Shown: positions 1-64,000 of the stretch, one piece after another
Position numbering within the stretch: position 1 is the stretch's first letter
Layout of the letters: every line of letters starts with the position of its first letter
Assembly (NCBI RefSeq): GCF_000271665.2
Contig: NZ_CP010978.1
Coordinates: 1,520,501 to 1,584,500, forward strand
DNA length: 64,000 nucleotides
Reading direction: 5' to 3'
DNA from: Pelosinus fermentans JBW45
Lineage (GTDB): Bacteria > Bacillota > Negativicutes > DSM-13327
Made by a program: the position numbers and the translations under genes
The notes under the pieces: generated by a model
What the model was told of the DNA's origin: nothing
Database searches by the model: none
Seen by the model: the letters and a program-made list of their open reading frames with translations, nothing else

Positions 1-246
1 GTTAAAACGCTACTTGGGCGGCTGTTAAAAAAAAATGCTATTTCGTTTCATAAGGAGGGCCGGACGTACGTTTATTACCCTCTCGTAGCAGAGGATGAGT
101 GTGTGAAAGCGGAAAGCCAGTCTTTTTTAGAAAAGGTATTCTGCGGTGCCTTAAATGTGATGTTTGCTAAATTTTTAGAAGAACAAGAATTATCCAGAGA
201 AGAGATAGCGGAACTAAAACGTATCTTGGATCAAAAGAAAAAATAA
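1..246 (+). CDS. blaI: BlaI/MecI-family transcriptional repressor, 3-prime part
   Basis: The window opens inside this gene; 81 codons and the stop are visible. The translation carries the end of the winged helix (VKTLLGRLLKKN then HKEGRTYVYYPLVAEDEC) and the C-terminal dimerisation helices typical of BlaI/MecI. The family binds TACA/TGTA-type operators and is cleaved after the membrane sensor BlaR1 detects a beta-lactam. The next gene, 40 bp away, is blaR1 and a class D beta-lactamase follows, so this is most likely the repressor of that lactamase. Its start and own promoter lie outside the window. Confidence 0.9.
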   Translation, partial: VKTLLGRLLKKNAISFHKEGRTYVYYPLVAEDECVKAESQSFLEKVFCGALNVMFAKFLEEQELSREEIAELKRILDQKKK

Positions 247-286
247 AAGAGTTGAGGTTTTGAGAGCTTATTAAGGGAGGCCTCTT

Positions 287-2086
287 ATGGTACTGTATTC
301 TTTTATTCCCTGGCTGCTATACTCTTCACTTATGGGAAGCATTTTAATAGGGTTAATCATAGTCCTACGACTGGTCTTCGCAAATAGGATGGGCGTCAAT
401 CTGCAGTATCTATTATGGTTTTTAGTGATAATGAAGTTGTTAATTCCTTATACGCCTGAAAGCTCTTTAAGCGTGTTCAACATCTTTAATCATCTGAACA
501 TTCAGGTCTTATCCGGAAATTACTTTGAGACCCAGGGTAATGAGATGACAGACCAGACTACAGCAAAAGAGCTGCCGTTAACGAAAATGGTGAACGTTGC
601 TCATGATTACGCCTTATCTGTAAACAGGACTTTCCTTGACTCTAGGGAGGTTGCTGCATTTTGGTTCTGGCTAGTTGGAGTGATAACTCTTACTGTTTAC
701 TTGATTCATGGGACGATTAAGCTGCAATGTATTCTGAGGAGCACTCTCAGAGTAAATGACAGCTGTGTTATTAACTTGCTTGAGGAGTGTAAGCACAGGA
801 TGAATATCAAGGGCAATACTGTGCTGGTTGAATCACCGTTAATTCGAAGTCCAATGGTTATGGGAGCAATCAGACCGCATATTATACTGCCGGCTGGCAT
901 TAACGGTAATTTAAGCAAATCGGAATTACGATTCATTTTATTACATGAATTGGCCCATCTTCAACGTAGAGATCTTTATGTAAATTGGATTACATCTTTT
1001 TTGCAAATCATCCACTGGTTTAACCCAATTATTTGGTACGCTTTTTATCAAATGCGTCAGGATCGGGAATTGGCTTGTGATGCTTATGTGCTTTCCTTAC
1101 TAAAACCCGATGAATATAAAAGCTATGGCGCTGCGATTATTTCTTTTCTCGAAAGATACTCATATTCTGTTTATGATTACACGATAGCCGGGTTGGCAAG
1201 TGGCAGAGCCAATATTAAGAAAAGAATGGAAATGATTGCCTTGTATAAAAAAGAGACAATATTTGGGATTGTTTGGAGAATTATTCTTTTTTTACTGATG
1301 GGGTGTTTTGTGCTGACCAACGCAAAAGGAACAGCTCAGGCAGAAAAATCACCAAAGATAAGTCATAGCATTGCATATGAAGATTTGAGCGATTATTTCC
1401 AGGAATACAATGGAACTTTTGTTTTGCTTGACATGAAAAGAGATCACTATCAGGTGTATAATGATGGATACAGCAAAAAGCGCGTATCTCCGGATTCAAC
1501 ATATAAGATAATTAGTTCTTTAGTCGGTCTTGAAACTGGAGTTTTAACAGATGAAGAGACTTCATTAAGGTGGGATGGAACCATATATCCAATCCAACCC
1601 TGGAACAGAGACCAGACACTAACTTCCGCAATTTCCTACTCTGTAAATTGGTATTTTCAGAGAGTCGACTCTAGCGTGGGCGAAACTAGTATAAAGAATA
1701 ATTTAAAGGAAATTGGATACGGCAATTATGATATTTCTGGCGGAATTAATGACTTTTGGATTGAATCCTCATTAAAAATTTCTTCTCTAGAACAGGTAGA
1801 GATGCTTAAAAAACTATTTACTTATGAAATGCCCTTTTCTCGAAGGAATATAGACATTGTCAAAAAAATAATCAAAGTGTGGGAGCTGGACAAGGTAACT
1901 TTATACGGGAAAACTGGCACTGGAACTGTGAATGGAAATAACATTAATGGGTGGTTTATAGGGTGTGTAGAAAATGAAGGAGAGAATTATATTTTTGCTA
2001 CGAATATTCAAGGAAAAGAGGGCGCAGATGGGGCAAATGCCAGGAGAATAACGCTATCAATCCTTAAAGATAAAAATCTTTTATAG
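287..2086 (+). CDS. blaR1: BlaR1-type antibiotic sensor (M56 metalloprotease fused to class D-like sensor)
   Basis: 599 residues, in the normal BlaR1/MecR1 size range. The N-terminal half has membrane helices (about 8-30, 41-55, 121-141 and 327-345) and the M56 zinc site HELAH at 220-224, with a further ligand motif ELACDA from 261. The C-terminal domain from about 370 is the outside penicillin-sensor fold: STYK with acylation Ser404, an SVN triad, YGN and a KTGTG box near the end. The known role of the family is to be acylated by beta-lactam outside and then trigger cleavage of BlaI inside. The start is ATG after GGGAGG. The sensor domain closely resembles the secreted enzyme encoded next. 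Confidence 0.93.
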   Translation: MVLYSFIPWLLYSSLMGSILIGLIIVLRLVFANRMGVNLQYLLWFLVIMKLLIPYTPESSLSVFNIFNHLNIQVLSGNYFETQGNEMTDQTTAKELPLTKMVNVAHDYALSVNRTFLDSREVAAFWFWLVGVITLTVYLIHGTIKLQCILRSTLRVNDSCVINLLEECKHRMNIKGNTVLVESPLIRSPMVMGAIRPHIILPAGINGNLSKSELRFILLHELAHLQRRDLYVNWITSFLQIIHWFNPIIWYAFYQMRQDRELACDAYVLSLLKPDEYKSYGAAIISFLERYSYSVYDYTIAGLASGRANIKKRMEMIALYKKETIFGIVWRIILFLLMGCFVLTNAKGTAQAEKSPKISHSIAYEDLSDYFQEYNGTFVLLDMKRDHYQVYNDGYSKKRVSPDSTYKIISSLVGLETGVLTDEETSLRWDGTIYPIQPWNRDQTLTSAISYSVNWYFQRVDSSVGETSIKNNLKEIGYGNYDISGGINDFWIESSLKISSLEQVEMLKKLFTYEMPFSRRNIDIVKKIIKVWELDKVTLYGKTGTGTVNGNNINGWFIGCVENEGENYIFATNIQGKEGADGANARRITLSILKDKNLL

Positions 2087-2171
2087 GAATGTAAATTCGT
2101 ATAAAGCTGGATATTGCCCATTTTTAAAAATCATCAGGCAATAAATATCTCCATAAATTATTTGGATTATA

Positions 2172-2230
2172 TTGACAATCAAAGATCACGAGTGTAATAT
2201 TTAGCTATAGATTACAATTGTAATCTATAG
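2172..2230 (+). promoter_or_regulatory. Promoter plus perfect palindromic BlaI-type operator
   Basis: TTGACA at 2172-2177 and TAATAT at 2195-2200 are 17 bp apart, an almost ideal vegetative promoter. A perfect 26-bp palindrome follows at 2205-2230, centred on TTACAATTGTAA, and covers the expected start of transcription. The TACA/TGTA half-sites match what is known of BlaI/MecI operators. A bound repressor would block the lactamase promoter directly. Confidence 0.85.
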
Positions 2231-2289
2231 CATGTTTAAGGAGATTGCGTACGGCACATTATAAATCAACGAGTAAAGGAATGGTTGAA

Positions 2290-3096
2290 GTGAAAAGATG
2301 GTTTTTAGTATTACTTACCGTTGTTCTTGTTAATTGTGGCTTAATGGCTAGCACAAATGCGGCGAATCTCGTGGTAAAGGAAGACCTTGGTAAGTACTTT
2401 GAGGGATTTACCACAGGGACGTTTGTTATGTACGATGAGGCTAACGATCAGTATATAGTCGTTAATGAGCCCCAAAGTAATCAACGCTTGTCACCGTGTT
2501 CCACCTTTAAAATTTATAATTCACTTATTGGATTGGAAACTGGTGTCTTAGACCAAGAAGATGTATATACCTTATTCAAATGGAATGGGACGCAATATAC
2601 ATTTCCTACGTGGAACCATGATCAAACATTGGCGTCTGCCACAAGGGATTCAGTTGTTTGGTATTTCCAAGAACTTGCGTCCCGGGTTGGGGCGAAAAGG
2701 ATGCAGGCAGGTCTTGATAAGCTAGAGTACGGGAATAGGGATATTTCTGGAGGCTTGACAACCTTCTGGCTGCGGTCTTCATTACAGATTTCGGCGCGTG
2801 AACAAGTGGACTTGCTGTACAGGCTATACTCGGGGAAATTGCCGGTATCTCCCCAAAATGTGGAGATAGTGAAAAAGAACATTACTTTGTCAGAAAATGA
2901 TTATATGCGATTCATGGGTAAAACCGGTTCGGGATTTCAAGATGATAAATGGATATTGGGGTGGTTTGTTGGCTGTGTCGAAAAGCAAGGAAATCGCTAT
3001 TTCTTCGCTACCAATATTCAAGCGCCAGATGGCGCAATCGGCGGAAAGGCCAGAGAGATCACAAAATTAATCTTAAAAGACCTGCAAGTTTTATAG
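2290..3096 (+). CDS. Class D (OXA-like) beta-lactamase, secreted
   Basis: I place the start at GTG 2290, not at the in-frame TTG 2245, because AAAGGA lies 9 bp upstream and translation then begins with a normal signal peptide (MKRWFLVLLTVVLVNCGLMA). The product is 268 residues. Class D landmarks are present in order: STFK (acylation Ser and carbamylatable Lys) near residue 60, SVV near 120, YGN near 150, and KTGSG before WFVGC. Lys in STFK and the SxV triad favour a true class D hydrolase over a penicillin-binding protein. It sits downstream of blaI-blaR1 with its own BlaI-type operator, so expression should be beta-lactam inducible. The closest known relatives by pattern are chromosomal class D enzymes of Gram-positive bacteria; the substrate range cannot be read from sequence. 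Confidence 0.88.
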   Translation: MKRWFLVLLTVVLVNCGLMASTNAANLVVKEDLGKYFEGFTTGTFVMYDEANDQYIVVNEPQSNQRLSPCSTFKIYNSLIGLETGVLDQEDVYTLFKWNGTQYTFPTWNHDQTLASATRDSVVWYFQELASRVGAKRMQAGLDKLEYGNRDISGGLTTFWLRSSLQISAREQVDLLYRLYSGKLPVSPQNVEIVKKNITLSENDYMRFMGKTGSGFQDDKWILGWFVGCVEKQGNRYFFATNIQAPDGAIGGKAREITKLILKDLQVL

Positions 3097-3159
3097 TAGG
3101 ATTCTTCAAGTTACCATGGTTTTAAAAAAAATAAAATAGGTCTTCAATTTGGAACTCCA

Positions 3160-3201
3160 ATACCCCTATTCGTAGGTAAATAAGCCTGCGAATAGGGGTA
3201 T
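3160..3201 (+). promoter_or_regulatory. Long hairpin overlapping the glycosyltransferase ribosome site
   Basis: A 13-bp perfect inverted repeat (3160-3172 with 3189-3201, extended inward by AGG/CCT) forms a stable hairpin. There is no T-run after it, so it is a poor terminator. The only SD-like bases for the ATG at 3209 (AGGGG, about 10 bp upstream) lie in its right arm, so the hairpin could hide the ribosome site. Confidence 0.5.
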
Positions 3202-3208
3202 CGTTATA

Positions 3209-4147
3209 ATGGAAAAGAGAGGTAAACGAGTATGGGAGGCGATTGATATAAACAAAATATATTTTGATGCATCGGTTATTGTGCCAGTATTTAACCAGAT
3301 GGAATCACTTAGAACGACGTTGCAATATTTTTCTTTTCAGCAGTATCCTTCCAACAAATATGAGATTATAGTAGTTGATGATGGGTCAACGGATGGTTTA
3401 ATGGAAAGTATTGAAGAAGATGCATGGCCATCGTTGGCTTGTAAGATTAAATACATACGCCAAGAGCATCAAGGCAGAGCAGTGGCAAGAAATACTGGAG
3501 TCGCTGCAGCTAAAGGTGAACGATTAATATTTTGTGATGCCGATCGTTTCCCAGATGTAAATTTTGTTAAGTACCATGTTGAAAGGACTTTAGGTTCTGG
3601 AAGCGTAGCAATTATAGGTTGTCCTTGGGAATTTTTCGGATCAAGAAAATACTTATCAACTTCCAATAAGGATACTCAGCTTATTCAAAAGTATTCAAGG
3701 CAACCAATGTATTATACTAGAATACAAAAACTATATGATTTAAATGGTTATACGAATTCAGGAATAGCGTGGGCTTCTTTTCTTATAGGCAACTCCAGCG
3801 TTAGACGAAAGGATTTTTATAAAGTAGGTGGTTTTGATAAAGAATTTAAGTTCTGGGGATTTGAGCACTTTCAATTTGCTTTGCGCTTACAAAAATGTGG
3901 TGTTACTTTTCAAAACATGTATGACGTTTCAAACTTTCACTTACCTCATAGAATAGAGGCTGGGTACCAGGAGGCAATGATAGAAGCCGGCACACAACTA
4001 CTAAAAAAAATAAATCCGCATTATAATTTCGATAGTTTCAAAAATTATTGTTTTGGGGAAATTTCGCTACAAGAATTTGAACTACGTTTTTGTGGCACCT
4101 TGTCATCGCAGTTAAAGGATTTGGAGCCAGTGCTTATTAAATGGTGA
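3209..4147 (+). CDS. Family 2 glycosyltransferase
   Basis: 312 residues. The N-terminal GT-A fold shows ASVIVPVFNQ, the nucleotide-binding VVDDGSTDG (57-63), and a DxD metal site as CDAD (109-112). The C-terminal part has GGFDKEFKFWGFEHFQFA, the GxD...WGxED-like block found in galactosyltransferase-C type GT2 enzymes. The family transfers a sugar from a nucleotide sugar; donor and acceptor are unknown. No signal peptide or membrane helix is visible, so it should be cytoplasmic. It lies upstream of a GNAT gene and three radical SAM genes on the same strand, which suggests it glycosylates the product of that cassette. Weak SD bases are buried in a hairpin. Confidence 0.85.
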   Translation: MEKRGKRVWEAIDINKIYFDASVIVPVFNQMESLRTTLQYFSFQQYPSNKYEIIVVDDGSTDGLMESIEEDAWPSLACKIKYIRQEHQGRAVARNTGVAAAKGERLIFCDADRFPDVNFVKYHVERTLGSGSVAIIGCPWEFFGSRKYLSTSNKDTQLIQKYSRQPMYYTRIQKLYDLNGYTNSGIAWASFLIGNSSVRRKDFYKVGGFDKEFKFWGFEHFQFALRLQKCGVTFQNMYDVSNFHLPHRIEAGYQEAMIEAGTQLLKKINPHYNFDSFKNYCFGEISLQEFELRFCGTLSSQLKDLEPVLIKW

Positions 4148-4236
4148 GCCTACGCCGAGCCCCGTTCTTTCGTTCGGAATTTGGGCAAGTAACACCATTG
4201 TTTGCCAAAATAAGTTTTAGAGGAGGTAACTAGATT

Positions 4237-4800
4237 ATGGTATTGAGACAAAAGGATTTTACAATTATACAGGCATCAGAAAAAGAGATACCTTTGGCTT
4301 TACAGTTTCGACAAATTCTTTTAAAAGAAATGGGAATTCCTAGAGAGTTACTGATAAATAGCATGAGCGAGGTGCTCCTTGCATTTTACCATCAAGAATT
4401 TAATGTAGGGCGAATGCGGCATTATATTGCATATAGTCAGGAAAATCAACCAGTCGCTATTGCAGGGGCAGTGATAAAAAATGATTTTCCATATTGTTTG
4501 CTTAATCCCGGTTACTATGGTTGGATTATGGATGTTTATACACTTCCGGACTATAGAGGAAAAAAGCTTGCCACTAAACTTTTAGAATTGACTAATCAAT
4601 GGCTTGTAGAAAAAGGCGTGCATGAGGCAAAATTGATAGCAGTGGAAAATGATGCAAGAAGACTCTATGAAAATTTGGGATATAGAGCTACTTTTGACAT
4701 GAGTTTAAATTTGACAGAGTACGAGAATTATAATGAAATCATTGAACAGAGAGTTTCGGGGGTAACTAAAGTGGCGAAAAAATGTCTAGAGACCAGCTAA
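4237..4800 (+). CDS. GNAT-family N-acetyltransferase
   Basis: 187 residues with the GNAT core: a strand ending in GWIMDVYTLPDYRG followed by the acetyl-CoA loop RGKKLATKLL (a variant of RxxGxG/A), then AVENDARRLYENLGYR, the usual motif B. The family moves an acetyl group from acetyl-CoA to an amine; the substrate is not evident. The start is ATG with GAGGAGG upstream. It is 89 bp after the glycosyltransferase and 68 bp before the first radical SAM gene, all co-directional, so a joint transcript is likely. It could acetylate an aminosugar or a metabolite made by the cassette. Confidence 0.85.
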   Translation: MVLRQKDFTIIQASEKEIPLALQFRQILLKEMGIPRELLINSMSEVLLAFYHQEFNVGRMRHYIAYSQENQPVAIAGAVIKNDFPYCLLNPGYYGWIMDVYTLPDYRGKKLATKLLELTNQWLVEKGVHEAKLIAVENDARRLYENLGYRATFDMSLNLTEYENYNEIIEQRVSGVTKVAKKCLETS

Positions 4801-4868
4801 TCAAAGTCTAAAGATCTCAGAATTTGAAAGTTAATAAATTTTTTTATATATAAAGGGAGGCGGAAAAT

Positions 4869-6464
4869 TTGATAGACTGCTTTTTCATTGGCCATAACGG
4901 AATAAATATTTCAAAGCAGTTGCAAATAACAGCTGCAGCATATGGCAGAAACTCATATTATTTTAGGGATGCATTAAGTGCTAGGTATATAAAATATAAC
5001 GGCAAGCGCTATACTCAATATCAAATTTATAACTTATTTTACAATAATAATGATGCGCTTAGTGCTACTTTTGATCATGCGACATTTCAACATAATTTTA
5101 ACAGCGCCATTGCTATACTTGGTAGTTATGTGCATAAAAAAGGGTTGTCGATTGATTATGTACACTCTTTTAATATGGACAAGCAAGAGCTAGCTAAGAA
5201 ACTTGAAAAGAATAATATAAGGGTAATAGCAATACCAACAACTTTTTACTTGTCATTATATCCTATCTTGGAAATTGTATACTTTATAAGAAAATATAAT
5301 AAAACAGCGAAGATTATTATTGGAGGTCCATACGTCTTAAATCAGGTAAAAGGTCAAAGTCCGGCTAATCTGCAAAAAATATTTCAAGCGATAGGCGCCG
5401 ATGTTTATATATGCAGTAATGAAGGCGAATATGCTTTAAGCGAAGTGGTCCGAGCATTCCACGATAATACTGAACTTTATGAAATTAACAATATTTTTTT
5501 TAGGCAAGAAGACAATACCTACGGTCATAACACGCTGACGCTGGAAGAGAATAGTAGTGAAGATAAGCATATTAATTGGAGCTTATTTACAGGTGGATTG
5601 ACCCAATATGCCAGCATAAGAACAGCTGTATCTTGTCCATTTTCTTGTGCTTTTTGCGGACTTCCGATTACGGGAGGAAAGTATAGACAATTAAGCGTTG
5701 CCGAAATTGAAGATCAATTAGATACACTAGCAAAAAGCAACAAAGTTTCAGGCTTGTTTTTTATTGATGAAACATTTAATTACCCACCAGAAAGATTCAA
5801 AGAGATTTTACGGATGATGATAAAAAATAATTACAATTTTAAATGGGAATCAGAATTTCGCTGCCAGTTTGCAGATCGGGAAATGATTGAAATGATGAAA
5901 GAAAGTGGTTGTGTCCAAGTGTTTTGTGGCATTGAGTCGGGAAGCCAGCAAATATTGAATAATATGAATAAAAAAGCCATAGTTGAAGAATACAAAAAAG
6001 GGCTGGGCTTATTACATGAATATGACATTCTAACGAACGCTTTAATTATTATTGGATTCCCTGGAGAAACCTATGAAACTTATAAAGAAACATACAACTT
6101 TTTGCAGGAAACTAAACCTACTTTTTTTAGAACTCACAGATGGTATTACGATCATGAAACGCCGATATATGATAAGAGAAAGGAATACAACATTACGGGG
6201 AATGGATATGAATGGGCCCATTCTACTATGGATGCAGATACTGCACATAATCTTACAGATGAGTTAACTATGTCTGTGAATAGCTCAATACATATTGCCG
6301 ATTATCCGATCTCTTTCTTCTTATATGAGCAAGGATTTAGTGTTGAAAAGATTAAGCATTTTATGGAGACTTTTAATAAATGTGTAAATGAAAGAATAAA
6401 AAATCCTGATTGTGAAGAGGTTAGCCAAGAACGGGTAGAAGAGTTGAAATACGCGTTAAGATAA
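4869..6464 (+). CDS. Cobalamin-type radical SAM protein 1 (PhpK-like)
   Basis: 531 residues from a TTG start after GGGAGGCGG. Order: a short N-terminal block (IDCFFIGHNGINIS), a Rossmann-like B12-binding region (IPTTFYLSLYPILEIV to IIIGGPYV, about 115-165), then the radical SAM barrel with the 4Fe-4S motif C256-PFS-C260-AF-C263 and the AdoMet region GIESGSQQILNNMNKKA, then a roughly 150-residue tail. I see no DxHxxG cobalamin ligand. The opening resembles the PhpK family of B12 radical SAM P-methyltransferases, but the reaction here cannot be assigned. It is the first of three tandem paralogues. Confidence 0.85.
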   Translation: MIDCFFIGHNGINISKQLQITAAAYGRNSYYFRDALSARYIKYNGKRYTQYQIYNLFYNNNDALSATFDHATFQHNFNSAIAILGSYVHKKGLSIDYVHSFNMDKQELAKKLEKNNIRVIAIPTTFYLSLYPILEIVYFIRKYNKTAKIIIGGPYVLNQVKGQSPANLQKIFQAIGADVYICSNEGEYALSEVVRAFHDNTELYEINNIFFRQEDNTYGHNTLTLEENSSEDKHINWSLFTGGLTQYASIRTAVSCPFSCAFCGLPITGGKYRQLSVAEIEDQLDTLAKSNKVSGLFFIDETFNYPPERFKEILRMMIKNNYNFKWESEFRCQFADREMIEMMKESGCVQVFCGIESGSQQILNNMNKKAIVEEYKKGLGLLHEYDILTNALIIIGFPGETYETYKETYNFLQETKPTFFRTHRWYYDHETPIYDKRKEYNITGNGYEWAHSTMDADTAHNLTDELTMSVNSSIHIADYPISFFLYEQGFSVEKIKHFMETFNKCVNERIKNPDCEEVSQERVEELKYALR

Positions 6465-6494
6465 TATATAAACATGGTAAAGGGGAGGATTAGT

Positions 6495-8093
6495 TTGATT
6501 GATTGTTTATTTATTGGGCATAATGAGATGGATTTAACAAAAAACAGACAGTTATTGAGATTAAAATATGGGCACAACTCTCATAACTATACAGAGACAA
6601 ATAAATTTAATTTAGGGTACATCAAATATAAAGGTAAATTGCATACACCTATACATATTTATAATGCATTAAAAAGTGAAAGCGTCAATAGGGCTTCAGC
6701 GGGAAGTGCGAATATTGGAGAGATATTCAGCTTAACCATAGCATATTTAGCCTCTTATTTGCACAAGCGGGGATTTAGTTTTGATTATATAAATTCGTTT
6801 AACGAAGATAGAAACCTATTAGTGCAAAAACTGCAAGAAAATAATATAAGAACCATTATAATACCAACAACATATTACCTATCTCCCATACCTATAGTAG
6901 AAATAATGCAAACGGTTAAAAAATATAATAATACAGCAAAAGTCATAATTGGGGGACCGTTTATATTCAATCAAGTTAGAGATCTATGTAATCAAGAGAT
7001 GCAAAAATTATTGACAAGAATTGGAGCGGATATATACATATATTCTATCGAAGGTGAAGAGGCATTAGCACGAACTATAAGTGCAGTGAAGAATGGATTG
7101 TCATTAAATAATATTAATAACGTAATTTATAATCATGCAGGAGTATATCAGTTTACATCGGTGCAAAAAGAGGAAAATAGTTTGGATGAGAATCCAGTTA
7201 ATTGGAAGCTGTTTTCAGAGAGTTTAAACAGTAATATAAATATTAGAACGTCAAATTCATGCTTATTTTCTTGTGCGTTCTGTTCTTTCCCAAAGAGTTC
7301 AGGCAAATATCGAATAGCTAATTTGGAAACGGTTGAAAACGAATTGAATATGTTGAGAGATATTGGTAATGTAACGGCTATTAGCTTTATTGATGATACG
7401 TTTAATTTTCCACCAGACAGATTAAAAAACATGCTGAGGATGATGATAAAAAATAAGTATAAATTTAAATGGAATTCCTTTTTTAGATGTCAACATGCCG
7501 ATCAAGAAATGATAGAACTAATGCAAGAAAGTGGATGTATTCAAGTTTTTTGTGGGATAGAATCTGGGAATCAACAAATATTAAACAATATTAATAAAAA
7601 GACGAGTCTCGATAAATATGAAGAGGTTCTTGAAATGCTTCATAAACACAATATCATGACTGTAGCTTCCTTCATTGTAGGTTTTCCAGGAGAAACTCAT
7701 GATACTTATTTTGATACTTTTAACTTTATTGAAAGAACAAAACCTACATTTTTTAGAGCGAGGCTATGGTGGTACGATAATAATGCTCCAATTTACGAAC
7801 ACAGAGAAAAATTTAAGTTAGTAGGCAAAGATTATGAATGGTCGCATGAAACAATGGACTCCAATACGGCTCAGGGTTTAGCGGATAACATGTTGTTATC
7901 CATAAAGAATTCAACCCATGTTGCAGATTATCCAATTCCATTTGATTTAGTTAATAAAGGCTTGAGTAAAGAACGGGTTGTGGACTTTATGAAAGCTTTT
8001 AATATGTCTGTAAGAGAGGTACTGCTTAATAAATATCAGATTAAGGAAAATCCAAAAATTATCGAGAAACTTCGTAGGATAATTGTCGGATAG
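6495..8093 (+). CDS. Cobalamin-type radical SAM protein 2 (PhpK-like)
   Basis: I place the start at TTG 6495, after GGGGAGG and in the same position as its neighbour (MIDCLFIGHNEMDL), not at the in-frame ATG 6474; the product is 532 residues. The B12-binding-like region ends in VIIGGPFIFN. The cluster motif is C256-LFS-C260-AF-C263, exactly where it sits in protein 1. GIESGNQQILNNINKK and VGFPGETHDTYFDTF follow. It begins 30 bp after the previous stop. It is clearly related to both neighbours yet well diverged, so the three genes are not recent copies and probably do different steps. Confidence 0.85.
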   Translation: MIDCLFIGHNEMDLTKNRQLLRLKYGHNSHNYTETNKFNLGYIKYKGKLHTPIHIYNALKSESVNRASAGSANIGEIFSLTIAYLASYLHKRGFSFDYINSFNEDRNLLVQKLQENNIRTIIIPTTYYLSPIPIVEIMQTVKKYNNTAKVIIGGPFIFNQVRDLCNQEMQKLLTRIGADIYIYSIEGEEALARTISAVKNGLSLNNINNVIYNHAGVYQFTSVQKEENSLDENPVNWKLFSESLNSNINIRTSNSCLFSCAFCSFPKSSGKYRIANLETVENELNMLRDIGNVTAISFIDDTFNFPPDRLKNMLRMMIKNKYKFKWNSFFRCQHADQEMIELMQESGCIQVFCGIESGNQQILNNINKKTSLDKYEEVLEMLHKHNIMTVASFIVGFPGETHDTYFDTFNFIERTKPTFFRARLWWYDNNAPIYEHREKFKLVGKDYEWSHETMDSNTAQGLADNMLLSIKNSTHVADYPIPFDLVNKGLSKERVVDFMKAFNMSVREVLLNKYQIKENPKIIEKLRRIIVG

Positions 8094-8107
8094 GAGGGGG
8101 AAATGCG

Positions 8108-9718
8108 GTGAATCAGGAAGTAGACTGTTTATTGATCGGGTATAACCAGTTCAATATGCAAACACAGAGAAAGCTTTTGCGACTTAGTGTTGGGCAAAAT
8201 TCAAAAACATATAGAGAAGCAAATACGTCAAACTTAAGTTTTATCGAGTATAAAAAGAAACTGTATTCACCATCACAACTATATCAGACTTTCAATAGTG
8301 ATATAAATGATGGAGAAGAAAACGAGCCATATTATCCGCCTAATATGGTAGCTAAGTCTTTCAGCCTGGCGGTAGCTTATTTAGGTACTTATATAAATAA
8401 AAGGGGAATATCTTTTGATTATATAAATTCCTTTGTTAGTGAAAAGGAGTATATTGCTAATAGACTCAAGGAGGATAGTATTGGCTGTGTTGTCATCCCC
8501 ACCACTTTTTATATTTTGCCCTTCCCGATTATTGATATAGTTTCCTTTATTCGTAAATACAGCGAGAACGTAAAGATTATTATCGGAGGGCCGTATGTTT
8601 TTGGACAGGCGCACTCACTTAACGAAGAAGATTTACAAAAATTATTTAAATCTATAGGCGCGGATATATATATATATAATACTGAAGGAGAGTTTGCGCT
8701 AGGTGAGGTGATTCATTCTATCAAACATAATTTGCCGCTTGGAAATATAGATAATATATTTTATAAACAAAATGATAGGTATGTATATACTCGTTATTCC
8801 CAGGAAAATAATCAACCTAATAACAACTTTGTTGATTGGAATTTATATAGCGACAGAATATGTGAGTTCGTCAATGTAAGAACATCAATATCATGCCCAT
8901 TTTCATGCAGTTTCTGTGGTTCATCAATGTATGCGGGGCAATATCGAACAGCAAGTATTGAGATTGTCGAAAAAGAGCTAAACACGTTGAGCAATAAAGT
9001 TTCTGGGGTGTTTTTTTCAGATGAAACGTTCAATTTTCCTCCAGAAAGATTTAAAGCTATGCTCAAAATGCTTATACGAAATAAATACAAATTTAAGTGG
9101 GTCTCGCAATTAAGAGCCCAATACATAGACCGAGAAACTGTTGAATTGATGAAAGAGAGTGGCTGTGTACAAGCGCTTTTCGGCATAGAGTCAGGAAATC
9201 AGCAAATTCTTGATAATATGAATAAAAAAGCCACTGTGAAAAAGTATCGTGAAGTACTTTCACTATTAAATGAATATGACATAATGAGTACTGCGTCATT
9301 AGTTGTTGGTTTTCCAGGAGAAACTTATGAAACCTATCGCGATACATTTAACTTTATTGAAGAAGCTAAACCAACATTCTTTAGAACTCATATGTGGTAT
9401 TATCAACATGGAGCGCCCATTAACAATGATAAGGAAAAATTTAATATTAAAGGAGCGGGATACAATTGGTCGCATAAGACTATGGACTCAAATACTGCGT
9501 ATGAATTATCTAATAATTTGTTTTTCTCGATAAAAAATTCTATTTATGAGGCAGACTGCTCATTTCCCTTTCAATTAGCGTGTAAAAAAATTAGTAATAA
9601 TAAAATCAAAAATTTCATGTCTACTTTTTCATTATGTGTAAAAGAAGGACTTACGGCTCAAGGCAAAAAAGAAGTGAGTAATGAGCTAATTGAGAAGCTT
9701 AAGAGTGCTTTGAAATAG
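8108..9718 (+). CDS. Cobalamin-type radical SAM protein 3 (PhpK-like)
   Basis: 536 residues from a GTG start with AGGAGGGGG 7 bp upstream, 14 bp after the preceding stop. It shares the plan of the other two: N-terminal VDCLLIGYNQFNM, B12-binding-like region with IPTTFYILPFPIIDIV and IIIGGPYVFG, cluster motif C263-PFS-C267-SF-C270, GIESGNQQILDNMNKKA, VGFPGETYETYRDTFNF, and a tail with the block TMDSNTAYELSNN. The motif is intact, so it should be active. It closes the cassette. No precursor peptide or export gene is visible, so whether the substrate is a peptide, a phosphinate, a lipid or a sugar is unknown. Confidence 0.85.
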   Translation: MNQEVDCLLIGYNQFNMQTQRKLLRLSVGQNSKTYREANTSNLSFIEYKKKLYSPSQLYQTFNSDINDGEENEPYYPPNMVAKSFSLAVAYLGTYINKRGISFDYINSFVSEKEYIANRLKEDSIGCVVIPTTFYILPFPIIDIVSFIRKYSENVKIIIGGPYVFGQAHSLNEEDLQKLFKSIGADIYIYNTEGEFALGEVIHSIKHNLPLGNIDNIFYKQNDRYVYTRYSQENNQPNNNFVDWNLYSDRICEFVNVRTSISCPFSCSFCGSSMYAGQYRTASIEIVEKELNTLSNKVSGVFFSDETFNFPPERFKAMLKMLIRNKYKFKWVSQLRAQYIDRETVELMKESGCVQALFGIESGNQQILDNMNKKATVKKYREVLSLLNEYDIMSTASLVVGFPGETYETYRDTFNFIEEAKPTFFRTHMWYYQHGAPINNDKEKFNIKGAGYNWSHKTMDSNTAYELSNNLFFSIKNSIYEADCSFPFQLACKKISNNKIKNFMSTFSLCVKEGLTAQGKKEVSNELIEKLKSALK

Positions 9719-9721
9719 GGT

Positions 9722-9953
9722 GAGCTCTTACGAAGTTGAGCCTTATGATATCCTATTTCTGCGAAATTAGGTAAATTGCCTGGGATACCATACATATATG
9801 GATTTTGACCGATAATCTATAGTTTTTCATAAACTGCATCCCTAAATTCTTTGGCGGCCGGAGGGTAGTTCATGGCATCCACATAAAAGTCTACGATTTT
9901 GCTACGGCATTAGGAGTTATATTAACCTGATACTTGCTGTCCTGACTGTTCAT
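9722..9953 (-). pseudogene. RelE/ParE-type toxin remnant
   Basis: On the minus strand an ATG at 9953 with AAAGGAG 6 bp upstream opens a reading of SKYQVNITPNAVAKI, then after a one-base shift VDFYVDAMNYPPAAKEFRDA, then a TAG, then IIGQNPYMYGIP. This pattern fits the RelE/ParE toxin fold. A frameshift, an in-frame stop and a lost C-terminus make it nonfunctional. It overlaps the end of the antitoxin remnant, the normal arrangement of such operons. Confidence 0.6.
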
Positions 9954-10226
9954 GTATATGCTCCTTTAGGTACTGGTCAATATCAGTCATCGCTGCATCC
10001 AATAGCAGGGATTTGCCTTGTCGGATTTCGGATTCGGAGCGTAGCAAATTTTCATACATGCTGATTTTTGCTGATAGCTTTTCGTAATGGCTGCTGCTCA
10101 TGATAACCAGTGATTTGATCCATTTTTAGTAAGATGGACAGGCGTATCTTGGTCAATCGCAAAGGCTTCTACATCGACCATTCTTTTAGACAATTCACTA
10201 ATGGGACGGATAATGGTTTTAATCAT
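9922..10226 (-). pseudogene. Phd/YefM-type antitoxin remnant
   Basis: The ATG at 10226 gives MIKTIIRPISELSKRMVDVE and AFAIDQDTPVHLTKNGSNH. After a one-base shift the reading continues as LVIMSSSHYEKLSAKISMYE and ends in a leucine-rich tail and a TAA. This matches the Phd/YefM antitoxin plan: DNA-binding N-terminus, the PVHLTKNG strand, and a toxin-binding helix. The single frameshift near 10110 disables it unless it is a sequencing error. The partner toxin remnant follows directly. Confidence 0.65.
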
Positions 10227-10309
10227 GCTTCCACCTTCTTTACTGATTTTTCTACCCTGAATTTCGGAAAATATAAAGAAAATCTACCGAAATAAGATGT
10301 ATCGACGCG

Positions 10310-10348
10310 AAAAGGCAGCACCTTCCCGAAGGAATGGTGCTGCCTTTT
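10310..10348. terminator. Bidirectional terminator
   Basis: GGCAGCACC pairs with GGTGCTGCC, extended by TTCC/GGAA around a CGAA loop, with A-rich and T-rich flanks. It lies just past the 3-prime end of the decayed TonB-receptor fragment on the minus strand. Confidence 0.7.
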
Positions 10349-10367
10349 GAAGTATATTGTGTAGTAT

Positions 10368-10660
10368 CTACCAGCGGCGTGTGGGCCGGCCGGTAGTTGG
10401 TTCAAAGGTATTACCGTAACGGTCGGAGCCGGAAAATCCTTCAAAGGAATCGTCATAACTGATGTAGGGAAATAGTCCGTTGCCGGCGTCATAAACCAGG
10501 CTAAGAAGACGGCCGGTGAAGGCATTTTGATCAATGATGGTACGTACGCCGTTCAGGCGGTTCATGGTGACGCTGTCGTAGCGGTCGTACCGGCCTCCAG
10601 CAATCGCCGTCCATCGCTTTCCGAACTTGAGCTGGTCCTCTGCAGATACCAGCCGGCTTG
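10368..10660 (-). pseudogene. TonB-dependent receptor fragment
   Basis: About 95 codons on the minus strand read EDQLKFGKRWTAIAGGRYDR, then NAFTGRL, LVYDAGNGLFPYISYDDSFE and SGSDRYGNTFEPTTG. These are typical beta-strands from the barrel of siderophore (FhuA/FpvA-like) receptors. The plug domain and most of the barrel are missing at both ends. The stretch is visibly richer in G and C than its surroundings, which suggests imported DNA. It is a direct sign that the host has, or had, an outer membrane. Confidence 0.65.
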
Positions 10661-10667
10661 CTTTGCA

Positions 10668-10917
10668 GCCCATGTGCGGGGGAATTGTATGGACGATCCT
10701 TTTCAGCTTGCGGAGGCTTTGCAGTGGCAAAGTCAGCATTATAATACACCTGATCTGGTGGTGGCAATTGAGCAGTTAAAGTACGCCCTACGAGGTGAGG
10801 CGCGTATACCCCACCTGTATTATGAGGGGAAGGCTATGAAAGGGCGGGAAGTTTGCAGTAGCGTTTAAAAAAACCTATGGAATGACGCCCCGCGAGTTTA
10901 AAAAATCCTTATTTTGA
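10668..10917 (+). pseudogene. AraC-family regulator fragment with internal deletion
   Basis: The plus strand reads DDPFQLAEALQWQSQHYNTP and IPHLYYEGKAM, like the middle of a PchR/YbtA-type AraC regulator. After a shift near 10845 it reads AVAFKKTYGMTPREFKKSLF and then TGA at 10915, the classic end of the AraC helix-turn-helix domain. The sensor N-terminus and most of the DNA-binding domain are gone. Such regulators often control the divergent siderophore-receptor gene, and a receptor fragment does lie next to it in the opposite direction. Confidence 0.6.
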
Positions 10918-11077
10918 TGTTAGAAAGGTGTTATAAATACTCCAAAAGGATATATTTATGCCCTTTTATATCACGACATCATTTGTGTTATCATATTAAT
11001 AATGCTGGTTATCTTGCCTTTGTAAGGGGGAGGCAGGTTTGGCTAGAGCCGCTTATACGAGCTAGAATGCTTGACGA

Positions 11078-11182
11078 ATGAAAGAACGGGTTGTTACTAA
11101 TAAAGATCATCAACTTTCAGCTGATGTAGCGTACTGCATAATTGAAAAAGGCTATGGAGGGGAAAATTTTTCAAGCATTTAA
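11078..11182 (+). other. Small open frame or decayed coding sequence before a Fur box
   Basis: A 34-codon frame (MKERVVTNKDHQLSADVAYC...) ends inside the Fur-box region. Just upstream, AAGGGGGAGG (about 11022-11031) precedes a TTG frame that stops after eight codons. I recognise no family. The strong ribosome site with only broken frames behind it suggests another decayed gene. Confidence 0.25.
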
Positions 11183-11210
11183 TGATAATGATAATTATTA
11201 TTAAATGCTT
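11173..11210 (+). promoter_or_regulatory. Fur box inside a longer palindrome
   Basis: GATAATGATAATTATTATT at 11184-11202 matches the classic 19-bp Fur consensus at 17 positions. It is flanked by the inverted arms AAGCATTTAA and TTAAATGCTT. It lies about 120 bp upstream of the broken PepSY membrane gene, consistent with former iron regulation. Confidence 0.75.
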
Positions 11211-11331
11211 TCTGCCTGACAATGCTTGAAAAAATAGGTACCCATGCCGCTGCAAAATTTACGTCGCAATACGTTGAACCATTTACATAGGATTGTTCTG
11301 GTAATGCAGGCAGGAGGAGCTTTTCGAAACA

Positions 11332-12618
11332 ATGAAATACTGGTATACAATTCACAAATGGGCAAGTTTGATTTGTGCAGTTTTTCTGTTGAGTATGTGT
11401 GCAAGTGCCTTGCCCCTGATTTTGGGACGGGAGATAACGGCATTTAATCAAGTTAGTGTATCTACGATTCAGAAGCATCCTTAGTGAATGCAGCAAAGCT
11501 ATCTGTGGGCAAGCAAGCGGAAATAGTGCTGGAACGTTACCCCGGTTATAATTTGCGTGCTGTCTATCTGGATCATGAAAAGCATATTAATGGCTTTTCC
11601 TTGCGGTCTCAAGACAAGGGCTATGATTATATTCGTCTAGATTTGAATACAGCCCGATTCATAAGACGGTCTAATGAACAAGTGAGGTATGAGGTGATTC
11701 CGAAGTTTATGATTTGCCTATGGGATGCATGTTGATATGTATCTCGGGTCATTCGGCAGGAACTTGTTCGGAGCGATGTGCGGATTGAGCGTTGTAGCTT
11801 TGCTCGGCATCTGGTTGTATGCCCCTTTTATGAAAAACATCTCCTTTGGGACGATTCGTTCTTCTCATCGGCGTATTTATTGGATGGACTGGCATAAATT
11901 ACTGGGGATTGCCACACTTTCCTGGGCCGTATTATTAAGTTTAAGCGGATTTATTTTTATATTTGCTGGTCCGGTTCATAATGCTTGGAACGAAAGCATA
12001 CGCAAGGAATACTTGATTGATTATCAAGACAAGCCCTTTCCTGTCCAGCGTATTTCTATTGATGAGGCAATGGAAGTGACCCAAGCCGCTTTGCCTGATC
12101 GCAGAATAACGGGAATCGAAGTGCCTCAAGAAGATGGGAAAATGCGCTGGCATTATACGGTTTGCACACAGGGGGAAGGTTGGGACGCGCACTTGAATAA
12201 GCCTGTCTGGGTTGATGCGTCTACGGGAAAGGTTACCGCCGTCATTCAACAGCCTTGGTATATCCAGATGCTTTCTATGGCTAATCCAGTTCACTTTAGC
12301 AATCATGACACCTTGCCGTTGAAAATCTTATGGTTTATTACGGAGGCCTTGACCTGCATTATGATCATCACCGGCATTTATGCCTGGTTTGTCAAATTCA
12401 GGCCGAACAAAGGCAATGCGGCGAATAAGCTACAGGCTAAATCTGTCCCTCCGGTACGGCAGTCCTCCAGGCAAATCTGGCTGCTGCCTGTGGTTATTAT
12501 ATTGATTACGTTGTTTAGAATTACCGCGCCTCTGGCTGGCAAGGAATGGAGTACCATATCGGCTGTTGCTCTGGCAATACCCCTTGTGCTCACCGGATAT
12601 TACTGGCTGCGCAGTTAA
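11332..12618 (+). pseudogene. PepSY-associated membrane protein broken by frameshifts
   Basis: Three consecutive pieces in different frames make one PepSY-TM protein: 11332-11484 (MKYWYTIHKWASLICAVFLL, first membrane helix, ending in TAG), 11484-11735 (VNAAKLSVGKQAEIVLERYP, a PepSY-like domain), and 11725-12618 (297 codons with helices near FGAMCGLSVVALLGIWLYAP, WHKLLGIATLSWAVLLSLSG and two more, plus a second PepSY-like segment). The first break is explained by one missing base near 11481; the second near 11720 is more complex. The family sits in the inner membrane and often accompanies siderophore uptake, possibly as a ferric reductase. The upstream Fur box fits. A sequencing error could explain one break but less easily both. 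Confidence 0.7.
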
Positions 12619-12640
12619 TTACGGTACGAAAGGAAAAAGA

Positions 12641-12690
12641 ACCATTGCCGCACCTTATGATAAAAGGATGCGGTAATGGTTTTTTTTTAT
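12641..12690 (+). terminator. Intrinsic terminator
   Basis: ACCATTGCCGCA pairs with TGCGGTAATGGT and is followed by nine T. It ends the PepSY unit. Confidence 0.85.
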
Positions 12691-12710
12691 AAAAAGTATG
12701 AGTTGGAGAA

Positions 12711-12858
12711 GAACGTTAAACACAGAGGGCACAGAGAATGCCGAAAACAGTGATGAATCGCGAAGAGGCGAAGAAATGCGAAGGACGCGAAGGGGTATTA
12801 TAGATAGTTCTAGTCTTTGTGTCTTCGCGTTTCAAAATGTTTTATTTTTTAGCTAGGG
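12711..12858. repeat. Dispersed palindromic repeat, mixed copy
   Basis: Contains AACACAGAGGGCACAGAGA, then GCGAAGAGGCGAAG and GCGAAGGACGCGAAGG, then the complementary CTTTGTGTCTTCGCG. It is a diverged member of the family seen best at 21.5, 28.7 and 32.8 kb. The 625-bp gap from 12619 to 13242 otherwise holds only a terminator before it and the Fur promoter after it. Confidence 0.65.
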
Positions 12859-13089
12859 ACAAGTTTATAGTATTTTGTTTTTATCTGCAGCATTTCATTT
12901 TGCAATGAGTCAAATGCCTTTGACTAAGAGAATATGCAGGATTTAGGACTTCATAAGCTGTTGAAGTTTAATGTCTAGGTGGAGCTGTGAGGTGCTGTTA
13001 TAATCAAATTGTAGCAAGCGAGGTGTTTTGTTTCTAAGAGAGCGTACTATTGGCTTTGGAAAAAATACCAAGATATTCGAAGACTTTAA

Positions 13090-13118
13090 TTGACAATGAT
13101 TTTCATTGTCTCTATAAT
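13090..13118 (+). promoter_or_regulatory. Consensus promoter overlapped by a Fur-like box
   Basis: TTGACA at 13090-13095 and TATAAT at 13113-13118 are separated by exactly 17 bp. The spacer and -35 contain GACAATGATTTTCATTGTC (13092-13110), a perfect inverted repeat matching the Fur consensus at 15 of 19 positions. Repression by metal-bound Fur is the natural reading. The next gene encodes a TonB-like protein. Confidence 0.85.
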
Positions 13119-13242
13119 TATAAAGAAGGCTAAATAGAGAAGGTTTTAACTAGGGCGGGCTGATAAGCTTTTGGACTGGCATGGAGCAGGACTATTGTTC
13201 TGATTTTAAAATAGATAAAAAAAGTAAAGAGGGTGTATTCGT

Positions 13243-13659
13243 GTGAAAAAAATGCGATTTATTGTAGTACTTATGTTATTATTGACAACAGGAATGTCAG
13301 TATCTGCTTTAGCTAAAGACAAACCTCAAGTGACTCCTCCGCAGATTATTACGTTAGCGGCGATTTCTCTGCCTCAGGATGTGAAGGAGAAATATGCAGA
13401 GCAAACAGTGGCTGTGAAGGTTAAGGCAACGATATCTGTGTATGGAACGGTAGATGGTGAGGTGAAGATCATTACTAGTTCTGGAGATGCTGCTTTTGAT
13501 AATGCAGTGATTGAATCAATCCAAAAGTCGGTGTTCAGTCCCGCCTATAGTGATACTACGGCAATTTCGTCTTCTATTCTTCTTCCCTTGCATGTAAAGG
13601 TAGAAAAAATTATACCGGAAGAACAGGCAAATGGTGAAGCGCAGCCGATTGCAGAATAG
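13243..13659 (+). CDS. TonB C-terminal domain protein, exported
   Basis: 138 residues from GTG with AGAGGG 9 bp upstream. It has a signal peptide (MKKMRFIVVLMLLLTTGMSV, cleaved near ALA-KDK). The mature part reads VSVYGTVDG-type strands, EVKIITSSGDAAFDNAVIES and SVFSPAYSD, the TonB-C fold that contacts TonB boxes of outer-membrane receptors. It lacks the long Pro-rich spacer of a full TonB, and no exbB/exbD is nearby. It may be a periplasmic TonB-domain protein in a regulated iron response. Control by the Fur box upstream is very likely. A hairpin follows the gene. Confidence 0.75.
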   Translation: MKKMRFIVVLMLLLTTGMSVSALAKDKPQVTPPQIITLAAISLPQDVKEKYAEQTVAVKVKATISVYGTVDGEVKIITSSGDAAFDNAVIESIQKSVFSPAYSDTTAISSSILLPLHVKVEKIIPEEQANGEAQPIAE

Positions 13660-13774
13660 GTTCATTCGCTGTACTACAGAGGATGAATGATTATAAGGAA
13701 AATCCATTTTCTTAGCACCCTATGTCCTTGGTATTAAGGGAAAAGAAGCGGTCGGGAATCTGTCTTTTTAGGAT

Positions 13775-13848
13775 AATAAATGGAATGAAACCTCTTACAA
13801 AAGTGGATACTTTGGAAGAGGTTTCATTCCATTTATTAATTATTTTTT
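13775..13848. terminator. Very strong bidirectional terminator
   Basis: A perfect 22-bp inverted repeat (13775-13796 with 13816-13837) is followed by a T-rich tract. It separates the convergent TonB-like and SulP genes. Confidence 0.85.
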
Positions 13849-15552
13849 ATCTAACACGCATTCATTTCCATTTATTTTTTGGCAGGTGTTGCAATGGTTT
13901 GTATTAATATGTTCTAGTGCATAGGCGATTGCATGATTGGTGTGAGGAAAGAAATGTTCTTGTCCAATCTGATCATAAAGACCAGTTTTTTTCATTTTTT
14001 TCTCCGGTTGTTCATTTAAACCCGAAATCAAGACGGTGATGCCTTTTTTCTGGATATTTTCTACGATCATGCGTAAATGATTTTCTCCCGTAATGTCCAT
14101 AATTGGAACTCGGCTCATGCGTAATATAATAATTTTAGGGTCATAATGGATTGTACTCATGATGCTTTCCGAAAACATTTGAGCTGCCCCAAAGAATAAA
14201 GGGCCTTCAATGCTAAAAATGCTAATTTGGGAACAATCATAGGTATGAAGTGCATTTTGGTCTGCGATATCGATTAAATGGTTCTCGTGATCCGGTACAA
14301 CTTGTGTTACGACCATGATTTCACTCATTCGTTTGACGAACAGCATCATGGTAAGTAATAATCCGATTTCCACAGCTACCGTTAAGTTTGCAAATACGGT
14401 AAGAAAGAAGGTAATAAGTAAGACTCCGGTACTTAAGGATTTGACTTTTGCAATACCAATAAAGGCTTGATGCTGACTCATATTATAAGAAACAACCATC
14501 AAAACGGGAGCCATGCTTGCTAGTGGAATAAGACCTGCATAGGGTGCAAGAGCGAGCATCGTAAGGAGTACGAAGACAGCGGAAATTACAACAGAGTATC
14601 GTGTTGCCGCACCAGATTTAATATTGGTTGCTGTACGGGCAATGGCACCTGTAGCCGGGATTCCACCAAATAAGGGAATTACTATATTGGCGATACCTTG
14701 TCCTACTAATTCGCGATTGCTGTTATGATGTGTACCTGTCAGACCATCGGCGACAACGGCAGATAGTAAAGACTCAATGGCACCTAAAATGGCTATTGTC
14801 AGAGCTGGCTGAAGCAGCAGCTGCACTTTTTCTAGTGTAATGTCAGGAAATTGCATATGAGGTAAATCGCTGGGGATTCCACCGAAGGCAGAAGCGATAG
14901 TAATTACATCATTTGGAAAGAATAAAGTTGCGATCATTGTCGATAGGATGAGTCCAACGAGAGAACCAGGTACTTTTGGTAAATAACGAGGTGTAATGAG
15001 AATCGTTACTAAGCAAATGACTGCAGTTAATGTACTATAAAGATTAATCGTATGGAAGTGGGTTACAATTTCCTGCATATTAAATAAAAAGCTTTCATGA
15101 CGCTCAAGGCCAGTTAAACCAAAGAAGTTAGAAATCTGGCCGGCAAAAATGTTGATAGCAATACCGGCTGTAAAACCGATGGTAACAGATCGGGGAATGA
15201 ACTTAATCAGAGATCCCATATCTAAAAGTCCCATGACAACCAGTATAATTCCGGATAAGAATCCAGCTATCAGAAGGTTCTCAAATCCATAGGTGAGTAC
15301 AATAGAGAGCAAGATGGGAATGAAAGCACCGGTTGGACCAGCAACTTGATATCTGCTTCCACCAAATAGAGCGACTAGGCAAGCTGCAATAATTGTAGTA
15401 TAAATACCATTTTCAGGATTTGCGCCAGAAGCAATTGCGAAGGCCATGGCCAAGGGCAGAGAAATCACACCTACCGTCAGACCTGCTAATAAATCTTTCT
15501 TAAAAAATCTAGTAAAATAACGTTTTAGTGGTACTCTAATAGCGCGTGTCAT
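13840..15552 (-). CDS. SulP/SLC26 anion transporter with STAS domain
   Basis: 570 residues. It begins with a basic tail and the SulP signature: FFKKDLLAGLTVGVISLPLA, then NGIYTTIIAACLVALFGGSR and VAGPTGAFIPIL, followed by about ten more membrane helices to residue 420. A STAS domain (ISIFSIEGPLFFGAAQMFSE, ILRMSRVPIMDITGENHLRM) lies at about 450-550. The family moves sulfate, bicarbonate or related anions in the inner membrane, driven by H+ or Na+; the substrate cannot be told. The Cys-rich end (CNTCQKINGNEC) is unusual and might bind metal or sense redox. It is divergent from an ArsR-type regulator, the likely controller. Confidence 0.9.
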   Translation of the reverse strand: MTRAIRVPLKRYFTRFFKKDLLAGLTVGVISLPLAMAFAIASGANPENGIYTTIIAACLVALFGGSRYQVAGPTGAFIPILLSIVLTYGFENLLIAGFLSGIILVVMGLLDMGSLIKFIPRSVTIGFTAGIAINIFAGQISNFFGLTGLERHESFLFNMQEIVTHFHTINLYSTLTAVICLVTILITPRYLPKVPGSLVGLILSTMIATLFFPNDVITIASAFGGIPSDLPHMQFPDITLEKVQLLLQPALTIAILGAIESLLSAVVADGLTGTHHNSNRELVGQGIANIVIPLFGGIPATGAIARTATNIKSGAATRYSVVISAVFVLLTMLALAPYAGLIPLASMAPVLMVVSYNMSQHQAFIGIAKVKSLSTGVLLITFFLTVFANLTVAVEIGLLLTMMLFVKRMSEIMVVTQVVPDHENHLIDIADQNALHTYDCSQISIFSIEGPLFFGAAQMFSESIMSTIHYDPKIIILRMSRVPIMDITGENHLRMIVENIQKKGITVLISGLNEQPEKKMKKTGLYDQIGQEHFFPHTNHAIAYALEHINTNHCNTCQKINGNECVLDKK

Positions 15553-15659
15553 GTAAATCCCCTTTCAGTCCGAAAAACAATATGTTCATTATTATACACC
15601 TCTATGCAAAAAATGTGAAATATTATTATATTGAAATATAGATAGATACATAGTATCAT

Positions 15660-15695
15660 ATATTCAATTAATACTATATAGTTATCTTTGAATAT
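15660..15695. promoter_or_regulatory. Candidate ArsR-type operator between divergent genes
   Basis: ATATTCAA at 15660-15667 and TTGAATAT at 15688-15695 form an inverted repeat in a very AT-rich intergenic stretch. Such A/T palindromes with TTCA/TGAA edges suit ArsR/SmtB proteins. The spacing is larger than usual, so this is tentative. Confidence 0.35.
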
Positions 15696-15760
15696 GAATC
15701 ACAACGTTATTATTATGAAATGTGGACAAATGAGGTTCTGGTGTAGAAGGAGTAGACAGT

Positions 15761-16096
15761 ATGAATAGAGAAATCCAAGACTTTAAGGCTGATTTTTTTA
15801 AAGCTTTATCTCATCCATTGCGAATTAATATTTTAGAGATCCTATGTGATGGCGATAAGAACGTCAATGAGTTGCAGTCACTATGTGGTGTTGGAGGAGC
15901 CGTTATTTCCCAGCAATTAGCGATTCTTCGCAATAAAAACATTGTTAAAACCCGCAAAGATGGAACAAGAGTATCGTATTCACTGCAAGATCCCATGATT
16001 CGAGAGCTGCTGGTGATAGCACGTCAAATTTTTAATAATCATCTGGTTAATACCATTAGTAAGTTTGATCGTCTTCAGATGGAATCAAAGCCTTAA
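15761..16096 (+). CDS. ArsR/SmtB-family transcriptional regulator
   Basis: 111 residues. The winged helix is clear: FFKALSHPLRINILEILCDG, VNELQSLCGVGGAVISQQLA (recognition helix), then LRNKNIVKTRKDGTRVSYSL. I see no ELCVCDL-type metal motif; Cys sits at 30 and 42 and His at 18 and 90, so sensing may not be classical. It is divergent from the SulP transporter and near-upstream of an MFS transporter, so it probably regulates one or both. The start ATG follows GAAGGAG. Confidence 0.88.
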   Translation: MNREIQDFKADFFKALSHPLRINILEILCDGDKNVNELQSLCGVGGAVISQQLAILRNKNIVKTRKDGTRVSYSLQDPMIRELLVIARQIFNNHLVNTISKFDRLQMESKP

Positions 16097-16164
16097 CGTT
16101 TAAAATTAATACGCAATAAGGGGTAAGTTTGGTGTATAATTAGGAAGGAAGATAGGCAAGAAAG

Positions 16165-16195
16165 AATCCTGCAAAGTACGTAACTTTGCAGGATT
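16165..16195. terminator. Hairpin of the CCTGCAAAG type
   Basis: AATCCTGCAAAGT pairs with ACTTTGCAGGATT. It has the same stem core as several terminators in this window but no good T-run, so it may be a weak terminator or a processed stem after the ArsR gene. Confidence 0.5.
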
Positions 16196-16273
16196 GAATA
16201 TTTCATAGTAAGAAGGGTGCTATCCTTCGTTTCATTTCATATAAGATATCATGTTGACTAAAAGGGGTTATTC

Positions 16274-17449
16274 ATGGCTAATTCATTTCAGATTTTTAAG
16301 AACCAACAATTTCAAAGTATTGCAATTTCTCACTTCAATACAATTCTTGGTACTTCCTTACTTGTTCCTGTATTACCAGTTTTTTTGCACAATAGCGGAT
16401 TAAGTGAGACGCAAATTGGGCTTATTATGGGCGCTACGGCAATGAGTTCCCTTATTATAAGGCCATGGATTGGTTTTCAAGTGGATACTAAAGGCAGCCG
16501 TCCAGTGATTCTGCTTGGACAAATCGTACTTATTTTATCAACTGTTGGTTATTGGTGGGCGACAAGTTTTTTGGGCTTTTTTGTTTTACGATTCCTTTAC
16601 GGTATTGGGCAGGCTTTTTATGGTACAGGAGCAGTTACCTTCGCCAGCAGTATCGGATCAGGAGAAAGTAATTCCAACTCGATTGCCATGTATACGTTAA
16701 CTACCATGTGTGGTCTTGGACTTAGCATGAGTATGGCTCAGGTAGCTTTTGATAATTTTGGATTCAATGCACTTGCTGGCATTAGTGTTATTCTAATCGG
16801 GATTGCTTTTAATGTGATGAAGTGGCGTTCCCAGCCAATTCAGTTAGCTGCGAGAAATGTTGTTCGAGCACCATTTATGGATGTACTGAAATCCAAGGTT
16901 GTTTGTGCGTCGACTCTTTCTCAGTTTGCAGTAAGTTTTGCTTTTAGTGCAGCTCTAACCTTTATCCCACTTGCTGCCATTGATAAGGGGGTTGATTTTT
17001 ACTCTCTTTTCTTTATTGCTTTTGCCATCTCAGTGGTTTTTTCCCGTCTTTTCGTACAAAAGATAAGCCATATCTTAGGACTCTTAAATGCAACACTATA
17101 TGCGAGTATCACAATGTTGCTCGGTATCTTGCTGTTATTGATTACCATTTCGCCTATTATGCTGGTTCTCTCAGGACTTCTGTTTGGGCTAGGATTTGGT
17201 GTTGTTTATCCCACCTTGGTTTTACTTTTAGTAGAGCGAATCCAGCAAACGAATCGAGGTACCGCTCTAGGTATTATGATTGCAGCTGGTGATATTGGAA
17301 ATGCTCTTTCTGCCGCCATATTGGGCGGTGTAGCTGAACATCTGGGATATTTCGTTTTATTTTTAACGACGGCGTTACTATTGGCAATATGTACCTACTA
17401 TTTTTATTCAATATTAGTTAGAAGTGATGACAAGATTAGTGATAATTGA
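16274..17449 (+). CDS. Major facilitator superfamily transporter
   Basis: 391 residues, twelve predicted helices. The MFS loop 2-3 signature is seen as GFQVDTKGSRPVILLGQIVL, and loop 8-9 as SRLFVQKISHILGL. The sequence resembles sugar- or drug-efflux-like MFS proteins; the substrate is unknown. A weak AAAAGGGG sits before ATG 16274. It lies alone between the ArsR gene and the metal island, separated by a hairpin from the former. Confidence 0.85.
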   Translation: MANSFQIFKNQQFQSIAISHFNTILGTSLLVPVLPVFLHNSGLSETQIGLIMGATAMSSLIIRPWIGFQVDTKGSRPVILLGQIVLILSTVGYWWATSFLGFFVLRFLYGIGQAFYGTGAVTFASSIGSGESNSNSIAMYTLTTMCGLGLSMSMAQVAFDNFGFNALAGISVILIGIAFNVMKWRSQPIQLAARNVVRAPFMDVLKSKVVCASTLSQFAVSFAFSAALTFIPLAAIDKGVDFYSLFFIAFAISVVFSRLFVQKISHILGLLNATLYASITMLLGILLLLITISPIMLVLSGLLFGLGFGVVYPTLVLLLVERIQQTNRGTALGIMIAAGDIGNALSAAILGGVAEHLGYFVLFLTTALLLAICTYYFYSILVRSDDKISDN

Positions 17450-17537
17450 TGATAATGTATTATGGAATGAATCCTTAATTAAAAATACATAAAGCTTTCA
17501 TACAACGGGAAAATTAGAATAAGTGCGAGGAGGTGTA

Positions 17538-17909
17538 ATGTATATGAATTTTTTGAAAATGTTCAGCAAAAGCTCTCTCTTGTTATTGTTGGCCGGTGGT
17601 ATTGTTCTAGCTTTGCTGTCGGATCGCCGCAATCTACGGTCTGGTGCAGTGAAGGTGACTAAAGGGGCTTTAATTGCCAAAGACGAAGTGAAAAATGCAG
17701 CAGCAAAAGTGAGTGCCAGAGCTTCTGATTTTGTAGAAGAAGCGCGTCAAGTTCGAGGTGTTTCACCTTGTCGTGGTGCAGTGGCTAGAGAAAAAGGGCA
17801 CCGGATAGCCGTTGCTACGACTGCCAAGATATTGACATTGAAAGAAGCGGCACAAGCTGAATTTAAAAGTATTGTTGATGAGGCGAAAAGACGTCGTGCC
17901 ATTCGCTAA
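17538..17909 (+). CDS. Small membrane-anchored accessory protein of the metal island
   Basis: About 123 residues. I place the start at ATG 17538 (or 17544), because AGGAGG lies at 17528-17533 inside the longer GTG frame. One membrane helix (SSLLLLLAGGIVLALLS) is followed by a long Ala/Lys/Glu amphipathic region (AKDEVKNAAAKVSARASDFV, TTAKILTLKEAAQAEFKSIV). This plan recalls DUF5132/PacL-like helper proteins of P-type ATPases; the match is by architecture only. It is convergent with the degenerate ATPase gene and shares a terminator with it. Confidence 0.6.
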   Translation: MYMNFLKMFSKSSLLLLLAGGIVLALLSDRRNLRSGAVKVTKGALIAKDEVKNAAAKVSARASDFVEEARQVRGVSPCRGAVAREKGHRIAVATTAKILTLKEAAQAEFKSIVDEAKRRRAIR

Positions 17910-17955
17910 AGTAGATCTTATATGTTCTTGAGAGCAGCGAAATAATGAAGTAACT

Positions 17956-18028
17956 GCAGAAGCACAGAATATGCTGAGAGATTTTTATTTGATCTTTTCT
18001 CAGTATTCTGTGCTTCTGCGTTTTTTAT
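17956..18028. terminator. Bidirectional terminator
   Basis: A stem of about 21 bp (GCAGAAGCACAGAAT...ATTCTGTGCTTCTGC) is followed by GTTTTTTATT. It lies between the convergent accessory and degenerate-ATPase genes. Confidence 0.85.
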
Positions 18029-18052
18029 TATGTTTTTTATAATCCTAGAGAT

Positions 18053-19567
18053 TCAAATTGGTTTCTTACCAGACAACGAGCATTTTGAGTTCATAATGAT
18101 TGCCAATGTACTGATATTCAGCAGTAATCCTGCAGTTATTGGAGTAATGAGCGAGGTAGCAGCTAGTGCCACACCAGCTATATTGAAGACCGTAGCAAAG
18201 GATACATTTTGACGAATGACCTTATTCATATATCTGCTAAGATAGATGATTTCAGCCACTTTTCGAGGATCATCATTCGCAATCACGATATCAGCGGTTT
18301 CAATTGCCTGAGCTGTTCCCTTTCTGCCCATAGCGATGGCAACATCACTGGCAGCAAAGGCGGGAGAGTCATTTATCCCGTCTCCGATCATTACAATCTT
18401 CTTTCCTAGGGCTTGCAAATCGTTAATCATTTTTACTATATCGTCAGGAAGCATAGAATGCCAGTTAGCAGTACAATCGCCCGTTATCACACGAATATCC
18501 TTGATACCTAAAGAATGCAGCTGGTCTATTCCTGTATAGCTCTCATGTTCAAATAATACTGTATCAACGTCTCCTATACGTTCTAGAACCTCAATCTGCT
18601 TTATAAGAACTCCTTTCTCGGCTGCTTGGCTAATTGCAGAATGCATCGCTGCGTCTTTGGATAGGGAAATTGCAGCAGGGCACCCGGCGAGTAATATTGC
18701 GAGGCTTCGCATAAAGTTTCTTGTTAGAAGAAAGCTAATTCCTGAAATCGCCAAGGAATACCATATGATTTTTTCAGCCAATAAAGAGGATGAAGATTTT
18801 TTTTCTTCATTTTTATGAGTGGAGATGTTATTTTTCACTTCTGTATCTATGAGATTGAGGTTCTCTTTTTCTTCAGACGGGCTTTTTAGTGCCTGCAACT
18901 GCTTTCCCATAAGAAGATTCGATATGCTTTTATGGGAATTTTCCTGCGCTGCTGTGCCAAGCCAATAGGTTAATTGGACTAGCCAGAGCACGGACAATCC
19001 AGTAATACTTTCTCGTATGGTTAGCAGTAGTAAGGTAGGCAGAAACAAAAGCAATTCATAGTTCATATTGTGTTTTTTTGCCGCTGTTTCAAAGCGGTTA
19101 CGTAAGAGGGGGTAGCCAGCGATTAAAGTTGCAAGAGCAGCAAAACTGAAAATTTGTGGGGAAGAAGACAGGGGAGATTTGCCTGCAAAGAAGCGTTTGG
19201 TGACTAGTCCTACTAGAATGAGACCTGTTGCGAAGGCATAGGTCCCCGGTGATTTGATAAGTTCTGGGGGATGATTACAGTCAATTTTTACGCTCTCATG
19301 TATAGTGGACTTTTGTATCGAATATCTTTGCTCTATTGCAAAAATCAATGATTGAATTTCAGTTAGACAAATATAAGTTGGATTAAAATGAATGAGCGCT
19401 CGGCCTGTTAATGGATTTGCTGTCACGGAATAAATATATTTTTCTTTTACCAATCTCGTTGCTATATAGTGAGCAAAAGCGGGGCTTTGCAGAAGTGATT
19501 TAATGGATATTCGTAACCGTCCTGGCAATAAATTGTACTGGCTTGTTGTAAGACTAGCTGCTGCCAA
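18053..19567 (-). CDS. Degenerate P1B-type ATPase paralogue (pseudoenzyme)
   Basis: 504 residues, one unbroken frame, TTG start after AAAGGAGG. It keeps an HMA-like N-terminus without CxxC (LLPGRLRISIKSLL, about 10-90), the membrane helices, the hinge GDGINDSPA (395-403) and the last helix pair. Three catalytic parts are lost. The actuator domain with TGE is replaced by a polar linker (about 220-262). CPC has become CPA (296-298). The DKTGT loop is EHESY (340-344), so the phosphorylated Asp is gone. The nucleotide-binding domain is absent, leaving only about 15 residues before ITGD. It cannot pump as a normal P-type ATPase. Retention of the full frame suggests a regulatory or scaffold role beside the intact ATPase at 21.7 kb. 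Confidence 0.8.
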   Translation of the reverse strand: MAAASLTTSQYNLLPGRLRISIKSLLQSPAFAHYIATRLVKEKYIYSVTANPLTGRALIHFNPTYICLTEIQSLIFAIEQRYSIQKSTIHESVKIDCNHPPELIKSPGTYAFATGLILVGLVTKRFFAGKSPLSSSPQIFSFAALATLIAGYPLLRNRFETAAKKHNMNYELLLFLPTLLLLTIRESITGLSVLWLVQLTYWLGTAAQENSHKSISNLLMGKQLQALKSPSEEKENLNLIDTEVKNNISTHKNEEKKSSSSLLAEKIIWYSLAISGISFLLTRNFMRSLAILLAGCPAAISLSKDAAMHSAISQAAEKGVLIKQIEVLERIGDVDTVLFEHESYTGIDQLHSLGIKDIRVITGDCTANWHSMLPDDIVKMINDLQALGKKIVMIGDGINDSPAFAASDVAIAMGRKGTAQAIETADIVIANDDPRKVAEIIYLSRYMNKVIRQNVSFATVFNIAGVALAATSLITPITAGLLLNISTLAIIMNSKCSLSGKKPI

Positions 19568-19662
19568 TGAAAAGCGTCCTCCTTTTTGATTAAAATACTC
19601 TTTTGGAAAACCAATAAATTATAGCCATAAACAGGCAAAGGATGATGGAGCGTGAAAGAATC

Positions 19663-19690
19663 AACAGCAAGGAATGATTTCCCTGCTGTT
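19663..19690. repeat. Short hairpin between minus-strand genes
   Basis: AACAGCAAGG pairs with CCCTGCTGTT. There is no T-run on either strand, so termination is doubtful; it could be an mRNA-stability stem between the 78-residue gene and the degenerate ATPase. Confidence 0.35.
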
Positions 19691-19713
19691 AATGTAAATA
19701 TATGTGCCGCTGG

Positions 19714-19950
19714 TTAAAAAAGCTTTAAACGTGCCCAGGAGATACCAGCAAGTAAATTGTCTTTCGATTCTTTACTTCTTTTCTTGATGTAACCGAAAAA
19801 CTGTCCCAAGAACTCTTCCCAAATGGTAACCACTTCTCCCTTTATTTCTGGTGAGTGCTGTCTGAGTTCAATACTCATATCAATTGCTTCATGCAGTTCA
19901 CGATTTGCATTTGTGATTTTCTGGCGTAACATTTCAATCGTAATAGCCAC
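19714..19950 (-). CDS. Small helical protein of the metal island, unknown
   Basis: 78 residues from GTG with CAGGAGG upstream, 21 bp after the preceding gene. The sequence is mostly charged helix (LRQKITNANRELHEAIDMSI, then WEEFLGQFFGYIKKRSKES), with an amphipathic end (NLLAGISWARLKLF). There is no signal peptide or Cys. I recognise no family. Its position between a membrane accessory gene and the degenerate ATPase suggests a partner of that system. Confidence 0.65.
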   Translation of the reverse strand: MAITIEMLRQKITNANRELHEAIDMSIELRQHSPEIKGEVVTIWEEFLGQFFGYIKKRSKESKDNLLAGISWARLKLF

Positions 19951-19971
19951 TTGTTCCTCCTGATATATGGA

Positions 19972-20604
19972 TTAGCTAGGATCAGCTTTGGTAGTATCGA
20001 ATGTTTCTTCACTAGCTTCTTCTAGATCTTCATCGACCTCATCAAGTGAGTCCTTAAAACGCTCAAATTGAGCTTCGCTTACCAGATCTTCAATGTCTTC
20101 CCGTACACCGCTGAAAACTCCCTGTGCCTGCTCTGTTAATCCGATTACACCTTGCACTGCTTTCACAGCCAAGGGACGAAGTTTTTCTCTAACACTCGGC
20201 ATCAAAGCGGCTGCTACAACAACGGCTCCAATCCAAAAGGTTACATTATGTCCAGTACGCATTTTAATTTCGTGATTAAAGCAGCGTTTTCTTCTAGTTA
20301 AGCCATTCATTCCCGGTCCTGTTTCTACTAAGTCTGTTAGTTCTGCCAATTCCAGTAGTTCTTTACGTTCTTTGCGGATCATCTGCAGCAATGCCTTACG
20401 CGCATAGGGATCGGTAACTGTGTTTAATTTCTGTTCATATATACGTATGGCGGCTAATTTCGCCTCAAAGACTTGTTCAAGCCCTAAGGTCGTGTCCTCA
20501 CAGCAAGTTTCCATAGCTCGCGCACGCATGAGCTGCCCTCTGCTTTGTTTTACCTTAGACTTTATTTCATATTCGTTATATGATCCTGTTTCTATATCGG
20601 ACAT
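19972..20604 (-). CDS. Helical membrane-anchored accessory protein, DUF5132-like
   Basis: 210 residues. The N-terminal part (about 20-95) is a helical bundle (EQVFEAKLAAIRIYEQKLNT, ALLQMIRKERKELLELAELT) loosely like ferritin-type helix pairs but without an obvious di-iron EExxH set. A membrane helix follows at about 120-140 (VTFWIGAVVVAAALMP), then an amphipathic segment REKLRPLAVKAVQGVIGLTE that resembles DUF5132, and a very acidic tail (DSLDEVDEDLEEASEETFD). The acidic tail may bind metal. It heads the minus-strand set 20604-18053 and is divergent from the Fur-boxed gene at 20782. Confidence 0.6.
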   Translation of the reverse strand: MSDIETGSYNEYEIKSKVKQSRGQLMRARAMETCCEDTTLGLEQVFEAKLAAIRIYEQKLNTVTDPYARKALLQMIRKERKELLELAELTDLVETGPGMNGLTRRKRCFNHEIKMRTGHNVTFWIGAVVVAAALMPSVREKLRPLAVKAVQGVIGLTEQAQGVFSGVREDIEDLVSEAQFERFKDSLDEVDEDLEEASEETFDTTKADPS

Positions 20605-20707
20605 TATAACCCTACCTTTCCCAATTTATGCGATGTAATCATTAGTATTGTTCCCATGTTTATCCATGTTATATACGTTTTTCATAAGATTTATTTGAGA
20701 TATCATA

Positions 20708-20766
20708 TTGACTGGGTATAATTTTTTGTAGTATAATTAATAATAGTGATAATGATAATTGCTATC
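20708..20766 (+). promoter_or_regulatory. Promoter with downstream Fur-like box
   Basis: TTGACT at 20708-20713 and TATAAT at 20732-20737 (18-bp spacer) are followed at 20748-20766 by GATAATGATAATTGCTATC, which matches the Fur consensus at 16 of 19 positions. The box covers the start of transcription. It could also affect the divergent accessory operon. Confidence 0.75.
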
Positions 20767-20781
20767 ATTAGGAGGCGGTTT

Positions 20782-21414
20782 ATGCCTATGTCAATATATA
20801 TAAAACCAATTGAAGTATTGCGGCTTGAATGTACAAACGATATACGAGAGGAATTTTGCCAAATACGTTCACGAATTTCTTCTTTAGAACTTCATAAATT
20901 GGCGGATTCTTTGTTTTGCCAAAATTCTCTTGCATGGCCTGCAGTTTTGTTAGAGCTGCAAAAAGGAAGAATGTTAGATCGGCTTCTTAATAAGCTGAAT
21001 GGAAAAGTGAAAGCCCATGGTTTTTCAAATGAGAGAAATTTAGCATTAAAAGGACCTTTTCCCGCTCTTTCTCTAAGGTCATTGCTGCCTGTAGTTCACG
21101 AACATCGCTCTACATTACGAGCTACCCGTTGCGTTGAATTTTTGGGCAATAAAGCTTGCAGTTATTCTTTGAAATCAGTCACGAAAGGTATATTTCCTTT
21201 TCAGGTCGATGTAGCAACCTTAGCCATGGAATCCTTAGGGTGCTCCAGTAAACAGCAAATGAAATTAGCATTGCTTGAACTTTCTGAACGTATTAAGGGA
21301 TGTATTCTTAATTTCCTCTATGATTGGGAGAACTTAATAATGAAGCAGATTGGTGAACAACTGTTAACCTTTAAGCAAAATTCCTATTTGTCGATTACAG
21401 AAGCAGCAGTATAA
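20782..21414 (+). CDS. Unknown protein under a Fur-like box, metal island
   Basis: 210 residues. I choose ATG 20782, 6 bp after AGGAGG, because the longer frame from 20746 starts inside the Fur box. No signal peptide or membrane helix is visible. The chain is soluble and basic with scattered Cys, including TRCVEFLGNKACSYS, and helical blocks such as LRLECTNDIREEFCQIRSRI and SSKQQMKLALLELSERIKGC. I recognise no family. Its promoter says it is made when iron (or another Fur-family metal) is scarce, and it lies just upstream of the intact P-type ATPase. Confidence 0.65.
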   Translation: MPMSIYIKPIEVLRLECTNDIREEFCQIRSRISSLELHKLADSLFCQNSLAWPAVLLELQKGRMLDRLLNKLNGKVKAHGFSNERNLALKGPFPALSLRSLLPVVHEHRSTLRATRCVEFLGNKACSYSLKSVTKGIFPFQVDVATLAMESLGCSSKQQMKLALLELSERIKGCILNFLYDWENLIMKQIGEQLLTFKQNSYLSITEAAV

Positions 21415-21473
21415 TAAAAAGTTGTATTCCATATAATACATTCTAGTGGGCGCTGATCCTGCTAGACACTCTC

Positions 21474-21500
21474 AAATCCCAGTGTCTGGGATTTTTTTGC
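21474..21500 (+). terminator. Intrinsic terminator
   Basis: AAATCCCAG pairs with CTGGGATTT and is followed by a T-run. It ends the Fur-boxed gene before the repeat and the ATPase. Confidence 0.7.
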
Positions 21501-21531
21501 GTTTATTAGAGGATCGTTCTTTTTCTTGTAG

Positions 21532-21680
21532 GATAAGAATTTATAAGTTTAGGGGAACGTTGAACACAGCGTTCGCAGAGAGCACAGAGGTTTTTAACTT
21601 TATCTATTTTTTCTCCGTGTTCTCTGCGCCTCTGTGGGTTCCTTTACTTTCTATGTTTTAAAGGACGCGTAGCGTTTTTC
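21532..21680. repeat. Dispersed palindromic repeat, family A copy 1
   Basis: About 149 bp: GATAAGAATTTATAAG, GGGGAACGTTGAACACAG, GAGAGCACAGAGG, a central TTTTTAACTTTATCTATTTT, the complementary TTCTCTGCGCCTCTG, then TTTACTTTCTATGTTTTAAA and GGACGCGTAGCGTTTTT. The same ordered blocks recur at 28.7 and 32.8 kb. It sits between the Fur-boxed gene and the ATPase. Confidence 0.85.
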
Positions 21681-21735
21681 TTGTGATTAGAGCGACTTGG
21701 TCATCGGATAAAGAGCTAAAAGGGGGAAACGTTGT

Positions 21736-23952
21736 TTGGCTGCACCATATCTACAAATTGTTCACAAGATACCTGGGCGCATTCGTATTTATCATCCTAG
21801 AATAAAACTGAATCCTAAGTTTGCTTCACAGCTTGAAGTACTTTTAAGGAAGCAAAAAGGGATTCAAGAATGTAGCGCAAATCCTAAGTCGGGTAAGATA
21901 TTGATTCAATATAATCGGGCTATGACTTCTGAAGGCGTTTTATGGTCCTTCTTGCAACAGCACATCAAACAGACTTCTAAGCCCCAGATTTTAAAAAGGC
22001 AGAAGGCAAAACCTTTTGAGGTAGAGGATGTGCCCATTCCTACTCAGATTGCTTTAGTGGCTATTGGCGGTTTAACACTGCTTTATCATCTGTTTCGTTA
22101 TCTGTTTCGCCCAGGACCTCTTTCAGTTAATTTGTTGAGTTTAACCAGTTTGGCAACATTAATTACCTCTTTTCCCATATTACGCAGTGGTATCGAAAAT
22201 CTTTTTCTGCGCCGAGTTTTAAATAATGAGATTTTGATTGGAACGGCCATTATTTTGTCGGTATTGTTAAGAGAAGGGGCTACTGGCTTGGTAGTTGTAT
22301 GGCTGGTGAACCTCAGCACCTTAATCGAAACCCTTACATTGGATCGATCACGCCGTACCATTCGGAGTATGCTGGAAGGCAATCAAAAAGACGCCTGGAT
22401 TGTTGTAAATGGGCAGGAAGTCATCATACCTATTTCTCAACTAAAGCAAGAAGACATCGTATCCATAAAACTTGGCAGCAAAATTCCGGTAGACGGAATC
22501 GTTATGAATGGTGAGGCGGTAGTCAATCAAGCAGCATTAACAGGAGAGCCTGTGCCTGTGCACAAGCAAGTTGGTGATAAGGTATTGGCTGGTTCCACAA
22601 TTGAACAGGGGACCTTGTATGTTAAGGCAGAACAAGTGGGGGATCAAACATCCGTTGCCCGTGTGATACATCTTGTTGAAGAAGCGGCTCATTCTAAAGC
22701 TCCCATACAAAAAATGGCAGATACCTATTCTGCTCGTCTCATCCCAAGTTCATTTCTTTTGGCATTGCTGGTGTTTCTACTGACAGGAGATATCAGAAGA
22801 ACGATGACTATTTTGATTGTTGCTTGTCCCTGTGCGGCAGGATTAGCAACGCCTACTGCTCTTAGCGCAGCAATCGGGAATGCTGCCAGTCGGGGAATTT
22901 TAGTGAAAGGCGGCCGTTATCTAGAGGAAGCAGGAAAAATAAATTTTTTACTATTTGATAAAACAGGTACGCTGACAGACGGAAAACCTGCCGTTGCTAA
23001 CGTCATCCCGATTCATAAAGGATATGATTCCAATTCTATTTTAACCTTAGCTGCCGGGGCAGAGGCGAATGCAAATCATCCACTGGCAAATGCAATTAAA
23101 GAAGCTGCAAAAGAGCAGGGAATTAATTTACCCTGTATTCCTGACAGTGAAATGGCAATTGGTCGTGGTGTGAGGGCTACGATTGATGGTGTGGTTGTTC
23201 ATGTTGGAAATTCCTCATACTTAAGTCAGATGAGTATAAAAATTCCTCCACAAATTCCTTTTGCAATGCAAAACAGGGCTGAAAGTGCAACGTTAGTATA
23301 CGTAGCTAGTGGCATGACTCTTATTGGAGTCATTGTGATCGTAGACTCTCTTCGCCCTAATGCAGAAAAAGCGATTCGCAGTATTCGGGAAGAGGGGATT
23401 ACGAACATTGGAATTGTCTCTGGTGATGCGGATGCAGGGGTAAAAGAGATTGCCAATCTTTTAAGACTGGAGAAGTTTTGGTCCAATATGCTCCCACAGG
23501 ATAAGTTTAATATAATAAAATCCTTGCAGGAAGAGGGATATGTAGTGGGGATGGTCGGGGATGGAATTAATGACTCTCCATCCTTAGCTCTTGCCAATGT
23601 TGGCATTGCTATGGGGGTAGGTGGGGCCGATGCGGCGATTGAAACAGCTGGTATTGTTCTGAGAGAGGATAATCCAGAAAAAATTGTGGAAATCATCCGC
23701 CTTGGTAAGAAATCCTTACAGATCATCAGGCAGAACTTTCTTTTTGCTATTGGGGCGAATATCATCGGATTAGGGCTTGGTTCTGCGAAATTAATTTCAC
23801 CATTTATAGCAGCTGTTTTGCACAATGCAAGTACCCTGGCAGTTGTAATGAACTCCACACGACTTCTCTCCTACGCCCCCCATCAGCCTAGCACAGAGAC
23901 TGCTCTTTCTCCCGCCAATCAGAAAAGATATGAGCTGCCGAATAAAAAATAG
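21736..23952 (+). CDS. P1B-type metal-transporting ATPase
   Basis: 738 residues from TTG after GGGGGAAA. Order: HMA-like domain at 1-75 (KIPGRIRIYHPRIKLN) with no CxxC; membrane helices; actuator TGEP at 269-272; ion-binding CPC at 364-366; phosphorylation site DKTGTLTDGKP from 408; HPLANAI; hinge GDGINDSPS; final helix pair with NASTLAVVMNSTRLL. All catalytic residues are present, so it should pump a metal ion across the inner membrane. The CPC site allows Cu, Zn, Mn or Fe. The CxxC-free HMA domain and PacL-like neighbours resemble CtpC-type Mn/Zn pumps more than copper pumps, but this is inference. A short polar tail follows the last helix. Confidence 0.88.
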   Translation: MAAPYLQIVHKIPGRIRIYHPRIKLNPKFASQLEVLLRKQKGIQECSANPKSGKILIQYNRAMTSEGVLWSFLQQHIKQTSKPQILKRQKAKPFEVEDVPIPTQIALVAIGGLTLLYHLFRYLFRPGPLSVNLLSLTSLATLITSFPILRSGIENLFLRRVLNNEILIGTAIILSVLLREGATGLVVVWLVNLSTLIETLTLDRSRRTIRSMLEGNQKDAWIVVNGQEVIIPISQLKQEDIVSIKLGSKIPVDGIVMNGEAVVNQAALTGEPVPVHKQVGDKVLAGSTIEQGTLYVKAEQVGDQTSVARVIHLVEEAAHSKAPIQKMADTYSARLIPSSFLLALLVFLLTGDIRRTMTILIVACPCAAGLATPTALSAAIGNAASRGILVKGGRYLEEAGKINFLLFDKTGTLTDGKPAVANVIPIHKGYDSNSILTLAAGAEANANHPLANAIKEAAKEQGINLPCIPDSEMAIGRGVRATIDGVVVHVGNSSYLSQMSIKIPPQIPFAMQNRAESATLVYVASGMTLIGVIVIVDSLRPNAEKAIRSIREEGITNIGIVSGDADAGVKEIANLLRLEKFWSNMLPQDKFNIIKSLQEEGYVVGMVGDGINDSPSLALANVGIAMGVGGADAAIETAGIVLREDNPEKIVEIIRLGKKSLQIIRQNFLFAIGANIIGLGLGSAKLISPFIAAVLHNASTLAVVMNSTRLLSYAPHQPSTETALSPANQKRYELPNKK

Positions 23953-23954
23953 TA

Positions 23955-24085
23955 ATGAACCGCGAAGACGCGGAGAATTGCAAAGACGCAAAGGACACAG
24001 AGTTCGCAGAGAGCACAGAGGTTTTTTAACCTTATCTATCTTTTCTCAGTGTTCTCTGTGCCTCTGCGGTTCGGTTTACTTTCTA
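23955..24085. repeat. Dispersed palindromic repeat, mixed copy
   Basis: Starts GAACCGCGAAGACGCGGAG, then GCAAAGACGCAAAGGACACAG, CAGAGAGCACAGAGG, the central TTTTTTAACCTTATCTATC, and the complement GTTCTCTGTGCCTCTGCGG ending TTCGGTTTACTTTCTA. It starts just 2 bp after the ATPase stop and may act as its terminator. Confidence 0.75.
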
Positions 24086-24161
24086 GTAACTCCTGCACGG
24101 TTTAGACCATGGGAGAGTTTTGTATTATAATAGGAAATAGTACACTTAGGTACGAATTTAG

Positions 24162-24605
24162 ATGAAAAGGATCATGATAGGAATGATAATCGTAAGTGCT
24201 TGTTTAGCAGGTGTCGAATGTAGATATAATGGTTCGTCATACTCTGTTCCACAAATTGTAGAAATGGTAATACAAGGTAAGGCTATACCAATCTGTCCTG
24301 AAATACTTGCTGGGTTGCCAACTCCTCGTCCTCCAGTAGAGCAATTTGAAGGAAAGATCATCTCTTTAAATGGTGATGATCAGACAGCTCCATATAGGGC
24401 GGGTGCCAAAATGGGCTTAGAAATCGCAGTAGTGAGCGGGTGCCAAAAAGCGATACTGAAATCGAAGTCGCCTACTTGCGGCGCAGGGTGGATATATGAT
24501 GGTACATTTTCGGCAAATTTGATTTCTGGTGATGGTATCTTTGCCAAAATGCTCAAAGATAAAGGCATAGAAGTCTGTACAGAAGAAATATACTGCAAAG
24601 GTTAA
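24162..24605 (+). CDS. DUF523 family protein
   Basis: 147 residues if translation starts at ATG 24162; the in-frame ATGs at 24174 and 24183 are equally possible, and the usual family start (M-I-V-SACLAG) favours 24183. Family marks are the Cys motif VSACLAGVECRYNG, CPEILAGLPTPRPP, and ILKSKSPTCGAGWIYDGTF. The conserved Cys residues suggest a metal- or Fe-S-related function, but the family has no proven role. It stands alone between the ATPase and a strong terminator. Confidence 0.88.
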   Translation: MKRIMIGMIIVSACLAGVECRYNGSSYSVPQIVEMVIQGKAIPICPEILAGLPTPRPPVEQFEGKIISLNGDDQTAPYRAGAKMGLEIAVVSGCQKAILKSKSPTCGAGWIYDGTFSANLISGDGIFAKMLKDKGIEVCTEEIYCKG

Positions 24606-24665
24606 GATTCAATCGAAAATGCCAAATTTGATGGGAGTAGTCCTTTTCAACTGTGCTTTCTTATA

Positions 24666-24706
24666 AAAACTCCTGCAAAGTTGTTCGCTTTGCAGGAGTT
24701 TTGCAT
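24666..24706 (+). terminator. Intrinsic terminator, CCTGCAAAG type
   Basis: AAAACTCCTGCAAAG pairs perfectly with CTTTGCAGGAGTTTT. It ends the DUF523 gene. Confidence 0.85.
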
Positions 24707-24828
24707 TGTACTGTGAAAATAGTATAAATTGGAAGAATATAAAAGTGGTCATTTAAATTGATATGCATAGAAAAGAAGCAGCAATGTGGTAAGAAATTCG
24801 TTAGAAAAATCTTTTTTGAGGTGAGCAT

Positions 24829-25797
24829 ATGACTACATTAAAGTGGGGAATTTTAGGTCCTGGGGCAATCGCCTTGGATTTTGCAAAAGCAATCAGGGAA
24901 GTGAATGGCAGTATCTATGCAGTAGGCGCAAGAAATCTTGAAAAAGCAAAGGCCTTTGCAAGTATTTATCATATTGAAAAGGTCTATGGCAATTACGAAG
25001 AAATGCTGAATGATCCTGGAATTGATGTAGTTTATATCGCAACACCGCATAGTAATCATTATGAATTTATAATGAAGAGCCTCCATAACAATAAGCATGT
25101 ATTTTGTGAAAAGGCTATTACTGTGAATAGCAGGCAATTAAGAGAAATTGTTGCTACAGCAGAGCAAAAGAGTTTAGTCGTTGCAGAAGCTATGACTGTG
25201 TATCACATGCCATTACTAAAAAAGCTGCGTCATATTGTTACCTCAGGGAAAATTGGCACACTTAAAATGATTCAGGTATCTTTTGGAAGTTGCAAAGAAT
25301 ACGATGTTACCAATCGATTCTTTAGTAAAGAATTGGCAGGGGGCGCACTTCTTGATATTGGCACGTATGCTTTGTCTTTCGCCAGATACTTCCTTTCCAG
25401 CCAACCCTACGAGGTACTGACTACTGCGAAAAAGTTCGAAACGGGTGTAGATGAGCAGTCAGGTATCCTGCTTAAAAACTCCAAGGATGAAATGGCAGTG
25501 ATTTCTCTAACGATGAGAGCAAAAATGCCAAAACGAGGTGTTATAGCAGGAGAATTAGGATTTATTACAATCGATAATTTTCCAAGAGCATCGGAGGCTA
25601 CGATACACTATCTAGACGGAAAAGTGGAAGTGATAGAAGCTGGTGAAACCGAAAAAGCATTGGTATATGAAGTGGAAGACATGAATCAATGCATCTTGAA
25701 CAAAGCTAAAATGGATACCGTAGAATTATCCATGGATGTCATGGAAATCATGGATGAAGTTCGATCTCGATGGGGAATACGATATCCCTTTGAATAA
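24829..25797 (+). CDS. Gfo/Idh/MocA-family oxidoreductase
   Basis: 322 residues. The Rossmann start is KWGILGPGAIALDFAKAI, followed by YIATPHSNHYE and the family EKAI motif as HVFCEKAITVN (the conserved catalytic-region Lys). AGGALLDIGTYALSFAR matches the GG.l.DiG.Y block of the C-terminal domain. Members oxidise or reduce sugars and cyclitols using NAD(P); GFO-like trans-dihydrodiol dehydrogenases are the nearest shape. The substrate is unknown. ATG follows GAGGTGAGC. It is convergent with the MarR gene, 14 bp from it. Confidence 0.9.
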   Translation: MTTLKWGILGPGAIALDFAKAIREVNGSIYAVGARNLEKAKAFASIYHIEKVYGNYEEMLNDPGIDVVYIATPHSNHYEFIMKSLHNNKHVFCEKAITVNSRQLREIVATAEQKSLVVAEAMTVYHMPLLKKLRHIVTSGKIGTLKMIQVSFGSCKEYDVTNRFFSKELAGGALLDIGTYALSFARYFLSSQPYEVLTTAKKFETGVDEQSGILLKNSKDEMAVISLTMRAKMPKRGVIAGELGFITIDNFPRASEATIHYLDGKVEVIEAGETEKALVYEVEDMNQCILNKAKMDTVELSMDVMEIMDEVRSRWGIRYPFE

Positions 25798-25811
25798 AGC
25801 AGTTAGTCTTA

Positions 25812-26258
25812 CTAAGGAACTAATGCCTCTAGTTTTGAAAGTAATTTAACTAGCACAGCCAGATCGGTTTCTCCCAAATAGTCTTTAACAGAGGCTTGGG
25901 CTTTATCCCAAAGCTGTGATGCACTGTTTGTGGTGGTTGTTCCTTTTGGGGTCATCGCCACTTGTCTGGTTCTGGGGTCTTGACCAGGAGTGATTGTTAT
26001 TAAGTCATGATCTACTAATGGTTTCATGTTCCGATTCAATGTTGTTCGATCAATGCGCATGACGTTAGCCAATTCGCTGATTGTGATCGGCTCGACTTGT
26101 TTAAGATGCTTTAATAAGGATAATTGACTAATGGTAACTCCGCTAGGTTGTAGAATCTTATCATAAAAATGGGTAACAGCTCTAGAGGCTCGCCTAATAT
26201 TCAAGCAATTGCAAGGGCTGGGTTTTTTAGGATGATGATGTTCATTATTATTTTTCAT
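25812..26258 (-). CDS. MarR-family transcriptional regulator
   Basis: 148 residues. I start at ATG 26258 (MKNNNEHHHPKKPSPCNC) with AAAGGTGAC upstream, not at the longer frame from 26315. The winged helix is clear: ITISELANVMRIDRTTLNRN and the wing PGQDPRTRQVAMTPKG. The N-terminus has HEHHH-like and CNC residues, which could respond to metal or oxidants; this is unproven. The gene has its own promoter and no adjacent target on its strand, so it may control itself and the divergent transcript upstream. Confidence 0.88.
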   Translation of the reverse strand: MKNNNEHHHPKKPSPCNCLNIRRASRAVTHFYDKILQPSGVTISQLSLLKHLKQVEPITISELANVMRIDRTTLNRNMKPLVDHDLITITPGQDPRTRQVAMTPKGTTTTNSASQLWDKAQASVKDYLGETDLAVLVKLLSKLEALVP

Positions 26259-26305
26259 TAGATGGTCACCTTTCTTATGGAATATTGCAGCGTTTAGCCG
26301 TGTGT

Positions 26306-26355
26306 ATATGCACATATGATGGTTTCATTGTAAAGGGAATGATGTAGCCTGTCAA
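26306..26355 (-). promoter_or_regulatory. MarR promoter and possible operator
   Basis: On the minus strand TTGACA (26355-26350) and TACAAT (26332-26327) are 17 bp apart. ATATG/CATAT arms just downstream (about 26306-26318) form a small inverted repeat that could be the autoregulatory site. Confidence 0.6.
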
Positions 26356-26395
26356 CAAACAAAAAGGTGATAAGGAAGATATAATAATTTTGCTC

Positions 26396-26495
26396 TTGAC
26401 AGACAAAATTAAATAGTATATATTGAAAAAAGCTGATCAAAAGAAAATTGAAGGCGAAAAGTTCTAACAGAACTTTTTGCCTATTTTGTTTTATA
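26396..26495 (+). ncRNA. Candidate short RNA: promoter followed within 60 bp by a terminator
   Basis: TTGACA (26396-26401) and TATATT (26419-26424) have a 17-bp spacer. The expected transcript would start near 26431 and meet a hairpin at 26452-26482 (AGGCGAAAAGTTCT with AGAACTTTTTGCCT) followed by T-rich sequence. No reading frame fits inside. It is divergent from the MarR promoter. Confidence 0.45.
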
Positions 26496-26537
26496 CATTC
26501 TAGAGGATAAGTTCACCAATCTGTCACTAGCGATCAC

Positions 26538-26566
26538 AGCTTAGCAATCCCTTAGATTGCTAAGCT
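26538..26566. repeat. Perfect 12-bp hairpin
   Basis: AGCTTAGCAATC and GATTGCTAAGCT pair around a 5-base loop. It has no T-run and no gene on either side within 200 bp; its role is unknown. Confidence 0.5.
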
Positions 26567-26730
26567 CTGCTCTCAATGACAAAATAACACAAAAAATAAG
26601 CTATAGGTAGGTTCCACGTTGTGCCTCCTCTGCATGTTTATAGTTCGATTTGCTGTATATGTCCAAAGAATAGGTTATTAGTGCTCTTGTTCAGTAAAAA
26701 AAATGGAAAACTATACCTTTCGGTAGAGGT

Positions 26731-26760
26731 AATCATTATCAAAATGATTTATGCTAATAT
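26731..26760 (+). promoter_or_regulatory. Fur-like inverted repeat over an extended -10 promoter
   Basis: AATCATT (26731-26737) and AATGATT (26743-26749) form an inverted repeat with GATAAT/ATTATC elements on the opposite strand. TGCTAATAT (26752-26760) is an extended -10. The only downstream frame is a 30-residue membrane peptide. Confidence 0.5.
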
Positions 26761-26808
26761 TAGGAAGAAATAGGAGAAGAATAAATCAAAAGGAAATTAG
26801 GTGATTAG

Positions 26809-26901
26809 ATGAATATTCATGAATTACATCAAATTAAAAATGTAGCACTCCTTGTTGGAGTTATATATCTTTTAAAGTTTTTAGGAATTGTAGAAGCATA
26901 A
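26809..26901 (+). CDS. 30-residue single-helix membrane peptide
   Basis: ATG 26809 gives MNIHELHQIKNVALLVGVIY plus LLKFLGIVEA and a TAA. The plan is a polar N-terminus with two His followed by one membrane helix. It has a weak GGTGAT ribosome site, its own promoter with a Fur-like repeat, and a strong terminator immediately after, so a monocistronic gene of this size is plausible. I recognise no family. It could be a small regulator of a metal transporter, by analogy with other small membrane peptides; that is a guess. Confidence 0.5.
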   Translation: MNIHELHQIKNVALLVGVIYLLKFLGIVEA

Positions 26902-26913
26902 GAAAATTACTAA

Positions 26914-26975
26914 AAAAATGCTACACTCAGAGCTGCTCTCAAATAGAGCAGATCTGGGTGTAGCATTTTTTTATC
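26914..26975 (+). terminator. Intrinsic terminator
   Basis: AAAAATGCTACAC pairs with GTGTAGCATTTTT, with an inner GCTCT/AGAGC stem and a T7 run. It defines the end of the small peptide transcript. Confidence 0.85.
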
Positions 26976-27071
26976 GTAGTATATTTTAAAATTATCATGC
27001 GTATACACTATTAGAGTTGGAATTTAAACTTCGCCTGCAGTGGAGCTCACTTTAACATAAAGGAGTTACTG

Positions 27072-27200
27072 ATGGAAATATGCAGAGGAATTCCATCCAC
27101 AACGCCAGAAGCCCTTTGGTTTATTATTGAAAGTCTGGAGTCTCGCGGCTATGAGTTTGTAACTGTTACGGAATTGCTTCAGTATTATGAAGAGAAATAA
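27072..27200 (+). pseudogene. C-terminal fragment of a polysaccharide deacetylase
   Basis: 42 codons from ATG 27072 (AAAGGAG 6 bp upstream) read PSTTPEALWFIIESLESRGY then EFVTVTELLQYYEEK. This is the usual end of NodB-type polysaccharide deacetylases. The catalytic domain is absent. The good ribosome site may be chance or may translate a relic. The gap 26316-27302 otherwise holds the small RNA candidate, the peptide gene and hairpins described separately. Confidence 0.6.
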
Positions 27201-27302
27201 TCAGTGGGCCATCGGATAAAATGATTTCAATTATTACCATTCTCCCTTATAATAGAAATAAAAAATACATATACAAGTCATTTTAAAAAGGAGGAATATA
27301 AT

Positions 27303-28055
27303 ATGAGTACTGCAATAAAGATTTTTATTGTAATGATATGTATTCTTTCTGGAATTTCTCCAATAGCCTTAGCGAAGCAGACCGAATGGAAAGAGAACAC
27401 TTACGACTTCACAAAAGTGAAAACCATTCTAATTATGGATACTGAATTTATTTATGATGGATTTGATATTAGCGGCAAGAATCAGTTTCATAACTATCCG
27501 GATGTGCAAATAAAGATCGAGGATATGTTGGCGAGAAGATGGGAAAAGGTAACTGGATTTCACTATGTCACTTTGCCTTATATTATAGAAAGAATAAAGG
27601 CTGATCCTAATACTCCAGTAGATGCTGTAATAGGGCCTGATATGTCGGGAGATCTAATTAAAGCAATACCAAAGTATGCCGATCTTGTACTATTTACAGA
27701 GGTTCATGATTTTGGCTGGTTCTATGAACATTATGATGCGTATTATTCAACGGAGACTGTTATTGACAGAGTTCGATATGGGGGAGTAACAGCAGATGGA
27801 AAGGCGTATTCTGGCTGGATGGAAGTTCCAAGATCTGTTGTTGTTCACTATGATGCTGGTTATCGGATTTACGATAGCGCCGACCTGCGATTTCGAATTG
27901 TTGATGCTCGCACTTGGAAAGATGTATGGAAGTATTCAGATAGAAGAGACCGTATATCCAGCGCTTTTGGAAAAGAATACGATCATTCTGGTCCAGAATC
28001 AGTAATGAAGCGTATTTTAAATGTAGCTTTTGATAAACTGCCTTTTAAAAAATAA
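27303..28055 (+). CDS. Secreted protein of unknown function
   Basis: 250 residues from ATG after AAGGAGG. A signal peptide (MSTAIKIFIVMICILSGISP, cleaved near ALA-KQ) precedes an aromatic-rich mature domain: KTILIMDTEFIYDGFDISGK, YADLVLFTEVHDFGWFYEHY, VVHYDAGYRIYDSADLRFRI, VDARTWKDVWKYSDRRDR. Alternating strands ending in DARTWKDVWKYSD recall the periplasmic DUF4136-like or LPP20-like beta-sandwich proteins, but I cannot assign it. There is no lipobox Cys, so it should be free in the periplasm. It stands alone and is followed by a repeat element. Confidence 0.75.
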   Translation: MSTAIKIFIVMICILSGISPIALAKQTEWKENTYDFTKVKTILIMDTEFIYDGFDISGKNQFHNYPDVQIKIEDMLARRWEKVTGFHYVTLPYIIERIKADPNTPVDAVIGPDMSGDLIKAIPKYADLVLFTEVHDFGWFYEHYDAYYSTETVIDRVRYGGVTADGKAYSGWMEVPRSVVVHYDAGYRIYDSADLRFRIVDARTWKDVWKYSDRRDRISSAFGKEYDHSGPESVMKRILNVAFDKLPFKK

Positions 28056-28172
28056 AACATTTTGAACCACAAAGGCACAATGCCGCTAGTGCGGCACACA
28101 AAGGAGTGCACAAAAAAATAAAAATAAAACCCTTTGTGTCCTTTGTGTTTTTGTGGTTCGATTCGTTTTATA
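28053..28172. repeat. Dispersed palindromic repeat, family B copy 1
   Basis: GAACCACAAAGGCACAA ... CACAAAGGAG pairs with CCTTTGTGTCCTTTGTG and TTTGTGGTTC. The central part carries a small inner palindrome TGCCGCTAGTGCGGCA. It follows the secreted-protein gene within 15 bp. Confidence 0.75.
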
Positions 28173-28232
28173 TGTTTTTAAAAATATGTTAATATTTTTC
28201 TTATATAGTTATGAGTTATATGGAGGCTTACT

Positions 28233-28619
28233 ATGCTGAAAGAATTTATGATTCACACTCCGCGTGAGGGATTTATCGATATTACTAGTCAGGTGGCAGA
28301 TCTATTGAGGCAAAATCAGGGCGAGAAGAATTTGTGTCAAGTTTTTGTCTCTCACACGACGGCAGGAGTAACGATTAATGAGAATGCTGATCCTGATGTG
28401 ATAAAGGATATGCTGCTCGCACTCAATCATATGGTACCGGAACTGGATTATCAGCATAGTGAAGGGAATTCTCGTGCTCATGTGAAAGCGTCTATGATTG
28501 GGTCATCCGTTACCATTCCCATACTGAATGGAAGTCTGCATCTGGGAACTTGGCAGGGGATTTATTTTTGCGAATTTGATGGTCCGCGAAAACGAAAGGT
28601 TTGTGTAACGATCTTGTAG
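28233..28619 (+). CDS. YjbQ/UPF0047 family protein
   Basis: 128 residues, the normal family length. The signature is VFVSHTTAGVTINENADPDV, with LDYQHSEGNSRAHVKASMIG and GTWQGIYFCEFDGPRKRKV. The conserved His and Asp residues are all present. Members have weak thiamin-phosphate synthase-like activity reported in some species, but the cell role is unsettled. ATG follows TGGAGG. It stands alone and is followed by a strong terminator. Confidence 0.92.
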   Translation: MLKEFMIHTPREGFIDITSQVADLLRQNQGEKNLCQVFVSHTTAGVTINENADPDVIKDMLLALNHMVPELDYQHSEGNSRAHVKASMIGSSVTIPILNGSLHLGTWQGIYFCEFDGPRKRKVCVTIL

Positions 28620-28674
28620 CATAATATTATTCTATAAGCAGCTTAATTCTTGCTTAGGGATATGTATTGAAAAT

Positions 28675-28724
28675 AAAACGCCTGCAGGAATTCTCGTATG
28701 TAGAATCCTTGCAGGCGTTTTTTA
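28675..28724 (+). terminator. Intrinsic terminator, CCTGCA type
   Basis: AAAACGCCTGCAGGAATTCT pairs with AGAATCCTTGCAGGCGTTTT (one mismatch region) followed by more T. It ends yjbQ. Confidence 0.85.
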
Positions 28725-28727
28725 TAA

Positions 28728-28884
28728 GATAAGAATTTATAAGCTTAAGGGAACGTTGAACGCAGAGGATACAGAGTTCGCATAGAGCATAGAGGTTTTT
28801 AACCTTATCTATTTTTTCTCAGTGTTCTCTGCGTCTCTGCGGTTCGGTTTACTTTCTATGTTTTAAAGGGCGCGTAGCATTTTC
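28728..28884. repeat. Dispersed palindromic repeat, family A copy 2
   Basis: Same ordered blocks as the copy at 21.5 kb: GATAAGAATTTATAAGC, GGGAACGTTGAACGCAGAGG, the central TTTTTAACCTTATCTATTTT, CTCTGCGTCTCTGCGGTTCG, TTTACTTTCTATGTTTTAAA, GCGCGTAGCATTTT. It lies between yjbQ and the symporter gene. Confidence 0.85.
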
Positions 28885-28896
28885 TTATTGCTTTTA

Positions 28897-30297
28897 TTAG
28901 GCGCATTCAGAGGCTGTAATAACCTTTGAATCCAGTAGATACGTTAATAAGAAGGTTCCGATACAAGCAATCCATTCCAGATAAATCACGTGCGGGAAGA
29001 TGCGGACGGAAGGAACGGCCTGCCAGAGGATTAAAACCACTAAGCTTACCATAATGGTATAAAATGCAGCGTTTCTGCGGCAAAGAGAGGGGGCGAATAA
29101 GGTAAAGAGAACAATCACACTAAAGGAAGCCGTTAAGCTAAGACCAATCATAAGGGTAGTGATAATACCGCTAATGGTCATAGCGAGAATCAGGGTTAAT
29201 AACCCTAAAATGAGTACGGATGCCTTTGTGACAACCAGAAACGTTTTATCGCTCAGATCAGGATTAATAAACTTTTTGTAAATGTCTTGGGAAAACAAGG
29301 TTGCTGAGCTGAGGAGCAGACTACAAGCTGTGGATACGTCAGCTGCCCATAAAGCTGCTAACGTAATCCCTGCCAATACAGGGTTCAATGACATGATGGT
29401 CATTGGAAGGGCCATAGCAGGACTTACATCGGGAAACATGGTTTTTGCGATGATGCCCAGTAGTGCACTGACAAAACCAATGGGCAGCATCATCAAGCCG
29501 CCAATCACAAAACCACGGCGAGCTGTTTGAACGTCTTTAGCACCCAAAGAAATCTGAATAATGCTCTGTAAAGATAAGTTGACAGTTACTAATACGAGTA
29601 TCCAGGTGATAATGCCGGTGATACCTACGCCGTCAAAGAAGCTGAGATAAGGTACATTTGCAGGCAGCTGAGCTTCAATGTTTTTAAGACCACCTGCATG
29701 TGTTACGCTGACAATTGTAGCTAAGATAATACCAATGTATTTTAATGATACGTTTAAAAGATTGGAAAGACTAGCTGACCACATGCCTCCAGTCATCGTA
29801 ACACTAATAAATACGACGGCGCTTGTAAGCATGCCGGTAGTTAGTGTAAAGATTTCAGGCATTAAAGCACAAAGAATACTGCCGCCTGCCAGGTATTGAA
29901 GCGACATAACGACTAGTTGAATGAGTATTTGACAGGCGATACCTGCGATCATACCTTTTTTATCATAGTATCTGCCTAAAAGTTCGGGTATCGTGGTGAT
30001 ATTAAGCTGGCGATATTTTTTTGCAACCAACATTCCCATGGTGATGGCTCCAAGACCCCAAGCCGTTGTATACCAGCCTGCAGAGAGGCCGACTTTATAA
30101 GCTTGTTCTGCCACACCAATGGTTGACGCTCCGCCAACGGCAAGACCTACAATGGATACGGTAATCAGTGGGGTTGTAAGCTGTCTGCCTGCCAGGATAT
30201 AATTGGTGGCACTGCCAGCAGACCGCCGTTGAGCAAAATAACTAATAATAAAGAGCAGCAGAATGTATATGCATACAATTAGAAATGGAATATTCAT
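28897..30297 (-). CDS. Sodium:solute symporter (SSS family)
   Basis: 466 residues with about 13 helices. The family pattern is seen in FAQRRSAGSATNYILAGRQL, GGASTIGVAEQAYKVGLSAG and AALWAADVSTACSLLLSSAT (sodium-site region). Members take up amino acids, sugars or organic acids with Na+ in the inner membrane. The substrate is not readable from the protein, but the T-box leader means the transporter is made when one charged tRNA is scarce, so an amino acid (or precursor) is likely. ATG follows AAGGAGG. Confidence 0.9.
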   Translation of the reverse strand: MNIPFLIVCIYILLLFIISYFAQRRSAGSATNYILAGRQLTTPLITVSIVGLAVGGASTIGVAEQAYKVGLSAGWYTTAWGLGAITMGMLVAKKYRQLNITTIPELLGRYYDKKGMIAGIACQILIQLVVMSLQYLAGGSILCALMPEIFTLTTGMLTSAVVFISVTMTGGMWSASLSNLLNVSLKYIGIILATIVSVTHAGGLKNIEAQLPANVPYLSFFDGVGITGIITWILVLVTVNLSLQSIIQISLGAKDVQTARRGFVIGGLMMLPIGFVSALLGIIAKTMFPDVSPAMALPMTIMSLNPVLAGITLAALWAADVSTACSLLLSSATLFSQDIYKKFINPDLSDKTFLVVTKASVLILGLLTLILAMTISGIITTLMIGLSLTASFSVIVLFTLFAPSLCRRNAAFYTIMVSLVVLILWQAVPSVRIFPHVIYLEWIACIGTFLLTYLLDSKVITASECA

Positions 30298-30359
30298 GTG
30301 TGTAAACCTCCTTAAGGTATAGAGTATTTTTCAGCTATTTTCTTTTATGCCAGCTATAA

Positions 30360-30672
30360 AAGAAAAAACGCCCCTCTAAAAAGAGGGACGATAGTGACCG
30401 TGGTACCACCCAAATTTGATCTTAGACAAAATAAAAAGCGATACCGTATAAGGGACGAATCACCGCGGTACCACCCTAGTTCGATCATAAGATCAGCTCT
30501 ATGTCTGTAACGTAGACAATACGGCAAGACCTACTGTGTTTTTCAGCCTGCAGTTCGGGAAGGAACTTCATTGTGTATTTTCAACTAGTTTACACCAGCC
30601 ACTAGCTCTCTGCATGAAAAGGGCACAATTACTTTTTTCCGTCATCACCAATATCGTATATAGTATTGTTAC
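30360..30672 (-). promoter_or_regulatory. T-box riboswitch leader with two T-box/antiterminator motifs
   Basis: Read on the minus strand. One stem I region (AGTA, AGAGAG, GGCTGGTG) is followed by AGGGTGGTACCGCGG (about 30478-30464) and, 60 bp later, by GGGTGGTACCACGG (about 30412-30399) with terminator CCCTCTTTTTAGAGGG and a T-run. The text between the two T-boxes is too short for a second stem I. The specifier region reads GAAGTTCC, so Val (GUU) or Phe (UUC) are candidates; I cannot decide. It controls the symporter gene. Confidence 0.85.
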
Positions 30673-30673
30673 G

Positions 30674-30702
30674 ATTATAATGTTTTCACATACGATTGTC
30701 AA
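30674..30702 (-). promoter_or_regulatory. Promoter of the T-box leader
   Basis: TTGACA (30702-30697) and TATAAT (30679-30674) on the minus strand with a 17-bp spacer, an ideal vegetative promoter. The leader is then about 370 bases. Confidence 0.85.
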
Positions 30703-30788
30703 TACCCAATGTACTGCTGTTTTCAGATTTCAATGTTTTTTTAGTATTAACCTTCAAACTGTATCTTTTCATTAGAGAAATCTTTGAG

Positions 30789-30830
30789 AAACTTCTGCAA
30801 AATATATCTTAACTTTGCAGGAGTTTTGTT
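30789..30830. terminator. Hairpin of the CCTGCAAAG type
   Basis: AAACTTCTGCAAA pairs imperfectly with TTTGCAGGAGTTT, followed by TGTT. It lies upstream of both the T-box promoter and the GrpB gene, so the transcript it ends is unclear. Confidence 0.55.
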
Positions 30831-30904
30831 ATTTAATCGCAAACATATCATAAAAGGTAATATTTGGTAAATTTAACAATAGCTATCAATTTGGAGGAGA
30901 TCAT

Positions 30905-31438
30905 ATGAAAAATGCAATGAAAGTTATGGAATGTGACTGGGATTGGGGACAAGCTTTCGAGAAAGAAAAAAAAAATATACGGATGATCCTTGGCTCTCAT
31001 GCAGTCGCTATTGAGCATGTAGGGAGCACAGCGATTCCTCAGCAAGAAGCAAAATCGGTAATCGCTATCTTGATTGGTGTTCTACCTTTTAGGGGATTTG
31101 GCTTTTATCAATCGATGTTTAGTTTAAAGGACTATAGCTATATGCAAATCGATATGAATGATCGATATTTGTTTAAAAAATATGAGAATGGCATTTGGAC
31201 ACATAACTTGCATATTCTTCCTTATGATGATGATTTTTATTTGCGCAATGAATTTTTGCTGCGTGATTATTTGCGTGATCATCCTGAGCTCGCTTTTGAA
31301 TATGGTAAAGTTGAAAAGTGTTTTAATAAAAGGAATGGTGGCAATATTGCAAAATTTACCTGTTCAAAAATTGGGTTTATACAAAAGATAATTGATGCTG
31401 CCAGAAGAGAAAAGGAGTTAGCCTTACAGCATGTTTGA
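30905..31438 (+). CDS. GrpB/UPF0157 nucleotidyltransferase-like protein, altered active site
   Basis: 177 residues. The family blocks are AIEHVGSTAIP, THNLHILPYDDDFYLRNEFL and FRDYLR-type RDYLRDHPELAFEYGKVE. In typical members the first block continues G-x-x-AKPVIDI; here it reads QQEAKSVIAILIG, so the expected Asp is Ala. This may cost nucleotidyltransferase activity. ATG follows GGAGG. No operon partner except a possible 46-codon frame overlapping the stop. Confidence 0.85.
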   Translation: MKNAMKVMECDWDWGQAFEKEKKNIRMILGSHAVAIEHVGSTAIPQQEAKSVIAILIGVLPFRGFGFYQSMFSLKDYSYMQIDMNDRYLFKKYENGIWTHNLHILPYDDDFYLRNEFLLRDYLRDHPELAFEYGKVEKCFNKRNGGNIAKFTCSKIGFIQKIIDAARREKELALQHV

Positions 31439-31571
31439 GCATTTATGTAAAAACAGTAGAAAGCAAATTTGCATTAATGGCAGTCTTCGTATGCAAGGAG
31501 CTACAGCTGCAATGGCAGAAGAAATAGTAGGGGCGGATGCCAGGCGAATGGGGGCCTGGCTTGCCGAATAG
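31431..31571 (+). CDS. Possible 46-residue protein or gene remnant
   Basis: ATG 31431 overlaps the GrpB stop and runs to TAG 31571 (MFEHLCKNSRKQICINGSLR then AAMAEEIVGADARRMGAWLA). The ribosome site AAAAGGAG is 13 bp away, further than ideal. The second half looks like the end of a larger enzyme. I recognise no family. Confidence 0.3.
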   Translation: MFEHLCKNSRKQICINGSLRMQGATAAMAEEIVGADARRMGAWLAE

Positions 31572-31608
31572 AAAGTTAAGCAAAATTTAATAAAAAAAGC
31601 AAAATTAG

Positions 31609-31646
31609 ATGGCACCAGGTAGCAAAGGATACCTGGTGCCATTTTA
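31609..31646 (+). terminator. Intrinsic terminator
   Basis: ATGGCACCAGGTA pairs perfectly with TACCTGGTGCCAT, then TTTT. It isolates the fabH transcript from upstream. Confidence 0.8.
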
Positions 31647-31702
31647 CGATTAATTATTTCGCCCATTCTGGGGAATGGCTATAAGTGATATAGTAAAAAA
31701 TA

Positions 31703-31732
31703 TTGCCTGGTATTAATACCAGGTGCTATAAT
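31703..31732 (+). promoter_or_regulatory. fabH promoter covered by an 18-bp perfect palindrome
   Basis: TTGCCT (31703-31708) and TATAAT (31727-31732) are 18 bp apart. CCTGGTATTAATACCAGG (31706-31723) fills the spacer and part of the -35. A dimeric repressor is implied; a fatty-acid regulator such as a FapR- or FabT-like protein is the obvious guess, though the bases do not match the consensus I know for either. Confidence 0.7.
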
Positions 31733-31795
31733 GGGAGTTAGAAGTGGCATTTTTAAGAGTAACTTAAGAGTTTTAAACAATGGGAGGGCTATGAT

Positions 31796-32788
31796 ATGAA
31801 TAAAAAATGCGTTGGCATTATTGGTCTAGGGTCTTATGTGCCTCAACGGATCATGACGAATAAGGAATTGGAACAAAGAATGGATACCTCTGATCAATGG
31901 ATTGTTGAGCGTACAGGGATTCATGAACGGCGTGTTGCGGCAGAGAATGAATCTACGTCAGATTTAGCTACAAAAGCCGGTCAAAAAGCATTAGAGGATG
32001 CTAAACTTTCCGCAGCGGACATAGACTTAATTATCGTAGCAACGGCGTCACCGGATATGGTGTTTCCGGCAACAGCATGTGTAGTACAGGAGAATATCAA
32101 AGCAGTAAACGCTGCTGCCTTTGATATTTCTGCGGTTTGTTCCGGATTTCTATATGCCATGATAACGGGTAGCCAATTTATTAAAGCAGGTATGTATCGT
32201 AAAGTGCTAGTAATTGGCGCAGAAACCCTTTCGCGATTTACAGATTGGAGCGATCGTAATACAGGGATGCTGTTTGGTGATGGAGCAGGAGCTGCTGTTC
32301 TAGGTGAGACACCAGAAGGCTATGGTATTTTAGGAGTGGATTTGGGGGCAGATGGCGGTGGTGCAGAACTTTTGAAAATACCGGCTGGTGGTTCACGTCA
32401 TCCTGCAACGAATGAAACGATATTGCAGAAACAACATTTTATTCATATGAGCGGAAATGAGGTTTTTAAATTTGCGGTCAAGGTAATGGGGGAAACCACT
32501 CTCAAAGCCTTGAAGAATGCAAATCTTACTGCGAGTGACATCACATATCTTGTGCCTCACCAAGCGAATATTCGCATCATTCAATCAGCAGCGAAAAGGC
32601 TTGGTATGCCAATGGAAAAAGTAGTAGTAAACATTAATAAGTATGGAAACACTTCTGCAGCTTCAATACCAATCGCTCTTGATGAGGCTGTAAAATCAGG
32701 GACAATTAAATCGGGTGATATTGTTGCGTTAGCAGGTTTTGGCGGAGGATTAACCTGGGCGTCCAGCATTATGAAATGGTGCAAATAA
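31796..32788 (+). CDS. fabH: Beta-ketoacyl-ACP synthase III
   Basis: 330 residues. The catalytic triad is complete: Cys115 in DISAVCSGFLYAM, His255 in PHQANIRII (also the ACP-docking motif), and Asn285 in NKYGNTSAAS. It condenses acetyl- or branched acyl-CoA with malonyl-ACP to start fatty acid synthesis in the cytoplasm. ATG follows GGGAGG. It stands alone rather than in a fab cluster, with its own palindromic operator, so it may be a second FabH or the regulated entry point. A repeat element follows the stop. Confidence 0.95.
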   Translation: MNKKCVGIIGLGSYVPQRIMTNKELEQRMDTSDQWIVERTGIHERRVAAENESTSDLATKAGQKALEDAKLSAADIDLIIVATASPDMVFPATACVVQENIKAVNAAAFDISAVCSGFLYAMITGSQFIKAGMYRKVLVIGAETLSRFTDWSDRNTGMLFGDGAGAAVLGETPEGYGILGVDLGADGGGAELLKIPAGGSRHPATNETILQKQHFIHMSGNEVFKFAVKVMGETTLKALKNANLTASDITYLVPHQANIRIIQSAAKRLGMPMEKVVVNINKYGNTSAASIPIALDEAVKSGTIKSGDIVALAGFGGGLTWASSIMKWCK

Positions 32789-32820
32789 AAATTAGTGGAT
32801 GCATAGCGTTTTTCTTATAG

Positions 32821-32960
32821 TATCAGAATTTATAAGTTTAGGGGAACGTTGAACACAGAGGGCACAGAGATTTTTAACCTTATCTATTTTTTCTCAGTGT
32901 TCTCTGCGCCTCTGCGGTTCGGTTTACTTTCTATGTTTTAAAGGACGCGAAGCGTTTTTT
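32821..32960. repeat. Dispersed palindromic repeat, family A copy 3
   Basis: Contains CAGAATTTATAAGTTTA, GGGGAACGTTGAACACAGAG, the central TTTTTAACCTTATCTATTTT, TCTCTGCGCCTCTGCGGTTC, TTTACTTTCTATGTTTTAAA and GGACGCGAAGCGTTTTT. A short copy of the end block (GGATGCATAGCGTTTTT) also precedes it at about 32798. It lies between the convergent fabH and ZIP genes. Confidence 0.85.
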
Positions 32961-32963
32961 TCA

Positions 32964-33788
32964 TCACATAAATAGTAATAGACTGACAGCCATAAGCATC
33001 ATCCCTAAGACCAGACCATAAATAGATAAATGATGCTCTCCGTATTCTCGGGCAGTAGGTAATAATTGATCTATTGAAATAAAAACCATGATGCCGCCCA
33101 CGCCTGCAAAAACGATACCAAAGAGGGTATCTGTCATAAACGGCGCTAAAATCAAATACCCAATAATTGCACCAGCAGGTTCTGCTAATCCGGAAAGAAA
33201 AGAGTAATAGAAGGCTTTTTTATGACTGCCTGTTGCGTAATAAAGAGGAATCGACACTGCAATTCCTTCTGGGATATTGTGAATGGCTACAGCGATAGCA
33301 ATGCTTACTCCTAGAGCAGGATCTTGTAATGATGCAATTAACGTTGCAAATCCTTCTGGGAAATTGTGAATGGCCACGGCTAGAGCTGTAAAAGTCCCCA
33401 TACGAAGCAATTTTTTTTCATTGGTAGGAAGCAGTATTGCTTTTTCTGAGCCGGCAATTTCTTCAACGCTATGCATTTCATGTGGATTTTCATGGGAAGG
33501 AATTAGTTTATCAATTGCAGCAATAAACAACATACCCCCGAAAAAGGATATCACGGTAATCCACGATCCCATTTTCTCGCCAAGCCCTAGTATTAAAGAA
33601 TCCTGCGCTTTTCTAAATATTTCTATCATGGAAACATAAATCATTACACCTGCTGAAAATCCTAATGCGAGTGAAAGAAATTTTTTATTCGTTCGTTTTG
33701 TCAAAAAGGCCAGTGCACTCCCAATTCCTGTACATAACCCGGCAAATAGAGTAAGACCAAAGGCTGCCCATAGATTTTCTGTCGCCAT
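32964..33788 (-). CDS. zupT: ZIP-family divalent metal transporter (ZupT-like)
   Basis: 274 residues with eight helices. The ZIP metal-site motifs are intact: [20 protein letters not shown] in helix 4 and [20 protein letters not shown] in helix 5. A His-rich loop ([11 protein letters not shown]) lies between helices 3 and 4. The family takes up Zn2+, Fe2+ or Mn2+ across the inner membrane. ATG follows GGGAGG. No regulator is adjacent. Confidence 0.93.
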
Positions 33789-33893
33789 ATTATATGCCTC
33801 CCTTTTTTGCTCTTATTCTATTTCTTTCTTTTACTTTCCTGCACTTTAGCCGTCTTAGATTGGTGGTAGGTGTAATCACTTAAACAAAAAATA

Positions 33894-33928
33894 AGACCGT
33901 GCAGGGATTATGAACCCTTGTACGGTCT
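33894..33928 (-). terminator. Intrinsic terminator on the minus strand
   Basis: AGACCGTGCAGGG pairs with CCCTTGTACGGTCT (one mismatch) and on the minus strand is followed by TTATTTTTTG. It lies just past the decayed coiled-coil frame at 33935. Confidence 0.7.
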
Positions 33929-33934
33929 ATCCTA

Positions 33935-34080
33935 TTATCTCTTTAATTCATTAATTTGTTTTTGTAATTGCTCAATTTTGGCTTGTAGTTTTTTTCTTCC
34001 TTGTCTTGCTGTGTGCTGATAGCGTCAACTATATGAAACGTATAATCGAAACATTTGTGAATCAGACTAACGAAGAATCA
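33935..34080 (-). pseudogene. Decayed small coiled-coil frame
   Basis: On the minus strand one frame reads FDYTFHIVDAISTQQDKEEK. After a one-base slip in a run of seven A it reads LQAKIEQLQKQINELKR and a stop. The join gives a plausible coiled coil with a terminator 7 bp beyond, but there is no start codon with a ribosome site. The rest of the gap 33789-34192 shows nothing I can name. Confidence 0.35.
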
Positions 34081-34192
34081 TAGCATCAGTTTGTATATAA
34101 TGGTCTAGTTACTATTTCCTCGGAAATGATTATGTAGTTGTCGGATTGAGGTGCTCATCTTAATCGCTGTGGGTAATGAAGGATAAAATGGC

Positions 34193-35032
34193 ATGTTTAA
34201 CAGGAAGGTGAGGGGGATAAATAGACTTCTTTTTGGGATATCTGGTCTTCCCATCGGTAATGGTCAGAAATTTAACTATGCATCCGGGATAACCTATTTG
34301 AAAAGTTTTGGTCTTGATGCAATGGAACTTCTTTTTGTCAGGTCTGTCAATGTATCGGATAAGAACAAAGATGCTATATTGGAAAACAAACTCAAAAATG
34401 ACTTTTATTTATCGGCTCATGGGTCCTATTATATAAATTTAAATGCAGATGAGTGGAAGAAACAAGAGGAGTCAATGCAAAGAATCATAAATGCGGCAGA
34501 GGCTCTAGCCAAAGTCCAAGGGCGAAGTCTTATTTTCCACCCAGGGTTTTATCTGAAGGATTCTAAAGAGATGACGTATGATACGATACGACAAAATTTA
34601 TCCAGATTGCCATATAAAGGAATTGATTATCGATTAGAGACTACTGGAAAAGGAACGCAATTCGGAACACTTGAAGAATTAGTATCTTTGTGTAAAGAAG
34701 TCAGTTCGTGCAAACTATGTGTTGATTTTGCTCACATACATGCGAGAAACAACGGCAGCTTAAAGGGGTATGATGATTTTGCCAAACTACTTCAATATAT
34801 AGCAGATGAATTAGGGCAGGTTGCTTTAAATGATCTTCATATTCATATGGGCGGAATTCAGTACAGCGAAAAAGGTGAGAGGAATCACCTTCCCTTAGCG
34901 GAAAGTGACTTCAACTTTAAAGCCTGCTTACAAGCACTAAAAGATTTCAATGTGAAAGGCTGCGTTATATGTGAAGGTCCAAGAGTTGAATATGATGCTT
35001 TATTATTGAAAAAGACATACGAAACATTATAA
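34193..35032 (+). CDS. Endonuclease IV-like TIM-barrel protein
   Basis: 279 residues. The AP-endonuclease-2 barrel pattern is visible: LLFGISGLPIGN, YLKSFGLDAMELLF, LSAHGSYYINL (metal His), LIFHPGFY, YRLETTGKGTQFGTLEELVS (metal Glu), LCVDFAHIHARN (metal Asp/His), LHIHMGGIQYSEKG and VICEGPRVEYD. These match the zinc ligands of Nfo, so it probably cleaves abasic-site DNA or is a related sugar isomerase. Start ATG 34193 has a weak AAGGA; GTG 34208 is an alternative. It is monocistronic. Confidence 0.82.
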   Translation: MFNRKVRGINRLLFGISGLPIGNGQKFNYASGITYLKSFGLDAMELLFVRSVNVSDKNKDAILENKLKNDFYLSAHGSYYINLNADEWKKQEESMQRIINAAEALAKVQGRSLIFHPGFYLKDSKEMTYDTIRQNLSRLPYKGIDYRLETTGKGTQFGTLEELVSLCKEVSSCKLCVDFAHIHARNNGSLKGYDDFAKLLQYIADELGQVALNDLHIHMGGIQYSEKGERNHLPLAESDFNFKACLQALKDFNVKGCVICEGPRVEYDALLLKKTYETL

Positions 35033-35073
35033 GATCTAAGTAGAATTACAGAGATGGTTTTCCATTGGAAATG

Positions 35074-35117
35074 CAAATCCTGCAAAGCAAATTAGCCTTG
35101 CAGGATTTGTATTTTAG
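35074..35117 (+). terminator. Intrinsic terminator, CCTGCAAAG type
   Basis: CAAATCCTGCAAAG pairs with CCTTGCAGGATTTG, then TATTTTA. It separates the endonuclease-like gene from the convergent transporter. Confidence 0.75.
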
Positions 35118-35144
35118 TAGTAATGGAATAAAATGGAAATATAA

Positions 35145-36350
35145 TTAATTTTTTCTAGGATCACAAACGTTTATCATCGTATTTGTGGCTTCTAAATGAT
35201 GTTGAGGTTCTTTGATAAACATTGTAAGAATAAAACCAATTACCGGCAGTAAAATTAGTATATCGAAGACTAAAGCAATTCCCCAATGGTCTGCAGCCCA
35301 TCCTAAACCTAAAACCCCCATAGTTCCTAATCCTACGCTAAATCCAAGGGTAAAGCCTGATGCCAGCCCTATATTTTTTGGCATCATTCTTTGAGTCAAT
35401 ACTAAACTACTGGTCGCAGTTGCTGATAACAAAATACTTACAAAAGCCAAAATGATAAAAATCCATATTCCGCTAGCCGATAAAAACCAATACATTAATA
35501 AAGCAATGGGCAGAATAGAATACAGCATAACCAACTTGCTACCGTACTTGTCGCTCAGTATTCCTCCAAACATAGTTCCCACTGCGCCGGCCGCTAAATA
35601 TACAGTAAGAAGAGAACTGGCGTAAATCTCACTTCCTCCTAAATGGGAAACATAGTATAACGGTACAAAGGTACTAATCCCAGATGTAACAGTGGCGCGG
35701 GTTAGAATCATACCCAGCAAAGCCAATAGCGGCCAGTTAACACATTCTTTAAGTGTTCCCAAGCTTCCTTTCCCTTTGACTTTTGGACATGGTATTTTAT
35801 TAATCTCATAAAATAAAGCAACACCAATAATAATGCTGGGAAAGGTATAAATCAGAATTCGAGGGCTTTGACCTCCTAAAAGCAGCACCGCTAGAAGCAT
35901 AGATCCCAATGCAACACCTGCATAGCCTCCCAAGGAAAAGAGGCTAACTGCTTTACCTTTTTCTTGCCCACCAATAAAATTGACTGTTTTCGCAGCTTCA
36001 GGATGAAATGCTGAATTTCCCAAACCACTAATCGCCGTACATGTCATCACTAAATAATAACTAGGAACTAATAAAGAGGCAGCCATAAATATCCCTGTAA
36101 TCATACAGCCTACGGGCATTAGCCAAAGACGGTGCTTTTGATCACTTATATATCCAAACAACGGCTGGCTGACCGAAGATGCTAAATTTTGCGTCAATAC
36201 AATAGCGCTCACCTGTGCGTAAGATAAAGCAAATTTGGCTTTTAAAAAGGGGAGTGCTACATAAAGCGCTCCTGGCGATAAATCTGCAACTAAATGCCCA
36301 AGTGCAATAAGCCAAATGGTTCTGGGAACATTTTTAAATAGATTAGGCAA
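35145..36350 (-). CDS. MFS transporter of the fosmidomycin-resistance type
   Basis: 401 residues with twelve helices. The opening (TIWLIALGHLVADLSPGALY, VALPFLKAKFALSYAQVSAI) and the loop SQPLFGYISDQKHRLWLMPV match the Fsr/fosmidomycin-resistance subgroup. It probably exports a small molecule; the substrate cannot be stated. ATG 36350 has weak AGTGGAG upstream. It is divergent from the TetR gene, which more likely governs the RND pump. Confidence 0.85.
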   Translation of the reverse strand: MPNLFKNVPRTIWLIALGHLVADLSPGALYVALPFLKAKFALSYAQVSAIVLTQNLASSVSQPLFGYISDQKHRLWLMPVGCMITGIFMAASLLVPSYYLVMTCTAISGLGNSAFHPEAAKTVNFIGGQEKGKAVSLFSLGGYAGVALGSMLLAVLLLGGQSPRILIYTFPSIIIGVALFYEINKIPCPKVKGKGSLGTLKECVNWPLLALLGMILTRATVTSGISTFVPLYYVSHLGGSEIYASSLLTVYLAAGAVGTMFGGILSDKYGSKLVMLYSILPIALLMYWFLSASGIWIFIILAFVSILLSATATSSLVLTQRMMPKNIGLASGFTLGFSVGLGTMGVLGLGWAADHWGIALVFDILILLPVIGFILTMFIKEPQHHLEATNTMINVCDPRKN

Positions 36351-36613
36351 TTATATCACTCCACTATTACCTGAAAAATTTGAAAGCCAGCTAAATATTT
36401 ATAGGTCACTACTTAGCAAATAGTAGCGTTAACTTTCAATCTTATACATATTTTCCAGATTAATAAAGAATTCCTGCAGGGTTCCAAATAAAAATATGGT
36501 AGCCTTAATATACGGCGTCTAAAACCAAAAGACAAGGGAATAATGGAAGCTGTAATTCGTAGAAGAATAGGATTCTTTCTCTGGACCTCGGTAGTATTTT
36601 CTCAAATTTTTTA

Positions 36614-36647
36614 TTGCCTTTTGGAAACTAAAATACTATAATAGTTT
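36614..36647 (+). promoter_or_regulatory. tetR promoter with TetR-type operator
   Basis: TTGCCT (36614-36619) and TATAAT (36637-36642) are 17 bp apart. AAACTA at 36625-36630 and TAGTTT at 36642-36647 form an inverted repeat with an 11-bp centre across the promoter. The same layout recurs before the membrane-fusion gene. The rest of the gap 36351-36716 shows no gene. Confidence 0.75.
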
Positions 36648-36716
36648 ATGGGTAGGGAGATTTATGGCAAATTTTTATGATATTCAAATTCAGCAATAAA
36701 TAAGTAGGTGATCATT

Positions 36717-37298
36717 ATGGATGATATAAAAAATAATATCCTTGATAAGGCCAAAGATAGATTGGATCGTTTTGGCTTTAAGAAAACGACAATGGACGAA
36801 ATCAGCAGAGATTGTAAAATTTCTAAAAAAACGATTTATGAGCATTTTAAAGATAAAGAGGATCTGTTTACTTGTTTAATAACAAGGGAATGTCATAAAA
36901 CCGTAGAAATCTTGTTTTCCCAAGTGTGTGAAATAGCCGACCCATTAGAGCGATTAATTCACCTCATTAAAAGTGCAATATCATACTTCAATGAAGATAC
37001 CTTTGTAACCAGGATACTAAAGAATGATGATGCTTTGTTTTCAGCCTTTCTGAGCCGAAAATATCATACACTGATTGATCAAGAAATTATCTCTCGTATT
37101 GCTGCTATTGTTAATGAAGGAAAACAACAAGGGCTTTTTCGGGAAGTGGATGAAAAGGTGGTAGCATATGCCGGTTTTAAGCTGTTCCAATCTTTTAGTT
37201 ATATGCAAACGGGCCAATATCTCACAGATCAAGATAAACAAGAATATTATACAGATGTATTAATTGATTTTATTGTTCATGCGCTTGTGAAGAAATAG
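36717..37298 (+). CDS. TetR-family transcriptional regulator
   Basis: 193 residues from ATG 36717, with AGGTG 7 bp upstream; a GTG 9 bp earlier is less likely. The N-terminal helix-turn-helix is standard: AKDRLDRFGFKKTTMDEISR and CKISKKTIYEHFKDKEDLFT. The C-terminal ligand domain is generic. It precedes the RND membrane-fusion gene by 109 bp on the same strand, and both promoters carry AAACYA-N11-TAGTTT, so it most likely represses itself and the pump until a toxic compound binds. Confidence 0.9.
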   Translation: MDDIKNNILDKAKDRLDRFGFKKTTMDEISRDCKISKKTIYEHFKDKEDLFTCLITRECHKTVEILFSQVCEIADPLERLIHLIKSAISYFNEDTFVTRILKNDDALFSAFLSRKYHTLIDQEIISRIAAIVNEGKQQGLFREVDEKVVAYAGFKLFQSFSYMQTGQYLTDQDKQEYYTDVLIDFIVHALVKK

Positions 37299-37352
37299 CA
37301 GCCTTATGTTTCATTCATGATTAGGTCAATCATGTTATGTTTTACCCTGAAT

Positions 37353-37392
37353 AAACCATAACACTAAAATAGTTTATAAGTGATAATATAAT
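37353..37392 (+). promoter_or_regulatory. Second TetR-type operator and -10 of the RND operon
   Basis: AAACCA at 37353-37358 and TAGTTT at 37370-37375 repeat the arrangement found before tetR. TATAAT lies at 37387-37392; its -35 is poor, which suits a tightly controlled promoter. Confidence 0.6.
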
Positions 37393-37407
37393 AGGGAGGT
37401 AATCCAG

Positions 37408-38472
37408 GTGAAGAAAAGCATCATTAACACCATTGCAATTTTAAGTATGACATCGTTACTAATATCTGGTTGTTCCAAGACAGTCACAACGACAGAGGAC
37501 ATACCTCTGGTCCGTTCTGAAGCAGTAAAAATAAACAGTTCTGGCCAAAGTGCAAACTATTCTGGTGAAGTTCGCGGCCGCTATGAAACCCAGCTTGCTT
37601 TCCAAGTAAGTGGGAAAATTATAAAAAGAAATGTTGATCTTGGCAGCAGCGTCAGCCCTGGAGATGTGTTGATGGAAATTGATGCTAAGGATATTCAGCA
37701 AAATGTCAACATTTCTTCTGCCCAAGTTTCTTCTGCCCAGTCTCAATTGCAATTAGCTGCAACAAATCTGGAGCGCTATCGTACTCTCTTTGAGCAGGGG
37801 GCTATCAGTCGTGCCCAATTGGATCAATATCAAAATAATTATGAGGTTGCTCAGGCTTCTGTTCGCCAATCTGCCGCTCAATATACCCAGGGCAGCAACC
37901 AGCTAGGTTACAGCACATTAGTTGCCGATAGTGGTGGTGTTGTTTCTAGTATCAGCGCGGAAGCAGGACAAATAGTAAGTTCGGGTCAGGCGGTACTTAC
38001 TCTGGTTAAGGATGGGGAGCGGGAAGTTGAAATTAGTGTTCCTGAAAATCGAGTGGATGAGCTGCGTAAGGCTGGGCAAATTCAGGTTGCCTTCTGGGCT
38101 TTGCCGAATGTGACAGCCCAAGGAAATATTAGAGAGATTTCACCAATTGCCGATAAGGTATCTCGAACTTATAAAGTACGCATTAGTTTAGTCAATCCTC
38201 CTGCTGACATCAATTTAGGAATGACAGCCAATGTTATGGTTGCCCAACCCGGTGGTCAACCGGTCACCTATATTCCTCTTTCGGCCATTTACCAGACTGG
38301 GGACATTCCACATGTATGGGTCATTGTCAATGATGCGGTAACCTTGCGTCCTATTAAAGTAGGAGTATTTGGAGATAATAAGGTTCAAGTTTTGGAAGGA
38401 CTCCAAGATGGAGATGTTATTGTTACTGCAGGGGTGCAAAAGCTGCATGAAGGAGAGAAGGTGCGCATATGA
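37408..38472 (+). CDS. RND efflux membrane-fusion lipoprotein
   Basis: 354 residues from GTG after GGGAGG. A lipoprotein signal peptide ends in LLISGCSK (lipobox, Cys22). Then come the barrel-sandwich start (QLAFQVSGKIIKRNVDLGSS), a coiled-coil hairpin (about 95-160, SSAQSQLQLAATNLERYRTL) and the beta-barrel (NIREISPIADKVSRTYKVRI). The family bridges the RND pump to an outer-membrane channel in the periplasm, again implying two membranes. It is joined to the pump gene by a 4-bp overlap. No TolC-like gene follows. Confidence 0.93.
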   Translation: MKKSIINTIAILSMTSLLISGCSKTVTTTEDIPLVRSEAVKINSSGQSANYSGEVRGRYETQLAFQVSGKIIKRNVDLGSSVSPGDVLMEIDAKDIQQNVNISSAQVSSAQSQLQLAATNLERYRTLFEQGAISRAQLDQYQNNYEVAQASVRQSAAQYTQGSNQLGYSTLVADSGGVVSSISAEAGQIVSSGQAVLTLVKDGEREVEISVPENRVDELRKAGQIQVAFWALPNVTAQGNIREISPIADKVSRTYKVRISLVNPPADINLGMTANVMVAQPGGQPVTYIPLSAIYQTGDIPHVWVIVNDAVTLRPIKVGVFGDNKVQVLEGLQDGDVIVTAGVQKLHEGEKVRI

Positions 38473-41400
38473 AGAACCTGAATTTAACCCAGTGGGCACT
38501 GAATCACAAGCAATTAGTTTATTTCTTGGTAGTGGTGACATTTATCATGGGAATCTTTTCTTATCAGCAATTGGGAAGAATGGAAGATCCTGATTTTGTT
38601 ATTCGTCAAATGATTGTTTCCGTATCCTGGCCAGGAGCCAGCGCTTTTCAGGTAGAAGAACAGGTTACTGACAAAATTGAAAAAAAACTGCAGGATGTAC
38701 CGGGTATTTACTATTTAAGAAGCTATTCTCAACCGGGAAAAGCTGTTATTTATGTTACATTAAAAGATACAGTAAATGAAAAAGACGTCCGCCCTACTTG
38801 GCTGGAAGTGCGCAATATGGTAAACGACATGAAAAGCACACTTCCTCAGGGGATTGTGGGTCCTTCTTTCAATGACCGTTTTGACGATGTATTCGGCTGC
38901 ATTTATGCCATTACCTCTGATGGGTACAGCTATGAAGAAATGCGAGAAAAAGCGGAACAAGTGCGCAGAACGCTGCTTGGGGTCAAAAATGTTAAGAAGG
39001 CAGATTTAATTGGAGTACAAACGGAAAAAATCTATATTGAGATGGAAAATAGCAAATTGGCGCAACTTGGCGTCGATCCAAATTTAATTATTAATGCCGT
39101 GAAAACACAAAGTCCTATGGCAGCCTCCGGTATGGTAGAAACCGCAACGGATAATGTATATTTACGGGTTAGCGGGATATTTGAAAATATAGATAATCTT
39201 AAGAACCTGCCGATTCGTGCCAATGATCGTACTTTCCGTTTGGAAGATGTAGCAAAGATTCAGCGCAGTTATACTGAACCAATGGAACCAAGGATGTATT
39301 ATAATGGCCAGCCGGCAATCGGTATTGCCCTTGCCATGGATAAAGGCGGCAACGTACTTACTTTAGGAGAGGATCTGGAGAAAACCATAATACAAATTAA
39401 GCAGGATTTGCCTCTTGGTCTGGAGATTCATCAGGTTTCCAATCAGCCGGAGGTTGTTAAAGAATCGATTGGCGAATTTACCAAATCTCTTAAAGAAGCG
39501 ATTATTATTGTGCTGATTGTTAGTTTTTTAAGCCTTGGTATTCGGGCTGGGATTGTTGTGGCTCTGTGCATTCCCTTAGTAATTGCCGGCATCTTTGCAT
39601 GTATGCAAGCCTTTGGTATTGATTTGCACAAAGTCTCTTTAGGGGCGCTGATCATTGCTCTTGGCCTCTTAGTCGATGATGCCATTATTGCGGTAGAGAT
39701 GATGACGGTAAAGCTAGAGCAGGGCTGGAGTAAATTCGATGCTGCTTGCTATGCCTATACGGCTACTGCTTTTCCGATGCTTACGGGAACGTTAATCACT
39801 TGTGCTGGTTTTATTCCTATCGGATTTTCGAAAGGGGCTGCATCAGAATTTACCAGTAGTATTTTTACAGTAGTAACCATTGCGTTGTTAATTTCATGGT
39901 TTGTGTCGGTTTTGGTGACCCCTTTGCTGGGATATAAGCTCATTAATCCAAAAGCGAAAGAAGATAAAGCTCATGATCCTTATGATTCGAGATTTTATCG
40001 ATTCTTTCGCAAGATACTTACTTGGTGTTTGTATCATCGTAAATTGGTGCTGAGTATTACCGTAGCTTGCTTTGTTGGTTCTATTGGTCTGCTTACACTG
40101 ATAAAACAAGAATTTTTTCCGCCATCTGTACGTCCTGAATTGATTGTAGAGATGACGTTACCGGAAGGCTCTTCATTATTAGCGACTCAGCAGGAAGCCC
40201 AAAAGCTTGCCAAGCAGCTTCAGGATGATCCTAACATTAACAATTACAGCTATTACGTGGGGCAAGGAGCACCGCGTTTTGTATTAACTTCTGATCCGAA
40301 ACTTCCGGCAGCCAATTATGCTCAATTTGTTATTGTTGCCAAGGATTTAGCGGCAAGAGAGGCATTAAATAGCAAAATTAATACTCTTTTTGCAGAGGAT
40401 TTTGCGAATGTGCGAGGACATGTAAAATTGATTCAAACGGGACCGCCTTCTCCCTATCCTGTGATGTTAAGAGTTAGCGGATATGACCATGAGCAGGTGC
40501 GGGCTATTGCTAACCAGGTCAGTGATGTAATGCGCGCAAATTCGAATCTGCATAACATTAATTTTGACTGGAATGAAAAAAATAAAGTTATGCATTTGTC
40601 AGTCGATCAGGATAAGGCAAGGCTGCTGGGGATTAACAGCCAAAGCTTAGCCCTTGATTTACAGACGCAGTTATCAGGAGCATCCATTGCGGAGTTTTAC
40701 GAGCAGGATAAAACTGTCGGTATTGTCTTTCGTATGGATTCTCAAAATCGCAAAGATCTTTCTGCCATTAAAGATCTTCCTATTCACATTGGTAGTGGCA
40801 AATTTGTTCCTCTCGATCAAATTGCCAAAATCAGCTATGATGCGGAAGATGGAATGATTTGGCGTCGTGATCTTAAGCCGACCATTACCGTTCAGGCCGA
40901 TGTAGGACCAGACATAACAGGAAATGATGCAACAAAGAAAGTATATAAAGATCTTGCGGCACTACGTCAAAGCATACCTCCTGGTTATAATATTACAATT
41001 GGCGGCTCATTGGAGCGCAGTCAAGAATCCATGGAGTTCTTGCTTAAACCTGTTCCGGTGATGATACTCATCATTATAACGCTGCTGATGATTCAGCTCC
41101 AAAAAGTTTCCCTTATGATCCTCGCTGTTCTCACGGCACCTTTAGGCATTATCGGAGTCAGTCTTTCTATGCTGCTCACTATGCGGCCAATGGGGTTTGT
41201 CGCTGAGCTTGGTATTCTAGCCCTTAGCGGCATGATCATTCGAAACTCAGTTATCTTAATCGATCAGATCGAACAGCATATCAAAGCGGGTGAAAGCCCC
41301 TGGGATGCTATCATTGACTCTGCTATATTAAGATTTCGTCCTATTATGCTTACAGCAGCAGCTGCCATATTAGGCATGATTCCTTTGATCTCTAGTACTT

Positions 41401-41522
41401 TCTGGGGTCCGATGGCAGTAGCCATTGCCGGCGGATTGCTAGGTGCGACGATTTTAACATTATTAGTATTGCCCACCATGTATGCTGCCTGGTTTAAAGT
41501 AAAGCCGAAATCGAATTCTTAA
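38469..41522 (+). CDS. RND-family efflux pump (AcrB/MexB-like)
   Basis: 1017 residues, the usual length. Features: first helix (HKQLVYFLVVVTFIMGIFSY), porter-domain motif SVSWPGASAFQVEEQVTDKI, and the proton-relay helix GALIIALGLLVDDAIIAVEM with both Asp. The second half repeats the layout, with MRPMGFVAELGILALSGMII in helix 10. It exports drugs, solvents or metabolites using the proton gradient in the inner membrane. It overlaps the fusion-protein gene by 4 bp. The resistance profile cannot be predicted. Confidence 0.95.
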   Translation: MKNLNLTQWALNHKQLVYFLVVVTFIMGIFSYQQLGRMEDPDFVIRQMIVSVSWPGASAFQVEEQVTDKIEKKLQDVPGIYYLRSYSQPGKAVIYVTLKDTVNEKDVRPTWLEVRNMVNDMKSTLPQGIVGPSFNDRFDDVFGCIYAITSDGYSYEEMREKAEQVRRTLLGVKNVKKADLIGVQTEKIYIEMENSKLAQLGVDPNLIINAVKTQSPMAASGMVETATDNVYLRVSGIFENIDNLKNLPIRANDRTFRLEDVAKIQRSYTEPMEPRMYYNGQPAIGIALAMDKGGNVLTLGEDLEKTIIQIKQDLPLGLEIHQVSNQPEVVKESIGEFTKSLKEAIIIVLIVSFLSLGIRAGIVVALCIPLVIAGIFACMQAFGIDLHKVSLGALIIALGLLVDDAIIAVEMMTVKLEQGWSKFDAACYAYTATAFPMLTGTLITCAGFIPIGFSKGAASEFTSSIFTVVTIALLISWFVSVLVTPLLGYKLINPKAKEDKAHDPYDSRFYRFFRKILTWCLYHRKLVLSITVACFVGSIGLLTLIKQEFFPPSVRPELIVEMTLPEGSSLLATQQEAQKLAKQLQDDPNINNYSYYVGQGAPRFVLTSDPKLPAANYAQFVIVAKDLAAREALNSKINTLFAEDFANVRGHVKLIQTGPPSPYPVMLRVSGYDHEQVRAIANQVSDVMRANSNLHNINFDWNEKNKVMHLSVDQDKARLLGINSQSLALDLQTQLSGASIAEFYEQDKTVGIVFRMDSQNRKDLSAIKDLPIHIGSGKFVPLDQIAKISYDAEDGMIWRRDLKPTITVQADVGPDITGNDATKKVYKDLAALRQSIPPGYNITIGGSLERSQESMEFLLKPVPVMILIIITLLMIQLQKVSLMILAVLTAPLGIIGVSLSMLLTMRPMGFVAELGILALSGMIIRNSVILIDQIEQHIKAGESPWDAIIDSAILRFRPIMLTAAAAILGMIPLISSTFWGPMAVAIAGGLLGATILTLLVLPTMYAAWFKVKPKSNS

Positions 41523-41528
41523 AGGTGG

Positions 41529-41573
41529 AAAACTCCTGAAAGGCCGCTCTCAAGCCTTGCAGGAGTTTTCTGC
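41529..41573 (+). terminator. Intrinsic terminator, CCTGCAA type
   Basis: AAAACTCCTGAAAGGC pairs with GCCTTGCAGGAGTTTT with one mismatch. It ends the RND operon. Confidence 0.8.
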
Positions 41574-41671
41574 TTTTATAATAAAAGAAAAAATGATAAT
41601 ATGGAAGGTAGCAAGGTGTTTGAATTCCAAAAGATAATTACATGGGTAATCCTACCCAAAAGGGGGCTAAC

Positions 41672-42043
41672 ATGATACATAGAAAAAGATATTTGTATTT
41701 ATTCCTAGCTGCTTTATTTATGTTGAATGCAACGCTGGGTATTTGCAGCGCTTCCGAAAGAATTAGTTCGGATTCAATAAAGTTTCAAAGAACGGGTTGG
41801 AATTTTGATTCTAAAGGGGCGAATGTTTTTGTTGGAACGTTGAAAAATGTTTCTGGTAAAGATGTTGAATTCATTGGGCTAAGGTGCGGTTTTTATGATG
41901 CCAATGGAGCACAGCTTGATCATGGCGTTGTCATACTGCGGGATGTTTTAAAGGACGAATATGCTACATTTGAGTTCTATCCATCTGCTCCAGATGGAAC
42001 TGTTACAGCGACCATAACAAGTGTAGATGTATATATCAAATAA
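41672..42043 (+). CDS. Exported FxLYD-like domain protein
   Basis: 123 residues from ATG 41672, which follows AAAAGGGGG; the in-frame ATG 41642 would put the ribosome site inside the gene. A signal peptide (MIHRKRYLYLFLAALFMLNA) ends near CSA-SE. The mature part, FVGTLKNVSGKDVEFIGLRC and FYDANGAQLDHGVVILRDVL, is a beta-sandwich of the FxLYD/DUF3426 kind, common in extracytoplasmic proteins of unknown role. A repeat element follows it. Confidence 0.7.
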   Translation: MIHRKRYLYLFLAALFMLNATLGICSASERISSDSIKFQRTGWNFDSKGANVFVGTLKNVSGKDVEFIGLRCGFYDANGAQLDHGVVILRDVLKDEYATFEFYPSAPDGTVTATITSVDVYIK

Positions 42044-42067
42044 TAAAGCTGACACATTCTTAAAAAA

Positions 42068-42157
42068 TAAAACGATTTGAACCACAAAGACGCAAAGGAC
42101 ACAAAGGGGGATCATCAGCGGCATTGTGCCTTTGTGGTTCATAAAATCTTACGTTTT
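42068..42157. repeat. Dispersed palindromic repeat, family B copy 2
   Basis: GAACCACAAAGACGCAAAGG and ACACAAAGG on the left pair with TGCCTTTGTGGTTC on the right, ending CATAAAATCTTACGTTTTTT. It is shorter than copy 1 but has the same ends. Confidence 0.75.
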
Positions 42158-42173
42158 TTCACCTACAATGCAT

Positions 42174-42218
42174 AAACCCCTGCAAGAACTCAGATGAGAA
42201 TTTGCAGGGGTTGTTTTT
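42174..42218. terminator. Bidirectional terminator, CCTGCAA type
   Basis: AACCCCTGCAA pairs with TTGCAGGGGTT, then GTTTTTAG. It lies between the convergent FxLYD-like and ClpP genes. Confidence 0.75.
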
Positions 42219-42235
42219 AGTTGTAATCTTAGTGA

Positions 42236-42811
42236 TCAGAGATTCTTTAGCTCTGTCGATTCAGTAATGATTTGATTTACAATACCGTATTCGATTGCTT
42301 CTTGTGCGCCAAGCCAGTAATTTCTTTGCGTGTCTTTTTCTATCTTTTCTAAAGGCTGACCAGTGCCATCACTAATTAGCTTGTTGATTCTAGAGCGCAT
42401 TTTAATAATTTCATCAGCTTCAATTCGAATGTCACTGGCTTGTCCCTGGACTCCTCCAAGGGGCTGATGAATCATATAACGAGTGTTAGGCAGAGAATAA
42501 CGATTTTCTTTAGCCGCTGCCAGATAAATGGTGATGCCGGCGCTGGCAACCCAGCCAGTACCAATCACGATGACGCGTGGTTTAACAAATTTGATCATAT
42601 CGTGAATGGTATCGCCAGCCTCAACATGCCCTCCTTGGCTATTGAGAAACAACTTGATTGGCTGATCTCCGGCTTCTTCTAAGATCAATAGTTGTGCCAT
42701 TACTTTTGCTGCTACCGCTTGTGTAATTTCTCCAGAAATAATGATAGACCGGGTTTTTAAGATTCTTTCTTGCAGTTTTTCTTGATAACTTTCATTTTCA
42801 TGGTGTTCCAT
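42236..42811 (-). CDS. ClpP-family serine protease paralogue
   Basis: 191 residues from ATG 42811 (AAGGAAGGA about 10 bp upstream). The triad is present: Ser90 in GWVASAGITI, His115 in RYMIHQPLGG and Asp160 in KDTQRNYW. ClpP usually has a MASMGA-type nucleophile elbow; VASAGI differs. The chain lacks a clear N-terminal axial-loop sequence. It probably forms a ClpP-like barrel with an AAA+ partner encoded elsewhere, or acts alone as in TepA-like proteins. No clpX is adjacent, so this is likely a second ClpP. Confidence 0.85.
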   Translation of the reverse strand: MEHHENESYQEKLQERILKTRSIIISGEITQAVAAKVMAQLLILEEAGDQPIKLFLNSQGGHVEAGDTIHDMIKFVKPRVIVIGTGWVASAGITIYLAAAKENRYSLPNTRYMIHQPLGGVQGQASDIRIEADEIIKMRSRINKLISDGTGQPLEKIEKDTQRNYWLGAQEAIEYGIVNQIITESTELKNL

Positions 42812-43150
42812 AAATATCATTCCTTCCTTTTGGTGATCTCTATAGCAATCAAAATTGTCGAGAACATATAAAGTTGATCTTCTTTATTCTTGAAAGAAAT
42901 ACCTGCTTTTTGTCTGACTCTATACGAAAAATTATAACGACAATTTCTACAACGACAATCTAAGTCATGGGACATTACAAATTGTGATTTATTAAAAGTA
43001 AAGATTATATTTTAAAATTTAATATAAAAAAAAGTAGCAGAAACCTCTTGAATGTAGTAGAATATAACAAATGGATATTTAAATGTAGTTACAGCAGACA
43101 AAAAGTAGTGAAATTAACATCGAGAATATATGAAATGAGACTTGGCAATG

Positions 43151-43188
43151 GCGCCTGGGTTTATTAACTCAAGGTGCTTATTTTTTAT
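43151..43188 (+). terminator. Terminator-like hairpin in the leader of the YjiH gene
   Basis: GCGCCT pairs with AGGTGC and GGGTT with AACTC around TATT, followed by TTATTTTTT. It sits 90 bp before the gene it would switch off, so it may be an attenuator. The gap 42821-43279 is otherwise AT-rich without a gene. Confidence 0.6.
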
Positions 43189-43279
43189 ATAGAAGATGTA
43201 GAAGGAGGAATAAAAAAGGTCAACATGTTAGAAAAACCGTTGCCAAAGAATATTAGGATAAGAAATAGGAGGTATACCA

Positions 43280-43939
43280 GTGGATAAACAAGAGAAACAA
43301 AATAATGCAGCAGATACGAAAGTCTCCATAAAAGGATATATCGCATTAGCAATGGCCCTAATCGTATTTTCAGGAATTTTTGCTGGTGCACAAGGTTGGA
43401 TTTCAGCATTTGATTTTGACACACTGTGTGGAAAATTCGGAACGATGAAGGATGGAAGTAAAGCAACTTTTGCTGGGATAGGTGGCAATGGTGCCAAAGA
43501 TGGTTTTTTATTTGCCCTTGGTCTTCTTCCAAGTGTTATGCTAGCTATGGGAATTATTGAAGTTGTAGAGCATCTTGGTGGTCTTAAAGCGGCACAAAAA
43601 TTACTATCACCAATTCTTCGTCCATTGCTGGGTATCCCCGGTATTACTGGTATTGCATTAGTTTCCAGTCTGCAAAGTACAGATGCTGGAGCGGGAATGA
43701 CACGGGTATTATATGATACTGGCGAAATTACAGAAAAAGAAAAATTGATTTTTTCGGCCTTTCAATTTACAGCAGGTGGTACAGTAACCAATTATCTAAG
43801 TTCAGGTTCCGCTTTATTTTCATTTTTGACGGTACCCATGTCGATACCCTTAGTTGTACTGTTGGTAATGAAAATAGTTGGTGCTAATATTATGCGACTG
43901 TATGTAACTAAGTTTTGCAAAGAGGAGCTGAGCTCATGA
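43280..43939 (+). CDS. YjiH-like nucleoside-gate membrane protein
   Basis: 219 residues from GTG after AGGAGG. About five helices: YIALAMALIVFSGIFAGAQG, FLFALGLLPSVMLAMGIIEV, GIPGITGIALVSSLQSTDAG and others. The GATE-type motif LQSTDAGAGMTRVLYDTGEI identifies the spore-maturation/nucleoside-recognition fold. It overlaps the next gene by 4 bp, and the pair probably works as one transporter in the inner membrane. The M20 amidohydrolase next to it hints that the cargo is a peptide-like or N-acyl compound. Confidence 0.85.
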   Translation: MDKQEKQNNAADTKVSIKGYIALAMALIVFSGIFAGAQGWISAFDFDTLCGKFGTMKDGSKATFAGIGGNGAKDGFLFALGLLPSVMLAMGIIEVVEHLGGLKAAQKLLSPILRPLLGIPGITGIALVSSLQSTDAGAGMTRVLYDTGEITEKEKLIFSAFQFTAGGTVTNYLSSGSALFSFLTVPMSIPLVVLLVMKIVGANIMRLYVTKFCKEELSS

Positions 43940-44388
43940 ATGATAAAACAGTAATCGATGTTTTTGTCGATGGTGCAAAAAAAGGCTGGCATGTGGGGAT
44001 CAATAATATAATCCCAAATGTACTTATGGCTTATGTATGTATTCAAATCTTAAAACTCACAGGGTTATTAGATTTATTAGGGAATGTATTTGCTCCTGTT
44101 ATGGCTATCTTTGGTTTGCCCGGTCAAGCCATTATGGTACTAATTAGCGCTCTGATGTCAATGGGAGGGGCTGTTGGGGTAGCTCATGCTCTTTATACTA
44201 ATGGTGTTCTCACAGGTGCTCACATTACGATTCTAATTCCTGCAATTTACCTCATGGGGTCAAAGATTCAATACTTAGGTCGCTTATTAGGCACGGTGGG
44301 TGTCAATCCCAAGTATTATCCCATTATGTTAGGAATTTCTATTTGTAATGCTGTAATCTCCATGTTCATTATGCGACTGCTTGCGTAA
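43936..44388 (+). CDS. YjiG-like nucleoside-gate membrane protein
   Basis: 150 residues. I start at ATG 43936, which overlaps the previous stop as ATGA and has GAGGAG upstream; the longer TTG frame from 43915 is unlikely. Helices include NIIPNVLMAYVCIQILKLTG and IMVLISALMSMGGAVGVAHA. The gate-type SMGGAVGVA and GSKIQYLGRLLGTVG blocks match YjiG. It forms the second half of a two-gene carrier with the preceding protein. Confidence 0.85.
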   Translation: MNDKTVIDVFVDGAKKGWHVGINNIIPNVLMAYVCIQILKLTGLLDLLGNVFAPVMAIFGLPGQAIMVLISALMSMGGAVGVAHALYTNGVLTGAHITILIPAIYLMGSKIQYLGRLLGTVGVNPKYYPIMLGISICNAVISMFIMRLLA

Positions 44389-44411
44389 AATAAATATAGG
44401 AAGGTATTACT

Positions 44412-45533
44412 ATGAATGATTTAGCAAAAAGAGTTAAAGAAGTCTGGAGTTTTCTTCATACTATACCTGAGGTTGGTTTTGAAGAATTTAAAACAGCAGC
44501 TTATTTGGCCCAGGAGCTTAGAAAAGCAAATTTTGATGTAAAAACAGGAATCGGTGGAACTGGCGTAATTGGAATGTTAGATAGTGGTCATCCAGGACCT
44601 ACGATTTGCTTACGTGGGGATATGGATGCGTTAGCCCATCATATTAATAATCAAGACTGTGCGATTCATTCTTGTGGTCATGATGCCCATTCGGCTATGG
44701 TACTGACTGTGGCTGAATACATAGCGGCTCAGGGTATTAAAAAGGGTAAGGTGAAAATTTTATTCCAGCCAGCAGAAGAAAAGTTATTTGGCGCCCTTCG
44801 TACCATTGAAGACGGTGTGATTGATGATGTAGATGTTCTTCTGGGAATCCATTTACGACCCATTCAAGAGGCAAAGCTAAATCAAGCGACTCCAGCATTG
44901 TGTCATGGAGCCAGTTATGTAATGGAGGCAGAAATTCAAGGCAAGGCTAGCCATGGGGCTAGACCACATTTAGGGATTAATGCGATTGATGGTGCTGCGG
45001 CAGTGGTGAATGCCATTAATGCGATTCACATGAATCCAGTTGTTCCGGCAACTGTTAAAGTTACGAAACTACAAGCGGGAGGGGCCGCGGTAAATGCCAT
45101 TCCCGACATTGCAAAGATGGCCTTTGATTTACGTGCTCAAGATAATCAGATTATGGAAGAACTACAGAAAAAAGCAATACAAGCAATCGAAGGTGGGGCA
45201 TCTAGCATAGGAGCTCATGGGGTGGTTCGATTAGTAGGTGGTTGTCCGGCAGCTGTTTATCATGATGATGTTATTATTATAGCAAGAAGAGCCATTGTAG
45301 CTGTGCTGGGAGAAGACGGTTTACTTGATCCAATTACCACTCCTGGAGGCGAAGATTTTCATTTTTTTGTCCAGCATAAACCTAGCTTAAAAACAGGTTA
45401 TATTGGTTTGGGAGCAGATTTAACGCCTGGATTACATAGTCCGGATATGGTCTTTGATCAAGCGGCACTGATTAACGGTGTTCAAATTCTCATTTATATG
45501 GTGAATGAGCTAATTGGTATCGGTAAAGAATAA
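44412..45533 (+). CDS. M20-family amidohydrolase
   Basis: 373 residues. Metal-site motifs are present: CLRGDMDALAHH, HSCGHDAHSAMVLTVAEYIA, LFQPAEEKLFGALRTIEDGV and the late TPGGEDFHFFV. The dimerisation domain has MEAEIQGKASHGARPHLGIN. Members hydrolyse N-acyl amino acids, aminobenzoyl-glutamate or indole conjugates in the cytoplasm with two metal ions. It lies 23 bp behind the YjiH/YjiG pair, so import followed by deacylation is a reasonable model. Confidence 0.92.
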   Translation: MNDLAKRVKEVWSFLHTIPEVGFEEFKTAAYLAQELRKANFDVKTGIGGTGVIGMLDSGHPGPTICLRGDMDALAHHINNQDCAIHSCGHDAHSAMVLTVAEYIAAQGIKKGKVKILFQPAEEKLFGALRTIEDGVIDDVDVLLGIHLRPIQEAKLNQATPALCHGASYVMEAEIQGKASHGARPHLGINAIDGAAAVVNAINAIHMNPVVPATVKVTKLQAGGAAVNAIPDIAKMAFDLRAQDNQIMEELQKKAIQAIEGGASSIGAHGVVRLVGGCPAAVYHDDVIIIARRAIVAVLGEDGLLDPITTPGGEDFHFFVQHKPSLKTGYIGLGADLTPGLHSPDMVFDQAALINGVQILIYMVNELIGIGKE

Positions 45534-45562
45534 ACGTATGACACGAAGTACATCCGTATATG

Positions 45563-45596
45563 AAGCAGCACCACTCTAGAAAGAGTGGTGCTGCTT
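45563..45596. terminator. Bidirectional terminator
   Basis: AAGCAGCACCACTCT pairs perfectly with AGAGTGGTGCTGCTT around a 4-base loop, between convergent genes. The T-run is weak on both sides. Confidence 0.75.
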
Positions 45597-45602
45597 AGCG
45601 TA

Positions 45603-46445
45603 TTAAAAATTAAAATTGTCTGGATCAGAGCCAACGCGCTGGTTTTGATTTAAAGCATCGATTTGTTCCAGATCTTCTTTGGTCAGCTCGAAATCAAACA
45701 CATTTGAATTTTCAATGATACGGTGTTCCTTTATTGATTTAGGAATGGTTACGACATCATTCTGCAAGTCCCAGCGTATGATCACCTGAGCTATTGATTT
45801 GCCGTATTTGTCAGCAATCCCTTGTAATGTAGGATTATCTAACAGCCTGCCCTGCATCAAGGGAGACCATGCTTCAAACTGGATGCCTTGTTCTTTACAA
45901 AAGGCTCGCAGTTCTTTCTGTATGAGGCGGGGATGAAATTCCACTTGATTGATCATTGGTTTGATGGTAGAATCCTGGAATACATCTTTCAAATGATGAA
46001 CATGGAAATTACTGACTCCGATGGCGCGAACTCGCCCTTCATGATAGATGCGTTCTAAGGCTCTCCATGTATCTTTATATTTTCCTTTTACTGGCCAGTG
46101 AATCAGATATAAATCCAGATAATCTAAATCAAGTTTTTTTAGGCTTGTTTGATAGGCTTCTAAGGTGGAGTCGTATCCTTGATCTGCATTCCAGACTTTT
46201 GAGGTTACAAACAAGTCTTCTCTAGCAATACCAGTTTCCTGCAAACCCTCTTTAATACCTTGGCCTACGCCTTCCTCGTTTCCGTAAATAGCTGCTGTAT
46301 CAATACTTCGATAACCATATTTGATGGCAGTCCTTACAGCGTCAACAACTTCAGAACCTTCTTTTACCTTAAAGACTCCTAAACCAAGCCAAGGAATCTT
46401 TACTCCATTCGCTAATGTGATTGTATCTTGCAGATTCTTTGCCAT
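45603..46445 (-). CDS. Aldo/keto reductase
   Basis: 280 residues. I start at ATG 46445 (MAKNLQDTITLANG), 10 bp after AGGAGG, dropping 35 spurious residues of the longer frame. The AKR tetrad is seen: Asp in YRSIDTAAIYGNE with Tyr in the same block, Lys in VTSKVWNAD, and His in LYLIHWPVK. The NADP-binding end TIPKSIKEHRIIEN is typical of the 2,5-diketo-gluconate reductase group. It reduces aldehydes and ketones in the cytoplasm. It has no operon partner. Confidence 0.93.
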   Translation of the reverse strand: MAKNLQDTITLANGVKIPWLGLGVFKVKEGSEVVDAVRTAIKYGYRSIDTAAIYGNEEGVGQGIKEGLQETGIAREDLFVTSKVWNADQGYDSTLEAYQTSLKKLDLDYLDLYLIHWPVKGKYKDTWRALERIYHEGRVRAIGVSNFHVHHLKDVFQDSTIKPMINQVEFHPRLIQKELRAFCKEQGIQFEAWSPLMQGRLLDNPTLQGIADKYGKSIAQVIIRWDLQNDVVTIPKSIKEHRIIENSNVFDFELTKEDLEQIDALNQNQRVGSDPDNFNF

Positions 46446-46592
46446 AATACGATAACCTCCTATTTTTATTAATACACGTAACATATCTACTAAAGAATAC
46501 CATTTATATGTTGAGTATATAGTTGATTTTGAATTTCCACAAGTAGGCACTTTTAAGTGACAGATATTTTATCAGTATAAGGCAGTGAATTT

Positions 46593-47003
46593 CTACAACT
46601 TGAGACACAGCCAGGTTGCATCTACAATTTTTTTTCCTTCACAGAAAGCAGTTCCGGTTTGTTTGAGTATTTTATCGGTAATCTTAAGATTCTTCACGAT
46701 CATGGTAACTGGGATATTGGGTTCAACAAAATCGAAAAAACGAGCAGTTTCGATAGATGCTAAACCCCATAAGGCTTTAGTAAATAGTCCTGTATCATTG
46801 ACTCCTGCACCGCCGCATTGCACGATGGATTCAATCAGAATGGAATGAGGCACGATTTTTTTGCCAGGGAAATATTCTTGAAAATATAGAAAGGTTGCAT
46901 CATAGGTTTTCCTTCCTATGATCTCATCTCGATTTGCAGAAATAATTTCGTCAACAAATAAAAATGGATAGCGTTGTGGGAGCAATGTTTCAATAGCCTT
47001 CAT
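46593..47003 (-). CDS. FabZ-like hotdog protein without the catalytic His
   Basis: 136 residues. The frame follows FabZ from the start (ETLLPQRYPFLFVDEIISAN) through LIESIVQCGGAGV and RFFDFVEPNIPVTMIV to the end. In FabZ the active site reads GHFPGxPxxPG with a Glu about 14 residues later. Here it is EYFPGKKIVPHSILIE: the His is Tyr, while the Glu is kept. The usual LPHRYPF is also LPQRYPF. A 3-hydroxyacyl-ACP dehydratase reaction is doubtful; thioester binding or another thioesterase-type role is possible. ATG follows AGGAGG. Confidence 0.75.
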   Translation of the reverse strand: MKAIETLLPQRYPFLFVDEIISANRDEIIGRKTYDATFLYFQEYFPGKKIVPHSILIESIVQCGGAGVNDTGLFTKALWGLASIETARFFDFVEPNIPVTMIVKNLKITDKILKQTGTAFCEGKKIVDATWLCLKL

Positions 47004-47060
47004 GCACGAAGCCTCCTAAAAGGATCTGTTATTCTACAGGTAACAGTCCATTGGGGAATT

Positions 47061-47099
47061 AAAAGGTCAGATTCTCTAGGGAGAGATTCTGACCTTTTT
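47061..47099 (-). terminator. Stranded terminator, probably an old ligase 3-prime end
   Basis: AAAAGGTCAGATTCTCT pairs with AGAGATTCTGACCTTTT with one mismatch. On the minus strand it follows the decayed ligase end at 47131-47181, yet no intact minus-strand gene now leads into it. Confidence 0.65.
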
Positions 47100-47130
47100 A
47101 TGATGTGTAAATGTTTCCGATTCTTTAAGT

Positions 47131-47181
47131 TGATTCTATCAATTTTTTCATTTAAATTCAATGATATTCAGTAAGAAAGAT
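47131..47181 (-). pseudogene. Decayed copy of the acyl-CoA ligase 3-prime end
   Basis: About 51 bp matches 47666-47717, the last coding part of the ligase, with only about seven differences and one gap. Read on the minus strand it gives IFLTEYH then stops where the live copy reads IFLDEIP. The segment between the two copies holds a small plus-strand gene and a half repeat. Confidence 0.75.
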
Positions 47182-47277
47182 GGTTTTCTGCAGCAAAAGC
47201 TAGGAGATTTGAGATCAAGAGAAATTTTCTATTTAGTGTTATAATAGAATACACTAGAATTTTAAGGAGGAAGAAAG

Positions 47278-47544
47278 ATGCTTTATAGGTATATTGATAT
47301 GAATCCTTTTTTGCTTACTATGGGAATCATGCCTGCTATAGCCGTTTTTCTAGGAATATCTGCTATTGTTTTAAAAAAGAAATATATAGCCATCGTTATT
47401 TCATTTCTTTTGCCTTTAGTATTTCTAACGACAAATCGGGAGACTTTTATTGCAAATCTCGATGCCTGGCTTCTTTGGGGAGTACTATATGGAGCAATTA
47501 CCTATGGAACTGAAAAGTTATTAGCATATGTAAGAAATAAATAA
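47278..47544 (+). CDS. Small membrane protein, DUF2651-like
   Basis: 88 residues from ATG after AAGGAGGAAG. Three helices: FLLTMGIMPAIAVFLGISAI, YIAIVISFLLPLVFLTT and LDAWLLWGVLYGAITYGTEK. The MNPFLL opening and size resemble YbeF/DUF2651 proteins of unknown role. It lies on an insert flanked by the direct repeat of the ligase gene end, so it may have arrived with that DNA. Confidence 0.65.
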   Translation: MLYRYIDMNPFLLTMGIMPAIAVFLGISAIVLKKKYIAIVISFLLPLVFLTTNRETFIANLDAWLLWGVLYGAITYGTEKLLAYVRNK

Positions 47545-47587
47545 AAGAATAGCGATGTCATTTCTCAAATAGAGAAGGTATAAGTTT

Positions 47588-47661
47588 TGTTCCCTTTGTG
47601 TCCTTTGCGTCTTTGTGGTTCATAAAATTATTTTATATTTTAAGGATGCGAAGCGTTTTTT
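47588..47661. repeat. Dispersed palindromic repeat, family B half copy
   Basis: Only the right side is present: TCCCTTTGTGTCCTTTGCG, TCTTTGTGGTTCATAAAA and the end block GGATGCGAAGCGTTTTTT seen in family A. It abuts the ligase stop. Confidence 0.7.
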
Positions 47662-48956
47662 AGGCTGATTCTATCAATTTTTCCATTTGAATTCAATGGT
47701 ATTTCATCAAGAAAGATAACTCTTTGAGGACAATAATGGGGACGCATTTTCTTATGGCAAAAATCTAGGACCTCGCCAGCCGTCAGAGATGGCTGATTTT
47801 TAACAATCCATGCACAGACTTTTTGTCCCCGTATTGGATCATCAATTCCTCCGACAACAACTTGAGCGATTCCAGGGCATTGGAGCAGAGCTGTTTCTAC
47901 CTGCTCTGGGATTACTTTGATGCCTCCAGTATTGATGATGCCATGCTTACGTCCCAATAAATATAAATAGCCTCTCTCATCTAATCGGCCTAAATCCTCT
48001 ACAGATGCTTTTGGTCGATAGGCGGGAGCGATATAGGGACTTTCGATCCAGATGATATCATCTTCAATTGAGATTATTACGTGAGGGAATGCCCGGCCTA
48101 CGGAATCGGGACGTTCTAAAAGATCTTTGGCAGTGGAGTAACTCACATGACCCAGTTCACTCGCCCCATAGTATTCAAAGATTTCTGCTGATGGAAAGTA
48201 CGCTAGGAGGGCTTGGAGAGTCGGCAGATCCATCTTTGCTCCACAGGTTACTATTGAGTGCAGCTTTGTCAGTGGAGCTTTCATATTCTTAAGCAAAATT
48301 TTATAGTTTGCAGGCACCATAAAAATAGCACTTATATGGTAAGATTCTATCTCTCGAACCCAGGTGCGAGGCATGTGAGTGCTGGCAAACATCACAGTGC
48401 CGCCTTCAAACAGAACATGCAGACAGGCATTCAAGTTTGCAGTATATACCAGGGAACTCACTAAATAGAGAGTATCTGCATTTGAAAGTTGAAAAACCAT
48501 GCTTTGACTCGGAAAAGCCCTAGCCCAGCTTTGGTGATCACGCCATATTAACTTAGGAGTTCCAGTGCTTCCCGAGCTCAAGGCCCCTAAAAAGAGATCT
48601 TCTGGGTGAATCTCTGGCAATAATGGAGTAGAGGCGGCTGGAAACTGAAAACTTTCATCGATATACAGTGTTAATTGATGAGTGTCCATAAGAGCTGCAC
48701 ATACTTCTTCCGAGGTGGAAGTATCGATGAAGACACAAGCACCTCCTGCTTTGATGATCCCAAAGAAATAACATAGTTGGGAAAGAGGGTTGGCAAGTTT
48801 AAGCAAAACTTTGTCACCCTTTTTTATTTGCACTGCAAGGTGATGGGCAAGATCATCAACTTGTTGAGTAAATTGCCGATAGGTAAGATGTATATTGCCA
48901 TACATGAGACAAATTTTATCTTCTGGCTTTTCATGTAAACCACTATAAATCAGCAT
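47640..48956 (-). CDS. Acyl-CoA ligase (AMP-binding), YhfT-like
   Basis: 438 residues, shorter than most ANL enzymes because the N-terminus is compact. Motifs: P-loop ALSSGSTGTPKLIWRD, A5 EYYGASELGHVSYS, A7 DLGRLDERGYLYLLGRKHGI, and A10 LNSNGKIDRI with the catalytic Lys. It activates a carboxylic acid as acyl-AMP and then makes the CoA ester. It lies 3 bp after the thiolase gene in an operon led by bioY, the same trio as Bacillus yhfU-yhfS-yhfT. A role in fatty-acid or pimelate-like precursor supply for biotin is an inference. Confidence 0.88.
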   Translation of the reverse strand: MLIYSGLHEKPEDKICLMYGNIHLTYRQFTQQVDDLAHHLAVQIKKGDKVLLKLANPLSQLCYFFGIIKAGGACVFIDTSTSEEVCAALMDTHQLTLYIDESFQFPAASTPLLPEIHPEDLFLGALSSGSTGTPKLIWRDHQSWARAFPSQSMVFQLSNADTLYLVSSLVYTANLNACLHVLFEGGTVMFASTHMPRTWVREIESYHISAIFMVPANYKILLKNMKAPLTKLHSIVTCGAKMDLPTLQALLAYFPSAEIFEYYGASELGHVSYSTAKDLLERPDSVGRAFPHVIISIEDDIIWIESPYIAPAYRPKASVEDLGRLDERGYLYLLGRKHGIINTGGIKVIPEQVETALLQCPGIAQVVVGGIDDPIRGQKVCAWIVKNQPSLTAGEVLDFCHKKMRPHYCPQRVIFLDEIPLNSNGKIDRISLKNASHP

Positions 48957-48959
48957 TTT

Positions 48960-50114
48960 TTAACACCTTTCAATAAGGGTTGCAATTCCCATGCCTCCCA
49001 CGGCTCCGATCGCAGCAATTCCGCGCTGGCCGTCTACTTGCTGCAAGGCTTTTAGTAAATGCAGTAAGATGATTGCTCCAGAGGCTCCGTAGGGATGACC
49101 ATAGGCTAAGGCACCTCCCAGTATATTGGTCTTATCCAGGCTAAAATTCAATTGACGGCAGCAGGCCAGGATTTTTACGGCAAAAGCCTCATTAATTTCA
49201 AGGGCATCGATATCCTTTACCTGTAATTTGTTTTGCCGCAATAATTTTTGAATGGAGTCAACGGGTCCTAATGGGAAAAGGTTGGGGTCACAGCCACAGC
49301 TTGCTGTACCAGTTATCATTGCTTGTGGTTTTAAATTATATTTTTTTAGCGCATTTGAAGAGGCCAGGAGAATTAGGGCGGCTCCATCATGTTTTAAGCA
49401 GGTATTTCCCGCTGTGATTTTGCCTTCTGCCTTAAAAACCGGTTGCATTCGTTCTAAGAGTTTCAGACTCATACGGCTTCTGATACATTCATCGGAATGA
49501 ATGACTTTGCCTGCTGTTTGGATAGGCGTGATGATATCCTTAAATACATCTTGTTCTTTTGTCATAGAGGCTCTTCTATGACTTTCAAGAGCTAATGCAT
49601 CCATATCTTCTCGAGAAATGGACAGATATTCTGCAAGGTATTCTGCTGCATCCCCGACTTCTGGATCACCGACTGCTGGAGTGGAGAAAGGGGCTCTTTC
49701 GTAATACACATGTTCCCCTTGAAAGCGCGGGTCAGCAGGATTGAACTGCCGTCTAGGAGCCAAACTCGTGCTTTCGACGCCTCCGGCGAGTACTAGTTCG
49801 GTCTGACCCGATTGGATTTGACTAACGGCCAAATTAATAGCACTTAATCCGGAACCGCACTGGGTATCAACGGAAATGGCAGGAATACTATACGGCCAGC
49901 CTGCTGCAAGCACCGAAACCCTGGCAATATTACCGCCCGGGCCTACCGCATTTCCCAAGATGGCTTGATCGATGTCATTTGGCGATAGGTTGTATTTATG
50001 AATTACTTCATTTAAGATAATAGATGCGAGTTGTTCAGGCAGTAGATCTTTTAAAAATCCGTCCGTTTTTCCGATGGGGGTTCTCAGACCACCAATCATA
50101 TATACTGGATTCAT
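48960..50114 (-). CDS. Thiolase (acetyl-CoA acyltransferase), YhfS-like
   Basis: 384 residues. The nucleophile is Cys86 in VDTQCGSGLSAINL, and the His motif is AYGHPYGASGAIILLH. The second catalytic Cys, normally in a late CxGGGxG block, is not where expected: the segment reads IAAIGAVGGMGIATLIERC. Activity may therefore be altered. The family condenses or cleaves acyl-CoA in the cytoplasm. Its last base overlaps bioY and the ligase follows, so the three are translated together. Confidence 0.88.
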   Translation of the reverse strand: MNPVYMIGGLRTPIGKTDGFLKDLLPEQLASIILNEVIHKYNLSPNDIDQAILGNAVGPGGNIARVSVLAAGWPYSIPAISVDTQCGSGLSAINLAVSQIQSGQTELVLAGGVESTSLAPRRQFNPADPRFQGEHVYYERAPFSTPAVGDPEVGDAAEYLAEYLSISREDMDALALESHRRASMTKEQDVFKDIITPIQTAGKVIHSDECIRSRMSLKLLERMQPVFKAEGKITAGNTCLKHDGAALILLASSNALKKYNLKPQAMITGTASCGCDPNLFPLGPVDSIQKLLRQNKLQVKDIDALEINEAFAVKILACCRQLNFSLDKTNILGGALAYGHPYGASGAIILLHLLKALQQVDGQRGIAAIGAVGGMGIATLIERC

Positions 50115-50662
50115 CAGCGCGATCCAGCTTTTTGGAGTTGTCGATTTACAGCTGCGCCCACAACCGTTGCGACAAAGGCTTTAAATAAATCTCCTGGTAT
50201 ATAGGGAAGAGCACCGACAGTGAAGGCCTTTTCTAATCCCATGCCTGTAACAAAACCCAACCATAGTACTCCGAAAGTATAAACAATAATGATACCACCT
50301 AGTACATTTACGAGAGCCAGGCGCCATTTGTTGTTGTGTTGTCCCTTTAATAGGGCAATCACAATGGCTCCTACTAAGAAGCCAAGGAGATATCCACCTC
50401 TCGGACCAACAATAATGCCAATTCCCCCTGTCATACCTGCAAAGACAGGCACGCCTACAGCACCAAGCAGTAGAAAGGTCAATACGCTGTAAGCAGCTTG
50501 TCTTACTGTTAGTATGCTGCCTGCCAGCATAATAGCCAGAGACTGACCTGTGACAGGAACAGGACTAATTGGCAGTGGTATGGCAACTAGTCCGAGTACT
50601 GCGATTAAAGCTGCGAAAAGTGCTGCATAAACAAAATCAGTTACGTTATTTCTTCTTGACAT
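50114..50662 (-). CDS. bioY: Biotin transporter BioY
   Basis: 182 residues with about six helices. BioY signature: AALIAVLGLVAIPLPISPVP, VTGQSLAIMLAGSILTVRQA, and GPRGGYLLGFLVGAIV. It is the substrate-binding unit of the ECF-type biotin uptake system; ECF ATPase and T components are not encoded here. The BirA-type operator 90 bp upstream means it is made when biotin is scarce. It heads a three-gene operon. ATG follows GGAGG. Confidence 0.95.
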   Translation of the reverse strand: MSRRNNVTDFVYAALFAALIAVLGLVAIPLPISPVPVTGQSLAIMLAGSILTVRQAAYSVLTFLLLGAVGVPVFAGMTGGIGIIVGPRGGYLLGFLVGAIVIALLKGQHNNKWRLALVNVLGGIIIVYTFGVLWLGFVTGMGLEKAFTVGALPYIPGDLFKAFVATVVGAAVNRQLQKAGSR

Positions 50663-50728
50663 TATTTTCCTCCCTGATCAGCGTAAAAAATACGTTTTAG
50701 CCGTTCTAATATTCATAACTCAAGAAAA

Positions 50729-50782
50729 AGTATAAATGAATCAGATCATCTAGTCAACCATATAAATCAAAAAGGTTAACTA
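50729..50782 (-). promoter_or_regulatory. bioY promoter with BirA operator
   Basis: On the minus strand TAGTTAACC (50782-50774) and GGTTGACTA (50759-50751) form the BirA-type inverted repeat with a 14-bp centre. TTGACT (50757-50752) and TATACT (50734-50729) are 17 bp apart, so bound BirA would cover the -35. Confidence 0.85.
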
Positions 50783-50921
50783 AAGTTGGTTGGGTAAAAC
50801 TGAATCATTCTTTCAATTGGAGAATGAGAAGATTTAGAGGGAATAACTGCTAGTATGGAGAATATTTTAATAAATGAGTGTGTACAATATGTGCACATGT
50901 TTTAGATAAGGAGGAATAGCA

Positions 50922-52334
50922 GTGGAAAGACAAATCAGAGAGGTAATGCCTGGGTTTTTAGGACTTAGGGAAGCGATGGAGTTATCCCGGGAGGAAAATC
51001 GGGATAATCATCGGAAATTTATCAATCCGGAGTTAGTCAATCTTATGGGGCTTTTGAATTTTGACAAGTCCTTTGTGAAAGCGCAAGGGGTATCGATATG
51101 GGATAGAGAAGGACATGAATACTTAGATTTTTTAGGGGGATATGGGGCGTTGAATCTAGGTCATAATCATCCTGAAATCAATGCAGCGCTTGAAGCAGTG
51201 CAGGAACTTCCCAATTTGCTGCAAGCATCTTTAAATCCTATAGCAGGAGCCTTAGGACGGAATTTAGCCCTATTCACTCCTGGAGAACTGCAGTACTCAT
51301 TTTTCTGCAATAGTGGGGCAGAAGCAGTGGAAGGGGCTTTAAAACTAGCTAGAGCCGCGACCGGAAGAATCAAATTTATTTCTTGTGAGAGTTCTTTTCA
51401 TGGCAAATCTTTCGGGGCTTTGTCGGTAACAGGTCGAGAGAAATATAGGAAGCCTTTTGAACCCTTACTGCCAGGTGTAGATTTTATTCCTTATGGAGAT
51501 GCCGAAGCTCTGGAAAAAGCTTTGAGTCAGTATGATGTAGCGGCTTTTATCGTAGAGCCCATTCAAGGCGAAGCCGGAATCATTGTTCCACCGGAAGGTT
51601 ATTTGAAAAAAGTTCGGGATATTTGCAGCAATTATAATACACTGCTAATTCTGGATGAAATCCAAACCGGATTTGGACGTACAGGAAAGCTGTTTGCCTG
51701 CGAGGAGGATAACATTGCTCCCGATATTTTATGTCTGTCCAAATCATTTGGGGGCGGATCAACGTCATTAGCTGCCTATACCACAACCGAAGAGATATGG
51801 AAAAAAGCCTATGGCAGTGTTGAAAAGGGAACACTGCATACTTCTACTTTCGGTGGAAATTCCCGGGCGGCAGCAGCCGGAATTACCACCTTAGAAATTC
51901 TGTTTAGAGATGATTTATCCCGCCAGGCAGCCGAAAAGGGAGAATATCTCATGGAGAAGTTGAAGGAGCTGCAGAAGAAATATCCCTTTCTAAAAGAGGT
52001 TCGCGGCAGAGGCCTTATTATTGGACTTGAATTTGCTCAGCCTGAGAAGGGGCTGCTCAATCGGCTGACAGGGGGAGCATTAGAAAAATTAGCCAATGAA
52101 TATTTAGGTGCTATGGTCGCAGGAGAGCTTTTAAATAAACATCGGATCATTACAGCTTATACGTTGAATAATCCGAATGTAATACGCTTAGAGCCACCTC
52201 TAATTGTATCTTATGAACAGCTCGACAAATTACTGGCAGCTTTAGATGAAATTTTCGCAAATAATAAGGGCTTTGGCGATATGGTGATAGCCAGCAGTAA
52301 AACGATTTTGGGGAATTTGATCGGCAGATCATAA
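50922..52334 (+). CDS. Class III PLP-dependent aminotransferase
   Basis: 470 residues from GTG after AAGGAGG. Family blocks: YLDFLGGYGALNLGHNHPEI, FFCNSGAEAVEGALKLARAA, SFHGKSFGALSVTGREKYRK, EPIQGEAGIIVPPEGY, ILDEIQTGFGRTGKLFACEE (PLP Asp is the nearby LILDE), and the Schiff-base Lys in LSKSFGGGSTSLAAY. The N-terminal 60-residue extension and overall feel match the putrescine/ornithine aminotransferase subgroup (PatA/YgjG). The amine donor cannot be fixed. It is monocistronic. Confidence 0.92.
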   Translation: MERQIREVMPGFLGLREAMELSREENRDNHRKFINPELVNLMGLLNFDKSFVKAQGVSIWDREGHEYLDFLGGYGALNLGHNHPEINAALEAVQELPNLLQASLNPIAGALGRNLALFTPGELQYSFFCNSGAEAVEGALKLARAATGRIKFISCESSFHGKSFGALSVTGREKYRKPFEPLLPGVDFIPYGDAEALEKALSQYDVAAFIVEPIQGEAGIIVPPEGYLKKVRDICSNYNTLLILDEIQTGFGRTGKLFACEEDNIAPDILCLSKSFGGGSTSLAAYTTTEEIWKKAYGSVEKGTLHTSTFGGNSRAAAAGITTLEILFRDDLSRQAAEKGEYLMEKLKELQKKYPFLKEVRGRGLIIGLEFAQPEKGLLNRLTGGALEKLANEYLGAMVAGELLNKHRIITAYTLNNPNVIRLEPPLIVSYEQLDKLLAALDEIFANNKGFGDMVIASSKTILGNLIGRS

Positions 52335-52391
52335 ACATGGAATAAACCTGGTATATCCTACAAAGACACTCTATTTTTGTTATAATAAATG

Positions 52392-52436
52392 AAAAGATAC
52401 TATTTGTTCATTATGAGCAAATAGTATCTTTTTGTA
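52392..52436 (+). terminator. Intrinsic terminator
   Basis: AAAAGATACTATTTG pairs perfectly with CAAATAGTATCTTTT, then more T. The following 400 bp up to the PFOR promoter are AT-rich and show no gene. Confidence 0.85.
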
Positions 52437-52830
52437 ATTCAAGGATTATTTAGAAGCGAGATTTTTTACTTGTAAGAGAATTTGAATCACAAAAAAATAG
52501 CTTTAGGAATATGTTTACGCTACATTGAATAGAACTTTAAGTATTTATAACATTTTATCTGAGAATTGAATATCATGTTTTATACATGTATCAATGGAAT
52601 CATGACTTTGTAGTGTCATTGCCAGATAAGGATCTTTAAAATGTACCACTCCAATATCTGTTATTATATAAATATTCCATGTCAGATATAGAGGTATTTG
52701 CAATGCCGCATTGAAAGTATGATTACTTTGAAGTCCTTTCTCCTAAAATAAAGGGTCACATTTATAAGGGTAAATTACTGTATTTCTAAAGTAGTATATA
52801 AAAAATTCGTGTAGAATATTTAGAAACTGG

Positions 52831-52852
52831 TTGACAGTATATCGATATACTG
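52831..52852 (+). promoter_or_regulatory. TTGACA and an 18-bp perfect palindrome before PFOR
   Basis: CAGTATATCGATATACTG (52835-52852) is a perfect palindrome that overlaps TTGACA (52831-52836). The matching -10 is weak. It looks like a repressor or activator site for the oxidoreductase gene 35 bp downstream; I cannot name the regulator. Confidence 0.6.
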
Positions 52853-52886
52853 AATGAATTAAGATTATGCTGAAAGGGGTAAGTTT

Positions 52887-55800
52887 ATGGGTAAAGTAAT
52901 GAAAACAATGGATGGCAATGAAGCAGCAGCATATATTTCTTATGCATTCACCGAAGTTGCAACAATATATCCAATCACGCCGTCATCTCCAATGGCAGAA
53001 CATGTAGATTTATGGTCGGCAAAAGGTAAGAAAAATTTATTTGGTCAAACAGTAAGATTGGTAGAAATGCAATCGGAAGCAGGGGCAATTGGTGCTATGC
53101 ACGGTTCCTTAGAAGCAGGGACGTTGACCACTTCTTACACCGCATCCCAAGGACTGCTTTTAATGATACCAACAATGTATAGATTATCAGGACAACTGAA
53201 GCCGGGTGTACTTCATGTAACTGCACGTACAGTAGGAACTCATGCTTTTTCGATATTTGGCGATCACTCCGATGTTATGGCTTGTAGGCAAACGGGCTTT
53301 GCGATGCTATCTACGGGCAGTGTTCAAGAAGTTATGGATTTAGCAGGTATTGCACATCTTGCAGCTATCGAAAGTAGTGTCCCTTTTATGCATTTCTTTG
53401 ATGGATTTAGGACGTCTCATGAAATTCAAAAAGTGGAATGTATCGATTATAAAGATTTGAGCAGCATGTTAAATGAAGAAGCTTTGGAAGACTTCCGTAA
53501 AAATTCTTTGAATCCAGAAAGACCTGTGATGAGAAGCGGGGTAGAAAATTCAGATGTTTTCTTCCAGGCAAGAGAAGCGTCCAATCCATACTATGATAGA
53601 CTACCTAGTATTGTAGAAAATTACATGAATAAAATTAATAAACTCACAGGCAGAAATTATAAATTATTTAATTATTATGGTGCAGAAGATGCCAAATATA
53701 TAATTGTTGCCATGGGCTCTGTAAGTGGAGCCATTCAAGAAACTGTTGATGCATTAAATAAGCAGGGACAAAAAACAGGATATCTGCAAGTTCACCTGTA
53801 CAGACCATTTTCATTAGAGCATTTCTTAAAAGATTTGCCAAGAACAGTAAAGAAAGTGACTGTATTGGATAGAACCAAGGAACCGGGTGCGTTGGGTGAG
53901 CCATTGTACTTGGATGTTTGTTCGGCATTTATTGATAAGGCTGTAAGACCTCAAATCTTTGCTGGACGTTATGGACTATCTTCAAAGGATGTTACCCCAG
54001 CGCAAATTGTAGCTGTTTATAATAACATGATAAAAGATGAGCCCAAAAACCATTTTACCGTAGGCATTCATGATGATCTTACTTATTTATCGTTAACTGT
54101 AGGAGAAGAATTAGATCTTGCTGCTGAAGGAACTATTAGCTGTAAGTTTTGGGGCCTTGGTTCAGACGGTACTGTTGGTGCCAATAAAAATTCGATTAAA
54201 ATCATTGGGGATCATACAGATCTGTATGTTCAGGCCTATTTCGAATATGATACGAAGAAATCTGGCGGTATTACAAAATCACATTTACGTTTTGGTAAAA
54301 CACCGATTCGCTCTAGTTATTATGTAAAAACAGCAGATTTTGTAGCTTGTCATAATCCTTCTTATATTGATAAATACGATATTGTAAGTGATATTAAAGA
54401 TAATGGCATCTTCTTATTAAACTGTAGCTGGAAGGGAAATGAGCTAGAAGAAAGCCTGTCAGCAAGTGTAAAGAGAGCTTTGGCAAAAAAGAATATCCAA
54501 TTTTATATTATTGACGCAACTCATATTGCGAAAGAAATTGGTTTGGGAAGCCGTACTAATACTATATTGCAGGCAGCTTTCTTTAAATTAGCAAAAGTTA
54601 TTCCTGTGCCCCAGGCCGTTGAATACATGAAAGCAGCAATCCTCAAGTCCTATGGTCAAAAGGGCGAGAAAGTGATTCATATGAACAATGCTGCTGTAGA
54701 TCAAGGGGTAATTGGTGCGGAAAAAGTTAAAGTTCCGGCATCTTGGCTTGATGCGGTGGACACGGTCGTGGCTGCAAATAAAGATCTGCCCGATTTTGTT
54801 AAGAATATTATGATTCCGATCAATGCACAAAAAGGTGATGATATTCCTGTTAGCGCCTTTGCTGCAAGAGCAGACGGTACATTCCCTTTGGGAACATCTG
54901 CTTATGATAAGCGAGGTATTGCTTTAGATGTTCCGGAGTGGATTGCTGATAATTGTATCCAATGTAATCAGTGTTCCTTTGTTTGTCCTCATGCGGCCAT
55001 CAGACCTTTTTTAGTCACCGAAGAAGAAACAGCAGCAGCACCCCAGGGATATAAGACTAAAAAAGCCAATGGCGGACCTAGCTTCGGAAAGTATAACTAT
55101 AGAATGCAGGTAGATGTACTAGATTGCTATGGTTGCGGAAGTTGTGTACAAGTTTGTCCTGCAAAAGAAAAAGCACTTGCTATGAAGCCTTTGGCAAGTC
55201 AAAAAGCGGAGATCGAAAACTGGGATTATTCATTGAAACTTTCCCACAAAGAAAACCCCTTAGATAAATTTAGTGTAAAAGGAAGTCAATTCGAACAGCC
55301 CCTCCTTGAGTTTTCTGGTGCATGTGCTGGCTGTGGTGAAACACCCTATATGAAACTGATGACCCAGCTTTATGGAGATCGAATGTATGTAGCGAATGCA
55401 ACCGGCTGTACACAAGCCTGGGGCGCAGCTGCACCATGCTTCCCGTATACCGTCAATAAAGATGGGCATGGCCCTGCATGGTCAAACTCTTTATTTGAAA
55501 ACAATGCTGAATTCAGTTTGGGTATGTGCTTAGCGGTTCAACAGCAAAGACAAAGACTTGCTATGAAGTTAGAAGAGTTGTCAACGCTTACGAAGGATGA
55601 CATACTCAAAACCGCAATCAGTAAATGGCTGGAAAATATTGACCAAGGTAGTGTAAGTAAAGTCGTAAGCAATTCCTTAGTGAAGGCTTTGGAGTCAGCA
55701 GATCTTAGTGACGAAGATTTAGCTTTAAAAGAATACGTATTGAATAACAAGGAGCATCTTGTAAAAAAATCCTTGTGGATGTATGGAGGCGATGGCTGGG

Positions 55801-56417
55801 CTTATGATATTGGTTATGGCGGCTTAGATCATGTGCTTGCATCCAGAGAAGATGTTAATATTTTAGTGGTTGATACAGAAGTATATTCCAACACAGGCGG
55901 ACAATCTTCAAAGGCTACTCCTATTGGTGCAGTGGCGCAATTTGCTTCATCAGGGAAAAAGATTCAGAAAAAGGATCTTGGTATGTTGGCCATGACCTAT
56001 GGTTATGTATATGTTGCACAGGTTGCTATGGGAGCCAACCAATCACAATTAGTCAAAGCATTGCAAGAAGCTGAACAATTTAAAGGACCATCACTTGTTA
56101 TTGCCTATGCGCCATGTATTAGTCATGGATTGACTAAAGGAATGGGTTGTACCCAGTTGGAATCCAAAAATGCAGTTGAAGCAGGATATTGGCATCTGTA
56201 TCGATATAACCCAATGCTTAAAGAAGAGGGCAAAAATCCATTTATTCTGGATTCGAAAGAACCGAAAGCAAATTTTAGAGATTTCCTGATGGGAGAAGTA
56301 CGGTACTCATCCTTGGTAATAAATTTTCCTGGAGAAGCAGAAGAATTATTTACAGCAGCAGAAAAAGCGGCTAGAGAAAAATACGAAGCTTATAAAGAAA
56401 TGGCAGCAAAGAAGTAA
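52887..56417 (+). CDS. nifJ: Pyruvate:ferredoxin (flavodoxin) oxidoreductase
   Basis: 1176 residues, the single-chain form. Order: domain I (VMKTMDGNEAAAYISYAFTE, YPITPSSPMAEHVD), domains II-III with the gamma-like part, a ferredoxin domain with two 4Fe-4S motifs (CIQCNQCSFVCPHAAIRP and CYGCGSCVQVCP), a further cluster Cys set (CAGCGETPYMKL), and the TPP domain (GDGWAYDIGYGGLDHVLASR then VYSNTGGQSSKATP). It converts pyruvate plus CoA to acetyl-CoA, CO2 and reduced ferredoxin in the cytoplasm of anaerobes. ATG follows AAAGGGG. It stands alone with its own palindromic control site. Confidence 0.97.
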   Translation: MGKVMKTMDGNEAAAYISYAFTEVATIYPITPSSPMAEHVDLWSAKGKKNLFGQTVRLVEMQSEAGAIGAMHGSLEAGTLTTSYTASQGLLLMIPTMYRLSGQLKPGVLHVTARTVGTHAFSIFGDHSDVMACRQTGFAMLSTGSVQEVMDLAGIAHLAAIESSVPFMHFFDGFRTSHEIQKVECIDYKDLSSMLNEEALEDFRKNSLNPERPVMRSGVENSDVFFQAREASNPYYDRLPSIVENYMNKINKLTGRNYKLFNYYGAEDAKYIIVAMGSVSGAIQETVDALNKQGQKTGYLQVHLYRPFSLEHFLKDLPRTVKKVTVLDRTKEPGALGEPLYLDVCSAFIDKAVRPQIFAGRYGLSSKDVTPAQIVAVYNNMIKDEPKNHFTVGIHDDLTYLSLTVGEELDLAAEGTISCKFWGLGSDGTVGANKNSIKIIGDHTDLYVQAYFEYDTKKSGGITKSHLRFGKTPIRSSYYVKTADFVACHNPSYIDKYDIVSDIKDNGIFLLNCSWKGNELEESLSASVKRALAKKNIQFYIIDATHIAKEIGLGSRTNTILQAAFFKLAKVIPVPQAVEYMKAAILKSYGQKGEKVIHMNNAAVDQGVIGAEKVKVPASWLDAVDTVVAANKDLPDFVKNIMIPINAQKGDDIPVSAFAARADGTFPLGTSAYDKRGIALDVPEWIADNCIQCNQCSFVCPHAAIRPFLVTEEETAAAPQGYKTKKANGGPSFGKYNYRMQVDVLDCYGCGSCVQVCPAKEKALAMKPLASQKAEIENWDYSLKLSHKENPLDKFSVKGSQFEQPLLEFSGACAGCGETPYMKLMTQLYGDRMYVANATGCTQAWGAAAPCFPYTVNKDGHGPAWSNSLFENNAEFSLGMCLAVQQQRQRLAMKLEELSTLTKDDILKTAISKWLENIDQGSVSKVVSNSLVKALESADLSDEDLALKEYVLNNKEHLVKKSLWMYGGDGWAYDIGYGGLDHVLASREDVNILVVDTEVYSNTGGQSSKATPIGAVAQFASSGKKIQKKDLGMLAMTYGYVYVAQVAMGANQSQLVKALQEAEQFKGPSLVIAYAPCISHGLTKGMGCTQLESKNAVEAGYWHLYRYNPMLKEEGKNPFILDSKEPKANFRDFLMGEVRYSSLVINFPGEAEELFTAAEKAAREKYEAYKEMAAKK

Positions 56418-56431
56418 ATGAATGAACTATG

Positions 56432-56453
56432 AGAATGTAGTGGTCTACATTCT
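56432..56453 (+). terminator. Small hairpin after PFOR
   Basis: AGAATGTAG pairs with CTACATTCT around TGGT. The T-run is poor. Confidence 0.5.
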
Positions 56454-56540
56454 TATAGAAGAAATGATCAACATCCACCAAAATTGCAGTCTATGCCAAT
56501 GAAAAACTCCTTTTTGAGCATAGTGCCACCAATATAACGC

Positions 56541-56580
56541 CAAAGCTCTTGCAGAAGTTATTAATTTTGTAAGAGCTTTG
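56541..56580. terminator. Hairpin between convergent genes
   Basis: CAAAGCTCTTGC pairs with GTAAGAGCTTTG with one mismatch. It lies between PFOR and the MutS-like gene. Confidence 0.6.
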
Positions 56581-56601
56581 ACGCTATATAAGAGTAATTG
56601 T

Positions 56602-58407
56602 CTATTTAGAATCATACAATTCAATGCCCACCATTCGCATCAAATATTTTGCATTGGTAGTTGTGCAGCGTCCACTGCGAAGTTTATAGTCAAACTGTAT
56701 TTCATTATTTACATAGCTTTCGGTGAAATGATAATTCATGATTTTATTACCAGCTTCATCTTCTAGATTGCAGAGTTCAAAATCATGGGTGGAAATTAAC
56801 CCAATTACCCATGATTTATTTAAATTCTTTAGCACGCTGGTAGCTCCAACCAGCCTATCGATTGAATTGGTGCCGCGAAATATTTCATCAATCAAAAAGA
56901 TCATGTCCTGCTTTTTGTGTGAAAAATCGATTATCATTTTTATGCGCAGCAGTTCAGCGTAGAAGGTGGATATACCGCTGTTTAAATCATCGCTGATTCT
57001 CATAGACGTAAAAATATTCATAATGGAGCATTCCAGCTTAGTAGCGCAGACAGGAGCTCCGCAATAAGCCAAAATAAGATTGATTCCAATTGTCCGTAAT
57101 AGAGTCGTCTTTCCTGACATATTCGATCCGGTTATGACACAGAGATTATTTTTGATTTCAATATTGTTGCGTACGCTTTTATCTTCAACGAGTAAGGGAT
57201 GTCCAATGTCTGTTGCGGAAAATGCTAGGTTCTGTTCTACGAAATCAGGAAAAGCCCATTGTGGATGTATTTGTAAAATGACACCCAGACTTGCAATTGC
57301 TTCAAATTCGCCGATGATTCGAAACCATTTTCGGATCATTTTACCATTTTCTTTCTTCCAAGCTTCTAATGCAAATACACAATGAAAATCCCACAGTAAG
57401 AGAAAGTTCATAAGACAAAATGAAATGAAATTATAACGAAGCTCGCTTGCAGCAACAATTCTTTCAAGCTGTTTTATTTGCAGTGAGGCAGATTTCTCAG
57501 CGTGATACAATTCTGTTTGCAGGTGCATTAAGTGTCCATTTTGAAAGTTTTCTTGTTCAATTAGTTGAATGAAGTGATGGAACGCTTTAATTTTTTCTTT
57601 AAATTGAAACACCGTATATAAGGTCAATGCATTCTTTGAAAATCCAATGGCTGTAATCACCATTTGTATAATAATTAGAATTAGCGGTACATAAATCGAA
57701 ATCGAAAAGCCATTAAAAAATAAAACCATCGTTAGAATTGTTGCTGCAGGTACGATATAGAATATAATTTGCAGCAACTTCGTATATGACGGAGAGGATT
57801 CTTCTGCGTAAGCAATCAAAGTATCCGGATCATTCTTAACTTCAGCGGTAAGCATGCCTATGCACTGTAATTCTTCTACGAACTTGTCCTTTTGTGCCAT
57901 TTCCGTTACAGAATTCTGACGTTTTTTTATAAGTGGGATATTTTTCTCAGGAGCAGCAAGAAGATCTCGTAATTGCTTTCTGCCATGGAAAGTATAAGTA
58001 ACATTCATCCACTGAAACAAGGATTTTGCTCCGAAGACATCCAAATCACTTGTATAGGGATGATTAGGATCTATAAATTCCTGCCCGTTATCTGTAAAAT
58101 CAATCCAGCTTCCATCCATTCGGCTAAGATACTTTTCATTTATTTTAATTTTACAGATGAGCTTATTGAGTTCTCTTCTGATCTTTTGATGCTTGAAAAC
58201 AAAATAACCAAAGAGAAGAAGGGATAGAAATAAGGCAGAATACCCATAAAGGGATTCAGCTTTAAGAAATGAAAAGCCAGTAACTCCTGCGCCTATTAAA
58301 AACACGAGCATTCGTATATTGCTAGTCCGATTAAATCGCTTGATTTGCTTTTCTTTTTGATCTTGATAGTGCTGCAAGCGATTTATAAATTTAGTATTGA
58401 TTGACAT
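56602..58407 (-). CDS. MutS-like ATPase with N-terminal membrane helices
   Basis: 601 residues from ATG 58407 with AAAGGAGG upstream; the frame from 58431 starts before the ribosome site. Two helix pairs (RMLVFLIGAGVTGFSFLKAE with SALFLSLLLFGYFVF, and about 210-260) sit in the N-terminal half. The C-terminal half is a MutS domain V: Walker A ITGSNMSGKTTLLRTIG, DDLNSGISTFYAELLRIK, Walker B MIFLIDEIFRGTNSIDR and the switch STHDFEL. There is no mismatch-recognition domain. This family is common in Firmicutes but its function is not established; the membrane helices make classical mismatch repair unlikely. Confidence 0.85.
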   Translation of the reverse strand: MSINTKFINRLQHYQDQKEKQIKRFNRTSNIRMLVFLIGAGVTGFSFLKAESLYGYSALFLSLLLFGYFVFKHQKIRRELNKLICKIKINEKYLSRMDGSWIDFTDNGQEFIDPNHPYTSDLDVFGAKSLFQWMNVTYTFHGRKQLRDLLAAPEKNIPLIKKRQNSVTEMAQKDKFVEELQCIGMLTAEVKNDPDTLIAYAEESSPSYTKLLQIIFYIVPAATILTMVLFFNGFSISIYVPLILIIIQMVITAIGFSKNALTLYTVFQFKEKIKAFHHFIQLIEQENFQNGHLMHLQTELYHAEKSASLQIKQLERIVAASELRYNFISFCLMNFLLLWDFHCVFALEAWKKENGKMIRKWFRIIGEFEAIASLGVILQIHPQWAFPDFVEQNLAFSATDIGHPLLVEDKSVRNNIEIKNNLCVITGSNMSGKTTLLRTIGINLILAYCGAPVCATKLECSIMNIFTSMRISDDLNSGISTFYAELLRIKMIIDFSHKKQDMIFLIDEIFRGTNSIDRLVGATSVLKNLNKSWVIGLISTHDFELCNLEDEAGNKIMNYHFTESYVNNEIQFDYKLRSGRCTTTNAKYLMRMVGIELYDSK

Positions 58408-58641
58408 ATGTCCTCCTTTATTACTGAACAAACCACAGAATGATTTAGATCGTCTAATTATTAATATTATTTACCATTTGAGTTTAAAACCCTTTAAAGT
58501 ATTGGTGTAAGTGCAGTATTTTGTAAGGGAATATCTGGGGGTATTCTTTGTTTTAAGCAGAGTCATGTTTAGTCTTGTGGAAACTATTGCTAAGTGGTAG
58601 AATTGGATATGTTGCTATTTTAATAGTAGTGTATCTTTTAT

Positions 58642-58655
58642 TGACTAAATAGTCA
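58642..58655 (+). promoter_or_regulatory. Short inverted repeat before the 58.7-kb gene
   Basis: TGACTA and TAGTCA flank AA. It lies 29 bp before the start codon and could be an operator. TTGTGG-N17-TAGAAT about 40 bp upstream is a plausible promoter. Confidence 0.35.
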
Positions 58656-58683
58656 TTTATTTCACTTGAGCGGAGGTTTTAAA

Positions 58684-59292
58684 TTGAAATATTGTAAATG
58701 GTTCTTACTTGTGGGTGTTTTGTTGTCATATTTTATTACCCCTTATTTACCTGTTTCATGGGGGTGGGAAAATAGTCTGTTAGAATGGCTGCAGGTTGCC
58801 ATATTAGCACTCGGTCTACTTTTAACCTGCGTATGGCGGCAGGAAGCCAGGTCGGCCGGAGATATTCCTGCGGCTCGCTTTCTGATTTGGGCGATACCTT
58901 TATGGTTATTGATGATTGGCAGAGAATTAAGCTGGGGGAGAGTATTTTATCCCAGTGGTTTTCATGCTATTGATGGCCCTTCTTTTCTTCCACTATCCCA
59001 ATTGCCTTATGGTCCCTTTGTCAATCCATTAATTGCAGTAATAATAGTAGTGTGGCTATGTGGGGTCATTAAATACGGCTTATATAAAATTCCCTATAAG
59101 CTAGTGCAAGAGCGCAGATTTCCCGTCACTGAGCTGGTAATTACGATTTTTGCATTTGTATTTGCAGAGCTAGGCGAAAGGTATTTACATCTTCAGAATA
59201 TGGAAGAATTTGATGAGTGTCTTGCCTATCTAGGTTTAATCTTGACTGCTTATTGCGTGAAAAATGCTTTACGTAAGACAATACAAAAATAA
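58684..59292 (+). CDS. Membrane protein of unknown function
   Basis: 202 residues. I start at TTG 58684 because GGAGG (58672-58676) lies inside the longer frame. Five helices: WFLLVGVLLSYFITPYLPVS, SLLEWLQVAILALGLLLTCV, FLIWAIPLWLLMIGREL, NPLIAVIIVVWLCGVIKYGL and VITIFAFVFAELGERYLHLQ. It ends with NMEEFDECLAYLGLILTAYC. The pattern W-G-E...E-L-S-W-G-R recalls small uncharacterised inner-membrane proteins but I cannot name a family. Its stop codon is inside the terminator stem. Confidence 0.7.
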   Translation: MKYCKWFLLVGVLLSYFITPYLPVSWGWENSLLEWLQVAILALGLLLTCVWRQEARSAGDIPAARFLIWAIPLWLLMIGRELSWGRVFYPSGFHAIDGPSFLPLSQLPYGPFVNPLIAVIIVVWLCGVIKYGLYKIPYKLVQERRFPVTELVITIFAFVFAELGERYLHLQNMEEFDECLAYLGLILTAYCVKNALRKTIQK

Positions 59293-59339
59293 TTTGAGCC
59301 AGTATCTAGAACTTAGATACTGGCTCAAATTATTTTTGT
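59283..59339. terminator. Perfect 26-bp terminator stem
   Basis: Arms 59283-59308 and 59314-59339 are exact complements around a 5-base loop, with A-rich and T-rich ends that work for both convergent genes. Confidence 0.9.
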
Positions 59340-59384
59340 AATTCAGCCTTGTCTTAGCTGATTGCTGTTTTAAGTTTGCAGTAC

Positions 59385-61415
59385 TCATATTTTGGCAACT
59401 GGAAATTGAATATAAAAGGTAGTTCCCCCTTCCTGTGTATTAACCGTAATTGCAGCATTATGACGTCTTGCGATGTTATAACAAGTGGGGATGCCAAGCC
59501 CGGTTCCGCTAGCCTTAGTACTTAGAAAGGGGGTACCCAGATCTTTTACTATATCAGCAGGGATGCCGCAGCCATTATCTTCAATAGCTAAGACGACTTG
59601 CCCATCCTCAAGATAGGTTAATATACTGACCTTGCCGTTAATTCCAGTGGCCTCAAAGCCGTTGCGAACTAAATTTAAGATGAGTTGCCGGATTTCATTC
59701 GTATTCAATAGGATGGTAGGCATATTAGGATATAAGTGCGTTCGTAAAGACTTAGCCTGGGAAGCAGCATCAGCTTCCAGCAATGGAGTGAGAGTGCGGA
59801 TGACTTCATTCAAGTCATGAGTAACTAAAGGTGCTGTTTTATTCTTGGCTAAGGATAAGAATTCAGTAATGATCTGATTGGCCCGATCTAATTCCTCAAT
59901 CATAAGTTCAAATTTAGACTTTTCCTCAGAGTAATTCTTTTTTTGCGCGAGTAGCTGTAGATATCCCCGCACAGTCGTCATCGGATTACGAATCTCGTGG
60001 GATATTCCTGCTGCGATTTGAGATACCAGCTTCATTGTATCAAGTCGGCCTAATTCCTCCCGTATCTTTTTCTCTTCTGTTATGTCCTTATCGATTTCAA
60101 TGATCTCCTGAGAGCCGCCGCTTGTTTTTCTACGTAGAAGCCAGCAGCTTCTTACTGTTACTTGTTTATGGTCTTTAGTTGTATGCACAAGTTCTCCCAC
60201 CCATTTTCCTTTAGCAAGCACTTCTTCATTGATGCTGGCAATTGGGATGGGAAAATGGGTTTTGAGCAAGGTCTGGGATATCTTAGATAAGGCCTCGTCT
60301 TGTGTCCATCCGTAGCCTCGTGCAGCGCCTTGCCCCCAAAAGCTGATTTTCCCGTTCAGGTCGTGTATAAATGTGTAATCAGGGTCTAGGTTTAATAAAA
60401 GAATTTGTTCCTCAAGCAATTTTCTATATTCCAGCTCTTTTTGTTCAATCGCTTTATGCTCTGTTATATCTCGAAAATAGATGGAGAGCCCCTCTGGTGA
60501 AGGATAGGCATGTACCTCTAGCCATGCATCAGTACTGTTTGACTTTGCTTCGAAATGGACGGCAATATTTTCTTTCTTGGCTTTATGGTACTCATCATAA
60601 TAGGGTTGGACACTCGTAAAACAATCCCATATTTTTTTGCCTAACATATCTTGGGAATTACAAAACCAGAATTTTTCTGCAACGGAATTAATGTAGGTAT
60701 ACCGCCATTCATTATCTAATGCGAAAAAACCATCTGTAATACGTTCTAACATTTGGTGAATTTGGTCGTAGGCGGAAGCTGCTTTTTTTTGCGCTTCGAT
60801 TCTAACCAGATTTTCTGTGTGAAGCTCATCAATCGTATTTTCTAATTTTTTGTGAACCCACCAATAGGAGACTGCAGCACGCGTATGTTTAAAGATATCC
60901 AGCGTTTGCTGTGCTAGTAAATCCAATAATTGAAGGGATTTAGCATCTGGCTGGTGAGGAGTACGGTGATAGGTCGATAAAATTCCCAACAGTTGCCCCG
61001 TATGACTGAATATAGGGATGGATTGCATGGATCGTATACCAGCCGCTAACATGACTTCTAGGGACTGAGAATCGATAAAGGGATTTTGGGTGATATCTTC
61101 AATAATTATATGTTCGCAGCACTTAAGAGCCAAACCGCAAACAGTTTGACTTTTGTGGGTGTTGTCAAAGTAACTAAGAAAGGAGTGATCAAGGCCACGG
61201 TGAGCAATTATTCGAATAACACCGGAGCTCTCATCAAGAAGTTGAAGGGTACCTCTATCGGCTTGTATGATCCATATTGCTGTTTCAATGATTTCGCCGA
61301 AGATTTTTTTCATTTCTTCTTGACGCATAACGCATAGACTGATATTGTGCATCTTTTTCATAACTGTTAGCTCATTAGACTGATCGTCTAGATTTTCATA
61401 CATTAATTCATCCAC
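59385..61415 (-). CDS. GAF-PAS-PAS sensor histidine kinase
   Basis: 676 residues. Order: GAF domain at about 30-180 (ADRGTLQLLDESSGVIRIIA), a coiled link, PAS 1 at about 220-330 (MLERITDGFFALDNEWRYTY), PAS 2 at about 345-455, HisKA with H473 in AAGISHEIRNPMTTVRGYLQ, and HATPase with N/G1/G2 boxes (LILNLVRNGFEATG, IEDNGCGIPADI, GTGLGIPTCYNI). No membrane helix is visible, so it is cytoplasmic. The HxE-P-type H-box resembles the Spo0-phosphorelay kinases of spore formers. There is no response regulator beside it. ATG follows AAGGAGTG. Confidence 0.92.
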   Translation of the reverse strand: MDELMYENLDDQSNELTVMKKMHNISLCVMRQEEMKKIFGEIIETAIWIIQADRGTLQLLDESSGVIRIIAHRGLDHSFLSYFDNTHKSQTVCGLALKCCEHIIIEDITQNPFIDSQSLEVMLAAGIRSMQSIPIFSHTGQLLGILSTYHRTPHQPDAKSLQLLDLLAQQTLDIFKHTRAAVSYWWVHKKLENTIDELHTENLVRIEAQKKAASAYDQIHQMLERITDGFFALDNEWRYTYINSVAEKFWFCNSQDMLGKKIWDCFTSVQPYYDEYHKAKKENIAVHFEAKSNSTDAWLEVHAYPSPEGLSIYFRDITEHKAIEQKELEYRKLLEEQILLLNLDPDYTFIHDLNGKISFWGQGAARGYGWTQDEALSKISQTLLKTHFPIPIASINEEVLAKGKWVGELVHTTKDHKQVTVRSCWLLRRKTSGGSQEIIEIDKDITEEKKIREELGRLDTMKLVSQIAAGISHEIRNPMTTVRGYLQLLAQKKNYSEEKSKFELMIEELDRANQIITEFLSLAKNKTAPLVTHDLNEVIRTLTPLLEADAASQAKSLRTHLYPNMPTILLNTNEIRQLILNLVRNGFEATGINGKVSILTYLEDGQVVLAIEDNGCGIPADIVKDLGTPFLSTKASGTGLGIPTCYNIARRHNAAITVNTQEGGTTFYIQFPVAKI

Positions 61416-61555
61416 ACTCCTTAGCAGCTAATCTTCAAATTTAAAAAACCTGTCTTCTTCTAGTAGTGTAATTGCTAATTAAAATTGTAGATAAGTTCAT
61501 ATAACATTGAAAGAAATGATACTGTGATACATTTCGTTTTATAGGAGGACATTTC

Positions 61556-61593
61556 CTTTAGATTCCCATAATTTTAATTATGGGAATCTAAAG
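61556..61593. repeat. Perfect 18-bp-arm palindrome
   Basis: Arms 61556-61573 and 61576-61593 are exact complements separated by only TT. An AGGAGG-like AGGAGGAC lies just before it without a frame. No T-run follows. The rest of the gap 61416-61746 shows no gene. Confidence 0.6.
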
Positions 61594-61746
61594 AGTCAAA
61601 GGTCAGCAAGCCGAGTCAATAAAATTTCTTCTTTGATGACTAAGAAAAGAAGAACCTGCAGATACTCTTACATATCGGCAGGTATTACTTATAGCCTAGA
61701 CCAGTATAAGTTGCTTTAATTGGGGAAGTTATGAGGGGGAGTATAG

Positions 61747-64000
61747 GTGGCAGCTGTGTTAGCTAAAACACGTAAAACATTTGTGCGTACTTTCTTTTCC
61801 AACTCTTTTAACCGTGATATTTTGATACTCTTGATCGTTAGTATTATCATTGGATCATCCTTGGCGAATCTAATCGCCATGTCAGCAAATACATACTTTT
61901 CTGAAACTATATCTTCCCTTGTTGGCGATTATGGAGAATTTGATCTGCTGGTCAATGTAAGAGAAGAGATGAAACAAAATGGTCAGGCTCAGATTGAAAA
62001 AGTAATTGAACAAGTTTTTCCTGGGGGAAAAATAAAAGAGGGGCCAACCTTAAACGGGCTGACCAGTTTTTTAGTGGGCCTACCAGCACAAAATAAAACA
62101 AAACAAACCTATGAAAGCATTGACAGTATTTTTGGCAGTGTTCCAGGTCGTTCGGGGATTAGTATTATGACTGAACCACGAGTAACCTTAAAGGCGGTGC
62201 CAGAAGGAGCAAAAAATACAATCATTGAACAAATTATGCAGATTGATGGCGTGCTATTTGCTTTTCGTGATGGCGGTTCCGTTACTGTTATTATTCAATC
62301 CATTAGTAAATCGGCTTCTGTCAATGCCGAGATTGAAAAATTACTCAGCCAGTATCATACAATTGATATTGCATTTCCAGTTGGTAGTGAACCTGAGAAC
62401 TCTATGCGTTTAGGTGAGCAGATTGCCAATGCAATGCGAGAGGAAAAGGCAGTTGGTTACGCTGAAAGCGTTTCCGTGGACAGCAAAAGTAGTGATATGG
62501 TGTATTTAGTGAGTTCGATGATCGAGCTAAAACGTTTTTTGACTGCTTTTGCTACCAAGGCTACTATTACTCCAGCAGCTGGAGTTACGTTTATGCTTGG
62601 TGATACCATTGCATTTCAGGGAACGGCTGCCAGTGAGCTTGTTTCTGGTGTGCCCCTGGATTCCGCAAACGTGTTAGTAAAAGTAACAATGGTAAAGAGC
62701 GGTGGTTCAGCTGAAGGGATGGTTATACAAGGTGATGGAACCCAAGCAGCCAATGGGCAAGGACATGCTGTTATCAATAATGTTATTGGAAATCTTGTCG
62801 GAACAGCCGTTTTTCACAATCCTCGCACTCAATTAGGAAATGCCTTGAAAGAAACATCGAGCTTGGTTCTTCAAATTCCCAAGATCGCTCAAGATGCTCA
62901 AAATATGACTGGCGTTGCCAATAATGCGCTGAATAGTTATAGCGGCAGTATTACTGCGGTAGAAGAGACTTTAAGCAGCTTGGCTAAGGCAGAAACAACG
63001 ATTGAAGCAGCGACAAGTGGTTTAGCAAAGCTCGATACCAGTGCCATTCAGTTGCAATTGACGAATTCTTCACGTGCGATGGGCAGCCTTGTCAGCACCT
63101 TGCAAATTATCCGATTATTAAATCCTGAGGTATCATCTTCCATTAATGAACTGACTGCAACACAGCAAAATTTAGTGACTCTGCAAAATACACTGAGCGC
63201 AGTTGATAATGTGGCAGCTGATGCCCGACGGGCGCGGGCAGCTATTGATGGGATCGTAGCCAATGGCAATAGTATGGTCACTAATTTACGTACTTTTGAT
63301 GTGAATGGAGCTCGCCAGACTCTTAATGAAACTGGTAATGGCATTGCTCAATTGCAGCAATTTAACACACCCCTTATTGCAGCTCAGTTACAGTATCTGG
63401 GAGCGGCTGTTCCAAACTTGAAAGATGAGGAAATCAGCCGATCAGCCAATTTAATGGATCAGTTTATTGCAGGACAGGTAATACCCAGTCAGCGTATTCA
63501 AATATTGACAAAAAACAATATTACAACGGACTTTGCAGGACCTATTATCTATCGAGTAGTAGGGCATAACAATGTGTCATTATATACTTCTGCTGTGGGT
63601 ATCATTGAGCCTGATCCCCGGGCCGAAGTTATGACGATTTTGATGCAAGTGAAAGCAATTTTAGCCGGCATGGTTTCGCTGATTGCTGTGATGATATTCT
63701 TGACTCTTGATCATACAGCCATTATGACCGTCATTCGTCGAAAACGGGCAGTCAATCAAGCACCTCGAGCTAAAGGGGTCAGACGAGTGGTGCAAGGTGT
63801 AAAAAATAGTTTTACTGCACCGGAATGTATCTATGGTATGGGGGTTGGTGCACTATTGCTTACGGCAATGTTTGTCTTGTCTGGCGGTGGAATTCCCAAT
63901 TTGCCGTGGATTGGCGTACCATTTCTAGGAGCGGTTATGGGGTTATTGCTTGCCAATAATGCAGAAAAAATTAGTCCAATTGCCATTGATGAATTAACTG
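61747..64000 (+). CDS. Large membrane protein, cut by the window end
   Basis: An open frame of 751 codons runs from GTG 61747 (GGGGGAG 7 bp upstream) to the window end without a stop. It has a basic N-terminus, one helix (ILILLIVSIIIGSSLANLIA), a long outside region with repeated coiled-coil segments (ALNSYSGSITAVEETLSSLA, SSINELTATQQNLVTLQNTL), a helix near residue 640 (AILAGMVSLIAVMIFLTLDH), a basic loop and two more helices (YGMGVGALLLTAMFVLSGGG, GVPFLGAVMGLLLANN). The layout of one helix, a big coiled outside domain and a membrane bundle resembles YhgE/Pip-like exporters or FtsX-type permeases. I cannot name the family. Confidence 0.7.
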   Translation, partial: MAAVLAKTRKTFVRTFFSNSFNRDILILLIVSIIIGSSLANLIAMSANTYFSETISSLVGDYGEFDLLVNVREEMKQNGQAQIEKVIEQVFPGGKIKEGPTLNGLTSFLVGLPAQNKTKQTYESIDSIFGSVPGRSGISIMTEPRVTLKAVPEGAKNTIIEQIMQIDGVLFAFRDGGSVTVIIQSISKSASVNAEIEKLLSQYHTIDIAFPVGSEPENSMRLGEQIANAMREEKAVGYAESVSVDSKSSDMVYLVSSMIELKRFLTAFATKATITPAAGVTFMLGDTIAFQGTAASELVSGVPLDSANVLVKVTMVKSGGSAEGMVIQGDGTQAANGQGHAVINNVIGNLVGTAVFHNPRTQLGNALKETSSLVLQIPKIAQDAQNMTGVANNALNSYSGSITAVEETLSSLAKAETTIEAATSGLAKLDTSAIQLQLTNSSRAMGSLVSTLQIIRLLNPEVSSSINELTATQQNLVTLQNTLSAVDNVAADARRARAAIDGIVANGNSMVTNLRTFDVNGARQTLNETGNGIAQLQQFNTPLIAAQLQYLGAAVPNLKDEEISRSANLMDQFIAGQVIPSQRIQILTKNNITTDFAGPIIYRVVGHNNVSLYTSAVGIIEPDPRAEVMTILMQVKAILAGMVSLIAVMIFLTLDHTAIMTVIRRKRAVNQAPRAKGVRRVVQGVKNSFTAPECIYGMGVGALLLTAMFVLSGGGIPNLPWIGVPFLGAVMGLLLANNAEKISPIAIDELT

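Follow-up and report, generated by a model that had tools for sequence, protein, structure and literature searches.

A low-GC island that ends within the window analysed here (a 64,000-nucleotide stretch of the Pelosinus fermentans JBW45 genome) probably encodes a carbapenem-type pathway. Gene content, gene order and homology point to a carbapenam core accompanied by eight PhpK-like B12 radical SAM enzymes, probably methylases, that would modify the carbapenam or the side chain it carries. The island is ~48 kb long (C1:~1482305-1530218 in contig coordinates) and starts ~38 kb upstream of the window. Its 3' end is formed by five genes in the window. The eight PhpK-like genes span C1:1498806-1530113, with three of them in the window, which therefore contains only part of a larger cluster. 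The features of the window are, in window coordinates:

1..246, + strand: 3' part of a BlaI-type penicillinase repressor (ORF C1:1520363-1520746, starting upstream of the window; PF03965, 124.2 bits)
287..2086, + strand: BlaR1-type beta-lactam sensor (NCBIfam blaR1_generic, 621.6 bits; cut-off 400)
2245..3096, + strand: OXA-type class D beta-lactamase-like protein (bla_class_D_main, 242.8 bits, cut-off 250; PF00905, 124.3 bits)
3160..3201, + strand: hairpin between the bla genes and GT2b, with a 17-position stem (one T-G) and no T-run
3209..4147, + strand: GT2b, family 2 glycosyltransferase (PF00535, 82 bits)
4237..4800, + strand: GNAT acetyltransferase (PF00583, 49.8 bits)
4869..6464, + strand: PhpK6, PhpK-like B12 radical SAM protein (TIGR04479, 534.3 bits; CxxxCxxC at 256)
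6474..8093, + strand: PhpK7, PhpK-like B12 radical SAM protein (TIGR04479, 562.8 bits; CxxxCxxC at 263; structure modelled)
8108..9718, + strand: PhpK8, PhpK-like B12 radical SAM protein and final gene of the island (TIGR04479, 513.7 bits; CxxxCxxC at 263)
9738..10297, no strand: first close same-genus DNA right of the island (93.6% to genome G071, at a non-colinear position there)
10900..13026, + strand: right-hand member of a pair of ~2.1 kb direct repeats that flank the island (left-hand member C1:1477275-1479416; 89.5%)

The earlier note described five co-directional genes separated by 14-90 bp. All five ORFs are present on the + strand, with gaps of 89, 68, 9 and 14 bp in order, one of which falls slightly outside that range. 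The glycosyltransferase and acetyltransferase identities were confirmed by their Pfam matches, and the CxxxCxxC motifs do start at matching positions. The motif was identified in all eight PhpK-like proteins and also in the ThnL-like protein of the island. The eight PhpK-like proteins form a single clade (100/99), within which PhpK1 pairs with PhpK6 (97/89). Their best NCBIfam match is TIGR04479, the PhpK family (514-563 bits). The match is full-length, and every score (513.6-562.8 bits) is below the curated cut-off of 600. One radical SAM protein also matches the PADLOC model PDC-M51A (60.9 bits), which we took as generic.

A cobalamin-binding-like N-terminal region had been proposed for these enzymes; it was recovered in a domain model of PhpK7, and the Pfam B12-binding profile (cut-off 32.1) stayed under its cut-off in two window proteins (19.5 and 23.2 bits; the third is not listed). 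The full-length PhpK7 model (pLDDT 91.3) resembles whole B12 radical SAM structures, and it also matches the non-B12 proteins MiaB/RimO (Z 20.6-22.0), so these whole-length matches alone do not show a B12 domain. The N-terminal 248 residues were therefore considered as a separate model, built from 30 of 36 alignment rows (without L032, L033, L034, L036, L038 and L040; pLDDT 85.9). All nine Foldseek matches of this domain at E≤0.001 are TsrM, CysS, MgmA or TokK chains. By Z score (TsrM 17.5, OxsB 16.4, CysS 16.1, TokK 15.7) the top 11 entries are all B12 radical SAM structures, and the next entries score 11.6 and below. As modelled, PhpK7, one of the three window proteins, has a Rossmann-type cobalamin domain ahead of its radical SAM domain. 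The PhpK-like enzymes are probably methylases; the fold is common also to non-methylases such as OxsB.

The earlier note regarded the five genes as a self-contained cassette with no scaffold gene. We identified scaffold genes (CarB-type, CarA-type, and ThnN-, ThnO- and ThnL-like) ~25-33 kb upstream of GT2b, on the same strand and in the same island. Among PDB sequences, the CarB-type crotonase is closest to CarB (218.9 bits) and a CarB homologue (195.9), and the next crotonase scores 92. In a 12-row tree it falls within the CarB clade, apart from four other crotonases (100/99). This clade also contains two Bradyrhizobium proteins, and the CarA query matched nothing in their 20.7 kb locus; a CarB-like sequence alone is thus no proof of a carbapenam pathway. 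The CarA-type gene overlaps CarB by 4 bp, and its product scores 95.1 bits to CarA, 81.3 to BLS and 43.6 to AsnB. It keeps Tyr and Glu at the columns that we take to be the dyad of beta-lactam synthetase, as do BLS, Pantoea CarA and ThnM of S. cattleya, and in AsnB of E. coli the two residues are Glu and Lys. From these sequence features we infer that the two proteins are carbapenam-forming enzymes.

Further support comes from the thienamycin cluster of S. cattleya (thnA-V), for which we assumed thn names by gene order, the record being unannotated. Island relatives were found of ThnE (38%), ThnM (30%), ThnN (46%), ThnO (33%) and ThnL (39%). The ThnN-like protein scores 389 bits to S. cattleya (best other 178 among the 12 of 28 records listed), and the ThnL-like protein 370 bits (next 190, all seven listed). 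The positions of ThnM, ThnN, ThnO and ThnL adjoin in S. cattleya, as do those of their island counterparts. Beyond seven matching ORFs, no S. cattleya ORF of at least 150 codons (40 kb) matches the 35 island proteins compared, which lie outside its divergent arm, at E≤1e-3; divergent relatives or shorter ORFs could be missed in this way. The ORF taken as ThnK reaches only 39 bits against these 35 proteins, so no close ThnK relative was found, and no relatives of the ThnG/Q oxygenases or of ThnH/R/T, for CoA trimming, were found among them at E≤1e-3. Unlike the thienamycin cluster, the island encodes eight PhpK-like enzymes, ACPs, glycosyltransferases and OXA/BlaR1.

In the proposed pathway, glutamate semialdehyde/P5C may be supplied by a ProB-like kinase encoded in the island together with the ThnO-like reductase. 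The CarB-type crotonase would combine malonyl-CoA and P5C into carboxymethylproline, and the CarA-type synthetase would close the beta-lactam to give a carbapenam; both steps are predicted from sequence and conserved residues. The ThnL-like enzyme may make a C2 thioether, as ThnL does. The eight PhpK-like enzymes would replace ThnK and carry out methylation or some other elaboration of the carbapenam or side chain, perhaps fed by an extra SAM synthetase (two MetK copies here versus one in each of the eight relatives with a match). Tailoring could involve the ACPs, AMP-ligase, PLP decarboxylase, GT2a and GT2b, MGT and GNAT. The HlyD/ABC genes of the island could serve export, and OXA/BlaR1 self-protection. 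The broader proposal of PhpK-type B12 radical SAM enzymes in a natural-product pathway, probably with glycosyltransferase and acetyltransferase tailoring, is supported.

The surroundings of PhpK-like genes in other species raise the question of whether the island holds one pathway or two. A scan of genome contigs yielded 30 PhpK-like loci in 25 genomes (flanks up to 10 kb, several loci short). Adenylation-type genes occur near the PhpK-like genes in 24 of the 30, and the island itself has two ACPs, an AMP-ligase, a condensation-domain protein and a thioesterase. These observations would fit two neighboring pathways, one for the carbapenam core (CarB/CarA/ThnNOL-like) and another in which the PhpK-like enzymes would modify a separate scaffold bound to ACP. 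Also against a single pathway, CarA was detected in none of the 30 loci (tblastn, E≤1e-4, several loci short). Relatives of GT2a, GT2b and GNAT were likewise detected in none, the outcome that the earlier note had named as refuting its reading; within this genome that outcome does not hold, since a GT2 paralogue lies close to the opposite end of the island. The 30 loci gave a single crotonase match (44 bits, in L019), and the 25 genomes two weak CarA matches (27-28% identity). However, PhpK1-4 lie directly 3' of the ThnL-like gene, with a gap of 15 bp, and the two ends of the island are connected by pairs of paralogues. We consider two separate pathways rather unlikely.

The combination appears to be rare. 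In the class, CarA (E≤1e-20) and TIGR04479 (E≤1e-60) were each detected in one of 380 genomes, and the CarB profile (E≤1e-50) in one of 398 sampled genomes of the phylum, a sample overlapping the class set; in each case the genome is this one, at strict thresholds that could miss divergent copies. The plasmids searched gave no PhpK-like match at E≤1e-30.

Known systems with CarA and CarB offer two comparisons. In the simple carA-carB-carC cluster on a Pantoea sp. At-9b plasmid, CarA and CarB are adjacent and both dyad residues are present, as in the island. Simple car clusters include CarC, whereas no CarC-family (PF02668) match was found in this genome at E≤0.001 (the E. coli control was found); the island also differs in having no proline dehydrogenase/ferredoxin pair and many additional genes. 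Loci on plasmids of Rhodococcus fascians (which we take to be the att locus) and Acinetobacter have CarB, CarA, AMP-ligase and ArgJ in common with the island. In the poorly resolved CarA tree, island CarA groups on long branches with S. decoyicus, Acinetobacter and R. fascians (93/92), and not beside ThnM. A pathway of this type, making a signal or another non-carbapenem product, could account for the shared genes. Yet the R. fascians and Acinetobacter CarA proteins lack the Tyr and Glu that island CarA keeps (all three companion rows of the tree lack the Tyr). Those loci also carry a TauD gene, a family unmatched in this genome, and the stretches read contain no PhpK-like or ThnL/N/O matches. 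A pathway of that type seems improbable here.

That the five window genes belong with the upstream half is indicated by several features. The GC content of the island is 30.8-33.8%, versus 42.5% in the left flank and 39.4% in the right. Genomes G071 and G072 lack the island at the corresponding site, and paralogues link its ends: GT2a, near the 5' end, with GT2b (54% over 306 aa), ACP1 with ACP2 (62%), and PhpK1 with PhpK6. Because of the common low GC, the shared absence and these pairs, we treat it as one island, apparently acquired. An independent cassette of five genes acting on a scaffold of uncertain kind, as the earlier note proposed, would fit their tight spacing and the strong hairpin just 5' of GT2b (3100-3215 folds at -40.6 kcal/mol, z -6.49). 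The bla genes, which differ in base composition, also separate these genes from PhpK5. Given the paralogy, GC and joint absence, such a cassette is quite improbable. Scans for sigma-70 promoters and for terminators gave no more hits than shuffled sequence (39 versus 40.9 and 2 versus 5.9, respectively) and are therefore uninformative on transcription units. The island encodes a LoaP antiterminator (202.4 bits, cut-off 125), and no Rfam match at gathering level was found inside it. The acetogen marker CdhC gave no matches, which speaks against an acetogen such as Sporomusa.

The bla genes have a native-like GC of 38.2%, and relatives carry such genes without the cluster, so their position in the island may be coincidence. 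An OXA-type paralogue (74% identical) lies upstream of the window at C1:1519481-1520305, and relatives at 79-86% occur in three of nine other genomes of the family. None of the 25 NCBIfam families shown for the OXA-type protein at 2245..3096 exceeds its cut-off, with bla_class_D_main narrowly short.

A phosphinate pathway with P-methylation of the PhpK type is very improbable: TIGR04479 is the best match, and the island proteins share with the family the full-length profile match, the motif and the modelled fold, but all eight miss its cut-off and no phosphonate enzyme was named in family scans of the island ORFs, so the phosphinate link drawn earlier finds no context here.

Within the carbapenem-type reading, a bolder version can be put forward tentatively. 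CarB/CarA ring closure would come first; nine B12 radical SAM enzymes would then act in epimerisation, C2 thioether formation and side chain assembly, and no 2OG oxygenase would take part. The product would be a complex carbapenem made independently of oxygen, heavily methylated, possibly glycosylated, unlike those known from Streptomyces, and encoded by horizontally transferred genes. The carbapenem gene clusters that a 2025 paper names as characterised are from Streptomyces (PMC12482188). A 2018 review counts two steps on the way to thienamycin, ring epimerisation and desaturation, as still unsolved (PMC6097109). No title or abstract among the matches listed from the open-licence literature deals with such a carbapenem cluster, or with PhpK together with carbapenems, which is weak evidence of novelty.

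A distant cluster with relatives of ThnE, M, N, O and L, in a genome with no CarC-family oxygenase, provides a small common gene set for testing epimerisation and desaturation. The presence of eight PhpK-like paralogues next to a carbapenam core would widen the reach of PhpK-type chemistry to include beta-lactams, and it may be a sign of a new carbapenem scaffold. If this is true, oxygen-free carbapenem chemistry becomes directly testable.

The five co-directional genes that the earlier note described (a glycosyltransferase, an acetyltransferase and three radical SAM genes) are present, but their stand-alone setting is not: upstream DNA places them at the right-hand edge of a bigger cluster. 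The genome is a single 5.38-Mb contig, and the window spans C1:1520501-1584500 (C1, contig coordinates). Searching the genome with TIGR04479 returned eight full-length PhpK-like proteins, all within C1:1498806-1530113, with four genes in tandem, one alone and three in the window.

Genes of the island in order, with families from profile matches and ORF positions in contig coordinates
C1:1482305-1483510, - strand: ArgJ-2, divergent arm
C1:1483600-1484886, - strand: condensation-domain protein, divergent arm
C1:1484921-1485484, - strand: LoaP antiterminator (202.4 bits, cut-off 125), divergent arm
+ strand, main arm start: AMP-ligase, GT2a, ACP1, two alpha/beta hydrolases
+ strand, main arm: CarB-type, CarA-type, MetK
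+ strand: ThnN-like, ThnO-like (aldehyde dehydrogenase fold family), ThnL-like B12 radical SAM
+ strand, main arm: PhpK1-4, PLP decarboxylase, MGT-type glycosyltransferase
+ strand: 155-aa protein without Pfam match, HlyD, two ABC exporters, thioesterase
C1:1514254-1514823, + strand: ProB-like kinase, 189 aa (91.5 bits, cut-off 186)
+ strand, main arm: ArgJ-1, ACP2, PhpK5
+ strand, bla block: OXA1, BlaI, BlaR1, OXA2
+ strand, right end: GT2b, GNAT, PhpK6-8

Against solved CarB the island crotonase reaches 218.9 bits, and against a CarB homologue 195.9 (next crotonase, 92); a 12-row tree places it inside the CarB clade, with four generic crotonases split off at 100/99. The clade also includes two Bradyrhizobium proteins, whose locus gave no match to a CarA query. 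The adjacent CarA-type gene overlaps the CarB-type gene by 4 bp, and its product scores 95.1 bits to CarA, 81.3 to beta-lactam synthetase (BLS) and 43.6 to AsnB. Two alignment columns, the catalytic dyad of BLS, hold Tyr and Glu in the island protein as they do in BLS itself, in Pantoea CarA and in ThnM of S. cattleya; elsewhere they read Glu/Lys (E. coli AsnB), Val/Glu (S. decoyicus), Met/gap (Acinetobacter) and Leu/Gln (R. fascians). Counting against a carbapenem-type reading, the poorly resolved CarA tree groups the island protein with Acinetobacter, R. fascians and S. decoyicus, not ThnM. The CarB/CarA matches, the CarB tree and the dyad residues argue that the cluster is carbapenem-type. 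CarB-CarA-TauD-ligase loci with ArgJ nearby occur on an Acinetobacter plasmid and on R. fascians pFiD188; CarA in both lacks the Tyr and Glu of BLS, and these loci are perhaps not beta-lactam makers.

The S. cattleya megaplasmid encodes relatives of island CarB (38%) and CarA (30%) and, at the ThnN, ThnO and ThnL positions, of other island proteins (46% over 358 aa, 33%, and 39% over 452 aa, respectively). The record lacks gene annotation in this region, and the thn names are assigned by gene order. The ThnN-like protein matches nothing in Pfam or NCBIfam under the thresholds applied and takes its name from its S. cattleya relative. Against 72,556 plasmid records, S. cattleya scored 370 bits with the ThnL-like query (next, 190) and 389 with the ThnN-like query (best other among matches listed, 178), and these large gaps indicate that both matches are specific. 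Among S. cattleya ORFs of 150+ codons in 40 kb, five exceed 100 bits in comparison with the 35 main-arm proteins; two more radical SAM ORFs reach 87 and 39 bits. The island ThnL-like protein and S. cattleya ThnL score similarly with the HpnR model (216.5 and 222.2 bits). ThnL forms a thioether bond (PMC13331322), and ThnK and TokK perform two and three sequential methylations, respectively (PMC8992657). Judging from their families, island enzymes would form a thioether, glycosylate and acetylate. PF02668 (TauD/CarC-family) has zero matches in the genome, a result covering that oxygenase family only. Of the glutamate 5-kinase model, the ProB-like protein matches only the first half; this protein may supply P5C or represent a remnant.

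CxxxCxxC, noted earlier in the window proteins, occurs in all eight PhpK-like proteins, and all eight fall below the TIGR04479 cut-off (513.6-562.8 vs 600). A tree of 42 rows, built from these eight and 34 rows from other species after removal of one 168-aa fragment, unites the eight in a single clade at 100/99, with PhpK1/PhpK6 and PhpK2/PhpK3 as neighbours; they therefore multiplied within this line of descent. The modelled 6474-8093 protein (pLDDT 91.3, 36-row alignment) matches, over most of its length, TsrM (Z 23.9, 423 aligned), MgmA, AprD4, CysS, OxsB and TokK; the whole model also matches MiaB/RimO (Z 20.6-22.0). Modelled separately (pLDDT 85.9), the N-terminal 248 residues match TsrM (Z 17.5), OxsB (16.4), CysS (16.1), TokK (15.7) and MgmA (13.6), with others at most 11.6; this domain by itself tells B12 radical SAM structures from MiaB/RimO. 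Methylation is the likeliest predicted activity. OxsB is not a methylase (PMC13331322), so methylation is not the sole possibility. The genome has a second metK, consistent with heavy SAM use; each of eight relatives with a match has one, and none was found in G072 (same genus, 83% complete).

CarA (E<=1e-20) and PhpK-like proteins (E<=1e-60) were each detected in 1 of 380 class genomes, and the CarB profile (E<=1e-50) in 1 of 398 phylum genomes. Among 30 PhpK-like loci of other species, 24 have an adenylation-type match, none has CarA, and two have more than one PhpK-like gene within the stretch fetched. The proposed recurrence of GT2 and GNAT beside the radical SAM genes was not borne out in these loci (0/30 each).

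OXA1 (C1:1519481-1520305) and OXA2 (window 2245-3096), 74% identical, bracket BlaI/BlaR1; both match PF00905, with OXA2 slightly below the NCBIfam class D cut-off (242.8 vs 250). Their closest relatives are in the related genomes G074, G076 and G069 (the last with an OXA2 relative at 79% protein identity). One block in each of G074 and G076, without the biosynthetic cluster, shares DNA identity with BlaI-BlaR1 (76-77%) and OXA2 (81%). Neighbours of the G074 block match elsewhere in this genome, where the bla match is confined to the island; thus the bla genes resemble a resource of the lineage that has come to sit within the island, with a duplication of OXA. The G076 OXA2 relative (G076:C2:54466-55296) has one in-frame TAA. 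The thienamycin cluster of S. cattleya includes the beta-lactamase ThnS (PMC8115136). The bla genes here may give self-protection.

Between OXA2 and GT2b lies a hairpin (window 3160-3201; 17-position stem, one T-G, no T-run); the RNA fold of 3100-3215 has z -6.49, and the hairpin's core sequence is absent from other intergenic sites of the stretch scanned. The hairpin may serve as a LoaP-responsive element or as an insulator.

Colinearity with two genomes of the same genus ends at C1:1481639 (G071) and 1481691 (G072) and resumes at window 13027; the interval between these flanks is ~1 kb in G071, ~3 kb in G072 and ~52 kb here. GC is 30.8% in the divergent arm, 32.5% in the main arm to PhpK5, 33.8% in GT2b-PhpK8 and 38.2% in the bla genes; the flanks have 42.5% (left) and 39.4% (right). 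A direct repeat of ~2.1 kb (89.5%) flanks the island (C1:1477275-1479416 and window 10900-13026). It holds a PepSY-like gene whose ORF measures 430 aa both in G071 and in the left copy but 297 aa in the right copy, which therefore appears disrupted. At window 10223-10868, right of the island, short ORFs resemble (by eye) TonB-receptor and AraC-type regulator pieces and look like decayed remnants. Just to the right of the island is a 28-bp inverted repeat with a 9-base loop (window 13774-13838; present too at the equivalent site in G071), and a T-box leader lies at window 30448-30654, - strand (RF00230, 137.2 bits). Paralogue pairs (GT2a/GT2b, 54%; ACP1/ACP2, 62%; the two ArgJ genes, 67% DNA) link the parts of the island to one another. 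The island was probably acquired horizontally; no donor was found.

Overall, the sequence suggests that the whole locus is a carbapenem-type cluster in an unexpected lineage. To our knowledge, its number of B12 radical SAM genes is unmatched among carbapenem clusters.
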